This document shows, in pieces, positions 1 through 64,000 of a stretch of DNA of 64,000 bases (the stretch's first letter is position 1; every line of letters starts with the position of its first letter). This DNA comes from Tubiluchus corallicola. Lineage: Eukaryota > Priapulida > Priapulimorpha > Priapulimorphida > Tubiluchidae. Both the position numbers and the translations under genes were made by a program. Where the stretch lies: the NCBI GenBank assembly GCA_030141605.1, contig JAQGDQ010000472.1, positions 111,154 to 175,153 of the forward strand, read 5' to 3'. Under the pieces are notes generated by a model. The model was not told where the DNA came from. It did no database searches and saw only the letters and a list, made by a program, of their open reading frames with translations.

Positions 1-1329
1 CCTTTATCATACACTTACGATACAGTACCTTTATCATACACTTACGATACAGTACCTTTATCATACACTTACGATACAGTACCTTTATCATACACTTACG
101 ATACAGTACCTTTATCATACACTTACGATACAGTACCTTTATCATACACTTACGATACAGTACCTTTATCATACACTTACGATACAGTACCTTTATCATA
201 CACTTACGATACAGTACCTTTATCATGCACTTACGATACAGTACCTTTATCATACACTTACGATACAGTACCTTTATCATACACTTACGATACAGTACCT
301 TTATCATGCACTTACGATACAGTACCTTTATCATACACTTACGATACAGTACCTTTATCATACACTTACGATACAGTACCTTTATCATACACTTACGATA
401 CAGTACCTTTATCATACACTTACGATACAGTACCTTTATCATACACTTACGATACAGTACCTTTATCATACACTTACGATACAGTACCTTTATCATACAC
501 TTACGATACAGTACCTTTATCATACACTTACGATACAGTACCTTTATCATACACTTACGATACAGTACCTTTATCATACACTTACGATACAGTACCTTTA
601 TCATACACTTACGATACAGTACCTTTATCATACACTTACGATACAGTACCTTTATCATACACTTACGATACAGTACCTTTATCATACACTTACGATACAG
701 TACCTTTATCATACACTTACGATACAGTACCTTTATCATACACTTACGATACAGTACCTTTATCATACACTTACGATACAGTACCTTTATCATACACTTA
801 CGATACAGTACCTTTATCATACACTTACGATACAGTACCTTTATCATACACTTACGATACAGTACCTTTATCATACACTTACGATACAGTACCTTTATCA
901 TACACTTACGATACAGTACCTTTATCATACACTTACGATACAGTACCTTTATCATACACTTACGATACAGTACCTTTATCATACACTTACGATACAGTAC
1001 CTTTATCATACACTTACGATACAGTACCTTTATCATACACTTACGATACAGTACCTTTATCATACACTTACGATACAGTACCTTTATCATACACTTACGA
1101 TACAGTACCTTTATCATGCACTTACGATACAGTACCTTTATCATGCACTTACGATACAGTACCTTTATCATACACTTACGATACAGTACCTTTATCATAC
1201 ACTTACGATACAGTACCTTTATCATACACTTACGATACAGTACCTTCATCATACACTTACGATACAGTACCTTTATCATACACTTACGGTACAGTACCTT
1301 TATCATACACTTACGATACAGTACCTTTA
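1..1329. repeat. 27-bp minisatellite array, about 49 copies
   Basis: The unit reads cctttatcatacacttacg followed by atacagta. Copies are almost identical, with a recurrent A/G change (catacac/catgcac). The period is divisible by three and lacks stops, so it gives an artefactual open frame of nonapeptide repeats. The array runs off the left edge. The same unit recurs inverted at 23797-25434. Confidence 0.97.
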
Positions 1330-1706
1330 TTGTCAACTCTGTTAAAGTACCACTTTTGAAAGCATCAGAGACAATGACGAGAATTTGTGCACTATAATTT
1401 CTCTCTTGTAACCCAGGAGGAAGAATACATGGAGGTAAAATAGGATCTATACTGTAGTGCAGCAACATTCCTGCAAAATATAGATATTATTGTTTATTTT
1501 GTTTATTTATTTCACATCAACACAAACACACAATTAATACATTATAAGAAACAAAAAGTTATCAATAATTCGATGAATAACAAACAGTAAGATACATAAT
1601 AGGAAGCAAATTTTGGAACAAATGATTTAAACTGTCTTTAGACGTAAGTCAACCTATGGTAAACAAAGATAGTGATATCGCTACTTCCTTTAATACTGGT
1701 GTCTAA
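1330..1706. repeat. Unique flank of the 27-bp array, shared with 23421-23796
   Basis: This 377-bp segment matches the reverse complement of 23421-23796 along its whole length with scattered differences. Homology stops abruptly after gtgtctaa. Array plus flank therefore form one dispersed element. No coding capacity is visible. Confidence 0.9.
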
Positions 1707-2151
1707 ACAATGTTATGTACAGCATCATTATAAATATACTAACTTGACTCTCAAAACACTGTGGGGTTGAAAGATAAACAAGAGAATTATCGCTGTTGTA
1801 TGTTGCTTAGTAAATTCGTATACAGTTTACATTGAGCACATAACTAGTTTAGATATACCATAGTTTAGGTTTGCTATATATACAAATGTAAATGTGTTGC
1901 AGGCAATAAAAAAGCAGGGTTTGTTAGATTGTCCCACACTGTGAAAGAAAAAAAAGTAATGGAGATAATCTGAATATTTGAAGTGAATCGCGTGATAAAG
2001 AAAACATTTAGTGCTACAGAATGGAATGGTGTAATGAATGAAGCTCATATATGAGATGATATAAAAGATAGAAAGATAGTTAAGATAAAATAACAAACAA
2101 AGATAGAGAAAAAGAGAAATAGAAAGGAGTTCAAAATATGTATGAGTATAT
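1707..2151. other. Non-coding stretch, nothing recognised
   Basis: AT-rich sequence between the minisatellite element and the pentamer tract. I see no exon with usable splice sites and no match to the other repeats in the window. Confidence 0.5.
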
Positions 2152-2440
2152 ATATAGTATAGTATAGTATAGTATAGTATAGTATAGTATAGTATAGTAT
2201 AGTATAGTATAGTATAGTATAGTATAGTATAACATAACATAACATAACATAACATAACATAACAGAACAGAACAGAACAGAACAAATAGAATAGAATAGA
2301 ATAAATATAATATAATATAATATAATATAATATAATATAATATAATATAATATAATATAATATAATATAATATAATATAATATAATATAATATAATATAA
2401 TATATAATATAATATATAATATAATATAAATGTAATAAAT
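2152..2440. repeat. Pentanucleotide tract in successive variant blocks
   Basis: Blocks of tatag, then aacat, aacag, aatag and finally aatat/tataa follow one another. Each block is homogeneous, and neighbouring blocks differ by one or two bases. Confidence 0.95.
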
Positions 2441-2581
2441 AAATAAAATAAATATAAAAATATAATATATGTTGAATAAATATATAATAAATAATTGAAT
2501 TAACACGAAGGAATGGTAAGTGGATTGCAAAAGAATTAGTTATTCATAATAATCTCAGGTAAACTTAATAATGTTCGTTAC

Positions 2582-2716
2582 CTTTAATGCTTCCGGTGTC
2601 GCTGATGTTTGCCAATTTTTCGGCTCCGGTTTTGTAGTAAAACGTGTACGTCAGCGGTGCATCTTCGTCTTCAAATCTTTCACATCTTATTTTGAATTCG
2701 GTTTGCAGAGCAATTC
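2582..2716 (-). CDS. REJ module exon (last exon seen in the window)
   Basis: Phase 1 at both ends, 135 bp. The acceptor follows a T-rich tract ending gtcaag and the donor is gtaacg. The product starts G-IALQTEFKIRC, then CERFEDEDAPLTYTFYYKTG. This fits the REJ block in which a P-x-G-x-C segment is followed by G-x-A-L-x-T-x-F and then P-L-x-Y-x-F. The first glycine codon is completed by the last base of exon 4023-4168, whose product ends NPFE, so the junction reads NPFEGIALQTEF. The next exon must lie left of the window or inside the satellite-rich left end, where I found none. Confidence 0.85.
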
Positions 2717-3117
2717 CTTGACACAAACAACCAATGTACATAAATGCCAGCGAAGAATACAAGGCAAAACAATTTCTGCTTGAAATATTTCAAGGTTTTT
2801 CATAGCAACGCGTTCAACTCTCTTTTGCACCAAATTCAATTCTCACCTGACACCAAATTCGTAACAAAGTAAATAAATCAGCTGACTCACTTTACATGTA
2901 AATAAAGCCAAATATTTTTGTATAAACTTAATAAATTTTGCGGAAATACTAATTTATAAGTAATATTTTCGATTCTAATTAATATCGCACTAATTTTATA
3001 TTTCACATAACGGTGCATCTTGCCTATAACTGGACAAATTAGTTTATATGTTGTGGTTGAACTTGTAAATAAAATATATATATATGTACGTGTGTATGTG
3101 CTTGCAAAGCCAAAACT
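2717..3117. other. Intronic sequence, nothing recognised
   Basis: AT-rich, with a short (TA)n run near 3075. No feature supported. Confidence 0.5.
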
Positions 3118-3730
3118 GTCCATAAGTCGGTATAGTTAAAACTACATTATGATACTTCAAAGTAGAATCCACCAAAAACTTGGTCTAATGTTAATTTTTT
3201 ATTTTTTATTAAAACAAAAGCTAAATATATTGGACTTTTTTATTCTAGCATCAGATTATCAAGAAAGTGCTCAAACAACACTAAAAATTTTATTTTATAA
3301 CTCCTTACTCACTTTTATGGCTAGAAACAAGTACAGCAATTGTAAAAAACTTTTATTTTCAACCTTCCGTAAGTAGCTCATGGAAGCAGTCATTTTGTTT
3401 TGCATTTTTTCTGTTGCAAAGCCCATATTTTCGTCAGGAAAGGTCACCTGTTGGATTTAAACATAACTTCAACGTGTTCTTGCAAAGTCCATAGCAACCA
3501 ACATTTGTGCAGTTGCTAAGTGTTTTGTAGAAACACGACAAAAAACAATGGCTGACTTTAACAGTGATTTTCTCAAGGTTATGTTTTTCAGTGTGCAGCC
3601 TGCATCTCAACTGGATTGTCTCAGCTTAGAAATAACATAGAGTGATGAACTTGGTATCAAAATGATCCTCATGAAATGGAGATTCAGGGTATGCGAATAA
3701 CTAGAAAAGCTTAACTGCCGACTTATGGAC
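3118..3730. mobile_element. Miniature inverted-repeat element, family K
   Basis: Begins gtccataagtcgg and ends with its reverse complement ccgacttatggac, giving terminal inverted repeats of 13 bp plus a looser extension. The body is shared, inverted, with 7038-7553 and in part with 51361-51650 and about 27150-27235. No coding capacity. The superfamily is not assigned because I could not see a clear target duplication. Confidence 0.75.
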
Positions 3731-3747
3731 AATTTTGATATGCAACA

Positions 3748-3951
3748 CACCCACACCCACCACAACCATTGCTCCAGCACCCGCATCGCACGGTCACACA
3801 CACAATGCTCATGCACGTGCACACACACACGCACGCGCACACACACACAATGCTCACGCGCACATGCACACACAATGCTCACGTGCACCCACACACACGC
3901 ACGCACCCACACACACGCACACATTCACACACACACACACACACACACAAT
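3748..3951. repeat. (CA)n microsatellite with GC-containing interruptions
   Basis: About 200 bp of CA dinucleotides broken by repeated gctcac/acgcac motifs. It opens all three forward frames artefactually. Confidence 0.95.
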
Positions 3952-4022
3952 ATACATACATAACAGACCACAAACAGTTAATATTTACTAGTATACTGTT
4001 AATGTCGTACATGAGAACTCAC

Positions 4023-4168
4023 CTTCGAATGGATTTACATCACAGGTGCCTCTAACAGGAGCAGCATTTACAGTAAACCTGTAAACTCCAAACACTCCAC
4101 TCACATCAAGTCTTGTTCCTGGAAATTTATTAATACTAAAACATTCAGGTCCAGACCGTCCATCGTAA
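4023..4168 (-). CDS. REJ module exon (VNAAPVRGTCDVNPFEG block)
   Basis: 146 bp, starting in phase 2 and ending in phase 1. Acceptor attttgtgcag, donor gtgagt. The product runs YDGRSGPECFSIN, then GVFGVYRFTVN and AAPVRGTCDVNPFE. The segment V-N-x-x-P-x-x-G-x-C-x-V-x-P is a hallmark of REJ modules. It joins the next exon (2582-2716) exactly in frame. The exon before it in this model (6480-6718) ends in phase 1, so at least one small exon of phase 1 to 2 must lie between them. Confidence 0.85.
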
Positions 4169-4739
4169 CTGCACAAAATATTAAATTATTTAAAAGCTGC
4201 TTAGATAAAGAAAATTTACATAAATTTATTATACATAATGAACACGTTCAAGCAGTTCATCTCTTCGTGTCTCTACAGTTCTCTTTCAAACATTGTATTT
4301 GAACGCTTTTGCCAATGTATTCTAATTATATTGGTTTTATTATACACCTTTTTTACTATTGGGTGTGAATAAAGTAAAATAAAATGAAATAAATAAAATA
4401 AAAAATAAAAAATGAATCAAACAAATGCCGCTTTTGTGCTTGTATGTACAAAAATAAAAAAATGAAATTTATGGACAGAAAAATCACATTTTATGTCGTC
4501 AAATCTAGATTATTTCAATACCACACTTTATGCATTAAAATAAAATAATTCAATAAACTTCAATTACTACAAAACACCACTGCCAGAACAATGAAACTCA
4601 ATCACATATCTCTAATACTTTATAAATGACACTGGTATTTACCCATTAAACAAAGAATCTAATTCGAAATCCTGTTGCTTATTTACAAAACTTAAAATCA
4701 CGAAACACTTGTTTATCTTAGAAATGATTAGCACATATA
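4169..4739. other. Intronic sequence with AT-rich repeat-tail-like tract
   Basis: A run of aaataaaat-type sequence around 4370-4430 resembles a retroposon tail. No exon with matching phase was found on the minus strand apart from a weak 29-nt acceptor/donor pair near 4655-4685, whose phase does not fit. Confidence 0.4.
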
Positions 4740-4851
4740 TCTCACATTGTAGTCTTAGATGGGCTGGTCTCACATTGTAGTTTTAGATGGGCTGGTCTCA
4801 CATTGTAGTCTTAGATGGGCTGGTCTCACATTGTAGTTTTAGATGGGCTGG
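4740..4851. repeat. 28-bp tandem repeat, 4 copies
   Basis: Unit tctcacattgtagtcttag plus atgggctgg. Copies alternate gtcttag / gttttag (A-B-A-B), so the last expansion step copied a 56-bp dimer. Confidence 0.95.
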
Positions 4852-4869
4852 CCCAAATACAAACTTTTC

Positions 4870-5049
4870 TCCCGCTCGGTAAACACAATGAAGCGTTAAA
4901 GCAACAGAGATTTCTCCGTAGCTACTTCAGCCCCGTGGGACAAAATTCCAGTAGTAGTAATGCAGCGACTTTTAAAACTCAATTAAAGGCATGCCTGCCG
5001 TTTTAATATCTATTTCACCTAAACAGCCTAATTTTAACGAATTTCACTT
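4870..5049 (+). mobile_element. Possible LINE C-terminal remnant
   Basis: An open frame ends QRFLRSYFSPVGQ, then ATFKTQLKACLPF and stop. This loosely resembles the C-terminal F-K-x-x-L-K tail of non-LTR reverse transcriptase ORFs. A pogo-like element follows at once. The match is short and may be chance. Confidence 0.25.
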
Positions 5050-5499
5050 AGTCAACCTCCGATATAAGGGACACTTCCAAACCGGAAAAAACGTCCCTTA
5101 TATCCGATGTCCCTTACATCCGAAGTTGAGTCAGACCGAGGGATGTATCTAGACCTGTACTTTTCTGTACTTTTACCCACATTTTTATGGATTATTGCTA
5201 CACATTCAGTGCAAACGGTATGTAGGAAGCTCCTTCAGTGATGTGAGATGTATGTGACCGCGGAAACCGAGCTGTTCGAAGGCCGAGTTTGTGAAAAATT
5301 GAGGTTAAAAATTGATCAATTTCGCTTTGATCATAGGGTCCCTTATATGCGAGGTAATTTACTTGCGTTTCTAATACGCGGGACCTGAAGATATCGTTCC
5401 TTATATACGAAAATTTTTACATAGGAAAAACGTTACGAAAAATCAGGACCGGTGTTGGTGGTCCCTTATAAGCGAGTACCTTATACCCGAGGTTGACTG
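5050..5499. mobile_element. pogo/Tigger-like MITE, CAGTCAACCTCGG family
   Basis: Starts gtcaacctccgatataagg and ends ccttatacccgaggttgactg, flanked by TA. Inside are repeats of ataaggga/cgaggta motifs. Other copies lie at 34277-35100 and, truncated, 25782-25871. No transposase is present. Confidence 0.8.
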
Positions 5500-6479
5500 T
5501 ATTATCACTGTTTTGACTTGTGGCTCAGTGAACCTTTTCTACATTAAAACATGTAATTCACTGTTGTGCCTTTATATTTTGCTTTGTATTTTTATACATT
5601 AATTAATTCTACTTGTCAGCCATACTTGGAAGCAGTATAGCTCTGCAAAAATCAATATTATTAACGGATTATTACAGTTACTATAGTAATAACTATAGTT
5701 AGGCTATAATATACATCTTTAGTGTCCAAACATCGTCAGTGTTGAAAAAAAATTGTATATTTTATTTACGTTTAAACTGAATAATTGGAGAAGACAATCT
5801 CTTGCTTTTATTCTCAGCATAGACAGTAAAAATCACCGAGAAGTACTGGGCACAGCTGTCGCAGATGCGAGCATTTAATTTACAGTTTATTATTAATTTT
5901 AATTTGTAGTTTTAAACTTTTGTTTTTCATTACCACTAAGACAGTGCTGACATCTGTTTGTACACTTTGAAGTTTCCAACAAATGTACTTGCTACTGCTA
6001 TATGTTTGTATGGAACTGGGTTACTGGGCTTCTCTGTGAATGTAGTAGTTTTTCACTCTTTGTAGCAAGATTAGAGGACAGGCAATAGGCTTAAACAGTT
6101 GTTTGGTTATAATAACGTCTTGACTCAGGTGCCATGATATATTGGCTGATGGATTTACTCTAACTTTTGTTTACTACTGTTGATTATGTTTACCATTTTC
6201 GTGTATATGTGGATTGACTATGAGATTATGACTTTGGGTAAAATACAGATAGCAAAGTTAAACCAATGTGGATTGACTATGAGACTATGATTTTGAGTAA
6301 AATACAGATAGCATAGTTAAACCATGTTTTCATCCAGTGATTTCATGTGTTTAACACGAACATCGCAACTTCAAAAACAGTCTGATAAACCTGCCAATGT
6401 CGGTTGTTGGCTCTGCCAAAAACAACCCAGCGACAACTTTAGCGTCACGACAACAGGTGTGTGAATAAAACTTTATTAC
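5500..6479. other. Intron holding a 59-bp direct duplication
   Basis: A block beginning tggattgactatgaga is duplicated in tandem at about 6210-6325. Apart from the candidate 19-nt exon at 5837-5855 I see nothing coding. Confidence 0.5.
5837..5855 (-). CDS. Candidate 19-nt REJ microexon
   Basis: Minus strand: acceptor gcgacag, exon ctgtgcccagtacttctcg, donor gtgatt. It starts in phase 1 and ends in phase 2, exactly what is needed between 6480-6718 and 4023-4168, and adds A-VPSTS-R. The acceptor has a weak pyrimidine tract and the exon is too short to judge from coding content. The need for an exon here is firm; the identity of this one is a guess. Confidence 0.25.
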
Positions 6480-6718
6480 CTTCAGCTTTAACCTCGTAAA
6501 CAAAATCTTCGACTAAAACATTCCTTCCGACGATGAAGATGTCCGTATCGCTGCTGACTCTCGTAGAAAAATCATCGGAGACGTCTTTACTTTCAGTTAC
6601 CGAATAAACGGTCCAAATGAAGTGAAATGATTCGCTGTCGTTCTTGCAAGTTGTGCACACGGCTCTTAGCGCTAGTGTCTCGTCCGGATTAACTTTACGC
6701 AAACAATTCTTCAAGCAC
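6480..6718 (-). CDS. REJ module exon (NPDETLALRAVC block)
   Basis: 239 bp, starting in phase 2 and ending in phase 1. Acceptor gtttctataaag, donor gtaata. The product begins CLKNCLRKVNPDETLALRAVC, then TTCKNDSESFHFIWTV, then FIVGRNVLVEDFVYEVKAE. Paired cysteines, an N-P-x-E-x-L-x-L motif and a C-x-x-C-x(n)-F-x-W segment are the classic central part of the REJ module. The first arginine codon is shared with exon 8271-8418, confirming that junction. Confidence 0.9.
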
Positions 6719-7037
6719 CTTTATAGAAACAAACCAAATAAAGTTATCTAATTATTCTGCTCTTATCATTTATTTGATATTTTTTCATTATCATTAAATT
6801 GAAGAATCATTTTGAAAGCATAGGATGCAATGGTGTGGTACATCTTTCTATATTATGTACTCTTTTTTATATAACCACATTTTTATTATTCTCAAATGGA
6901 CAAACAAAAATTAACCTTTGACCACAGTGACCACAGGTAAAGAGACCTCAGGAAGAAGGAATGGTATACAGGTGGCGTAATTATTACAGCTGAGATGCAT
7001 GGAAATAGATTAATATATGTGTTTGCATAGCAGAATC
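6719..7037. other. Intronic sequence, nothing recognised
   Basis: Unique-looking AT-rich sequence between the REJ exon and a family K element. Confidence 0.5.
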
Positions 7038-7553
7038 GTTCATAAGTTGGCATTTAAGCTTTTCTAGTTTTTCACATATCCTGAATCTCCATTTCATGAG
7101 GATCATTTTGATACCAAGTTCATCACTCTATGTTATTTCTAAGCTGAGATAATCCACGCTGAAGTTGAGGTGCAGGTTGTACACTGAAAAACATAATAAT
7201 CTTGAGAAAATCTCTGTTAAAGTCAGCCATTGTTTTTTGTTGGGTCTCTACAAAACACTTAGCAACCGTATGAAAGTGTGGTTGCTATGGACTTTACAAG
7301 AGCAAATTGAAGTTATGTTTAAATACAGTAGATGGCTCTTCCTGACAAAGATCTGGGCTTGGCAACAGAAAAAACCAGAAGCAAAATGACAGCTTCCATA
7401 AGCTACTATCAGAGTTTGAAAATAAGATTTTATGATTGCAGTTCTTGTTTCTAGACAGAAAAGTGTGCAAGGAGTTACAAAATTAGATTTTTAGTATTTT
7501 TGCACATTTTCTTGATAATTTGATGTTAGAATATGAAAGTCGAACTTATGAAC
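7038..7553. mobile_element. Miniature element, family K (inverted relative to 3118-3730)
   Basis: Starts gttcataagttggca and ends cgaacttatgaac. The interior matches the reverse complement of 3118-3730, including the block around gatcattttgataccaagt. Abuts a family H fragment at its right end. Confidence 0.7.
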
Positions 7554-7660
7554 TGGGTCCTAAAAATGTTCTCAACGAATTTACACGATTTACAAAAATG
7601 GCACTACTGATCTTCCAAAAACTCGGAATTCCACATATCCGTGGAAAATTCTCATCCCTG
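7551..7660. mobile_element. Truncated family H element (right end only)
   Basis: Carries actgggtcc, tttacaaaaatggcacta and the terminal ggaaaattctcatccctg, matching the last ~110 bp of full-length copies such as 49637-50130. The left part is missing. Confidence 0.85.
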
Positions 7661-7984
7661 GCGTTGTACATAAATATGCTAATAACGTCAAACATTAAAT
7701 AATTGAAGTTTCATGTTAAATCCCAATTTCTTTCTAGTAAAAATACATTCCTGTGTTGAAGCAAAGGATGTATATAAACAATACATATCAATAAAACTTT
7801 TGGTAATCATACAGTTTGCTAGCGTCAGCCATTACTGCATGTAAATCCTTATACATAACTTGAAATAGTACAACTAATTTTGTTTTCTATACAACATAAA
7901 AAAATTCTGGTCTTTTGAAAACTAAAAGAAAACTTTCGCCATTACTACGTAGTAAAAATCTTTTAAAAAGACACTCAACTTCTA

Positions 7985-8250
7985 AAGGTTTAGTCTAGTG
8001 GTAATGCATCTGCTTTCCGTCTGGGAGGTCATGAGTTCGAGCCAGCAGCCGGGTCATACCAAAGACTTTAAAAATGGTACCTACGGTATGCTGTTGCCTT
8101 GCATGGTATTTATGGTAAAAGTGAGGAAATAATAGTCTCTGTTATGTAGTTGTATGTTGTTATTTAGCGTCGGTGATAATAGCTCTTTGAGCTAATGTTA
8201 ATTGTTGACCCAAAAGCCGACTTTAAATAAAGATTATTATTATTATTATA
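7985..8250 (+). mobile_element. tRNA-derived SINE with (ATT)n tail
   Basis: The head contains an A-box-like tagtctagtggtaatg (7991-8006) and a B-box gagttcgagcc (8033-8043), the spacing of an RNA polymerase III promoter. A ~200-bp body ends aaagccgactttaaataaag and then (att)n. A second copy lies inverted at 36575-36840 with a head closer to a tRNA. It has inserted about 20 bp inside the intron downstream of the exon at 8271-8418. Confidence 0.9.
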
Positions 8251-8270
8251 GGAATGGCAAGTCAGAATAC

Positions 8271-8418
8271 CTAATATCAATGACTGGTCTTTCTCCTGGT
8301 AAAGCAATTATTTCTTGCTTGGCTATGACAGCAGGTCTGCCTTTTCTTCCAAATGACAGCGCAAAAGTCAGTGTTAAGTTCTGAGGTAAAGATTTCGGAG
8401 GAACAGCAATGATTGATT
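8271..8418 (-). CDS. REJ module exon
   Basis: 148 bp, starting in phase 1 and ending in phase 2. Acceptor ttttcttttcag, donor gtattc. The product reads SIIAVPPKSLPQNLTLTFAL, then SFGRKGRPAVIAKQEI and IALPGERPVIDI-R. This is the beta-strand-rich stretch of the REJ module: an L-P-x-x-L-T-x-T-F strand followed by a G-x-P-V-I-x-I turn. It joins exon 11642-11736 through a shared GAA codon and exon 6480-6718 through a shared AGG codon. Confidence 0.85.
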
Positions 8419-8455
8419 CTGAAAAGAAAAGCAGTGCGGATCATTACTGCAGAAA

Positions 8456-9090
8456 ACTGGCTATTTGTTTTACAGATTTTAATTTCCACTCTTTGTAAAA
8501 AGGTGAAACTGCAATAGAAACAAGAAAAAAGAACATCAAACAAAAATAAATCAATAACAGACGTGCAAAAAATAAGAAAAGGAACAAGCATTAGCAAATT
8601 AACAAGCATGCTGAACCAGAATTAACTAATAAATAAACTTCCTGACATATCACAAATCAACATGCACGCCTACACAAAAACACACATGTGCATATGCAGT
8701 TGCAAAAATCAATAATTAGGCATCACTGTAACACTATTAGAAACTATTAAGCTGACAAATAAATTACTGCAAAGCTCTGCATAAAAATGAAGAAACTTAT
8801 GAACTTACAAACGTTTGAGGATCTGTAGAAAAAAACTTTAAGCCAGTTTTCAAAAATCAACAGAGACATACTGATTTTACAACAGTGGCAAACTGACCAC
8901 ACAGCTACTGGACTCTATACCACTAAAACATAAGGCTTCCTTTTCTAAGGCTATCTAACCTCTCATACAAGAGTGGCCATGCATGTCAAACAAACTCTAC
9001 AGGTAATGCAAAAATGAATAATGATGCTCTAGAATCAACATATGTGGCTTTACTGTACCCTTGCTAGCCTGAGAGATAACAATTAATGAC
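8456..9090. repeat. Dispersed repeat R8, inverted copy at 37925-38540
   Basis: Shares with 37925-38540 (reverse complement) a ~600-bp stretch that includes ttattttttgcacgtctgtt, a run resembling an intron end, and the block around aggttagatagccttag. No terminal repeats or reading frame were recognised. Confidence 0.8.
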
Positions 9091-9257
9091 AAAAAAAGTT
9101 AATATTTTTCTTGTACTATCCTTTCATCACAATCAGTGAATTGTTAACTGCATAGACATTTTAAAACACCAGTTACTAATTACTACTGTTGTAGAAAAAA
9201 TTTTGGGTCAAGTAACTACAGAGTGATAACCACCAACGTAATTTGTGTGACCTATGA

Positions 9258-9738
9258 CAGGGGTGTGCAAATTGCTGCCCGAGAGAATTTGTGCGGCCCG
9301 CGAAGAGATTTGTCAACCTAATGAAAGTGTGGCCCGGGCGATTAATTGAGTGTATCCAGCTGAAGTCCGTGCCACGATCCCAAAGATAGTGCAGGTAGTT
9401 TTTTTCTACTAGATCGGATGCCATTAACCCTTACAAGACGGTTGTAGCTTAATGTCACTGTACTACACAGACTGTGTGATGCACATTACTAATATGCCTT
9501 GTAATGAAATTACCACTATCTGTCCTGAAAGTAGAAATATATGGTTTGTAATATAAATTTTAATAACTTCTAAAATAGTTTCTTGAGTGTAGTAGTAATG
9601 ATGTACGCAGGTCGGATGCAAAAACAATCGTTATTAGGCCTTTCTGTACTTGGCTCCTTGATCAAACTGCCTGTGGCCCGCAGGAATTGTGGGAAAGTTT
9701 AATGTGGCTCGGCTAGTCAGATAATTTGCACACCAGTG
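9258..9738. mobile_element. hAT-type MITE with 8-bp target duplication
   Basis: Starts caggggtgtgcaaattg and ends tttgcacaccagtg. The flanking 8-bp direct repeat acctatga is perfect (9250-9257 and 9739-9746). Relatives are at 44473-44863 and 21578-22149. No transposase. Confidence 0.9.
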
Positions 9739-10426
9739 ACCTATGATGTTACGGCTCCAAAAGCTAATGGCAGTTTCAAACCAGAAAATTTTTTGTTTTT
9801 TACTAACATGTCAAACTTAAAGGAAGACTTTTAATAAGATGTAAAATTTTTCACATACTAACCCATTTTCAAGTCCGACAAAAAGTATACATTTTACACA
9901 GTTAACACTGAAAAAGCGTTTCTGATAAATAAATTAAAAATTAAAAACTTAATTAACGGCAGGCGAGCCCAACTACTGACGACATCATAAACTAACATAA
10001 TTTTCAACAGGAAAAATATTCCATGAGCGCGCTGCACGTGTTTGCAAAAGTGAAAATTGAAGTACAGCGCTACTGTAAGATATTCGGTGTGTTGCGCTAA
10101 AACTAGGCACGTTCTAAGACAAAAAAATCAAATTTCAATTTTACCGCTGTGCTCATGCATTAGCCGTCGAACATGTGTAGTCGTCACAAACTAGCACATT
10201 TGAATTGAGAGGTACAGCACCCGTTTTTATGCAATGCGTTTGCAAAATGCAGGCGCTAATGCCCGTCTAACTAGAGAATAGCGAAATGTAACAGTGAAGA
10301 ACTAGTAGGACGAACAGGAAATTGTATTTGTGTGATAATAATTCTTTCATGTAAGAAATTTTTGAAACAAATAGTATGTCTCCTTTCAATATTTTAAGGA
10401 GTAGATCGTTTTGACACAGAGTTTAA
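9739..10426. other. Intronic sequence, nothing recognised
   Basis: AT-rich. I scanned both strands for a REJ-like exon and found none. Confidence 0.5.
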
Positions 10427-10973
10427 GATTGGATCCGGTTTTAACATTGTGTAAACATTAATTCAGAATAAAGAATGCTCTAAAATATTGAAAACTACAA
10501 TAGCTTATTTTAAATCAAAGCTTAGATTAAATAATAATTACCTCGGATATTCAAATTTCGTTAATCTTTCAAAGCTTCCCAAGGCTCAGTGAATCTACTA
10601 AGATTGGCAGCGGCGCTTTTTTGTCACCTGCGCGTGGCCGACAAAGGCAATACGGTAATAGCCATGATCATGAACTGCTGTGTTAGTTTCTGACGTCATA
10701 TGATGTAGTGCCCATTTTCGTGACATCACGCATTTAAAAGTACTGTAACACTTATGCAAATGTGCTTGACGCGCAAGGGAAGACGCCTGCCATTGCACAA
10801 ACTGTGGTTAATTTCTGACCTAAGCAATAGCTGTGTTCGGTTGCCGTTAATTAACTTTCTAAGCTAATTATTCAAATATAAGGAACAATTGCCAACTTTT
10901 ATTAGCCCGAAAGTGTGTATTTTGAGCAGTAAACTAAAATGAGATGGAGTGTAAACAATCATCCGGTCTTCCT
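10427..10973. mobile_element. TTAA-flanked MITE, family T
   Basis: Flanked by TTAA on both sides. The right terminus ggtcttcct matches the ends of 17096-17630 and 26166-26717; the left end is more diverged. The interior shares ttaattaactttctaagcta and the catatgatgtag block. The TTAA duplication suggests piggyBac-type mobilisation. Confidence 0.8.
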
Positions 10974-11070
10974 TTAACCTAGCTAGTTCTGTAGACTGTA
11001 GCTTTCAATAGTTTGTAATAAATACTAAATACTTCTCGTGTTAATGCTGTCTAATGTATAATCATACCAC

Positions 11071-11417
11071 AATCCTGGTACAGATTATGCAAAACAAGGC
11101 ATCATTGATAAATCTTTAGAGCTGATGTCAACATAGCACAATCTATTATCTTTCTTCCTACCATTTCCACTAACACATCCTTCTACCCTTCCTGTGTGAT
11201 CTAACCTTTCTCCCAGTTCTTTTTTTGTTCACTCATCCATTCTTTTTTATCGGGATCACATGACAGTGGGCTTATACAAGCCTTTGCTTCTCTAGCCCAC
11301 TGCAGTACAATTATTTTTTTATGATAACGATAGTGTATGAAACATAATTTAATACAGTATGATGTAATAATTTTGATGTCACTGTGTGCTTAATGTCATT
11401 ATATTGTACTGAATGTG

Positions 11418-11493
<76 letters not shown>
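11071..11493 (+). mobile_element. Retroposon-like repeat L3 with long (ATA)n tail
   Basis: A ~350-bp body (aatcctggtacagattatgc to cattatattgtactgaatg) recurs at 37427-37780 and 42629-42976. The tail here is a pure ata/taa run of ~75 bp (11418-11493). No target-site duplication was established. A LINE 3' end or SINE is likely. Confidence 0.75.
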
Positions 11494-11497
<4 letters not shown>

Positions 11498-11641
11498 CAC
11501 GTATTTGTGAAATTTCACTAGAATGTATTGTACACCAAAACAAAAAGTCAAAAAAAACATTAAAAACAACACAGTTTAAGCATCTCAATTCTTACAATTG
11601 TAAAATATAGTAAAAAATTGAACGCATTTACTTTTTCATAC

Positions 11642-11736
11642 CATTAAAAAGTAGAAGAACTGAGCTGTCTGCAAAACATCCCGGGGCATCGGGAGCAGGA
11701 ATGCGACCCGTACCCACGTAGCAGTACCACGTGTAC
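11642..11736 (-). CDS. REJ module exon (YTWYCYVGTG block)
   Basis: 95 bp, starting in phase 2 and ending in phase 1. Acceptor cctactttttaag, donor gtatga. The product is YTWYCYVGTGRIPAPDAPGC, then FADSSVLLLFN. The aromatic-W-x-C followed by a second cysteine is the W-x-C motif that follows the S-Y-D-P-D block in REJ modules. Phases fit both neighbours (13698-14035 and 8271-8418). Its acceptor lies directly at the edge of a 1.2-kb minisatellite. Confidence 0.85.
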
Positions 11737-12945
11737 CTTAAAAAGTAGGTATTAGACTACTAAAGTAAAAAAGCAGGTATTAGACTACTAGAGTAAAAAA
11801 GCAGGTATTAGACTACTAAAGTAAAAAAGTAGGTATTAGACTACTAAAGTAAAAAAGCAGGTATTAGACTACTAGAGTAAAAAAGTAGGTATTAGACTAA
11901 TAGAGTAAAAAAGTAGGTATTAGACTACTAGAGTAAAAGAGCAGGTATAGACTACTAGAGTAAAAATTAGGTATTATACTACTAAAGTAAAAAAGCAGGT
12001 ATTAGACTACTAGAGTAAAAAAGTAGGTGGACCACTAGAGTAAAAAAGTAGGTATTAGACTACTAGAGTAAAAAAGCAGGTATTGGACTACTAGAGTAAA
12101 AAAGTAGGTATTAAACTACTAGAGTAAAAAAGTAGGTATTAGACTACTAGAGTGAAAAAGTAGGTATTAGACTACTTAAGTAAAAAACCAGGTATTAGAC
12201 TATTAGAGTAAAAATTAGGTATTAGACTACTAGAGTAAAAAAGCAGGTATTAGACTATTAGAGTAAAAAAGTAGGTATTAGACTACTAGAGTAAAAAAGT
12301 AGGTATTAGACTACTAGAGTAAAAAAGTAGGTATTAGACTACTAGAGTAAAAAAGTAGGTATTAGACTATTAGAGTAAAAAAGCAGGTATTAGACTACTA
12401 GAGTAAAAAAGCAAGTATTAGACTACTTAAGTAAAGAAGCAGGTATTAGACTATTAGAGTAAAAAAGTAGGTATTAGACTACTAGAGTGAAAAAGTAGGT
12501 ATTAGACTACTAGAGTAAAAGAGCAGGTATTAGACTACTAGAGTAAAAAAGTAGGTATTAGACTACTTAAGTAAAAAACCAGGTATTAGACTATTAGAGT
12601 AAAAATTAGGTATTAGACTACTAGAGTAAAAAAGCAGGTATTAGACTATTAGAGTAAAAAAGTAGGAATTAGACTACTATAGTAAAAAAGTAGGTATTAG
12701 ACTACTAGAGTAAAAAAGTAGGTATTAGACTACTAGAGTAAAAAAGTAGCTGTTACACTACTACAGTAAAAAAGTAGGTATTAGACTACTAGAGTAAAAA
12801 AAGCAGGTGTTAGACTACAAGAGTAAAAAGTAGGTATTACACTACTAAAAAAGTAGGTAGACTACTAGAGTAAAAAAGCAGGTATTAGACTACTAGAGTA
12901 AAAAAGTAGGTATTAGACTATTAGAGTAAAAAAGTAGGTATTAGC
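11737..12945. repeat. 28-bp minisatellite, about 43 copies, made of splice-acceptor-like units
   Basis: Forward unit: gtaggtattagactactag plus agtaaaaaa, with many single-base variants and a few shortened units. On the gene's sense strand every unit reads ctaatac, then a T run, then actctag: a branch-point-like motif, pyrimidine tract and AG in correct order. The last unit merges with the real acceptor of exon 11642-11736. Confidence 0.95.
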
Positions 12946-12964
12946 ATTAGGTATGGGCTTAATG

Positions 12965-13612
12965 TATATATATATAAGATTCGAGGCTACAGCTCGGACG
13001 ACGGCACCATTAGCGGCGATCTATAAATCAAACGAAAGGTCTCCATCTAGTGTCGTGCCATTGGGGGTTTATTTTTTGAATCGGGCCCACTGCGAGGAAC
13101 GGGGGGCAAAAAACCTCCAAAAATGGCCATTTTTCGGTCATTTTTTTGCAAAACGTATACCACTGAGATCTGGAGAACGGGAATGGGCCATTGGTGGTGC
13201 TGGCCATGGATAGCTAGCCCGTTCAGCGGTGAGTGTAGTAGGCATATTTAGAATTTGCGAGAGGGCCACAGGGTCACACTTTCCCGGACCCAACTCCGAA
13301 TTTTTTCGAAATTTGGTCAAACAGTCTGCAGAAAAAACATTCTAGCAGCGCCCGGTGGGACTCTCGGAGGGAGATATACGGCTCTTCAGAAAGACGAAGA
13401 ACAGGGCTACACGATGATGTCAGCTATATTTTAGGACACGTCCACCAAGAGGAGTATCGACGAGTTAATTAGATGTTCTATTTTTGGCAATTTTCGCTTG
13501 GAAAACTGCTGACGCAAAGCCATTGTTCTGACGTGATCTGAACAATATAACTATAACAATATACTCTGCTTATAACTTTCATTCAGTAAAAGCTGCTGGC
13601 TGTAGGATGTTC
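12965..13612 (+). mobile_element. Dispersed repeat, family G
   Basis: Starts with (ta)n and gattcgaggctacagct. Passes through aggtctccatctagtgtcg, aacgggaatgggcc and tttcccggacccaactc to gctgacgcaaagccattg. Other copies or fragments: 22224-22512, 23270-23420, 52870-53200, 56265-56824 and 57932-58485. Without coding capacity; superfamily unassigned. Confidence 0.75.
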
Positions 13613-13697
13613 GCGTATTATTGATTATAAGTGTATTTATATGCAAATTTTTTTACGATGCCTTTGCTAGTTAAGGAATTAATTTACTTATACTTAC

Positions 13698-14035
13698 ATA
13701 TAAGGCAGATCAACATGATCGGTGTGATTTATACCATAAACAAATTCATGGTAAGTGTATCGATCAGGCTCCTTATCGTCGGTCACATTTACAGTTTCAG
13801 CAGCATAGTATCCACAACGCCCATCACTCTCACGTCCAAAAGCAAAGTCATCGTCGTTGTCGTCAATATCTTCTACGTGAGGCCCGTGTTCGTGTCCCGC
13901 GTCGCTGTACGGAGGATGGTCGGGATCGTACGACGCAGAACCGTTTATCACGAAGCTTTTGTCCCAGTTGACAATTCTAATGTCGCTGCCTTGCAAAATC
14001 GGCAGCAATTCTGAATGCTGTATAATGATCCAACC
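13698..14035 (-). CDS. REJ module exon (GSASYDPD block)
   Basis: 338 bp, starting in phase 0 and ending in phase 2. Acceptor ttctctag, donor gtaagt. The product begins GWIIIQHSELLPILQGSDIR, then WDKSFVINGSASYDPDHPP. The segment x-L-x-x-S-x-S-Y-D-P-D is the best conserved signature of REJ modules. An unusual acidic and histidine-rich insert (about residues 44-65: GHEHGPHVEDIDDNDDDF) follows, then GRCGYYAAETVNVTDDKEPD. The insert could bind cations; that is speculation. Confidence 0.9.
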
Positions 14036-14079
14036 CTAGAGAACAAAAGTAGAAACAGAAAATTAATGAGTTTTGTAAT

Positions 14080-14458
14080 ATGTACGGCTTAATTTGTAAT
14101 AATTGTGGCTCAATTTGTAATAATTACGGCTTAATTTGTAATAATTACGGCTCAATTTGTAATAATTACGGCTTAATTTGTAATAATTACGGCTTAAATT
14201 GTAATAATTATGGCTTAATTTGTAATAATTACGGCTCAATTTGTAATAATTACGGCTTAATTTGTAATAATTACGGCTTAATTTGTAATAATTACGGCTT
14301 AATTTCTAATAATTACGGCTTAATTTCTAATAATTACGGCTTAATTTCTAATAATTACGGCTTAATTTCTAATAACTACGGCTTAATTTCTAATAATTAC
14401 GGCTTATTTTGTAATAATTACGGCTTAATTTCTAATAATTACGGCTTAATTTCTAAGA
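14080..14458. repeat. 21-bp minisatellite, 18 copies
   Basis: Unit ttaatttgtaataattacggc. Copies in the right half carry ttct in place of ttgt, so two homogeneous sub-blocks exist. It lies 45 bp upstream, in the gene's sense, of the acceptor of exon 13698-14035. Confidence 0.95.
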
Positions 14459-14600
14459 TAATAACATAACATAACATAACATAATATAACATCACATATA
14501 TCATATATCATATCATATTATACTATACTATATTATACTATGTTATGTTATATTACGTTATGTTACATAACGTTACATTACATTACATTACACTATATTA
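14459..14600. repeat. Pentanucleotide tract in variant blocks
   Basis: Successive ataac, atatc, tacta, tatgt and tacat blocks, similar in style to 2152-2440. Confidence 0.9.
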
Positions 14601-14920
14601 TATTAGTATTCTGAATTCCACATATATCAAAGAGCCATAATCTTTTCAGTGTTTTGGGCCCTTAAGGTCTTCACCCGGCCCTGCGTGTAACGCAAAATTT
14701 TTTGAAAATGGCAAACATTAAATCTAGCAAATGTTGGGGTAAAATTAAGCATCTTTAACAACATGAGGGCGCTAGCACTGCACTTTTGCTGATACGTTAA
14801 CAAATTTTTTTTCGATGGAAGGTCGGAGAAAATTCTGCTTGACAGAGAGATGAGAAATAAACATAAAAATAGTTTAGGAATCTGCGTTACATGAATAATT
14901 ACTATTATGAATAGAATCAC

Positions 14921-15648
14921 CTGGTCCGTATTTTTCACGGGATGTTGTGTCTGTTCAGATGACACTGCCAAACGAATGACATACGTCCCCGGTCGTAGGA
15001 GCTTTCCTGGAACAGTAAAATACTGAAGAGACACATTAACGCTTTTCGGCAGTCGAATTAAATTTCCCCTAGACGGGACGGGATAATCGTCAGATATGCG
15101 AAATATGTACCATTTATACCGCAATTGAACTTTCTTGGTGCAAGTGTCATAGACTATCGAGGACACCGTGAATTCATCGCAAACTCTGAAGGTTGGTGCT
15201 TCATTGTAACTATAGCCCGCATTAACAACATCGACTTTTGGCAAGCAATCGTCTGGATTATCAAGTACTTCAAATGTAAGTGATGTATTCCAATGAACCC
15301 AGCCTGCCACAGAGCCTAACACGCGAACTACATACTTTCCTTCATTAGCATACGCCTGAGCGTATTCGTACGCCACCCCTGGCAGGGTTTCGTTAACGGT
15401 GATATTTAAAATTTCGCGAGCGGATGCAGACGTTTCGTTAACGGGAACAAAGTTCTTGAAACCGATCGTGAACGTGAACTGATCGCCCATGTCCCACTTA
15501 AACACCACGTCCGCAAACGTCCTGGATCCCTTGGAATACATGAGAAAGCAAATGGGTTCGCCGGTGTGATATCCTTCCGCTTCCGTGTCGTTGTGTTCGT
15601 GTTCCTCTTCCTTCTTCTCTTTGAGTAGGATCAAATCTCCAAACTTAG
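14921..15648 (-). CDS. PKD domain plus start of REJ module
   Basis: 728 bp, starting in phase 1 and ending in phase 0, about 242 codons. Acceptor ccactgtttcag, donor gtgatt. After a Lys/Glu-rich linker (KEKKEEEHEHND) comes a PKD fold: VVFKWDMGDQFTF, then YEYAQAYANEGKYVVRVLG and a final SLTFEVLDN. W-x-x-G-D and the G-x-Y-x-V-x-V strand are diagnostic of PKD domains. From about residue 135 the REJ module begins: CLPKVDVVNAG, FRVCDEFTVSSIVYDTC, LRYKWYIFRI and GKLLRPGTYVIRLAV. It is by far the largest exon. It links the EGF exons (phase 1) to the REJ exons. Confidence 0.9.
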
Positions 15649-16816
15649 CTGAAACAGTGGCAAAGAACAAGTGAGCGATCACACTCTGTTGTTATATGAA
15701 GCACGGATGCCGTTTAACTAACTCATATGTTTGAATGTCCCATCTATCCTGTCTGTAAATCTGTTAATGTTTTTAGTCCGCACCCACCATGTTTGTTTTG
15801 CTTGTTTCACCTCTTTTCATAACCTTTGTCGCTTATCGTACCGAGTACGCGATTGTAGTATTAAATGACTCACTACACTGATGTACTGAATTAGTCTATG
15901 CTGCCATCTACAGTCGTTGTTTTACTCTAATTATACAAAGTTTGTCAGAGATTGATTTTTGTTTTTAGATATTTTTTCCTTTTGCTTTTATAGATATTCA
16001 TATTCAGAGTAATTAGGTTGTTAATTTCATGCTATAATTCTGGTTCTATCTCTCTTATTCAAGATAAAAAAGAGAAAAATTAACATTATAACACAGCTTT
16101 CTGTAAACCAATAATCTTTATTCTGCTATCAAAGAAGCCAAGTAGACTTTGATTTTGGTTTAACTAGTAGTCTGTAGAGTATAGGTGACCTTTCCATTTA
16201 TGGTCTGTATGCATGAATGTGATGTACCTTCCAATAGGAACTTGAATCTCTGGTCATGTGATTACAGCTCTATTCTCTCAGGGATGCAAGCTTCAGTTGA
16301 TCTAGAGACAGCATTGAGAAAGGATGCAAAATTTCTACAGTATCATGCAAGTTTCAGTTGATCTAGAGACAGCATTGAGAAAGGATGTAAAATTTCTACA
16401 GTATCATATTGCTAACTTTTATGACTGTTTGTTCAATTTTGTTACTCAAGTGAATATTGTCTACATTTTACCAGAAAAATGATTACAAATTTCTACAACC
16501 TCTAATACCATCACCAGTTAGCGAGTTGTTTCTCTCGACATTTATACTAACCGTGCGCACCTCAAACTTCTAGTATGTAGCTAAAGATTTTCAGAAGTAT
16601 ACTGTTCGAGACTTCAAGGATTTGTCAAGCACGTCAACAATTATCAGCTCCTGGCTAAAGTCCAAGTTATATTTCCCTTCTAGTTAAAGCGTTTAAAATA
16701 GTTTTAAATAGTTGCAAAAATTAAATGAAAGCTTTCATCAGTTGAAAAAATGACAAAAATTAAATGAAAATTCTCACCAGTTGAAAAAGCAAAGTTGACA
16801 GCCTTACTTTACCTAC
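15649..16816. other. Intron with one short tandem duplication
   Basis: A ~66-bp block (gcaagcttcagttgatctag onward, ending tacagtatcat) is duplicated at about 16284-16404. Nothing else recognised. Confidence 0.5.
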
Positions 16817-16930
16817 CAATTTCGCACAAGAAGCCTGTAAAATCAGAGCTGCATGTGCAGTTGTAGCCATCAGGGAGATTAGTGCAAGTCGCATTATTGT
16901 GACAAGGATGACCTAGACATTCATCTATGT
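16817..16930 (-). CDS. EGF domain 11 (calcium-binding type)
   Basis: 114 bp, phase 1-1. Acceptor attcttgcag, donor gtaggt. The product starts D-IDECLGHPCHNNATC and carries all six cysteines, ending GFLCEI. The Asp-Ile-Asp-Glu-Cys start and C-x-N-x4-Y-x-C-x-C (CTNLPDGYNCTC) form the calcium-binding and beta-hydroxylation consensus. It is the last EGF before the PKD exon, and its final G joins CT of that exon to encode Ala. Confidence 0.9.
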
Positions 16931-17095
16931 CTGCAAGAATAAGCAAAATCACAGAGATGAGAATGTGGATGACATGAATTGCAAAACAGATAAACAGAGA
17001 AACGTTTCTCTTTATCGTTTAGCTTCCATGATGATAAACAGCAGGGGTTACTGGAAAATTTAAAGGCTTTCCTTTTCTTTAGAATCACAACTTAA

Positions 17096-17630
17096 AAGGA
17101 GACCGGACGATTGTTTAGACTCAATTACTTTCCAAAATATACACTTTCTTGCCTATAAAAGTTGGCAATTGTTTCTTATATTTGAATAATTAGCTTAAAA
17201 AGTTAATAAACGGTAACCAAACACAGCTATTGCTTACGTCGGAAACTAGCCACAGTTTGCGCAATGGCAGGCATCTTCCCTTGCGTCAAGCACGTTTGCG
17301 TAAGTGTTACAGTACTGTTTAAATGCATGATGTCCCGAAAATGCGCAGTATGTAATGTGACATCAGAAATTAACACTGCAGTTCATGATCATGGTTATCA
17401 CGGTACCGCCTTCTATTTGTCGGCCACGCAAATGTGACAAAAAGGAGCCGCTGCCAATCTTAGTAGATTCACTGAGCCGCGCGTAGCTTTGAAAGTTTAA
17501 CGAAATTTGAGTATCCGAGGTAATTATTATTCAATCTAAAGCTTTGATTTAAAATAAGCTCTTGTAGTTTTCAATATTTTAGAGCATTCTTTATTCTGAA
17601 CTCGTGTTTACACAATCATCCGGTTTTCCT
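17096..17630. mobile_element. TTAA-flanked MITE, family T
   Basis: Perfect TTAA at 17092-17095 and 17631-17634. Terminal inverted repeats aaggagaccggacgattgt / acacaatcatccggttttcct match imperfectly. Good reference copy of the family. Confidence 0.85.
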
Positions 17631-17859
17631 TTAAGTTTGAAAAATTGGAACTTGGGACGACAGAAAATTACAAAATTCAATGGAATGTAAAAATTTAAGA
17701 ATAAAAACTGTCAAAATGAACATCTTATACGAATTAAAAAAGCCAGCGACAGAATCCGAACTACTGTCGTTGCACGAAAAACAAATTTTACAGATAAAGA
17801 AACAATTTATCAAAACAGACTGATGTTAACTAGATGTAGTAACAGATTTAAAAAATTAC

Positions 17860-17970
17860 CTTCGCTGCAATTCATTCCTACATATCCGGTTGAACAGTCA
17901 CACGTGTAGTCGTTCACGTTGTCGACGCATACTCCATTCACGCACGGACCATCGGCACAGTCGTCAATGT
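17860..17970 (-). CDS. EGF domain 10 (calcium-binding type)
   Basis: 111 bp, phase 1-1. Acceptor ccggtttttag, donor gtaatt. Product [16 protein letters not shown] through GMNCSE with six cysteines; hydroxylation motif [12 protein letters not shown]. It is one residue shorter than most of its neighbours between cysteines 2 and 3. A family H element starts 31 bp upstream of the exon (18001). Confidence 0.9.
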
Positions 17971-18000
17971 CTAAAAACCGGAATGTGGTGTCGCTAGTTC

Positions 18001-18485
18001 CAGGGATGAGAATGACAAATTGCAAAACACTCTGAAACTGGCCGGGGGTTTGGGGGCCGCGTAGGCAGCAACAAATTGCAATTTTGTGACCATAGAAAGC
18101 CTCTAAGTGGACTTAAAATATCAATTACCTTGTTTCATGCATAATTTAAAATATCCAACTATCAAGGATACATGATACCTAATTGTCTCAAAAACACCTA
18201 AGTACTGGCCGCTCCTATGCAAAAGTATATAAAAACTGTCTGCAATTGACTCAAATAACTCCGCACAATTGATTCTATATTTTTATACATAGAGATCTAC
18301 ACGTGGTTACACTGATGTACGTGATGTAAACAAAGTGACGACCTGCCACCTAGCAATCAGCTTGCGAAATAATATAATGGATCCGTAAAAATTTTCTCAA
18401 CGAATTTACGCGATTTACAAAAATGGCACTACTGGTCTTCCAAAAACTCGGAATTCTGCATATCCGCGGAAAATTCTCATCACTG
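18001..18485. mobile_element. Family H element (CAGGGATGAGAATG termini)
   Basis: Left end cagggatgagaatgac, right end aaaattctcatcactg, flanked by tagttc on both sides (17995-18000, 18486-18491). No coding capacity. hAT-like by its end sequence and 6-8-bp flanking repeats. Confidence 0.85.
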
Positions 18486-19720
18486 TAGTTCACAGCAAGG
18501 AGAAGCAAACGTAAGAATACAGTAATCGTGTATAACTCAAACACCACGGAACCGGAAAATCTGTCCGAGTTATGCGAAAGTACGAGTTAAATATGTTCGT
18601 GATAAAATGGAATCGAGTCACTCATCAATACACTAGCAACATTACAGTGTGTGAAAATGGCAAACTGAGCCTTTAGTCAAATATCAAACAACAATTTTTA
18701 TGAATAATCAAAAATAAAGACTGGTCCACCTCTATTGTAGTCTGAGTTGCATAGCTAGCAGAATTCGACAATAACAATAACAATAACAATGCAGACACTG
18801 TTTGCCGCCAAGTTATCACACATATTCATGAAAAAACTAAGTTGATGAAATTTGTCGTTAACTGGTTCTCATTTAGTTTAATTTGCATTGAATAGAAGAA
18901 AATTAGTTGCATGATTAAATGTATTGCTATAACTGGAATTAACAATAACTTACGTAATTAGAGCCTTTACTAGCTACAAAGACAGGAATGAGAACTACAA
19001 GTACCCTTAAGAACCACAATGTCACAACAATAAATTTGTAAGAAATTCACAGTCATAATGCTCATCACAGTCAGAAAAATAGAGCAATGGCGGAGAGAAC
19101 CAAATGACGGGTAAAATGTCGTACAACTACTACAGCTATAGCTCACCAAAGGGCCAAGATACTAATGTATTGGAGGATATTAAATGCAAAAAGCTAAATG
19201 CCTACTAAATAAACAAACAGGTGGCAGCACCGTGGCAGTAATTGAGAACTAAATTAAAACCAAAAAGGGCCTATGCGCCCACTACACTTACTGTAAGCAA
19301 CTGTTGCTGTTACGACGTTGCCTCCAATTTGCACAAACAGACACTGTTTGCCGACAATTTCTTTTGCAAAGTTATCACACACATTCGTGAAAAAACGCAG
19401 CTAATGAGACTTGTTGTTAACTGGTTCTCTGGTTAAACGGCAGAAACGGGTAGCAAAGTGCGCAAAATCTTACACTAATTGCATCAAACGATCACCGATC
19501 ACGTTAACTTGTGCGAACATTAGGAGCGACTGATTTTATCGGGTAAATCCATTAATCAGAACAGCACAAGTGCCGGGGAGGCTTTTGTTTGGAGGGCAGT
19601 TGATCAACTGACATTCTGTTGAGCACGAAAGTCAGAATTCTAATAAAATAAAAAATAGTAATAATAAAAATTAATAATATAATAATAATTAATATTAATA
19701 ATAATAAAAATAATAATTAC
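18486..19720. other. Intron with a diverged internal duplication
   Basis: A ~90-bp block around cagacactgtttgccg and gttaactggttctc occurs near 18790-18880 and again near 19335-19435. (AAT)n sequence sits just before the exon at 19721. No gene seen. Confidence 0.5.
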
Positions 19721-19834
19721 TCGTTTCACAGCGATGACCTGTATAACCAGGTATGCAAGCACAGGTAAAGTTATTAACAGCATCTGTGCAGTTACCACCA
19801 TTCGCACACGGACCGCCTTGGCAATCGTCGATAT
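19721..19834 (-). CDS. EGF domain 9 (calcium-binding type)
   Basis: 114 bp, phase 1-1. Acceptor tctactttcag, donor gtaatt. Product [16 protein letters not shown] through GHRCET with six cysteines and hydroxylation motif [12 protein letters not shown]. The donor borders a microsatellite of AAT units. A broken duplicate of the 5' half of this exon and its upstream intron lies at 20843-20938, on the far side of EGF domain 8. Confidence 0.9.
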
Positions 19835-19935
19835 CTGAAAGTAGACGGGACGGTTAAAGTAAAAAGGTAATCAACGTAAATTTTATCAAGGTAACATTTT
19901 TGGGAGTAAAGCAACTTGTTCCAACTAATTTGAAC

Positions 19936-20407
19936 CAGGGATGAGAATGACAAATTGCAAAAACTCTGAAACAGGATGGGGGTTTGGGGGCCACGTAGGC
20001 AGCAACAAATTGCAATTTTGTGACTCTAAGTGGACTTAAAATATCAATTACCTTGTTTCATGCATAATTTAAAATACCCAACTATCAAGGATACATGATA
20101 CCTAATTGTCTCAAAAGCGCCTAAGTACTGGCCACTCCTATGCAAAAGTATATAAAAACTGTCTGCAATTGACTCAAATAACTCCGGACAATTGATTCTA
20201 TATCTTTATACATAGAGATATACACGTGGTTGCACTGATGTACGTGATGTAAACAAAGTGATGGCCTGCCAACTAGCGGTCAGCATGTGAAATAATATAA
20301 TGGATCCGTAAAAATTTTCTCAACCAATTTACGCGATTTTCAAAAATGGCACTACTGGTCTTCCAAAACTCGGAATTTCACGTATCCTCGGAAAATTCTC
20401 ATCCCTG
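19936..20407. mobile_element. Family H element
   Basis: Ends cagggatgagaatgac and ctcatccctg. The interior matches 18001-18485 almost throughout. No clear flanking duplication. Confidence 0.85.
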
Positions 20408-20643
20408 CTACCGGCATACAGCTGCATACGGTCAATCTAATTTAACATAGATAATTAACTTGGATTATCACCATATGAGGGCAGTTTGGCGACACGAATA
20501 TCGTAATGAAAAATATCATGATGTTTTACTGTATTGTTACAGGCATTAAATTTATAAGCGCTTGGTATAAAAGCAACACCAACGGTTTATTTTGTCTTTA
20601 CCTTAAAATTTAGAGACATCTTCTAGATGAATGAATTAAATTA

Positions 20644-20838
<195 letters not shown>

Positions 20839-20842
20839 CTAC

Positions 20843-20938
20843 ATTAACAGCATCTGTGCAGTTACCACCATTCGCACACGGACCGTCTCGGCATTCGTGG
20901 ATGTCTGAAAGTAGACGGGACGGTTAAAGTAAAAAGGT
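20843..20938 (-). pseudogene. Broken duplicate of EGF exon 9
   Basis: Bases 20843-20904 repeat the first 62 bp of exon 19721-19834 and the next ~34 bp repeat its upstream intron, including the acceptor. The copy keeps [15 protein letters not shown] (Asp changed to His at the calcium site), then stops matching after DAVN. Four of its six cysteines remain impossible to complete. A gtaggt donor-like site follows, but its use would break the frame of the next exon. Confidence 0.85.
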
Positions 20939-21577
20939 TAAACTTTATCAACGTAACATTTTTGGAACAAAGTAACTTGTTTGTTGTAACAAGACTTATT
21001 GTTGTCTTTTGTTTCAATCGGAACGCTCGTAGAGAAAACCAGAAAACATGTCGTCAAATTAAACTAGTTTATTATACAAGAATTCTACAACACAAAAGTA
21101 TGAAGGAACACCTAAGTACTAACCGCTCCTATGCAAAAGTATACAAAAACCGTCTGCAATTGACTCAAATAACTCCACATAATTTGATACTATATTTTTA
21201 AGAAAATAAAGAAAATAAATTCTGTCAAAAAAGACAATGAGCTACTGAACTAATTTGATATGTTGGTAACACTATGGCTGAGGTAAAGTTCTACAACCAC
21301 ATGTAAAGAAAAAATGTTTCCCTCGAGGATGTAGTAGTTGTTCCTCACAATTTTACTCACAATTTTGTTTATCGACTGAATTTACAAAGTCATAGAATGA
21401 CTTTATTAGTTAAACCAGGGAGTTAAAAAATGTTCTACTTCAATCTTCCTCTTTTTCTTATCCAAGTTTCTGACCTATAAGAACACTACATCTGATGAAA
21501 CGATGAAACAGCCACTGATTGAGGCGTGTACTACTGAGCCTAGACAGAAACTAAAATCTGGGAATCCCACCTTAATT
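20939..21577. other. Intronic sequence, nothing recognised
   Basis: AT-rich, no exon or known repeat apart from small matches to the family H interior around 21110-21180. Confidence 0.45.
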
Positions 21578-22149
21578 CAGGGGTGACTACACTTTTTCAG
21601 CTTGCTGGCTACTTACAAACTGATCTGCCCAGTCGTCTTCTTGGTCATAGTAGGTAGATCATTTTGACTTGGTTATTTTATAATTTTATTTAATGAATGA
21701 ATTATTTGTCCACTATGAGCAAGAAGACGACTGGGCAGATCAACCGGCCCAACAATAGAAGCCTGGAGATTGGCTGGTTGATCTTCCTACCAGCCAATCA
21801 GATTGCTTCTTGCACTTCTTGCATATCTGAGCGTTTCAATTGCGGCTTCCGTGATAGTTTGCAGTGTTCTGTGATTACATCGCTTTTTTGTGTTTCAAGA
21901 GAGCAACGTGAAATTTCGTCATGTCCGACAGTGACATTAAGTGACAACCGTCTCGCAAGAGTTAAAGCCATACGATCCAGTGAAAAAACTGCCGAACTAT
22001 CTTTGCGATCGTGACGCAGACGTCAGCTGGAAGTATCTTCCTGATAATTCAGGAAAATACTTCATCGCCAGGCCGCACTTTCATTAGGTTGACAAACCTT
22101 TAGCGTGCCGCACAAAATATCTTAGGGGGCCGCAGTTTGCACACCCCTG
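21578..22149. mobile_element. hAT-type element, CAGGGGTG termini
   Basis: Begins caggggtgac and ends gtttgcacacccctg. The right half matches the 9258-9738 family. The middle differs and the flanking duplication is not clear, so it may be composite. Confidence 0.65.
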
Positions 22150-22223
22150 AGTTATAGTATGAAATTTGCCCGTTCCTCATTACAACTAATTTATTATTAT
22201 TACTGTATTATTATATTATTGCT

Positions 22224-22486
22224 ACACCCACCGCTGAACAGGCTATCCATCCATAGCCAGCACCGCCCTCGGCCCGTTCCCGTTCTTCAAATCTCAGATG
22301 TATAACTTTTGCAAAAAACGGCCAAAAATGGCCGTTTTCGGAGGTTTTTTGCCCCCCTCCCTGTTCCTTCTGGTGGGCCCGATTCGAAAAATAAATACCC
22401 AATGGCATGACACTAGATCAAGACCTTTCGTTTGATGTATAGATGGCCGCAAATGGTGCCGTCGTCAAAGCTGTAGCCTCGAATCT

Positions 22487-22512
<26 letters not shown>
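22224..22512 (-). mobile_element. Family G fragment
   Basis: Matches the first ~290 bp of 12965-13612 in reverse, from the (ta)n end to cacccaccgctgaaca. Confidence 0.8.
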
Positions 22513-22520
<8 letters not shown>

Positions 22521-22623
22521 ACCAGTAGAATTAATATAAACGATTGCATTTGTTGTCGTAAAATCAATTTACTTTATTCTATTCAATTCACAGTTTTTAA
22601 CTTGTAACAGAAACTTTACACAC

Positions 22624-22737
22624 CTATTGAACAGTTGTCGTTCGTGTATCCAGGTATGCAGTTACAAGTATACATGTTGATTCCGTCAACGCAAGTCCCA
22701 TTATTCGTGCAGGGATTACTTTCACACTCATCTATAT
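22624..22737 (-). CDS. EGF domain 7 (calcium-binding type)
   Basis: 114 bp, phase 1-1. Acceptor gattattcgtag, donor gtgtgt. Product [16 protein letters not shown] through NDNCSI, six cysteines, hydroxylation motif [13 protein letters not shown]-x4-[ST]-C between cysteines 2 and 3 (CTNNGTC) also fits an O-fucose site. Confidence 0.9.
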
Positions 22738-23269
22738 CTACGAATAATCAAAACACAGAAACATGTTTAACAAAGCAACACATAACTATAGGTAAACTAA
22801 ACTTATTACAAAACGTATAGAAACGATTCACCAAAACTCAAACTGTAAAATCACACGAGTTGTTTTAGAAAGCAGAATTTACTGTCGCTGCACGGCGACA
22901 AAACAGCAACAGTTGACTGATTAAACATTCTGTGAAAACAGCAAAAGCTTTAAAAGAAACTGCTAGGCAAGTGAATAAAAGTTTAGCTGCCAAAGATTCT
23001 TGGACACAATGTCAGTCGCAGCAGATGAGCGGAAGAAAGGTTGAAAGCCAAAACTGCTACATTGGCATATCATTGAACGATAAACACACCTGCTTTTAAA
23101 CAAAATGATACTTAACATGATTATTTCTAGTATTAGCAAAGGCCCGGCAAAAAAATTTGTGGTGCACACCTACCCCTACAATCAAAAATATGTGAACGTC
23201 CTACATAATTCTCATTTATAACGCAAAGCCAGCAGTGTGAATTAAAGTTATAAGATTATAGGCAGAGTA
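22738..23269. other. Intronic sequence, nothing recognised
   Basis: No exon or repeat identified with confidence. Confidence 0.45.
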
Positions 23270-23420
23270 TAATGGATGACGTCAGAACAATGGCTTTGCG
23301 TCAGCAGTTTTCCAAGCGAGAATCGTGTGAAATGGAACCGCCAATCAACTTATCACAGCTCCTCAGGAAAGAAGCGTCCTAAAATGCAGCCCACATCATC
23401 GTGTAGCCCTGTTCTACAGG
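23270..23420 (-). mobile_element. Family G fragment, interrupted by the 27-bp element
   Basis: Contains caatggctttgcgtcagcag and the acatcatcgtgtag block of family G in reverse. The match breaks exactly where the 27-bp satellite element begins (23421), suggesting insertion into this copy. Confidence 0.7.
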
Positions 23421-23796
23421 TTAGACACCAGTATTAAAGGAAGTAGCGATATCACTATATTTGTTTACCATAGGTTGACCTACGTCTAAAGACAGTTTAA
23501 ATCATTTGTTCCAAAATTTACTTCCTATTATGTATCTTACTATTTGTTATTCATCGAATTAATGATAACTTTTTGTTTCTTTTAATGTATTAATTGTGTG
23601 TTTGTGTTGATGTGAAATAAATAAACAAAATAAACAATAATATCTTTATTTTGCAAGAATGTTGCTGCACTACAGTATAAACCCTATTTTACCTCCGTGT
23701 ATGCTTCCTCCTGGGTTACAAGAGAGAAATTATAGTGCACAAATTCTCGTCATTGTCTCTGATGCTTTCAAAAGTGGTACTTTAACAGAGTTGACG
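23421..23796. repeat. Flank of the 27-bp array (inverted copy of 1330-1706)
   Basis: Starts ttagacaccagtattaaagg and runs to gagttgacgataaagg, where the array begins. Contains gaaataaataaacaaaataa. A second, short match (ttttaatgtattaa onward) is at 25881-25945. Confidence 0.9.
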
Positions 23797-25434
23797 ATAA
23801 AGGTACTGTATCGTAAGTGTATGATGAAGGAACTGTATCGTAAGTGTATGATAAAGGTACTGTATCGTAAGTGTATGATAAAGGTACTGTATCGTAAGTG
23901 TATGATAAAGGTACTGTATCGTAAGTGTATGATAAAGGTACTGTATCGTAAGTGTATGATAAAGGTACTGTATCGTAAGTGTATGATAAAGGTACTGTAT
24001 CGTAAGTGTATGATAAAGGTACTGTATCGTAAGTGTATGATAAATGTACTGTATCGTAAGTGTATGATAAAGGTACTGTATCGTAAATGTATGATAAAGG
24101 TACTGTATCGTAAGTGTATGATAAAGGTACTGTATCGTAAGTGTATGATAAAGGTACTGTATCGTAAGTGTATGATAAAGGTACTGTATCGTAAGTGTAT
24201 GATAAATATACTGTATCGTAAGTGTATGATAAAGGTACTGTAAGTGTATGATAAAGGCACTGTATCGTAAGTGTATGATAAAGGTACTGTATCGTAAGTG
24301 TATGATAAAGGTACTGTATCGTAAGTGTATGATAAAGGTACTGTATCGTAAGTGTATGATAAAGGTACTGTATCGTAAGTGTATGATAAAGGTACTGTAT
24401 CGTAAGTGTATGATAAAGGTACTGTATCGTAAGTGTATGATAAAGGTACTGTATCGTAAGTGTATGATAAAGGTACTGTATCGTAAGTGTATGATAAAGG
24501 TACTGTATCGTAAGTGTATGATAAAGGTACTGTATCGTAAGTGTATGATAAAGGTACTGTATCGTAAGTGTATGATAAAGGTACTGTATCGTAAGTGTAT
24601 GATAAAGGTACTGTATCGTAAGTGTATGATAAAGGTACTGTATCGTAAGTGTATGATAAAGGTACTGTATCGTAAGTGTATGATAAAGGTACTGTATCGT
24701 AAGTGTATGATAAAGGTACTGTATCGTAAGTGTATGATAAAGGTACTGTATCGTAAGTGTATGATAAAGGTACTGTATCGTAAGTGTATGATAAAGGTAC
24801 TGTATCGTAAGTGTATGATAAAGGTACTGTATCGTAAGTGTATGATAAAGGTACTGTATCGTAAGTGTATGATAAAGGTACTGTATCGTAAGTGTATGAT
24901 AAAGGTACTGTATCGTAAGTGTATGATAAAGGTACTGTATCGTAAGTGTATGATAAAGGTACTGTATCGTAAGTGTATGATAAAGGTACTGTATCGTAAG
25001 TGTATGATAAAGGTACTGTATCGTAAGTGTATGATAAAGGTACTGTCGTAAGTGTATGATAAAGGTACTGTATCGTAAGTGTATGATAAAGGTACTGTAT
25101 CGTAAGTGTATGATAAAGGTACTGTATCGTAAGTGTATGATAAAGGTACTGTATCGTAAGTGTATGATAAAGGTACTGTATCGTAAGTGTATGATAAAGG
25201 TACTGTATCGTAAGTGTATGATAAAGGTACTGTATCGTAAGTGTATGATAAAGGTACTGTATCGTAAGTGTATGATAAAGGTACTGTATCGTAAGTGTAC
25301 GATAAAGGTACTGTATCGTAAGTGTATGATAAAGGACTGTATCGTAAGTGTATGATAAAGGTACTGTATCGTAAGTGTATGATAAAGGTACTGTATCGTA
25401 AGTGTATGATAAAGGTACTGTATCGTAAGTGTAT
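23797..25434. repeat. 27-bp minisatellite array, about 60 copies, inverted
   Basis: Unit aaggtactgtatcgtaagt plus gtatgat, the reverse complement of the unit at 1-1329. A few units have 1-4-base deletions (near 24241, 25047 and 25335), which break the otherwise continuous artefactual frames. Confidence 0.97.
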
Positions 25435-26020
25435 TAGCTTGTAATTTTTTCATACACGTATTTTCTACATCAAATTTGATTTAGAACATTTTCGACATGG
25501 CATAAAATTCGATTCACAGTATAGACTAGCGTGTCGATTTATCGATAGCACAGATACAGTAAGACTTGATTTATGCAAAAACGAGTTATTTTTAAAAAAA
25601 TGGTTTTTGCCACCATAATGGTTAGTCATTGAACAGCATTTTTATTGCTGGATTTTTTTAATAAATGATTTTTTAATTTCTTTTATTCAGAATGTTTATT
25701 ATTGTCAACATGAATTATTTTCGATCACACAAGTACGGTAAAGTTACGGTAAAGTTTAATTGAAGGAAATTCTTAGACTACAGTCAACCTCGGGTATAAG
25801 CTACTCACTTATAAAGGGACATTCGCTTATAAGCGACCACTAACACCGGTCCGGATTTTCTCGTAACGTTAATGTATTAAAACCAGTTCTTTTAATGTAT
25901 TAAATGCGTACTTTGTGTTGATGCGAAATAAATAAACAATAAATACACAATTTTAAATACGTGAAGTCTAATAAACAGCGCCTAACTGCATTAATTAATA
26001 AGTTTTTAGTTTATACTTAC
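25435..26020. other. Intron with truncated pogo-like element at about 25782-25871
   Basis: cagtcaacctcgggtataag opens an ~90-bp fragment of the 5050-5499 family that lacks its right end. The remainder is unassigned. Confidence 0.6.
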
Positions 26021-26140
26021 TTATGGAGCAGTCGGAACCAGTATAGCCTGGTACACACGTGCAAAAAAAAGAACCCATAGTATTGTTACAAGTTGCTCCA
26101 TTCTGACAAGGATTTGGAGTTGTAGCACATTCATCAATGT
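26021..26140 (-). CDS. EGF domain 6 (calcium-binding type)
   Basis: 120 bp, phase 1-1, two codons longer than most. Acceptor ttttgttgcag, donor gtaagt. Product [18 protein letters not shown] through GSDCSI, six cysteines, hydroxylation motif [12 protein letters not shown] (Asn form). The extra two residues lie between cysteines 1 and 2. A family T element begins 25 bp upstream. Confidence 0.9.
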
Positions 26141-26165
26141 CTGCAACAAAACAGCAATAATTTAA

Positions 26166-26717
26166 AGGCAGACTGGACGATTCTTTAGACTCAATCGCAT
26201 TTTAATTTGCTGTCCAAAATATACATTTTCTTTCCTATAAAAGTCAACAATTGTTCCTTATATTTGAATAACTAGCTTAGAAAGTTAATTAACGGCAACC
26301 GAACACAGCTATTGCTTACGTCATAAACTAACCGCAGTTTGTGCAATAGCAGGCGTCTTCCCTTGCGCGTCAAGAACATTTGCGTAAGTGTTACAGTACT
26401 GCATAAATGCGCGATGTCACGAAAAATGGGCTTTACATCATATGACGTCAGAAACTAGCATAGCAGTTCATGATCATGGTTATCACGGTACCACCTTCTA
26501 TTTGTCGGTCACGCGCACATGTGACAAAAAGGCGCTGTTGCCAGTCTTAGTTGAATCACTGAGCCGCGCATAGCTTTGAAAGTTTAACAAAATTTGAGTA
26601 TCCGAGGTAATTATTATTTAATCTAAACTTTGATTTGAAAAAAGCTATTGTAGTTTTCAATATTTTAGAGCATTCATTATTCTGAACTCGTGTTTACACA
26701 ATCATCCGGTTTTCCTT
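26166..26717. mobile_element. TTAA-flanked MITE, family T
   Basis: TTAA at 26162-26165 and 26718-26721. Left end aggcagactggacgattc, right end atcatccggttttcctt. Interior collinear with 17096-17630. Confidence 0.85.
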
Positions 26718-27237
26718 TTAAAGTTTTTGTCAGCTTAACAATATCCTTTTTAAGATGATAACACAAAGAATGATTCACCAGTGCAAGGTCACTGTTTAAG
26801 ATGGTTTTATTTTATAGCGCCTTAATTTGACTGTCAATATTTAATTGATTTCTGTGAAGTTACATAAAAAACCTAAATGTTAATTTAAAATTGTTTGTAG
26901 AATCATCTAGATTTCTTTTGATTGGCTAAGAAAATCAGATGCTTTTTTCTTCGGTTACATGGTGCTGCAGGGCGTACAATGAACAGACACTCTACTAAAG
27001 TACCCAGAAGGCTAACAGGCAAAGTAACTTCGGAAATAATGCCACCCAGTTGCAGTTTTTGCCACTCGATGGGAAGGCCGTCTGCACAGGAACGCTGTGC
27101 TTAAATCAACTGGCGAGTATCCAACAAAACTATAAAAACTGCAGTACTTCAACTTCAATGTGGATTATCTAAGCTTAGAAGATAGCTTAAAGTAATCAGC
27201 TTGGTGTCATGAAATGGTGATTCAGGATACGTGAATA
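26718..27237. other. Intron; short family K fragment near 27150-27235
   Basis: Contains acttcaatgtggattatct and gaaatggtgattcagga as in family K. The rest is unassigned. Confidence 0.5.
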
Positions 27238-27752
27238 CAGTCATACCTCGGTTTTCGACCACAAATTCGTTCCTAAAAAGTGTTTGAAAATCGATTTGGT
27301 TGAGAACCGAATCATTTATTTCTATAAGAAATAATTTAAAAGCAAATAATCCATTCTCAAGCACCAAATGAACTGTAATGTATTACTAAAATATAATATA
27401 ATAATGTAAAAATGTTTATCTAAACAGTAGATATGATATAATTGATAAGAAAAACATAAGAGAATTATTTTGAAAGAAAAACATAATTATTCCTGCACAA
27501 AAAACAGTTTATGTATTGGTAGCAGTGTGATGATATACATAAGCAAGATCGGAAACACGTGCGTGACTACTCTCGGGCGCGGTCGGTTACGCCCGGCTCT
27601 ACTCGGCTCGCCGGGCACGTGTTCATCACGTGCTTGGCGGTTGGTCGAGTACCGAAATTCTGGTCGAGAACGGAGACAATTTCAGCTCGAATTTTCTGGT
27701 CGAAAACCGATTTGTACGAGTACGGAGACGTTCGAAAAAGGAGGTGTGACTG
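27238..27752. mobile_element. pogo/Tigger-like MITE (CAGTCATACCTCGG)
   Basis: Flanked by TA (27236-27237, 27753-27754). Left end cagtcatacctcggttttcg, right end gaggtgtgactg. A more GC-rich centre (27560-27730) gives open frames on both strands that show no known protein motif. Confidence 0.85.
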
Positions 27753-27930
27753 TAAGTAAAAAAGCTGAATTGTCGAACTTAAGGAGGATTTTGACAAACA
27801 AGTAGACCAGTGATTGAACTAAATCCACTCCAAGTAAAAACCATGTTACTGTCGACCGCAAAGAGATCTTATACAACTGGAGCAAAGGTCATCACTGAAT
27901 TCATATTTCTAACCACTAAACAAAACATAC

Positions 27931-28044
27931 CTTGAGAGCAGTCTACGTCGGTGTAGCCTTGATCACAGTCACATGTAAAAAAACCCAACCCCTCCGTACA
28001 AGTGCCGCCATTTTTACAAGGGTTATTCTCACATTCATCAATAT
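27931..28044 (-). CDS. EGF domain 5 (calcium-binding type)
   Basis: 114 bp, phase 1-1. Acceptor aattctttctag, donor gtatgt. Product D-IDECENNPCKNGGTC through DVDCSQ, six cysteines. CKNGGTC is a good O-fucose site. The hydroxylation position is Glu (CTEGLGFFTCDC), so it departs from the Asp/Asn consensus of most sister domains. Confidence 0.9.
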
Positions 28045-28185
28045 CTAGAAAGAATTAACGCAGCACTGTTTAAAATAGTTACAAATACGGAGTTAAAATT
28101 ACTAAACTTCTACATAAAATGCTGTGGATTTTCTCTTGGCAGTAAAGCGATAATTTTCTGCATGCTTAAGAAATGCTGAACCTAC

Positions 28186-28305
28186 CGTTATCACAGTTAA
28201 CTCCATCGTATCCTATTTCGCACGTGCAATTGTAAGAATCAAAATTATCGTTACACGTGCCTTTTACGCACGGATCTGATTCACACTCATCAAAATCGGT
28301 TAAAT
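28186..28305 (-). CDS. EGF domain 4 (calcium-binding type)
   Basis: 120 bp, phase 1-1. Acceptor cctatttttacag, donor gtaggt. Product begins N-LTDFDECESDPCVKGTC and ends GVNCDN, six cysteines, hydroxylation motif CNDNFDSYNCTC. Three residues precede the D-E-C start. The 22-bp array begins 40 bp upstream of this acceptor. Confidence 0.9.
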
Positions 28306-28345
28306 CTGTAAAAATAGGAAACATTGCAGGCAGAATTCAAAGCAG

Positions 28346-30217
28346 ACACTACCCGCTTTTTGACAAACTAACACCCGCTTTTTGACAAACTAACACCCGC
28401 TTTTTGACAAACTAACACCCACTTTTTGACAAACTAACACCTGCTTTTTGACAAACTAACACCCACTTTTTGACAAACTAACACCCGCTTTTTGACAAAC
28501 TAACACCCACTTTTTGACAAACTAACACCCAGTTTTTGGCAAACTAACACCCGCTTTTTGACAAACTAACGCCCACTTTTTGACAAACTAACACCCGCTT
28601 TTTGACAAACTAACACCCGCTTTTTGACAAACTAACGCCCACTTTTTGACAAACTAACACCTGCTTTTTGACAAACTAACACCCGCTTTTTGGCAAACTA
28701 ACGCCCAGTTTTTGACAAACTAACACCTACTTTTTGACAAACTAACACCCGCTTTTTGACAAACTAACGCCCAGTTTTTGGCAAACTAACACCCGCTTTT
28801 TGACAAACTAACACCCACTATTTGGCAAACTAACGCCCGCTTATTGACAAACTAACACCCACTTTTTGACAAACTAACCCCCAGTTTTTGACAAACTAAC
28901 ACCCACTATTTGGCAAACTAACGCCCGCTTATTGACAAACTAACACCCACTTTTTGACAAACCAACACCCGCTTTTTGACAAACTAACACCCGCTTTTTG
29001 ACAAACTAACGCCCAGTTTTTGACAAACTAATGCCCAGTTTTTGACAAACTAACGCCCGCTTATTGACAAACTAACACCCACTTTTTGACAAACCAACAC
29101 CCACTTTTTGACTAACCAACACCCGCTTACTGACAAACTAACACCGACTTACTGACAAACCAACACCCGCTTATTGACAAACCAACACCCGCTTATTGAC
29201 AAACCAACACCCGCTTATTGACAAACTAACACCCGCTTTTTGAAAAACTAACACCGACTTACTGACAAACCAACACCCGCTTATTGACAAACTAACACCC
29301 GCTTATTGACAAACCAACACCCGCTTATTGACAAACTAACACCCGCTTTTTGACAAACTAACACCCACTTTTTGACAAACTAACACCCGCTTTTTGACAA
29401 ACTAACGCCCACTTTTTGACAAACTAACACCCGCTTTTTGACAAACTAACACCCGCTTTTTGACAAACTAACGCCCACTTTTTGACAAACTAACACCTGC
29501 TTTTTGACAAACTAACACCCGCTTTTTGACAAACTAACACCCACTATTTGGCAAACTAACGCCCAGTTTTTGACAAACTAACACCTACTTTTTGACAAAC
29601 TAACACCCGCTTTTTGACAAACTAACGCCCAGTTTTTGGCAAACTAACACCCGCTTTTTGACAAACTAACACCCACTATTTGGCAAACTAACGCCCGCTT
29701 ATTGACAAACTAACACCCACTTTTTGACAAACTAACCCCCAGTTTTTGACAAACTAACACCCACTATTTGGCAAACTAACGCCCGCTTATTGACAAACTA
29801 ACACCCACTTTTTGACAAACCAACACCCGCTTTTTGACAAACTAACACCCGCTTACTGACAAACTAACACCCACTTTTTGACAAACTAATGCCCAGTTTT
29901 TGACAAACTAACACCCACTATTTGGCAAACTAACGCCCGCTTATTGACAAACTAACACCCACTTTTTGACAAACCAACACCCGCTTTTTGACTAACTAAC
30001 ACCCGCTTACTGACAAACTAACACCGACTTACTGACAAACCAACACCCGCTTATTGACAAACCAACACCCGCTTATTGACAAACTAACACCCGCTTTTTG
30101 AAAAACTAACACCGACTTACTGACAAACCAACACCCGCTTATTGACAAACTAACACCCGCTTATTGACAAACCAACACCCGCTTATTGACAAACTAACAC
30201 CCGCTTATTGACAAACT
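28346..30217. repeat. 22-bp minisatellite, about 85 copies, with higher-order pattern
   Basis: Unit acacccgctttttgacaaacta with variants (actttttg, cagttttt, cttattg, ctatttgg). The same order of variants recurs with an offset of about 836-858 bp (38-39 units), for example the block around cctgc at 28660 and 29497. Confidence 0.95.
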
Positions 30218-30936
30218 GGTGCATACAATAAAGGTAATCATTATTTCGCTCGAAAATAAAAAGTGCACATATTTATCAGCTGGTTTTTTCTTACAACTGT
30301 CACGGATTCCCGTCATTGAGTTCAACTCTACTGCTAGACTTTTCAGTTACAGTATAGCAAACTAGTTTATTCCGGTTCCTAAAACTTTTCCACCTAAATC
30401 CACCTAGAATCGTTCACACTGTAATTTTAGATCAGGTTAACCTTGAATTATTCATGTGGGCTTCATTCTAAAGTTATAAATTCCATCGTCACCTTTGTAC
30501 AGGTGACCATTTGATGCTTGCAATTCCTTTATAAGCAAACGCCATATGATCCGCCTAATTCGTTAGGTTATTTTTTCTTTTCGACAGTTTTTTATAGTTA
30601 TGTGCTGATTTGCACGTCTTATATCTAACATTAGTGCACTGTGCTTATTGCATTAACTATGTGATAAAGTGATTAATTATGTATGACTGGTTGTTCTTCT
30701 GTGTTCTATTTAATGTTAGTGCCGTGATAAAGATTAATAATGTAAATATGCCAAATCATGTAAGTTACAATAAAATTATATTTTGGGTGGCCGCACTTTT
30801 AAACAAATAGTTGTGCGGTTTTTCTTACAAAGTCACAAATTCATCTAAACTGTAAACATATTTCAACAACAGCAAACCATTTTAATCAACAACTCGTAAA
30901 CGTAAACGTTATGCATCTCTTCCCATAAAAACAACA
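30218..30936. other. Intron sequence, nothing recognised
   Basis: AT-rich; no exon, no match to other families in the window. Confidence 0.5.
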
Positions 30937-30944
30937 AATTAGAC

Positions 30945-33246
30945 CAGTGGTCTTCAACCTTTTTTAATGTCGTCCACCCCTAGTGGTGATTAAGTAGAAA
31001 CTGTCCACCCCCCACCCGGAAAAACGTCTCAATAAAAATCTCATGTTTTTAATATTTAAAATCTGCGTTTCGTATCTCATTTCTATGACTAAGTAAACAG
31101 AAAAAAGCAGTTTCTCTTATTTTTTATTTAACTTACATATTCATCCATATATTTACACACCTCATCTCAAACTAAGAGGCTCAAAATACACAAGATAACA
31201 TTAAGCATGCCACTTAGATGCATTTTCTCTGAATGGGAGTCTAAAGAGAGTCTCTTGTATATTATACAGACACGTGCAGGCTCGTCCACACCTAGACAGC
31301 TGTCCACCCCTCACTTAATCTCGTCCACCCCTAGACAGCTGTCCACCCCTCAGTTAACCTTGTCCACCCAGTAGTCCACCCCGAGACAGCTGTCCACCCC
31401 TCACTTAATCTCAACCACCCAGTAGTCCACCCCTAGACAGCTGTCCACCCCTCACTTAATCTCGTCCACCCAGTAGTCCACCCCTAGACAGCTGTCCACC
31501 CCTCACTTAATCTTGTCCACCCAGTAGTCCACCCTAGACAGCTGTCCACCCCTCACTTAATCTCCTCCACCCAGTAGTCCACCCCTAGACAGCTGTCCAC
31601 CCCTCACTTAATCTCATCCACCCAGTAGTCCACCCCTAGACAGCTGTCCACCCCTCACTTAATCTCATCCACTCAGTAGTCCACCCCTAGACAGCTGTCC
31701 ACCCCTCACTTAATCTCGTCCACCCAGTAGTCCACCCCTAGACAGCTGTCCACCCCTCACTTAATCTCGTCCACCCAGTAGTCCACCCCTAGACAGCTGT
31801 CCACCCCTCACTTAATCTCATCCACCCAGTAGTCCACCCCTAGACAGCTGTCCACCCCTCACTTAATCTCATCCACCCAGTAGTCCACCCCTAGACAGCT
31901 GTCCACCCTTCACTTAATCTCCTCCACCCAGTAGTCCACCCCTAGACAGCTGTCCACCCTTCACTTAATCTCAACCACCCAGTAGTCCACCCCTAGACAG
32001 CTGTCCACCCGTCACTTAATCTCGTCCACCCAGTAGTCCACCCCTAGACAGCTGTCCACCCCTCACTTAATCTCGTCCACTCAGTAGTCCACCCCTAGAC
32101 AGCTGTCCACCCCTCACTTAATCTCCTCCACCCAGTAGTCCACCCCTAGACAGCTGTCCACCCTTCACTTAATCTCGTCCACTCAGTAGTCCACCCCTAG
32201 ACAGCTGTCCACCCCTCACTTAATCTCATCCACTCAGTAGTCCACCCCTAGACAGCTGTCCACCCTTCACTTAATCTCCTCCACCCAGTAGTCCACCCTA
32301 GACAGCTGTCCACCCCTCACTTAATCTCCTCCACCCAGTAGTTAGTCCACCCCTAGACAGCTGTCCACCCCTCACTTAATCTCGTCCACCCAGTAGTTAG
32401 TCCACCCCTAGACAGCTGTCCACCCCTCACTTAATCTCATCCACTCAGTAGTCCACCCCTAGACAGCTGTCCACCCCTCACTTAATCTCATCCACTCAGT
32501 AGTCCACCCCTAGACAGCTGTCCACCCCTCACTTAATCTCATCCACTCAGTAGTCCACCCCTAGACAGCTGTCCACCCCTCACTTAATCTCGTCCACCCA
32601 GTAGTCCACCCCTAGACAGCTGTCCACCCCTCACTTAATCTCATCCACCCAGTAGTCCACCCCTAGACAGCTGTCCACCCCTCACTTAATCTTGTCCACC
32701 CAGTAGTCCACCCCTAGACAGCTGTCCACCCCTCACTTAATCTCGTCCACTGAGTAGTCCACCCCTAGACAGCTGTCCACCCCTCACTTAATCTCGTCCA
32801 CTCAGTAGTCCACCCCTAGACAGCTGTCCACCCCTCACTTAATCTCGTCCACTCAGTAGTCCACCCCTAGACAGCTGTCCACCCCTCACTTAATCTCGTC
32901 CACTCAGTAGTCCTCCCCTAGACAGCTGTCCACCCCTCACTTAATCTCGTCCACTCAGTAGTCCACCCCTAGACAGCTGTCCACCCCTCACTTAATCTCG
33001 TCCACTCAGTAGTCCACCCCTAGACAGCTGTCCACCCCTCACTTAATCTCAACCACCCAGTAGTCCACCCCTAGACAGCTGTCCACCCCTCACTTAATCT
33101 CGTCCACTCAGTAGTCCACCCCTAGACAGCTGTCCACCCCTCACTTAATCTCGTCCACTCAGTAGTCCACCCCTAGACAGCTGTCCACCCCTCACTTAAT
33201 CTCGTCCACTAGAAGGTAGACTGTCCACCCAGGTTGAAATGCACTG
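30945..33246. mobile_element. Non-autonomous hAT element carrying a 51-bp satellite
   Basis: Perfect 8-bp target duplication aattagac at 30937-30944 and 33247-33254. Terminal inverted repeats cagtggtcttcaacct and aggttgaaatgcactg (imperfect). Between them are ~320 bp of unique sequence and the 31285-33215 array. No transposase. It lies in the same intron as the 22-bp array. Confidence 0.95.
31285..33215. repeat. 51-bp minisatellite inside the hAT element, about 37 copies
   Basis: Unit acagctgtccacccctcact, then taatctcgtccaccc, then agtagtcca plus cccctag. Variants (cctcc, catcc, caacc; cagtagttag insertions) occur in clusters. The seed sequence is seen in single form at 30970-31020. Confidence 0.95.
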
Positions 33247-33364
33247 AATTAGACTATACATATTTCCACCCGCTCGTTTGAATTCTAATCAACAATAAAT
33301 TTAAAACCAGGCCGATGTCTCTCCCACAAAGAGCATTTTTCACGACAACAACGTAAAGGCTAAC

Positions 33365-33478
33365 TTGTGGAACAGGTGCCACCAGCCCATCCAGGAGCGC
33401 ATTCACAAGTATGATATCCATAATCTTGCGTACACGTCCCTCCGTGAAGGCATGGGTCATCAGCACATTCATCTATAT
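33365..33478 (-). CDS. EGF domain 3 (calcium-binding type)
   Basis: 114 bp, phase 1-1. Acceptor tttttttatag, donor gttagc. Product D-IDECADDPCLHGGTC through GGTCST, six cysteines. Hydroxylation site replaced by Gln (CTQDYGYHTCEC). CLHGGTC fits an O-fucose site. The exon lies 110 bp to the right of the hAT target duplication. Confidence 0.9.
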
Positions 33479-33732
33479 CTATAAAAAAAATGGAAATACA
33501 GACAACCTAGTGTATAAGGTACTCTCTTATAAGGGACACAATAAATTACTGTAAAGTTTATGCGTTCATTTAATACTTTTACTGGCACATAAACTTGCTA
33601 AACATTTAAAAAACCAGATTGTGTGGATTTTTGAAAGCACAGCCCGGGGAGACGCCATACTTTCACCAGATGCTGAATCAACTTTTCCCTCGAATAATTT
33701 ACAATCACGTCCATAACGTGATTTTATATAAA

Positions 33733-34176
33733 CACTAATAACAAATACGCACTAATAACAAATACGGCAACAATTCTATCACTAGACAACGAGTTCAACT
33801 CTGGAATACCCTGCCATCAAATTTAAAACAAATCAAGTCTTTCGACGAATTCAAATCAAAATTAAAAATACATACATTAAGTCGTTTTGAAAACCCAACA
33901 TACGTAAACGAATATATATTCATCCACAAATTTTGTTTACCCACGTCCATTTTAAATTTTATGTATATATTGTATATAGTCTATTATAATTTCCGTGTAA
34001 CATTATAATGTATATTTTGTTTTAAATTTTTGGCACAGTAGTTTTTAGTTTGCACTGGACGCATTTGCCTTTAACAGTTGTGTGAATTTTATTCTCATGC
34101 TGCTATGTTCTTTTATGCTTTTATAATTATGAATATCGATTTTTTATGGCAAATAAAGATTATATATATATATAAG
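33733..34176 (+). mobile_element. 5'-truncated LINE: C-terminal ORF, 3' UTR and (TA)n tail
   Basis: The frame reads TRQRVQLWNTLPSNLKQIKS, then FDEFKSKLKIHTL and on to a stop near 34003. The R-V-x-x-W-N-x-L-P motif followed by F-x-x-F-K-x-K-L-K is the usual C-terminus of non-LTR reverse-transcriptase ORFs. The 3' UTR ends aaataaagattatatata. Confidence 0.75.
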
Positions 34177-34276
34177 TTCAGGCATTAATTATTCAATAGT
34201 AAAATCTGCTAAGAAGTTGACATAAACCTTAACTAGCCAGGCATAGAAGATTATACTAACCAGTGCTGTCTTATTA

Positions 34277-35100
34277 CAGTCAACCTCGGGTATAAGGTAC
34301 TCGCTTATAAAGGACCACCAACACCGGTCCAAATTTTTCGTAACGTTCTTCCTATGTAAAAATCTTCCTATATAAGATACTCGTTTATAAGGGACATTTG
34401 CTTATAAAGGACCACCAACACCGGTCCCAATTTTTCGTAATGTTCTACCTATGTAAAAATCTTCCTATATAAGGTACTCTTGTATAAGGGACATTTGCTT
34501 ATAATGGACCACCAACACCAGTCCCAATTTTTCGTAACGTTCTTTCTATGTAAAAATATTCCTACGTAAGATACTCGTTTATAAGGGACATTTGCTTATA
34601 AAGGACCTCCAACACCAGTCCCGATTTTTCGTAATGTTTTTCCTATGTAAAAATATTCCTATATAAGGTACTCTTGTATAAGGGACATTTGCTTATAATG
34701 GAAATCCAACACCAGTCCCGATTTTTCGTAATGTTTTTCCTATGTAAGAATCTTCGTATATAAGGTACTCGGATACAAGGGCCGATATCTTCAGGTCTCG
34801 CATAATAGAAACCCAGGTAAATTACCTCACGTGCAAGGGACCCTATGATCAAAGAGGAATTGATCAATTTTTAACCACAATTTTTCACAAACTTGGTCTT
34901 CAAACAACTCGGTTTCTGTGGTCACATACATCTCGCATCACGGAATGCGTAGCAAAAATCTATAAAAATATGGGTAAAAGTACAGAAAAGTACGGGTCTA
35001 GATACATCCTCGGTCTGACCCAACTTCGGCTACAAGTGACATCGGATATAAGAAACGGTTTTTCCGCTCCCGAAGTGTCCCTCATATCAGAGGTAGACAC
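34277..35100. mobile_element. pogo/Tigger-like MITE with internal ~104-bp repeats
   Basis: Left end cagtcaacctcgggtataag after TA; right end ctcatatcagaggtagacac before TA. A block containing ggacatttgcttataa and atttttcgtaa is repeated about four times in the left half, so this copy is ~370 bp longer than 5050-5499. Confidence 0.85.
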
Positions 35101-35286
35101 TACGACGTATGAAAATTAGTGTTTAAAGCTGTCATGTAGACAACCTTCCAAATTTGAACATTTCCAGTATAATGAAAAGAAAACGAAACTAGGTCATAAC
35201 ACAACTACTAAAAACCACAAGCATTTGAAAAGAGAAAAAATGGAGCAGTGGCCACGCAAGAGATTCTGGAACTTTGCAGAATAAAC

Positions 35287-35757
35287 CAGAGATGAGAATG
35301 ACAAAGTGCAAGAAACAGGCCGGGGGTTTGGGGGCCGCATAGGCAGCAAGAAATTGCAATTTTGTGACCATAGAGAACCTCTAAGTGGACTTAAAATATC
35401 AGTTTCATGCATAATTTAAAATACCCAATTATCAAAAGGATACATGATACCTAATTGTCTCAAAAACGCCTAAGTACTGGCCGCTCCTATGCAAAAGTAT
35501 ATAAAAACTGTCTGCAATTGACTCAGATAAGTCTGCACGATTGATTCTATATTTTTATACGTAGAGATATACAAGTGGTTACACTGATGTACGTGATGTA
35601 AACAAAGTGATGGCCTGCCAACTAGCAGTCAGTTTGTGAAATAATGTACTGGGTCCGTAAAAATTTTCTCAACGAATTAACACGATTTACAAAAATGGCA
35701 CTACTGGTCTGCCAAAAACTCGGAATGCCGCGTATCCGCGGAAAATTCTCATCCCAG
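35287..35757. mobile_element. Family H element with perfect 8-bp target duplication
   Basis: Flanked by gaataaac at 35279-35286 and 35758-35765. Ends cagagatgagaatgac and attctcatcccag. The 8-bp duplication supports hAT-type mobilisation of the whole family. Confidence 0.9.
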
Positions 35758-35890
35758 GAATAAACCTCGTACCTTGGCATGCCGAAATGAATCAGAAATC
35801 TACCTGTACGCGTAGAAATGCGTACGTCACACAGGTAGGTGAAAAGAAAGTTGTTGAAAACTTGGCTTAAACAACAACAAGCACACCTAC

Positions 35891-36001
35891 CAATGTCACA
35901 GTTGAAACCAGTAAACCCAGGCTGGCACAAACAAGTGTAATTATTATAGCCATCAACACACGTTCCATTAGCACACGTTCCATTATCACAGTCATCATAA
36001 T
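35891..36001 (-). CDS. EGF domain 2 (calcium-binding type)
   Basis: 111 bp, phase 1-1. Acceptor ttttttttcag, donor gtaggt. Product D-YDDCDNGTCANGTC through GFNCDI, six cysteines, hydroxylation motif CVDGYNNYTCLC. Cysteines 1 and 2 are only four residues apart. A family H element ends 134 bp to the left. Confidence 0.9.
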
Positions 36002-36208
36002 CTGAAAAAAAAACATTCTGCACATTTATTTCGAATTTGTTTATTCCTATTTTTTTGCCTCTACCTTGTACTCAGTTTCTTATACGTTTAAATCTAAAAA
36101 CCTGATAATAAATCATACAGATCATCAAATAAACGATATTTATACTTTATTTGAACTATTTTAACCAACATTTTGCAGCGATTTTAAAATTAAAACGAGG
36201 ATCAACCC

Positions 36209-36301
36209 CGAAGAATTTTCTCAACGAATTTACGTGATTTACAAAAATGGCACTACTGGTCTTCCAAAAACCCGGCATTCCGCGGAAAATTCTCATCCCT
36301 G
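36209..36301. mobile_element. Truncated family H element (right end only)
   Basis: gaattttctcaacgaattta through ggaaaattctcatccctg, with a small internal deletion relative to 50030-50130. Confidence 0.85.
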
Positions 36302-36574
36302 TACTTAGAGAAACTACAATCTTTATATAAAAAAAACTAAAGGTAGCATGCATTACATCATTCATAAATTTTTCAGAAAACCGATTGACTTTGATAGTCT
36401 GTCATAATCTAACTGAAACGTAATTTTGATCAACTCCTTAACAAAAAATATTGTTTTCTTACGAACAGCCTAAATTGTCGCAGTTCATGAATAGTAGCTA
36501 AAATTAGTGGGGCGCCGCAAAATTAATTCTCTTTTTAGTCATTGTTTTAATACAGTGTAAAATGAAACAAACGT

Positions 36575-36840
36575 AATAATAATAATAATAATCTTTATTT
36601 AAAGTCGGCTTTTGAGTCAACAATTAACATTAGCTCAAAGAGCTATTATCGCCGACTGTAAATAACAACCTACAACTACATAACAGAGACTATTATTATT
36701 ACCCCACTTTTACCCTAAATACCACGCGCCAGGCAGGGCAACAGCAGGTACCATTTTTAAAGTCTTTGGTATGACCTATGGTCGAACTCACGACCTCCCA
36801 GACGGAAAGCAGACGCATTACCACTAGACTAAACCGTCTG
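36575..36840 (-). mobile_element. tRNA-derived SINE, second copy
   Basis: Reverse of 7985-8250: (aat)n tail at the left, tRNA-like head at the right with A-box-like tagtctagtggtaatg and B-box gagttcgacc on the minus strand. Its head reads gacggtttagtctagtgg, closer to a tRNA 5' end than the other copy. Confidence 0.9.
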
Positions 36841-37426
36841 GTCAAACTTAATAATTATAATGCTGTACTCGTAATATTAACATAACCTTGATCAACTCCT
36901 AAACAAAAAATGTTTTCTTACGAATTGTCGCAAGTTCAAGAATATTCCACTACGTGGCTTTTAAGCACTTGACAACTGACAACACGTACTGCAGTGAGCG
37001 ACAGTACTCTTTCTACCTAAAATACAGCATCTTATCTCAGACATGTGTGCACGGACGCATGCGCACAACAGCCAAACACCACACTGCTTGGGGCGGTGAA
37101 GCAAATTGTACATCTCTCATGTGCTCCAGTTCCGTACAAGTATAAAGAAAGAACTAAAGAAAAAAGACTTATTGTATTGAATATTATCGATAATAATGAC
37201 TGAAAACAGGGGGTGCTGCAGTACCATAGTACCTGTACACGAGCCGCCACTGGCAGGTAATTAGGTTACAGAAACTTTAGTGGTTTTCTATATATGTATA
37301 TAATATATGATAGTATGTATATGAATAAATTGTGTATATTAGTAAAGAGTGTTCATGATTTGTGTGTGACAATACGTACCACATTATAAACCTTGAGAGT
37401 GGAATAAAAACTTTAATTCAAATTCT
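36841..37426. other. Intron sequence, nothing recognised
   Basis: One GC-richer patch (37030-37140) opens frames on both strands but shows no motif. Confidence 0.45.
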
Positions 37427-37780
37427 AATCCTGGTACAGATTATGCAAAACAAGGCATCATTGATAAATCTTTAGAGCTGATGTCAACATAGCGCAATCT
37501 ATTATCTTTCTTCCTACCATTTCCACTAACACATCCTTCTACCCTTCCTGTGTGATCTAAACTTTCTCCCAGTTCTTTTTTTTGTTCACTCATCCATTCT
37601 TTTTTTATCGGGTTCACATGACAGTGGGCTTACACAAGCCTTTGCTTCTCTAGCCCACTGCACTACAATTATTCTTTTATGATAACGATAGTGTATGAAA
37701 CATAATAATTTATTACTGTAGATGTAATAATTTTGATGTCACTGTGTGCTTAATGTCATTATATTGTATTGAATATATTG
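37427..37780 (+). mobile_element. Retroposon-like repeat L3
   Basis: Collinear with 11071-11418 from aatcctggtacagattatgc to attatattgtattgaa; the tail is degenerate. Confidence 0.75.
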
Positions 37781-37924
37781 AATTATATTGAAAAAACTGA
37801 ATTCTATATTTGGATAAAATCAGTCTCTCTTTTTTTGTTTTGTTAAATGTCTTTTGTTTGGTGATTCAATAAATTAAGTACAAAGTTATTAGATAGGTGT
37901 ATTGCTTGTAGACCGACAGGTGAG

Positions 37925-38540
37925 ATGAATGTTTACTCATAAAGACTATTATCTCTCAGGCTAGCACAGGTACAGTGAATCCAGGTGTGTTGATTTTAGA
38001 GCGCCATTATTAATTTTTGCATTACCTGTAGCGTTTGTTTGACATGCTTGGCCGCTTTTGTATGAGAGGTTAGATAGCCTTAGAATAGGGAAAAATCCTG
38101 TTTTAGTGGTATAGAGTCCAGTAGCTGTGTGGTCAGTATGCCACTGTTGTAAAATCAGTATGTCTCTGTTGATTTCTGAAAACTGGCTTAAAGTTTTTTC
38201 TACAGATCCTCAAACGTTTGTAAGTTCATATGTTTCTTCATTTTTTATGCAAAGCTTTGCAGTAATTTATTTGTCAGCTTAATAGTTTCTGATAGTGTTA
38301 CAGTGATGCCTAATTATTGATTTTTGCAACTGCATATGATGTTTTTGTGTAGGCGTGCATGTTGATTTGTGATATGTCAGGAAGTTTATTTATTAGTTAA
38401 TTCTGGTTCAGCATGCTTGTTAGTTTGCTAATGCTTGTTCCTTTTTTTATTTTTTGCACGTCTGTTATTGATTTATTTTTGTTTCACGTTCTTTTTTCTT
38501 GTTTCTATTGCAGTTTCACCTTTTTACAATGAGTGGAAAA
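37925..38540. repeat. Dispersed repeat R8 (inverted copy of 8456-9090)
   Basis: Near-continuous match to the reverse complement of 8456-9090. Lies 200 bp to the left of EGF exon 1. Confidence 0.8.
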
Positions 38541-38740
38541 TAAAATCTGTAAAACAAATAGCCAGTTTTCTACAAAGGTTGGGTTACTACAAAAGACGTC
38601 TTTTACAAAATAACAGATATTTCAAGACCAGACGTTTTACACGTCATTCTTACGTGAAATTAGTTAAACAAAAATCAATACAATCATCAGTGAAAAAGAG
38701 ATTTCCTACTGATGTTGCAGCATCTATACGAAAAGCTCAC

Positions 38741-38854
38741 CAAGTTCGCAAAACTCGCCGGTAGCGTAAGAAGGACAGGTGCAGTTGAATCCATACTGAA
38801 GGAGAGTGCAAGTACCGCCATGTTGGCAGGGATTAGGAGAACATGCATGAAGAC
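38741..38854 (-). CDS. EGF domain 1 (no calcium motif)
   Basis: 114 bp, phase 1-1. Acceptor catttttgcag, donor gtgagc. Product G-LHACSPNPCQHGGTC, then FNCTCPSYATGEFCEL, six cysteines. It lacks the D-x-D/N-E-C start of the other EGF domains and the hydroxylation motif, so it is a plain EGF. CQHGGTC fits an O-fucose site. Its first codon is completed by the end of the second lectin exon (LCDG). Confidence 0.9.
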
Positions 38855-39305
38855 CTGCAAAAATGGAAAAATTCAATCTTATTTTCGTAAAAGCACACGG
38901 CTTCAATTGCGCAAACGCTCCCCTCTGTCATGTTGGCATTGTGGCGTAGGCATTACAGCTTAACCGTTAAGCTCCGCCCAATCCGGGCTTCCCTCTTGTA
39001 AACAGCCGTAACATTACCACCTTCATGCTATGAAGCTTCTTTACTGTTTTCAATAAAGATGTACTTTCATTATTGTCATGTTTTTACACATATACTTGAA
39101 AACCCAAGCGTAAACATTTAAATGTAATATTTAACAGCACTATTATAGTCGATGTGGTCATTCAACGAGACATGCATGCCATTCGAGTCGCTCGACAAAC
39201 ACTTATCGTTATTTTAAAACTAAATTATTTGAACCAAAATTCACTTTTGCATCAGCAAATGATAAACCTTAGGAAAAGATTAATACTCCCTTTTTGCAGT
39301 GCTTA
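38855..39305. other. Intron sequence, nothing recognised
   Basis: No exon or repeat family identified. Confidence 0.5.
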
Positions 39306-40727
39306 CCGTATATACTTATGTACAAGTCGAATTTTTGGGTTAAATTTATGGGGTCGACTTAAACTTACGATATGTTTTTGGGAGATGTCACTAAAGAGTC
39401 GTCCACAATACGAATATGTAAAGAAATAATCCTTCATTATACGCTGGACTGAATGAACACTCATACTGTGATACTTCACATAAGAGAATGTTCGCATCTT
39501 GACATTAATTAACAAATATTACTGTGATTTATTTTAACGTATGTGAAATTAAGTTAAAATTTATATATTACCGGTAAATAAACTAGCGATGGAGCACTCG
39601 ATCAGAACATGGAAGTCGCCAATGTTGTGCAGGTGCTGCCGCCTGTCGATTTTCTTGGGAAGTTTTACACTGGCCTTGTATACCAGCATACACGCGTATA
39701 TAAAACACATCTTAATTGTTCACAACTCCGCCATTGTTGACATTATTTACTCTTGAAGATCTTAATATTTTAGGGTCGACTTGTACACAGGTAATATATA
39801 AAATGATGCAATTTTTGGTCTTAAAATGCACATCGACTTGTACATAAGGTCGACTTGTACACAGGTAATATATAAAATGATGCAATTTTTGGTCTTAAAA
39901 TGCACATGGACTTGTACACAGGTAAAATATAAAATGATGCAATTTTTGGCCTTAAAATGCACATCGACTTACACATAAGGTTGACTTGTACACAGGTAAT
40001 ATATAAAATGATGCAATTTTTGGTCTTAAAATGCACATCGACTTGTACATAAGGCCGACTTGTACACAGGTAATATATAAAATGATGCAATTTTTGGTCT
40101 TAAAATGCATATCGACTTGTACATAAGGTCGACTTGTACACAGGTAATATATAAAATGATGCAATTTTTGGTCTTAAAATGCACATCGACTTGTACATAA
40201 GGTTGACTTGTACACAGGTAATATATAAAATGATGCAATTTTTGGTCTTAAAATGCACATCGACTTGTACATAAGGTCGACTTGTACACAGGTAATATAT
40301 AAAATGATGCAATTTTTGGTCTTAAAATGCACATCGACTTGTACATACGGTTGACTTGTACACAGGTAATATATAAAATGATGCAATTTTTGGTCTTAAA
40401 ATGCACATCGACTTGTACATAAGGTTGACTTGTACACAGGTACTATATAAAATGATGCAATTTTTGGTCTTAAAATGCACATCGACTTGTACATAAGGTC
40501 GACTTGTACACAGATAAAATAGAAAATGATGCAATTTTTGGTCTTAAAATGCACATCGACTTGTACATAAGGTTGACTTGTACACAGGTAATATATAAAA
40601 TGATGCAATTTTTGGTCTTAAAATGCATATCGACTTGTACATAAGGTCGACTTGTACACAGGTAATATATAAAATGATGCAATTTTTGGACTTAAATGCA
40701 CACCGACTTGTACACACGTATACGCGG
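39306..40727. mobile_element. TA-flanked MITE (CCGTATATAC) expanded by a 74-bp array
   Basis: Left end ccgtatatacttatgtacaa, right end cgacttgtacacacg followed by tatacgcgg, with TA on each side (39304-39305, 40728-40729). Sister copy at 43591-44166 is 576 bp and unexpanded. The TA target suggests a Tc1/mariner-type origin. Confidence 0.88.
39774..40698. repeat. 74-bp tandem array, about 12.5 copies
   Basis: Unit ggtcgacttgtacacaggta, then atatataaaatgatgcaat, then ttttggtcttaaaatgcac and atcgacttgtacataa. Each unit contains two copies of cgacttgtaca, i.e. the subterminal sequence of the host MITE. Confidence 0.97.
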
Positions 40728-41532
40728 TAACCAGTTTCTAAGCTAATATACCTGAGAGGCCCTTCTTAAACAGATTGTCTCCATACAATTAAACAAAATG
40801 TCAGGGTAAGATATTTTAAACTTCATATATTTTTCTGACACAGATCTAACAGCTATGCAGTCCGGTGTAGAAAGACTGTTGTTTTGTTGCGTCGTCTGTA
40901 AGATGGCTGCTTGTTTGGAATTTATTTGACGAAAAAAGCAGAAAAGTGTTTCGTTACAAGTCCAAATAAAGCGAAATCGTTCGTATTGCATTTTCCATCC
41001 GATTCAGGCCCGCCGAGAGGATGGGTGAGCTGGGGGCGGCGCAATGGGGCCCACAAGCCAAACGAGGGTGTACCTCGAGCAAGGCAAACAAAATAAAATG
41101 TACGCTGGCAAACCGGAACTTCCCATAAGTTGGCAACCTTACAAAGTCAAATGCATCAAAAATTCTGTCAAATGCCAGTTCGTTTTGTTTTTTGTTTATT
41201 TGACTAATATAGTTTAATCATCAAATCGTCTTTAAAATTTGAATTTGAAGTTGTTGTCTAAAATGCAATTCATGAATTCACTTTTGTTGCACTGATTCCT
41301 TGCTTACAACACACCCTGGTGGACTTAGTTTGAGTACGATTATTTGGAGAATTGGAGGAGGAGGAGGGGGAGCTAAGTTTTCTTTTGCTCTGGGGCCAAA
41401 TAAACTCTCCTCTTAGTGACTCTGACTTGGTTATATTGTTCAGCTGAGTAACAGGTGATTAAAATGAGTGCAGAATTACTAAACAAAATTACGTAATGAT
41501 ATTTAAGATGAGATGATTAAGCTGATCAGTTA
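40728..41532. other. Intron sequence; one GC-richer patch
   Basis: Around 41005-41090 base composition rises (gatgggtgagctgggggcgg), but no splice-compatible frame with recognisable motifs is seen. Confidence 0.45.
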
Positions 41533-41990
41533 CAGGGATGACAAATCGCAAAAAACTCTGAAACAAGCCGGGGGGCTTTGGTGCAATTTTGTGACCATAG
41601 AGAGCCTCTAAGTTGACTTAAAATATCAATTACCTTGTTTCATGCATAATTTAAAATACCCAACTCTCAAGGATACATGATACCTAATTGTCTCAAAAAC
41701 GCCTAAGTACTGGCCACTCCTATGCAAAAGTATATAAAAACTGTCTGCAATTGACACAAATAACTCTGCACAATTGATTCTATATTTTTATACATAGAGA
41801 TATACACGTGGTTACACTGATGTACATGATGTAAACAAAGTGACGGCCTGTCAACTAGCGGCCAGTTTGTGAAATAATGTACTGAGTCCGTAAAAATTTT
41901 CTCAAGGAATTTACGTCATTTACAAAAATGGCACTACTGGTTGTCCAAGAACTCAGAATTCCGCATATCCGCGGAAAATTCTCATCCCTG
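41533..41990. mobile_element. Family H element
   Basis: Ends cagggatgacaaatcg and attctcatccctg. Flanked by cagtta at 41527-41532 and 41991-41996. A short internal deletion removes the gggggccgcgtaggcag block. Confidence 0.85.
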
Positions 41991-42628
41991 CAGTTACACA
42001 GTTTTCAACCTACTGCACGAGACCAACAAATAGCCCAACTACGTCTATGTAAAATAAAATTAGTACGTGATATGAAAAAGGTATCGACTAGGAACCTCAA
42101 TAAGGAACCTACGGGAGAGATAACATAGCGCTAGAACCAACCCAACATACAAAGTTGGTAAAAACTTTAAAACTTCAGAAAAAGACAATTAGAATTAGGA
42201 AGTAAGTAAGAAAGTAAGTAAGTATCTTTATTTATCACCTTTTTTACAAGAAAAACACAGAGCATGAAACGATAATATGATAATATGATACAAAGTGACA
42301 AGATTATTAAATGAATAGATTATCTGAGTTAATGATGTTCAAGTGATTGGTGAAAGGGTGGCGAAAAACTGAAAGTTACCAAAGTCAACCACCCTGAAAG
42401 TAATGTTGCGATTAGTAATATGCGCAATTATCTTGACGAAGATTTCAGAATAAGGTGTGATAAATGGAGCATGAAGTTTACATATGGAGCCTAAAACTTA
42501 GTTGCTTAAGTAAGTAAAGGAATGGTGAGTGTACTAAGATAAAACTATTGAGAAATTAGAAGTAGAATAGAATATTTCTACCTAATTGAGAATTGGGGAG
42601 AAGACATTCGTTAATGAATTATGCAAAT
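41991..42628. other. Intron; (AAGT)n near 42195 may mark an inverted retroposon tail
   Basis: agtaagtaagtaagtatctt at 42205 looks like a reversed LINE 3' tail. No reading frame follows. Confidence 0.35.
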
Positions 42629-42976
42629 GGTACAGATTATGCAAAACAAGGCATTATTGATAAATCTTTAGAGCTGATGTCAACATAGCGCAATCTATTA
42701 TCTTTCTTCCTACCATTTCCACTAACACATCCTTTTACCCTTCCTGTGTGATCTAACCTTTCTCCCAGTTCTTTTTTTTTTGTTCACTCATCCATTCTTT
42801 TTTATCGGGTTCACATGACAGTGGGCTTATACTAGCCTTTGCTTCTCTAGCCCACTGCAGTACAATTACTCTTTTATGATAACGATAGTGTATGAAACGT
42901 AATATGTATGACGTAATAATTTTGATGTTACTGTGCATTTAATTTCATTATATTGTACTGAATGTGATAATAATAA
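42629..42976 (+). mobile_element. Retroposon-like repeat L3
   Basis: ggtacagattatgcaaaaca to tgtactgaatgtgataataa; ends 116 bp before the second lectin exon. Confidence 0.75.
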
Positions 42977-43092
42977 ACTAAAAAACTAACTAAACTAACA
43001 AGAATAGATAAGAATAAACACTGTGCATTCAAAAATGCTGCACAGGTGCATTTCTCGACATGTGCAAAGGTTGTAAGACAACAAATACTAAC

Positions 43093-43524
43093 CGTCACAC
43101 AGATAGACAAGTCCAAGCACACGGCGCACTACATCAGGCCCAATAGGTGGGTCGCAAAACCAATCATGGTACGTGGTGTAATACCAAGTGAAATTGCAGA
43201 AATTTTTGCCAATGCAATGCTCGAAAAAAGCTTTTATAGTGTCTCTGCCTGAGGCATAGTCATTAACCTTGAAATAAACTGTTAGTCCAGTGTGATACTC
43301 TGGAGACTTCTTTTTTCCTCCAACTGGGCATGTTCGATTGGTGCCTGGAGGAGTACCGCAAACCGTATCATTTTCATTACGTCCATATAAAACAATTGGA
43401 TGTTCTGGCTGAACATAATATGTTGCACCTGAACAGTAAAATGTATGAGACTCATTATCACAAGCTTTTGGGCTAGGATCTGACAGGTCTTCAACATATA
43501 CATTTTTGAACCGAAATATGTCAC
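43093..43524 (-). CDS. SUEL/galactose-binding lectin domain 2
   Basis: 432 bp, phase 1-1, 144 codons. Acceptor ttcgtttcag, donor gttagt. After DIFRFKNVYVEDLSDPS the domain starts PKACDNESHTFYCSGATYYV, then VLYGRNENDTVC, and ends FFEHCIGKNFCNFTWYYTT and VLGLVYLCDG. C-x(n)-C, Y-G-R-x(n)-C, the C-x-x-x-x-x-C pair and the final Y-L-C strand follow the SUEL (L-rhamnose/galactose-binding) plan. The expected D-P-C-x-G-T loop is changed to FCDPPIGPD and the domain is ~20 residues longer than usual, so sugar binding is uncertain. Confidence 0.85.
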
Positions 43525-43590
43525 CTGAAACGAATAAAAATACAATGATAAATATAGTATATAAAATCACTAAAACAATAAAATAAATTA

Positions 43591-44166
43591 CCGTATATAC
43601 GTGTGTACAAGTCGACCTTATGTACAATTCGGTGTGCATTTTAAGACCAAAAATTGCATCATTTTATATATTACCTGTGTACAAGTCCACCATAAAGTAT
43701 TAAGATCTTCCAGAGTAAATGATGTCAACAGTTGTGTTTTACATACACGTGTTTGCAGGTAATCGATATTTTCTAATAAAACACGCATATACAAGGCTAG
43801 TGTAAAACTTCCCGCGGAAGCCGACAGGCGGCAGCACGGGCACAACATTGGCTATTTCTGATCGAGTGCGCCGTTGCTAGTTTATTTACCAGCAATATAT
43901 AAATTTTAACTTAAATGCACATACATTAACATAAAATACAGTATTTGTTAATTTTGTTAATTAATGTCAAGATTCTCTGATGTGAAATATCACAGGAGTG
44001 TTCATTCAGTCAAGCGTATGATGAAGGATTATTTCTTTACATATTCGTATTGTAGACGACTCTTTAGTGACATCTCCCAAAAACATATCTTAAGTAAAAG
44101 TCAACCTCAAAAATTTCACATTAAATACGCCTCCCAAAAATTCGACTTGTACATAAGTACATACGG
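43591..44166. mobile_element. TA-flanked MITE (CCGTATATAC), unexpanded copy
   Basis: Left end ccgtatatacgtgtgtacaa, right end tcgacttgtacataagtac plus atacgg, TA at 43589-43590 and 44167-44168. Holds one copy of the 74-bp unit (reverse). Lies 66 bp upstream of the lectin-2 acceptor. Confidence 0.88.
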
Positions 44167-44283
44167 TATGCATGATCTGAATTTTTTTATATAATCCAAT
44201 ACAATTGCAAGCCGAGAAGCACGGTATGAGAAAGCCGGCTCAACGTGACACTTTGTGGCACGACTGGAACTGGGGTTCATTAC

Positions 44284-44313
44284 CAAAATATCCTGTAAGA
44301 CATGACACTGAAT
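44284..44313 (-). CDS. Candidate 30-nt exon between the two lectin domains
   Basis: A strong acceptor (attatgtttctgcag) and a donor (gtaatg) enclose 30 nt in phase 1-1, coding H-SVSCLTGYF-G. Including it would keep frame; omitting it also works (exon 46379 joins 43093 directly through CGT). Could be alternative, or only intronic chance. Confidence 0.2.
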
Positions 44314-44472
44314 CTGCAGAAACATAATAAAAAACTAAATTACAATTATTAAATTTCTGAAAAGAGATTCACTAAAATAATACGATAAGCGAGGAAAAAG
44401 TTTGCAATTCTCCGCAAGATTTAAAAATCTTTTATTAAGTAATACAGACAACATGAGATAGAGATTTTATGT

Positions 44473-44863
44473 AAGGGGTGTGCAAACTGCGGCCCGCGAA
44501 GAGATTTGTCAACGTAATGAAAGTGCGGACCACGCGATCCAGCTGAAGTCTGCACCAATATCGCAAAGATAGTGCGGGTAGTTTTTTCCTCTAGATCGGC
44601 TGCCATTAACCCTTACAAGACCGTTGTCACTTAATGTCACTTTCGGACATGATGAAATGTTTGGTTTTTAATATAAATTTTAATAATTTCTAAAATAGTT
44701 TTTTGAGTGTAGCATGCAGTAGTAATGATGTGACAGATCAGATGCAGAAAAATCGTTGTTAGGTTCTACTGTACTTGGCTCCTTGACCAAACTGCATGTG
44801 GCCCACAGGAATTGTGGGAATGTTTAATGTGGCCCGGCTAGTCAGATAATTTGCACACCCCTG
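44473..44863. mobile_element. hAT-type MITE
   Basis: Left end aaggggtgtgcaaactgc, right end gcacacccctg. Relative of 9258-9738, with tacttggctccttgaccaaa and gtggcccgg in common. Flanks attttatg/atttatg are a near duplication. Confidence 0.8.
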
Positions 44864-45034
44864 ATTTATGCCTTGAATTCATGGAACTGATATTGATTGG
44901 AAGCGTAAAAATTGCACTGCAATTGCTGTCTGTCCACTACATGTAAAGGGGGGTCAAGCAAACAATGTGTTACATCTTCAGTGTGATAACCACAGATGCA
45001 TCTCTCACAAACAATATTACCAATACATCCATAT
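44864..45034 (-). mobile_element. LINE C-terminal remnant
   Basis: One frame reads IVCERCICGYHTEDVTHCLL, then DPPLHVVDRQQLQCNFYASN. A C-x-C-G-x-x-T-E-D-V-x-H-x-L-L-x-x-P pattern is typical of the C-terminal zinc-binding segment of many non-LTR reverse-transcriptase ORFs. It is trapped between a hAT element and a solo LTR. Confidence 0.45.
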
Positions 45035-45039
45035 ACGTT

Positions 45040-45555
45040 TGTGGAAGTTGTAACTGTATATTTTTAGGTGCTGCCATCTACTGACTAATCACTTTACATT
45101 TTACTAGCTAAACTCACCCCTAGTACAATTGTTCGGTCCAGTGAATATGCATACTCACTGGATCTCCCCCTATTTTACTGTAATGGTATTTGTGAAGCCA
45201 AGTTTGCATAATTACCTCTACCTATATATACTGGCTGGATTCTACTTCTAGCCACTCTCTCTCTCGCTCTCAATGCAGTGCAGAAGTCATGCTAGTCGTG
45301 CTACACAACTGTCTAACTCACACTCTCAGTGCTGTGCAGCAGTCGTGATCCTCATTTTCCTTACTGTCTAACTCTCAGTGATCAGTGCAGGACACTCTTG
45401 TCCTCAGTGTGCAGTGTAGCAGTCATTCTACATGTATGTATTCTACGTGTATGTAGTCTAATAAACGCGTATTCAGTTTTGTGCAGATATGTAGTTTAGT
45501 GTTTTATTCTTTTTCTACAAAGTGTTCAACTACAACCTCATACATGACATTCACA
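45040..45555. mobile_element. Solo LTR, copy 1
   Basis: Starts tgtggaagttgtaactg and ends catgacattcaca. Perfect 5-bp target duplication acgtt at 45035-45039 and 45556-45560. Contains tatatatact (TATA-like) and an aataaa signal (ctaataaacgcg). TG...CA ends and a 5-bp duplication define an LTR retroelement. No internal region remains. Confidence 0.92.
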
Positions 45556-45794
45556 ACGTTTAAGTTAATTAGAATCAATGAAAAAATAGGATTTCTTAAT
45601 TCGTTGTCACCATTCTTGACAGCGAGAATTAATTTATATTATGTTGGATGAGTTTAAGAGGAAAAGATTCGTTTAAAAAAATTTCAAAAACGATTTAAAC
45701 ACGTAAATTCATCAATGAATCCAATCTAGTTTTGCAAATTTATGTCAATAACTGCGGTAAGCCCAACTAGACAAATAATCACCTCAATTCTATA

Positions 45795-46371
45795 CAGTGT
45801 TCCCTCACTACTTCGCGGTTCGTTTATCGCGGACTCGCTGTTTTGCGGATTTTCAAAAATATTAATGTGAAATATTTATCGCAGTATTTCCGCTGTTTCG
45901 CGGGTTTTTGCGGTACTCTGTCTAAAGTACTTTTGCACATGCGTAGTATGTATTGTACAGTAATGTATAGATTTAATGAATTTTGCATACAAAATCACAA
46001 AATGTATAAAAATATATTAAAAATATTAATTCTAACATTAAAAGTATATTATAAATCATAAAAAATTAAAGTAAATAGTGTATTTATTCGGCGGATGAAT
46101 ACACATGAAAAACGAAATGTACTACTTGCGCCACGCTGTAGGACATATCTTCAATGGTGAGTACCCATATCAAATTTTTAAAATTACGTATCTAGGTTTA
46201 ACAGTTTAAAACATTTTCATGAACATTTATATGTAAGAGTGTGGGGAGGGTTTATAAAGACTTAAAATAATGTATAACTACTAAAATAAGTATAGCGTCC
46301 CTACTTCGCGGAAATTCACTTATCACGGGTGGGCCTGGAATGGAACACCCGTGATAAGTGAGGGAACACTG
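45795..46371. mobile_element. pogo/Tigger-like MITE abutting a splice donor
   Basis: Left end cagtgttccctcactacttc, right end gataagtgagggaacactg. TA at 45793-45794 and 46372-46373. The right TA overlaps the sixth base of the donor of the lectin-1 exon. The interior includes tatcgcgg/ttcgcgg motifs; no transposase. Confidence 0.92.
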
Positions 46372-46378
46372 TACTTAC

Positions 46379-46720
46379 GTTTGCATTCATAGTGTACAAC
46401 CGCATAAACATCTGATTCTCCAGAAGCTAGAAAACAGCGTCCCATTGTCTTATAATTTGCAGTGATAACACATGAAGTTTTACTGTTGCACAAAGTCTGG
46501 AAATTCTGCAAGTTTTTTTGTGGAATATCTTCCATTGGGCAACTAGTGAAGTTCTTCGTTCCATTGTAGCAATTTGAGTCATAATCGTATCTACCAAACT
46601 GGACTCTGGTTATAGCATTAATAACGTCAGATGTTTTTCCTTCTGGACAAGTCAGTGTCACCGTTGCATTATGACACACAGTCACTGGAACTTGAGTCTT
46701 TACCTTTGGGTCTAGCCAAA
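46379..46720 (-). CDS. SUEL/galactose-binding lectin domain 1
   Basis: 342 bp, phase 1-1, 114 codons. Acceptor atttttgctttag, donor gtaagt. The product starts FWLDPKVKTQVPVTVCHNAT, then VTLTCPEGKTSDVINAITRVQFGR, and ends CNSKTSCVITANYKTMGRC, then ESDVYAVVHYECK. C-x(n)-L-x-C-P-E-G, a mid-domain FGR and the closing Y-x-C strand match SUEL domains. Such domains bind galactose or rhamnose and occur N-terminally in latrophilin, PKD1L2-type polycystins and sea-urchin REJ3. The first codon can be completed by the signal-peptide exon at 52501-52594. Confidence 0.88.
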
Positions 46721-47926
46721 CTAAAGCAAAAATATTAGCGGTATGATTTTAACTAAATGTTGTATAACTAACAATCGATAAATTTTAATGTACGTTTTGT
46801 TTTTTTAAGAAGAAATAAGGATTGGACGTATTGATTACCTAATTTGCTCTGTATTAATGCAAACGTGACACCTAGGGATGTTAAACGATGCACATTCGGT
46901 GATACGATATCGACACTCTGTTTTCACACCATACGCTACAACAAAATATTTCAAACGATCTGTTTTTCAGACCATACGATACAAAAAAGCATTTCAAACA
47001 ATCTGTTTTTCAGACCATACGCTACAACAAAATATTTCAAACGATCTGTTTTTCAGACCATACGCTACAACAAAATATTTCAAACATCTGTTTTTCAGAC
47101 CATACGATACAAAAAAGCATTTCAAACGATCTGTTTTTCAGACCGTACGATACAAAAAAGCATTTCAAACGATGAAAAAAACAATAATGACATCATGGCC
47201 ACGCAGACGTTTTGAAAACCTAAATTTATTCTAAAATTAAAATGTAATAATAAAGAAATGCAACCACGCCTTCGGCCATTTTAGTCCTTTCTCACCTACT
47301 GCCACCTACCGGCAACTTTAACAATTTCTAACACGTGTTTCAGTTATATATTTAAACTTTCTTCTTTGTGGGCGTATGTCCCTAAGTCATTTCCTTATTT
47401 TTGCCGAGCTTGTACTAGGCTCAAACTATCGTGAAACATCAGGTCCTAGAGAGTAATTACCTAGTTGTTTGCAATCACTTCCAATCAATACCCATGCATA
47501 GTAGCAGGTACAAAGAACAGTTGAAACATTCAAAAAAGGGAAAGTAAAGAAGGGAGAAAAGGGGCAGTGCAAAGCGAGTTGTCCTGCCTCTGAGTTTTGG
47601 TATAAAGTGAACTATGACATTGTTAGTGCTGCCACCTGGTTTGGACTAGCGAAAAATTATTCTCTGTTGCCAAACAAAATTATTCTCACCAAAACACCAA
47701 AGGCTGCAAAGAATTGTGGTGAATGATCGACTCAAATTGTGCTTTTGTCACTAGCTGTTTATGTACAATCAGCATTAAATACACAAACATGGCTGCTTGG
47801 CTAGTTCTTCATATTTTTCTGATAAAAAGCGGGGTTTCATTGCTTCTGCGAAGGGTTTCACGTAGTGCAATACCTGAATGCATTGATAAGTTTTGAAAAC
47901 AAATAAATACCATATGTATCACGTTG
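46721..47926. other. Intron 1 segment
   Basis: Contains the 45-bp array (46919-47178) and unassigned sequence. No exon in the right phase recognised. Confidence 0.5.
46919..47178. repeat. 45-bp tandem array, about 6 copies
   Basis: Two variants alternate: ttcagaccatacgatacaaa plus aaagcatttc..., and ttcagaccatacgctacaac plus aaaatatttc.... Period 45 is a multiple of three, which explains long open frames here. Confidence 0.93.
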
Positions 47927-48308
47927 TGTGGAAGTTGTAATTGTACATTTTTAGGTGCTGCCATCTATGAACTAATCCTTTTACATTTTACTAGCTAAAC
48001 TCACCCCCAGTATAATTGTACGGTCCAGTGAATGCATATTCACTGGATCTCTCCCTATTTTACAGTAATGTGAAGCCAAGTGTGCATAGGTTACCTATAC
48101 CTATATATACTGAGTGGATTTATTTTCTAGTCACTGTCTAACTCTCAGTGTTCAGTGCAGGACACTCTCATCTCAGTGTTCAGTGCAGCAGTCATTCTAC
48201 TTATGTGTATGTAGTTTAATAAACACTTTTCTGTGCAAATATGCAGTATAGTGTTTTATTCTTGTTCTACAAAGTGAGTGATCTACAACATTAAACATGA
48301 CTTTCACA
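47927..48308. mobile_element. Solo LTR, copy 2 (same family)
   Basis: Starts tgtggaagttgtaattg and ends catgactttcaca. 5-bp target duplication cgttg at 47922-47926 and 48309-48313. Shorter than 45040-45555 by ~134 bp through loss of CA/CTC-rich repeats downstream of the TATA-like site. Confidence 0.92.
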
Positions 48309-48649
48309 CGTTGTGTCGCAGTCAGACTCCCGTCAAGTCACATAGAACTCGGTTTCTTAAATGATAGTGTCTTAAGTCACTGTGCCGACAAAGTATGGCA
48401 ACTATTCACATCAAAATACCACAAAAAAGTGTAGACACACATTGAAAAAAATTGTAAAACTTTTAAAAAACACATACTTGGACTCACTGCCGCTAGCTCA
48501 TACCGGAATGGTATAAGAACAGCCATCTCAGTTGAATGTAGCAGAAACAATACAAACCCAGTAAATGTTATTATGGCTCCTGCAAGCCCTGTAATTCAAG
48601 ACATATTACATTTATACTGTTCTCTATTTACACTATATACATCCATAAA

Positions 48650-49171
48650 TAGGGTTACCATACGTCCGGGTTTCCCTGGACACGTCCTCTTTTTGGGCCT
48701 CTGTCCTGGCGGGTTTTCAAAAAATCGGCAGTTTGTCTGTGTTTTGCCTCAATCCGTAAGTATGTACGGATGTTACCAACTGCAGAGGCGTACGACAGTG
48801 TTAGACAAAGAAAACCTTGTTAATTTTCAATAAAAGATGTTGCAAACATCTCAAAATGCAACCCTTGTAAAAGCTTTGTGTACATATTTACTGAACAAAA
48901 GTAAACGATGTGCACATCACTATGGCTCACACTGCTGTCTTTACTCGGCGTATTCGCTAACGACTTAAAATGACGTCAGCTTCCGGGAGCCATTTTGTTT
49001 GTTTTTATGCGAATTTCTTTAAATTTGTAGTTTTGCTGTTTTGCAGTTTTGAGCAACTGGTAAAAGTTAATTAGAAAGTAGCAATGCCGAAACGACAGTG
49101 TGCATTTACAGATGAAATGAAAGCCAAGTACCCGTGTCCTCTTTGTCAACTCAGACAATATGATAACCCTA
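48650..49171. mobile_element. hAT deletion derivative (TAGGGTTACCAT)
   Basis: Perfect 8-bp target duplication tccataaa at 48642-48649 and 49172-49179. Ends tagggttaccatacg and catattgtctgag-type inverse (right end gataaccct plus a). Near the right end a plus-strand frame starts MPKRQCAFTDEMKAKYPCP (49084), like the N-terminus of hAT-related finger proteins; the rest of the transposase is lost. Confidence 0.9.
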
Positions 49172-49179
49172 TCCATAAA

Positions 49180-49636
49180 TATGCATCCATAATATTTAAA
49201 GGTTTTGCTATTTAAAAAAACTATGACTATAGCTAATGTATCATTGCCTAAAAATGTTCCATATTATAATATTCAGCATTTTTTCAACTGCCAATTTCAT
49301 TACAACAAATGAAATAATTTAATTTGAATTTTTTTATCACTCTATTTCCATTTACATAGTTTGTAAAAATTGATATTTTATATGTACATAATCCTTATCT
49401 AATTTATACAATTCATTAAACAAATGTACATTTTTTAATAGTTAGCAAATTTAGTAAATAAATTCATATTAATGATAATTTATGACGAGGTTAGCGGAAA
49501 AAATTGGTAATAATGTTTACATTAATATATCATATTTGCACACTAGGGTTATGTACAAGATTAAATCAGTATCGACTTTACACTGTTGCAAAATAATCTA
49601 TTAATATAGCTTACTGGCTATCGTCAAGCCCAGCGT
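49180..49636. other. Intron sequence, nothing recognised
   Basis: Very AT-rich, no motif. Confidence 0.5.
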
Positions 49637-50130
49637 CAGAGATGAGAATGACAAATTGCAAAAAACTCTGAAACAGGCCGGGGGTTTTGGGGGCAAAGCC
49701 CCCTTGGAGCCAGCAACGAATTGCAATTTTGTGACCATAGAAAGCCTCTAAGTGGACTTAAAACATCAGTTACTTAGTTTCATGCATAATTTAAAATATA
49801 CAACTATCAAGGGTACATGATACCTAATTGTCTCAAAAACGCCTAAGTACTGGCCACTCCTATGCAAAAGTATATAAAAACTATCTGCAATTGACTCAAA
49901 TAACTCCGCATAATTGATTCTATATTTTTATACATAGAGATATACACGTGGTTACACTGATGTATGTGATGTAAACAAAGTGATGGCCCGCCAACTAGCG
50001 GTCAGTTTGTGAAATAATGTACTGGGTCCGTAAAAATTTTCTCAACGAATTTACACGATTTACAAAAATGGCACTACTGGTCTTCCAAAAACTCGGAATT
50101 CCGCATATCCGCGGAAAATTCTCATCCCTG
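49637..50130. mobile_element. Family H element, full length
   Basis: Ends cagagatgagaatgac and ctcatccctg; flanks cagcgt / caacgt. Retains an extra gggcaaagcccccttgg block after the g-rich segment, absent from other copies. Confidence 0.85.
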
Positions 50131-50296
50131 CAACGTCAAGACAATCTCTAACAACGATTTCTTAATAATATTTCCATTAATAATGCTTTCTCAGTTTGCA
50201 CTATTAACATATCGTTTCACATAATCGTTTACTTTTAATTTACGTGACAGTAAGGCATCCTTGCCATCTGTTAAGTCATGTGTAATAATATTACCT

Positions 50297-50650
50297 AAGT
50301 GGATGACTGGTCCACCCAAGTTATAAGAACATACTGTAGACAGATATAGGGCACAGCTGTTGGAAATCTCTTATTCTTTCTGAATTTAATACATTTACTT
50401 TTTATTTTGGTTCCACAGATATTTACAAAATTTACTCCATATTTTTTCTGTACTATTCTGTAATGTTCTGAATCTGCATATACAGTAAATTCCAGCAATA
50501 TTACAACCATAACCTGATATTTGCAACTGCCTTAACAGTCCATCAATGTACATACTAAAATAGTTTTGCTGACATAATTGCACCCTGTCTAACACAGTTT
50601 TCTACTGTATTATTATCAGATCCACGCCCATTCCATGCGATGTATACATT
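50297..50650 (-). pseudogene. Degenerate LINE reverse-transcriptase fragment
   Basis: Reads YIAWNGRGSDNNTVENCVRQ, then GAIMSAKLF, frame break, then SMYIDGLLRQLQISGYGC. This is the V-R-Q-G-x-x-x-S-x-x-L-F ... S-G-x-G-C stretch just before the catalytic A-D-D box of non-LTR reverse transcriptases. A stop/frameshift after the KLF codons and loss of the ADD box show that it is dead. Confidence 0.75.
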
Positions 50651-52500
50651 TTAGGATACATAAATGTTTAGCAAAAATAACAATTCTAGCAATGAAAATT
50701 ATTAGCAGTCAAAATTGTAAACAACTTCTAAACCCAGTTTCTTTCTTGTATAAAAATCACAGCCGTGAATGGGACTTTTTTGGATAAAAGTCGTGTTCAG
50801 AGCATAATCAGTAAAGTTGAAGTTGCGATGATCACAAGAGTGTTTTGCAAGTTCAGTATTCCGATCATCAGAACAATATCAACATAAGTGAGAGCACTAT
50901 GAATGACAATAGTTATGTTACCTTTCTCGGCTACTAAACTCCACATGCTACTTTTTGGTATAAATGAAAAAAATTAACATCATTTTACAGATAAATGCAG
51001 AAAACACCAAAAACCGCAACGCGTGATTTAACCACGTGACAGAGCCCGCGTAAAATTGCGTATTTATGGTAAAGTCAGTCCCCAAGTCGCAAATAACGGA
51101 TTTACGTTCAAGTTTGCTTTTTTACATGAATAACATTGCTAGCATGAAAGTGTTGCCTAATGATGAAATGTTCAATGCATTCAAATTCAGTTAAAACTGT
51201 TAAGTATAGCGCCTATATCTTGACTTTTTTGCAGCCTTATTATGTTTATATTCTTATCTGTCCTTTATATCATTTAACCAAAAATGTTTTTTTGAGACAA
51301 TGTCACTATGTTTATATTTTAATATCGGTGGCTGTTATTGGCGTGTAGGAAAAGAGCTTTTTAGCAAGACCAGATCATTGTCAGTAAGAGCCATCTACTG
51401 GATTTAAACGTAACTTCAAAGTGTTCTTGTAAAGTCCATAGCAACCACACTTTCCTATGGTTGCTAAGTGTTTTGTAGAAATGCAACAAAAAACAATGGC
51501 TAGCTTTAACAGTGATTTTCTCAAGATTATATTTCTCAGTGTGCAGCCTGCACCTCAACTTCAATGTGGATTATCTCAGCTTAGAAATAACACAGAGTGA
51601 TGAACTTGGTATCAAAATGATCCTCATGAAATGGAGAATCAGAATATTTGGATATGTTGCTATGCAAGCACACATATGCTAAAACAACAATATGGCAAAC
51701 CGGCACTTATTAGCGTGAGGAATACAATTTTTTCAGTCAGCTTTTCTCAAATTAGTTAGCAATTAACAATATCGTTAATTACAACTATAAATGCCAGAAT
51801 TAAGAATGTGAAAAGGCAGTCACACGGGTGACTTGCCAAAGAGGTTAATCATTCAAATGTAAGTGTTTATTAACCTTACAAGTGCTGACAAATAATTCTG
51901 CCAATTGGCTACTTATATATGGCTTAGCCTGAAACTGTTTGTGGTGTACTGATAAATAAAATTTATGTGTGCAAAGATGATTTGAGTTAAATTATGTTTC
52001 TGTCTGTTTAGTATCATTGTGTTAAACTAACATGTATTACTGCTTCCATAAATCGTTTTGTAAAATTGACTGTCTGGCATTATGCAGTTGTTTGAAAAAA
52101 GAAAATATGTGAAATCCTTATTTGTACATGTCAACAATGTGTCTTCATTTTAATTTAATTAGTCCATTGCAATAAAGTTACTAAGGGTTTATAATTAGGC
52201 ATATAATAATAATAATTACTATAATGTTAACGAAAAGTATGCCTATGAATAATAAATGTGTAATTGGAACAAATTGTTTTTAATAAATGTTTAGTTATTG
52301 AACAAAATCAGTAAAATAGAACTTTTGCCTATTTAATTATTTTAAATTTAAAAACTGTTGTGGAGATCGCTGGCATCTATTAGAATTACATAGAACATTG
52401 CAGAATGTTCCGTTAGAATAAAGCGTCTTGCCGTGTAGAATGTTCCCTGGCACGCTATATAAGGCGAAGCAGGGCGCTGATTCACACGGACACCACTTAC
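50651..52500. other. Intron 1 segment with a family K fragment at 51361-51650
   Basis: 51361-51650 shares ccatagcaaccacactttc and gatgaacttggtatcaaaat with family K. Around 52440-52500 the plus strand shows gctatataaggcg, which could be a remnant LTR or promoter element. The rest is unassigned. Confidence 0.45.
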
Positions 52501-52594
52501 ACATTCTCTTGTATACTTGTACGAGCCTTCCGAGAGAAACAAACACAACGAAAACTATATTATATCTCATAAAAACACAATCTTACTAAAATCC
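52501..52594 (-). CDS. Candidate first coding exon: start codon and signal peptide
   Basis: Strong acceptor (cgtttctgtttgcag) and strong donor (gtaagt). After 24 nt of 5' UTR an ATG at 52568-52570 opens MRYNIVFVVFVSLGRLVQVY and KRM, ending in phase 1. A hydrophobic core (IVFVVFVSLG) gives a plausible signal peptide, and the phase fits the lectin-1 exon (junction codon TTT, Phe). The acceptor implies an upstream non-coding exon to the right. The linkage across ~5.8 kb of intron is inferred; a stretch of plus-strand TATA-like sequence overlaps the downstream intron. Confidence 0.5.
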
Positions 52595-54273
52595 CTGCAA
52601 ACAGAAACGAACAAAGAAAAATGACAAAAACTAGTCAATGATAACTGTCAATAGTTGTATGTTTAGTTGTTGATAACTGCTGCTATTTTTAGCTGTTTTC
52701 GAATAAGAATGACACGTTAGTTTAAAACTATACACTTGTAGTAGGCTACATGTGTTATAATGAAAACTAGCAAAGGCGCCGCAAAAAATTCTTCGTAGAA
52801 ATGCACTTACAGTATAATCAGTCATACACGAACATCCTACATAGTCCTAATTTACAACGCAAAGCAAGTAGCAGCTTTTACTGAACAAAATTGTAGGCAG
52901 AGTACAATGGAATGACGTCACGTGAATGGCTTTGTGTGAGCAGTTAGTGGAAAATGGAACCTCTAATCAACTCGTCGTCACTCCTCTTGGTGAAGGCGTC
53001 CTAAAATGCAACCCACATCATCGTGTAGTACTGTTCCTCCTCTTTCCGAAAAGCTATATATTTCATTCCGAGATTCTCAACAGATGGCGCTAGAATGCTT
53101 TTTCTGGGGGAAAACACCCTTTACTGGATACAATACTTCACCCACGAATTCTAAATGTGGGTACTACGCCCACGGGCTATTCAACCATTAACAGCACTAC
53201 CCCGGCCCTTTACAATTCTCTACAAATAAGAGGTACAAGGTTTGCAAAAACGGGCACAAAGGGCCATTTTCGGAGGTTTCTGCCCCACTGATGATGATGG
53301 CAACGACGACGAAGGTGACGACGCCTACAACACATCACAACAGTAGCAAAACCATGCAAAACATTTTGTGCAAAGTTGAAACTGTGTCCCGTAACAAACC
53401 CATCTACCAATGATTGATAATGTGCAATCATTCAACATAGTTTTGCTAGCTGCTTCTCAGATGATAATAGGCTAACAAAACTTGTTTATATGTACAATCT
53501 ATAACACGGTTAAATGGCGGGTGACAATAATTCCTGGAACGGCAGTGAAATTTCTCAAACTCAGAGACAATGGATGTTCCAAACAGCGTGCAGGACATGA
53601 AAGTTGAAAGAGAACTGCAAAATACACCTTTCCTGTTTTGTCTAGTTAACATTTCTCAAAGCAAAACCTTCATGCTTTGTGGACCGTTTCATCCTCTTTC
53701 TGCGAGTGTGCCTGTTTTTCCCTGACTTGCCCAAACATTTACATAAATCGAGTTTTTCCGGGGGCTGTTTGTGCAGTTTTCTGCAAAATCTGGGTGTATG
53801 GGTCTGGGAAAATACCCATTGCGATAAACCGTGACCCTCCCGCGAATTCTAAATATGACTACAACACCCACCGTTGAACAGGCTATCCAACCGTTATAGG
53901 TACCTCGCCTGGCACATTTCCGTTCTCTAGAAAGAAGAGGTATAAATTTTGCAGATTTATTTTGGTTTTATTTGGTTTCGCCAAGTCTCAGACCATAATA
54001 CCTCTGGGAAGTTTGTGACATTTACATACTGTACAGTACACTTGACAAAAGTTACATTGTTACAAACATGATAATCATAAATAATGTAACTGCTTTCCAT
54101 AATTAAATTTAAATAATTTTGATGTTTTAGTTATAATTATAATTTCACTTAGCGTTATTAACCCAAAGTTTTTTTATCATTTCACAACAATTTTGACCTG
54201 TATTTCACATAAAATCTAAATGCAATATTTAGTTTAATCAAGATTGACCTTATTTTGCTGCCTGCTAATTAAA
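52595..54273. other. Intergenic or 5' intron sequence with diverged family G pieces
   Basis: 52870-53200 and 53780-53930 contain family G blocks (acatcatcgtgtag, cgaattctaaatatg, caacacccaccgttgaacag) in broken order. No exon recognised. Confidence 0.5.
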
Positions 54274-55649
54274 CTACAAGTATATACTTTTCTTTGGATT
54301 ATATAGAAAATGTCATAATTTTAAAAATTACTAATGTGTCCTAAATTAAACTGATAACATCAATGCCCACCAGTGTCTAAAAAAATCTTTTTATCAATAT
54401 TCGGTAAAGGATAGCAGACTAGGTGACTTTATAGTCTTTTCGCTAACCTTTCTCTAGTTCTAGAGCTATCTATTCATTTTAACCATTCTTCAAAACTTAC
54501 TACAGATTCTTTTATTAATCATGTTTTATTGTAGCATTGTAAAGATATAAATAAAATTAACTGAATTGAATTGTCTTTTCGCTATCCTTTCTCTAGTTCT
54601 AGATCTATCTATTCATTTTAACCATTCTTCAAAACTTACTACAGATTCTTTTATTAATCATGTTTTATTGTAACACTATAAAGAGATAAATAAATTGAAA
54701 TTGAATTGAACTTATAATCAAGTGTGTCAAACAATTTTTGAAAGTTGTTGTTTTACGTTCAAAACAACGACATTAGTAAAACCTACACACTTTTAATAAG
54801 AAAAAAATTGCAAATGTATCGTGCAGTAAAATGAAATTTTTATGCTAATTTATTCAAACGACGTTTCAACTGCAACTTGACAGAAAATGAGGTGAGGTGC
54901 CATACAAGTGTGAACAAAGCAATCTTCTTATACGGTGAGGTGTCATAATTAATTAGTACATTTTTTTCTTTCACCTAAAGTCTATTTAAGCGGGTTATTA
55001 CTTATTGCTTATGTATTACAATTCAGTGGTGCCATCTATGGGTCTTTTCTGTCGTAAATTAATAAATCAGTAGATTGTTAACAAACTGGTTTCGAAATCT
55101 TTCCAATGTTTGGGAAATTTTTAGACTTTGTTTTATGCGACTGGTAAATTTACGTGACGTCGACACATGAGCAATTACGTTTGAGATTAGATTGTACCAT
55201 CGACTTTTGTAATTTGTCATTTTCATGCCAGACAGCAACAGGTGCGCGTGAGGCAAGTTCATAACCTTGGGAAATTACCGTCTCTTTAATCTGATTTTGC
55301 CGTTACGTAATATTTGCATAAAGCTTTAGTAATATGTATGTGATCCGTAATTTTTTGTAGAGTTCTTTCGTGTTATCTTGAAAAGGTAAATTTGCTTTGC
55401 ACCTGTAGCAGGATATCAGCCAGCATTTACATAAGTAGCTTTTTCTTTTGGGCGTGTATTATCTTAGTGCATAAATGATTTACACCTGCAATTCACAGTA
55501 TCTTGTACTTAAATATCCATCTGTCTCCCAAGGGAAAGAGTTAAAAGAAAGGAGGATAACGTCTTCTAGGAGGTTAAGCTTATTTCAACCTTCGCGAAAA
55601 ATGTTAGGCGGATTTAGTAATGAAATGCATTTTGTTTTAGTTAAATTAA

Positions 55650-56262
55650 GAGCCTCGTGTAATTAGTAAAATCAATTTAAATTTGCGATCACTTCACGCT
55701 TAAAATTCACTTAATTTTAATAGATTAAAATATTATAAGCGCCTCGTGTAATTAGTAAAATCACATTAAATTTGTGATCACTTCACACTTAAAATTCACT
55801 TAATTTTAATAGATTAAAATAATATAAGCGCCTCGTGTAATTAGTAAAATCACTTTAAAGTTGTGATCACTTCACACTTAAAATTCACTTAATTTTAATA
55901 AATTAAAATAATATAAGCGCCTCGTGTAATTAGGAGAATCACTTTAAAGTTTTGATCACTTCACACTTAAAATTCACTTAATTTTAATAAATTAAAATAA
56001 TATAAGCACCTTGTGTAATTAGAAGAATCACTTTAAAGTTGTGATCACTTATCACTTAAAATCCACTTAATTTTAATAGATTAAAATAATATAAGCACCT
56101 CGTGTAATTAGGAGAATCACTTTAAAGTTTTGATCACTTCACACTTAAAATTCACTTAATTTTAATAGATTAAAATAATATAAGCGCCTCGTGTAATTAG
56201 TAAAATTACTTTAAATTTGTGATCACTTCACACTGAAAATCCACTTAATTTTAATAAATGGC
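55650..56262. repeat. 89-bp tandem array, 7 units (left arm)
   Basis: The marker cctcgtgtaattag recurs at an exact 89-bp spacing (55653, 55742, 55831, 55920, 56009, 56098, 56187). Each unit holds gtgatcac and aattttaatagattaaaat, both near-palindromic. Confidence 0.95.
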
Positions 56263-56264
56263 TT

Positions 56265-56824
56265 TGCGTCAGCAGTTTTCCAAGCGGAAATTACCAAAAA
56301 TAGAACATCTAATTAACTCGTCGGCACTCCTCTAGGTGGACGTGTACTAAAATATAGCCCACATCATCGCCTGTTCTTCCTCTTTCTAAAGAGCTATATA
56401 TCTCCTTCCAAAAGTCCCACCAGGCGCCGCTAGAACGTTTTTTCCTCATGCTGTTTGGTCAAAATTTCGAAAAAATCGCGAGTTGGGTCCGGGAAAACGT
56501 CTGTTGCGGGACGCCATGGCCCTCTTGCGAATTCTAAATATGCCTATGACACCCACCGCTGAATGGAATATCTACGTATAGCCAGCACCACCCTCGGCCC
56601 TTTCCCGTTCTCCAGATCTCAGACGTATAACTTTTGCCAAAAACGGCCAAAAAATGACCATTTTGGAGGTTTTTCGCCCCCCGTTCGTCCCGGTGGCCCC
56701 GATTCGAAAGATAAATTCCCAATGGCACGACACTAGATCGAGACCTTTCGTTTGATGTATAGATCACCGCAAATGGTGCCGTCGTCGGAGCTGTAGCCTC
56801 GAATCTTATATATATATATACCAG
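56265..56824 (-). mobile_element. Family G element (left arm)
   Basis: Minus-strand copy ending in (ta)n near 56820; the mirror of 57932-58485. Confidence 0.8.
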
Positions 56825-57090
56825 TAGACTTCTAGAGCGCATGCGAAACATCGTTTTAGATGAAACCCAGACAGTTGTATACTAATGTATAGACACTAGC
56901 TCGAAATAAAGTATGTTCTAAAATATTGAAAACTACAATAGCTTTTCTTTAAATCAAAGCTTAGATTAAATAATAATTACCTCGGATACTCAAAGGCAAT
57001 ACCGTGATAACCATAATCATGAACTGCTGTGTTAGTTTTTGACGTCATATGATGTAGAGCCCATTTTCGATTAAATAGTTCTGTAACACT

Positions 57091-57652
57091 ATTGTCAGCA
57101 CTGGACACAGACACCCCCGAGTGCATAAAAACATCATGGGTGTCCACTGTCCAGCTGTATAAAGTGCATCTGTACACAACATATCATTTGCCTCAAAGGA
57201 TAGGTCACTGGACACAAGGAAATTCCTGCATACTATAAACAAATACAATCTGACACGGATAGCCAATGTCCAGCCTAATAGAAATAAACAAATCGAGTTG
57301 AAGTGAATTGATCTCACGTGTTAAGCGTATCACTGTTTAGTTTTATGAGAGAGAAGCACGAATCAGCACTGTTGCATGAAATGTTACATGGTAACAAAAA
57401 ATTTTTTTGTCATTAGGTACAAATATACCACAATTTTGTGCTTTTTTGTTATGGACTCAATCTCATTTTAACTTACTGTACAAAATATACATTTTCTTGC
57501 CTATAAAAGTTAACAATTGTTCCATATATTTGAATAATTAGCTTTGAAAGTTAATTAACGGCAGTCGAACACAGCTATTGCTTACGTCAGAAACTAACCA
57601 CAGTTTGTGCAATGACAGGCATCTTCCCTTGCGCGTCAAGCACATTTGCATA
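57091..57652. other. Spacer of the inverted repeat
   Basis: ~360 bp of single-copy sequence, then the left half of a family T element. The symmetry axis therefore falls inside family T: the right half of T is in both arms, its left half only here. Confidence 0.85.
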
Positions 57653-57858
57653 AGTGTTACAGAACTATTTAATCGAAAATGGGCTCTACATCATATGACG
57701 TCAAAAACTAACACAGCAGTTCATGATTATGGTTATCACGGTATTGCCTTTGAGTATCCGAGGTAATTATTATTTAATCTAAGCTTTGATTTAAAGAAAA
57801 GCTATTGTAGTTTTCAATATTTTAGAACATACTTTATTTCGAGCTAGTGTCTATACAT
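57454..57858 (+). mobile_element. Family T element spanning spacer and right arm
   Basis: Collinear with 26176-26690 from gactcaatctcattttaa to tttagaacatacttt, with an internal deletion and lacking both extreme ends. Confidence 0.8.
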
Positions 57859-57931
57859 TAGTATACAACTGTCTGGGTTTCATCTAAAACGATGTTTCGC
57901 ATGCGCTCTAGAAGTCTACTGGTATATATAT

Positions 57932-58485
57932 ATATAAGAGATTCGAGGCTACAGCTTGGACGACGGCACCATTTGCGGTGATCTATACAACAAACGAAAC
58001 GTCTCGATCTAGTGTCGTTTCAGTGGGGGTTTATTTTTCGAATCGGGTCCACCGGGAAGAACGGAGGGCGAAAAACCTCCAAAAATGGCCATTTTTCTGC
58101 CGTTTTTTTGCAAAAGTTATACGTCTGAGATCTGGAGAACGGGAACGGGCCGAGGGTGGTGCTGGCTATAGACCATTCAGCGGTGGGTGTCATAGGTGTA
58201 TTTAGAATTCGCGAGAGGGCCACGGCGTCCCGCAACAGACATTTTCCCGGACCCAACTCGCGATTTTTTCGAAATTTTGACCAAACAGCATCTGGATAAA
58301 ATGTTCTAGCAGCGCCTGGTGGGACTCTCGGAAGGAGATATATAGCTCTTTAGAAAGAGGAAGAACAGGCGATGATGTGGGCTATATTTTAGGACACGTC
58401 CACCTAGAGGAGTGCCGACGAGTTAATTAGATGTTCTATTTTTGGTAATTTCCGCTTGGAAAACTGCTGACGCAAAGCCATTTAT
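57932..58485 (+). mobile_element. Family G element (right arm)
   Basis: gattcgaggctacagcttgg to gctgacgcaaagccattt; mirror of the left-arm copy, collinear with 12965-13530. Confidence 0.8.
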
Positions 58486-58489
58486 TAAA

Positions 58490-59090
58490 ATTAAGTGGAT
58501 TTTCAGTGTGAAGTGATCACAAATTTAAAGTAATTTTACTAATTACACGAGGCGCTTATATTATTTTAATCTATTAAAATTAAGTGAATTTTAAGTGTGA
58601 AGTGATCAAAACTTTAAAGTGATTCTCCTAATTACACGAGGCACTTATATTATTTTAATCTATTAAAATTAAGTGAATTTTCAGTGTAAAGTGATCACAA
58701 CTTTAAAGTGATTCTTCTAATTACACAAGGTGCTTATATTATTTTAATTTATTAAAATTAAGTGAATTTTAAGTGTGAAGTGATCAAAACTTTAAAGTGA
58801 TTCTCCTAATTACACGAGGCGCTTATAATATTTTAATTTATTAAAATTAAGTGAATTTTAAGCGTGAAGTGATCACAACTTTAAAGTGATTTTACTAATT
58901 ACACGAGGCGCTTATATTATTTTAATCTATTAAAATTAAGTGAATTTTAAGTGTGAAGTGATCACAAATTTAATGTGATTTTACTAATTACACGAGGCGC
59001 TTATAATATTTTAATCTATTAAAATTAAGTGAATTTTAAGCGTGAAGTGATCGCAAATTTAAATTGATTTTACTAATTACACGAGGCTCT
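58490..59090. repeat. 89-bp tandem array, 7 units (right arm)
   Basis: Reverse complement of the left-arm array with the same number and order of variant units (for example the acacaagg unit at ~58720 pairs with the ccttgtgt unit at 56009). Confidence 0.95.
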
Positions 59091-60450
59091 TAATTTAACT
59101 AAAACAAAATGCATTTCATTACTAAATCCGCCTAACATTTTTCGCGAAGGTTGAAATAAGCTTAACCTCCTAGAAGACGTTATCCTCCTTTCTTTTAACT
59201 CTTTCCCTTGGGAGACAGATGGATATTTAAGTACAAGATACTGTGAATTGCAGGTGTAAATCATTTATGCACTAAGATAATACACGCCCAAAAGAAAAAG
59301 CTACTTATGTAAATGCTGGCTGATATCCTGCTACAGGTGCAAAGCAAATTTACCTTTTCAAGATAACACGAAAGAACTCTACAAAAAATTACGGATCACA
59401 TACATATTACTAAAGCTTTATGCAAATATTACGTAACGGCAAAATCAGATTAAAGAGACGGTAATTTCCCAAGGTTATGAACTTGCCTCACGCGCACCTG
59501 TTGCTGTCTGGCATGAAAATGACAAATTACAAAAGTCGATGGTACAATCTAATCTCAAACGTAATTGCTCATGTGTCGACGTCACGTAAATTTACCAGTC
59601 GCATAAAACAAAGTCTAAAAATTTCCCAAACATTGGAAAGATTTCAAAACCAGTTTGTTAACAATCTACTGATTTATTAATTTACGACAGAAAAGACCCA
59701 TAGATGGCACCACTGAATTATAATACATAAGCAATAAGTAATAACCCGCTTAAATAGACTTTATGTGAAAGAAAAAAATATACTAATTAATTATGACCTC
59801 ACCGTATAAGAAGATTGCTTTGTTCACACTTGTATGGCACCATCACCTCATTTTCTGTCAAGTTGCAGTTGAAACGTCGTTTGAATAAATTAGCATAAAA
59901 ATTTCATTTTACTGCACGATACATTTGCAATTTTTTTTTTCTTATTAAAAGTGTGTAGGTTTTACTAATGTCTCGTTGTTTTGAACGTAAAACAGCAACT
60001 TTCCAAAAATTGTTTGACACACTTGATTATAGAAAGTTCAATTCAATTTCAATTTATTTATCTCTTTATAATGCTACAATAAAACATGATTAATAAAATA
60101 ATCTCTAAAAAGTTTTGAAGAATGGGTAAAATGAATAGATAGATCTAGAACTAGAGAAAGGATAGCAAAAAGACAATTCAATTCAACTCAATTCAATTAC
60201 AATTTATTTATCTCTTTATAATACTACAATAAAACATGATTAATAAAAGAATCACTAATAAGTTTTGAAGAATGGTTAAAATGTATAGATAGATCTAGAA
60301 CTAGAGAAAGGATAGCGAAAAGACTATAAAGTCACCTAGTCTGCTATCCTTTACCGAATATAGATAAAAAGATTTTTTAAACACTGGTGGACATTAATTT
60401 TATCAGTTTAATTTAGGAAACATTAGTAATTTTTAAAATTATGACATTTG

Positions 60451-62265
60451 CTATATAATCCAGAGAAAAGAATATACATGTAGAAACTTCACCTTGTCCT
60501 TGAAGCGAAGGAGAGGACGACCAACACTGCGAGAGCCACTGGTTAGTTCTCCATGGAGAAGGGCCTTTGTCGGTCTCTTATCGTTCATTCTGACCACATG
60601 CCCAAACCACCGAAGTTGAGCCTTAGTAAGCGTAACCTCGATATCTTCCATCTTGGCACGAGCATGCACGTCTTCGTTTGGCACATAGTCGTCCCAGCGA
60701 ATACGAAGGATGTGACGCAGATGTCTCTGCTGAACCGCACGAAGAGACCTGACCTGATCTTGATAGAGCGTCCACGTTTCCTGACCATAGGTAAGCTGCG
60801 GAATGATGCATTGCTTGTACACCTGCAGTTTAGTGGCGATGGTAAGGTCATGGTTATCGAAGACACGTTTCCTCATACGGCCGAAAGAGCTGGCTGCAGC
60901 ATTAATTCTTGCATGAAGCTCAGTATCCAATCGAGTATCTGAACAGATGTAACTTCTGAGATATTTGAACCGTTGCACACTTCCAAGCTGTTCTCCGTCA
61001 ATGGTAAAATTGACACTGTCACTAGAGCCGACACTCATTGTCTCAGTCTTCCTTTTGTTAATGCGCAGTCCCATTCTCTTTGCAGTTTCATTGTAAATGT
61101 CGATGAGATCCTGAAGGTCTTCCGGGTTGTCAGAGAAGATAGCTATGTCATCGGCATATTGTGCTTCACGCAGGAACATCATTCGTGTCTTCGTCCTTGC
61201 TTTGAGTCGACGTAGGTCAAAAATGTCTCCATCATATCTGAATCGAACATGAATGCTCTTCGTCGAGCCAAGTCTGCCGAAGGCTACCTGCAAAAGGACT
61301 GCAGCGAAAAGTCCGAAAAGAGATGGAGCTAACTTGCAGCCTTGTTTCACACCGCTGTTGTATTCTACAGGATCACTAAGCTGGCCATTGACAGAGAGAC
61401 GCGCTAGCATATCAGTGTGCAGAGCTTTTACCATACTTGTAAATCGATCTGGGCATCCACACTTTGAAAGCACCTTGTACAGCAGTTCGCGATTGACACT
61501 GTCAAATGCCTTTGTAAAGTCGATAAAGGCAATATGCATTGATGTTCTATGCTCTCTCGTTTTCTCCATCAGCTGACGAATCGTAAAAATACCATCAATG
61601 GTACTGCGATCCCGTCGATACCCTGACTGAGACTCTGGGTAGATACGCTCCAAAATCTTGTCCAGCCGAACGAGAAGAATGTCTGCAAAAAGCTTTCCGA
61701 CAACACTGAGTAAGGAAATGCCACGATAGTTACCGCAATCACTGCGATCACCCTTTTTGAACAAAATGGTGATGTTAGCATTGACAAAGTCACGAGGCAT
61801 ATCACCAGTCCTCCAAATAACGTTGAAGAGCTCCAAAAGATGATTCTGGAGAGAAGCACCGCCATGGATGATAACCTCTGGTGGGACACCATCAGGTCCA
61901 GGGCTTTTCCGTCGCTTGATACGGCGAATAGAGTACTTGAGTTCCTCGAGGGTGACTAGTCCATCCATCTCATCGACGGCTGATAACTGAGGTATTTCAT
62001 CCAAGATAGTAAAGTCAGCGTCGGTAGTTTGATTCAGTAAAGTGCTGAAGTGCTCCATCCAACGATTCTGGATATCATTGGATGAGTTGAGAGTGTCACC
62101 AGCAATAGATTTGATAGGATGGTTACAACGCGATGTCGGACCATAAACGGCATTGAGAGAAGCGTAGAATTCCCGGAAATTCTTCATTTGGGCGTGTCTT
62201 TCAACTTCATTGGCTCGGTCCTGGAACCACTGATTCTTCATAAGTCGGATGATTTCTGAGCTCAC
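60451..62265 (-). pseudogene. LINE reverse transcriptase frame
   Basis: About 590 residues of LINE origin. Blocks in order: KSPGPDGVPPEVI, ITILFKKGDRSDCGNYRGIS, SQSGYRRDRSTIDGI, AFIDFTKAFDSVNRELLYK, GVKQGCKLAPSLF, the catalytic QYADDIAIFS, MGLRINKRKTETM, TYGQETW, LRWFGHVVRM. All core reverse-transcriptase motifs are intact. The last ~11 codons (after RFKDKVKF) come from the inverted-repeat arm and are foreign. There is no ATG at the frame start; it must be read from the endonuclease frame through a one-base shift near 62265-62280. Its recent activity is suggested by the absence of stops, but this copy cannot make a full protein. Confidence 0.9.
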
Positions 62266-63508
62266 GCCTGTTTTTCTTGTCCTTGACTAGTGCACCGATT
62301 TCAAGCTCGTTGAACCAGTCTCGGTTGCGATTTCCTTGTTTACCGAACACAGCTTCTGCACTGTTGAGTAGGATTTCCTTGGTTTCATCCCAAGATGGTC
62401 TACAATCACTCAAAACATTGGCAAGATAAACCTGCAGTTTGGATTCTTTGCCTTCGTCAACTTCGACATTGAACCTCTTTGGTGGACGCTGAGGGCGAGC
62501 AGGTTTCTGTAGCATGAATGAACATTTGCACACCAACAATCTGTGATCCGTGAAACAGTCTGCAGTTAGACTTGCTTTGGTCACACGGATGTTGTTGTCA
62601 CTCATGGTTTTCTTACAAGCCAAGATGTGATCAAGTTGATGCCAGTGCTTGGACCGTGCATGCTGCCATGTAGTCTTCATCCTATCGTGAAGCCTGAAGA
62701 AGCTTCCAGTCACAGAGAACTCCATCCTGGCACAAAATTCTAGCAGTAGAAGTCCGTTTGAGTTCATGTTCCCTGTTCCATGTTTGCCAAGCACACCTGG
62801 CCAAGTCATAGAATCTCTTCCTACTCTTGCATTCATGTCCCCTAGGATAATCACCTTGCCATCATTTGCAGCTTGCCTAGCATGAGCAGTGAGATTATCG
62901 TAGAACGATTCTTTTTCATGATTAGAGCACTGCAAAGTGGGGCCATACACGCTAAAGAGAGTAAGAAAGGATCTGTCCTGTAGCCGAAGTTTCAACATCA
63001 TGAGACGATCATTGATAGCTAAGGGCTGTGACTCCAATTGTAACTTGTTAGACACTGCGAAGCCAACTCCTGCAACCTGGTGTACACCTCCGCTCCAATA
63101 AATGGTATGGGTCTTCTCTACCACATTGCCTTCACCAGGGCGTCGGACTTCAGAAACTGCGCAGATATCAATGTTGACGTCGTTTAGAGCTTCACAGATA
63201 ATCGCAGTGGCCCTCTCCGGCCGTAAATTTCCATTATTATCATTTGTGGTTCTGACATTCCAACATCCTAAACTAAGGAGATTCTTGGGTTGTGGGCTTC
63301 GCAAATTTCTCACCGTTGCCACTGGACGGCGCGTCGGCTCCCCTGGACGCGGTAGCATAGTGTTGTCATCATTTGTCGTAGTCATCATCATGGAGAAAAG
63401 AATTAGCACTGAGACGCTTGCGCGCGAGAAGAAATGGCCGCTCAAAGTCCACCTCCACTTGGCAGATAGAGTGTAGATCGGCGGCATGAAGAGACACGAC
63501 GGCCGCAC
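62207..63508 (-). pseudogene. LINE apurinic endonuclease frame
   Basis: About 415 residues before the frame break. Motifs: LLSLGCWNVRT, DICAVSEVRR (catalytic Glu), YWSGGVHQVAGVGFAV, LFSVYGPT, VIILGDMNARVGR, HQLDHILA, DCFTDHRLLVC (the S/T-D-H-R box). These define an APE-like endonuclease of non-LTR elements. The true start may be the Met near 63445 (MMMTTTNDDN). The frame passes into the wrong phase after KDKKNR, where RELRNHPTYEE replaces the RT-linked sequence; a run of five A residues lies at that point. Confidence 0.9.
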
Positions 63509-63737
63509 TCATAATCTGTTGCACCGCAGTGAAGACAACCAGAAAACAGGCCGAATCGGCAAAATGAACTGCTAGCTTCTCGATGAGCCATGCCATGCCA
63601 GAAGACGAGTTGCCAGACTTGCACGCCATGAACCATCATCCACACAAGCTGCTGCCCTTGTGCTTGGGTGCCTTCATCCGCTTTTACAGCCGTTGGGAGT
63701 GGAAGATTCCTCGTCCGCCTATAAAACCGCTGAGGAC

Positions 63738-63913
63738 TTCAGTCGTATCCCTGACCAAGGGTGGCGTGCTATACCCAGCACCACTGGGTCCTTGCCTGAA
63801 CTTAGTTACTGCTCCCGCAGCATCCTTCAGTCGTATCCCTGACCAAGGGTGGCGCGCTATACCCCGCACCACTGGGTCCTTGCCTGAACTTAGTTACTGC
63901 TCCCGCAGCATCC
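63738..63913. repeat. 88-bp direct repeat, 2 copies, in the LINE 5' region
   Basis: ttcagtcgtatccctgacca to gctcccgcagcatcc occurs twice in tandem (63738 and 63826) with few differences. Tandem monomers upstream of the ORF recall the promoter repeats of some LINEs. Confidence 0.9.
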
Positions 63914-64000
63914 ACCCCCGCGACTCGGACGCGCCAGACAAGAGTTGCCCAAGTGCATCTAGAGAAGAGGGCTCTAGATACCAGAGGCCGGGTTAACTCC

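Follow-up and report, generated by a model that had tools for sequence, protein, structure and literature searches.

A 28-bp satellite of splice acceptor-like units, probably born in place from the 3´ splice site of a REJ exon in Tubiluchus corallicola

Can the acceptor of an intron seed a satellite, and how is the intron then spliced? This question is raised by a 64,000-nt stretch of Tubiluchus corallicola DNA (the window), the minus strand of which carries a long gene that contains EGF exons, REJ exons and, further upstream, a SUEL-lectin-like exon (a weak match, under the curated cut-off). Next to one REJ exon lies a tandem array that a preliminary description, made from the sequence by a model, had read as about 43 copies of a splice acceptor, which would have arisen by expansion of the exon's own 3´ splice site and would supply the splicing machinery with dozens of decoy or redundant branch points. 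The interval singled out there (11642-12945) comprises the array and the exon, and the anatomy had been read correctly. The features considered here are collected in Table 1.

Table 1. Features of the array gene and its surroundings, in window coordinates.
Feature	Position	Strand	Remarks
27-bp donor array of exon F, ATAAAG|GTACTGTATCGTAAGTGTATG	1..1330	-	extends over the final 6 nt of the exon; continues beyond the window, 60 units in total
Exon F (REJ), donor expanded	1325..1470	-	REJ score rises from 86.5 to 114.8 bits with F
Exon C2 (REJ), 148 nt	8271..8418	-	downstream partner of exon C; required by the frame; newly found in this analysis
Exon C, 95 nt, part of REJ domain	11642..11736	-	donor ATG|gtatg
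Presumed working acceptor of exon C, CTAATACCTACTTTTTAAG	11737..11755	-	predicted branch A 11752, AG 11737-11738; use of the branch point inferred; similar single copy in three paralogs
28-bp satellite, 43.6 copies	11740..12944	-	unit with CTAAT, T-run and TAG on the sense strand; TRF, 88% matches
Non-repeat intron, 20 nt	12945..12964	-	separates the array from the transposable element
Interspersed element	~12965..13672		same intron as the 28-bp array
Exon B (REJ)	13698..14035	-	upstream splicing partner of exon C
Inverted copy of exon F and donor array	23421..25434	+	98% identical, 61 units

The 95-bp REJ exon claimed at the end of the array, exon C, proves genuine on both frame and domain evidence. 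Joining A, B, C, C2 and D gives one open frame, and inclusion of C and C2 lifts the Pfam REJ score from 99.5 bits to 145 (exon C alone brings a gain of about 10 bits, from 219.9 to 229.6). When all eight REJ exons are joined, stops appear in every frame and the junction from D to REJx (6480 to 4168) does not close; an exon or boundary is probably missing from the gene model between D and the next REJ exon. A PDB search with the joined exons returned two weak matches only (E 0.098 and 0.92), and Rfam and tRNA scans gave no match.

The intron between exons B and C is 1961 nt long and, in sense order, consists of 25 nt including the donor, an interspersed element, 20 nt, the 28-bp array and AAG, followed by exon C. 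The consensus unit on the sense (minus) strand is TAGTCTAATACCTACTTTTTTACTCTAG, and in most units the order is branch point, pyrimidine tract and AG, as had been described; the copy number given also agrees with the TRF count. Aligned to the consensus, the array gives 42 full-length rows plus partials of 24 nt and 20 nt. A yTnAy branch motif is retained in 37/44 rows, an AG is found at columns 27-28 in 34/43, and the next AG in 42/43. The last partial unit is identical to the consensus at 20/20 positions, bearing out the claim that the exon's own pyrimidine tract looks like a unit, and leads directly into AAG|GTACACG. The array had been said to end exactly at the real acceptor. Its last partial unit does run into that acceptor and provides the branch motif and pyrimidine tract, but the repeat stops 3 nt short of exon C.

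Within the array, a run of three variant units reappears 14 units away, the pattern expected from unequal exchange. We saw no trace of selection on the units, changed cells amounting to 15/210 in the branch columns versus 59/966 elsewhere, and the row alignment revealed no extra conservation in the branch, tract or AG columns; that the branch columns are no more conserved than the rest fits neutrality. A hairpin with the branch motif exposed in the loop was also considered and was rejected, as its 5-bp stem (-3.2 kcal/mol) was no better than those of shuffled sequences (z = -0.26 for the unit and -1.24 for 459 nt).

To what extent a unit resembles an acceptor was scored with rough, home-made splice matrices that use rounded values. 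On this scale one unit reached 12.1 versus 9.6 for the real exon C acceptor (acceptors of exons B, C2 and D: 14.8, 12.8 and 8.5, respectively). The score of the unit was equalled by 31/2000 shuffles and by 58/4000 random 28-mers from the window, and was exceeded by a 51-bp array on the strand opposite to the sense of the gene (13.3 versus 12.1, same rough matrices). Taken alone, the likeness of the unit to an acceptor is modestly beyond chance and not decisive; its position and the paralogs are stronger evidence.

We searched the 343.5-Mb assembly to which the window belongs for further copies of the unit. All matches to the exact unit core (at least 17, 17/17) and to the 28-mer with up to three mismatches (at least 36, 36/36) fell in this array, and the reversed control gave 0. 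While a dispersed satellite has copies elsewhere in the genome, here a single locus was found in the 343.5 Mb. An exact 24-mer had 0 matches in viral and prokaryote contigs.

Ten paralog regions, chosen among 53 matches in the assembly, were fetched, and eight of them have exon C and the intron position. In the three closest (contigs C2157, C110 and C1409; protein identity ~70%) the matching intron measures 279, 306 and 306 nt, no tandem repeat was found in it, and there is one acceptor each, CTAATGACTATTTATTTAAG|GTATA. Compared with the acceptor of the array gene, CTAATACCTACTT-TTTAAG|GTACA, 16/19 array-gene bases are identical from CTAAT to AAG. This alignment scores 11, versus 9 or less for 25 unrelated acceptors (28 controls were intended; the C2 acceptors of the three paralogs were dropped, their AG not having been located). 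The presumed branch A of CTAAT lies 16 nt from the G in the paralogs and 15 nt in the array gene. Without AAG, the 16-nt unit core scores 8 against the paralog acceptors, a value that the best unrelated ones match or exceed (9 and 8), so that the homology rests on AAG, spacing and place. For the remaining 12 nt of the unit, TACTCTAGTAGT, no counterpart was seen by eye in the paralog introns. In our reading the unit core represents the branch motif and tract that this exon had ancestrally, since intron, gene family, distance and exon are the same. The other five of the eight loci with exon C, which are more distant, have different acceptors. An inspection of the corresponding intron in relatives had been proposed as a check, and the three paralogs, which are arrayless and have a single similar acceptor in the corresponding position, together with the single-locus repeat, support an origin by expansion of exon C's own 3´ splice site.

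Other features of the family and of this intron were noted. In five further paralogs among the 53 matches (C1882, C1923, C198, C1930 and C2172; loci L030, L031 and L033-L035), one open frame runs from the end of exon B into D. Given these single long frames through the exon junctions, part of the family seems to be without these introns, and these REJ paralogs, which have open frames of ~2440-2750 codons, are perhaps retrogenes. At a further locus (L045, contig C1862:36000-42000), part of exon B is duplicated along with its donor, and the same element is inserted there (88% identical); exon C and the array were absent from the 6 kb fetched. Leaving out the element and the array would give an ancestral intron of 64 nt, a reconstruction ruled out by the 279-306 nt introns of the close paralogs. 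A direct repeat flanking exon C, CTACTTTTTAA-GGTA and CTACTTTTTAATGGTA, ranked first among 400 acceptor-donor pairs from the gene (equalled by 1/5000 shuffles), but it was treated as coincidence, as the exon end is coding and is different in close paralogs (CTTCCTTTTAATG or AACG).

What the units could do in splicing depends on where their AGs lie. An AG is found 20 nt downstream in 26/47 CTAAY motifs and just 3 nt downstream in 7/47, where it may be skipped in scanning. Scanning from a branch point, according to PMC1431707, takes the first downstream AG unless this is less than ~12-15 nt away, and the 15 nt between branch point and AG at exon C are near this lower limit. The AG-free zone before the real AG measures 20 nt and has one CTAAT inside. 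With each CTAAY having its own AG, the real AG should not be reached from branch points further upstream, and the units thus are decoy acceptors rather than redundant branch points. Of the roles that had been envisaged, decoy sites are borne out as anatomy, the units containing complete acceptors, whereas the idea of redundant branch points is not supported. Every AG upstream of the real acceptor (78/78) leads to a premature stop, and skipping the 95-nt exon C shifts the frame, again to a stop. A tuning of exon inclusion by copy number, which had also been suggested, is therefore less probable than was supposed; copy number could at most alter the share of productive mRNA. As the decoys score above the true acceptor by the rough matrices, silent tolerance is not obvious.

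A second splice-site array lies in the same gene, at the donor of exon F. The 27-bp unit combines the last bases of the exon with the donor, each unit containing ATAAAG|GTACTG, and has a second donor, GTAAGT, inside; the array reaches 1330 and the exon ends at 1325. There are 60 units in this gene, 61 in the inverted copy and 27 in a 95% identical copy (contig C1858). The paralogs on C2157, C110 and C1409 have a single exon F donor, AATAAAG|GTAAGG (AGTAAAG|GTAAGG for C110), and two more distant copies of exon F have different donors. With one donor in the same three paralogs and many here, exon F is a second case supporting in-place origin. The unit leaves the frame of exon F open up to the window edge (489 codons), such that a repeat of nine residues would be added if the intron were retained. 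In the inverted copy, the array portion occupies 23796-25434.

Across the gene span, 4/9 arrays end 50 nt or less from an exon boundary (equalled by 36/20000 random placements) and 2/9 end 10 nt or less from one (336/20000), a post hoc count based on our own exon map and choice of arrays, with exon F one base short (1326 versus 1325) and with a tenth array, the inverted copy of the exon F array, left out. Other repeats in these surroundings include a 21-bp array (14072-14456) ending 36 nt upstream of the exon B acceptor, a 22-bp array (28351-30217) ending ~45 nt upstream of an EGF exon, and, in three paralogs, a 48-bp intronic minisatellite near the exon D donor with ~1, 3 and 5 copies (loci L039, L041, L049 and L051 on contigs C2157 and C1409, L040 on C110). 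A large inverted structure at 54434-60324 contains mirror-image 89-bp arrays (55647-56256 and 58483-59092) as well as two copies of the element that adjoins the 28-bp array, and LINE-like reverse transcriptase and endonuclease reading frames are found on the minus strand at 60451-63508.

The reading that we favor, with a probability of about three in four, is that exon C's native 3´ splice site gave rise to the satellite where it stands, and that the array is a tolerated, neutral minisatellite. A stretch with the exon's branch motif and pyrimidine tract would have been duplicated in tandem, and the array would then have been enlarged by slippage or unequal exchange. The copy adjoining the exon presumably retained its function, with a predicted branch A at 11752, the tract and AAG|G, leaving the other units as what would be complete but unwanted acceptors. 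These decoys may be tolerated because recognition of the 95-nt exon would favor the exon-proximal site, and transcripts that do use them, having early stops, would probably be lost.

Alternatively, the likeness between unit and acceptor might reflect base composition, an unrelated satellite having expanded up to the acceptor by chance. In line with this, ~1.5% of shuffled units and the unrelated 51-bp array score as well as the unit, the core without AAG is as far from the paralog acceptors as from unrelated ones, and the 22-bp array at 28351-30217 has CTAAYACCYRCTTTTT in common with it, on the plus and thus the opposite strand (a likeness equalled in 5/500 shuffles for the consensus, and in 0/500 for a rare variant unit that was picked afterwards). 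Against it stand the lack of copies found elsewhere in the 343.5 Mb, the CTAAT-to-AAG alignment with the paralog acceptors, which surpasses that of all 25 unrelated ones, and exon F, where the pattern is repeated at a donor, and we regard a chance arrival as improbable. The array could also have come with the adjoining transposable element, the end of which is 20 nt away, but three other copies of this element (57925, 56818 minus and 22501 minus), read at the matching end, are without the 28-bp array, and the search of the assembly gave no further locus with the unit, making this source scarcely credible.

The number of units might act as a splicing rheostat that sets, through competition from the decoys, how often exon C is joined correctly, the array then being used or selected. 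The decoys are full acceptors scoring above the real site by the rough matrices, the length of an intronic VNTR in ABCA7 correlates with skipping of exon 19 according to PMC5954066, and two IFI6 repeat units serve as donors in the account given in PMC4526556. However, stops follow from exon skipping and from all 78/78 upstream AGs, leaving no alternative protein, and the columns for branch, tract and AG are without extra conservation; such use is unlikely. We consider quite improbable the bolder version, in which the array would be a working device whose stronger decoys restrain the yield of the REJ/EGF protein according to copy number, with the exon F donor array acting likewise.

The closest known parallels are the 'mirages' of amphioxus, described in PMC3087553 as minisatellite-like tandem duplications of exon-intron boundaries in Adh3, BflGb6 and BflGb9. 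They occur at both 5´ and 3´ boundaries, and in Adh3 their units measure 10-72 bp, many carry AG/GT signals and the copy number is variable. The 28-bp array resembles them as a tandem minisatellite from a native splice boundary, and has AG signals in its units, but differs in that the repeat comprises the branch motif and tract with no exon base and no final AG, and in numbering 43 copies, compared with 6 or 3 copies of 150-160 bp in BflGb6. Its derivation from the local boundary is supported by the single locus and by the paralogs, with a short alignment in which the core without AAG does no better than with unrelated acceptors, and it stops 3 nt before exon C. Since mirages by definition span the boundary, we call the 28-bp array a variant of a mirage, whereas the 27-bp array of exon F fits the term: it spans the boundary and its length is unstable (60, 61 and 27 units, between copies rather than alleles).

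Repeats at splice sites are also documented in humans and nematodes. IFI6 (6-16, G1P3) has a minisatellite with multiple splice donors (Turri 1995, as cited in PMC4526556 and PMC2572611). Like the 28-bp array, it is a minisatellite of repeated splice sites and by analogy is a donor-side precedent; according to PMC4526556, two of its units are used to give three mRNAs, whereas the site repeated here is an acceptor and use of a decoy would lead to a stop. In human duplicated genes, PMC2812944 reports variable minisatellite-type repeats at exon-intron boundaries, by which novel introns or activated cryptic splice sites are possible; about half of these are in the coding sequence of recent paralogs, while the 28-bp unit is intronic and itself an acceptor. 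The ABCA7 VNTR is likewise an intronic repeat whose length goes with exon skipping, but the abstract of PMC5954066 does not describe its units as splice acceptors, making it a functional analogy for a rheostat only. In C. elegans, regions of alternative splicing have an excess of the minisatellite CeRep25B near them, according to PMC4039745. Among the literature titles listed, with most subscription papers outside the scope, none names a satellite that has an acceptor as its unit.

If the array were a working device after all, a fast-mutating repeat would set the dose of a large REJ/EGF protein, with exon F at the other end of the domain. Under the reading favored here, in-place birth from the native 3´ splice site, the locus and its sister genes together suggest that a satellite can grow out of the acceptor of the very intron in which it lies. 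With some 43 full acceptors in tandem before a weaker one that must win (strength as judged by the rough matrices), the array offers a natural experiment on how branch points are chosen, how AGs are scanned and how exons are recognized. The presence of two splice-site arrays in one gene suggests that boundary-born minisatellites, a route to new or shifted introns, extend beyond the Adh3 and globin genes for which PMC3087553 describes them.
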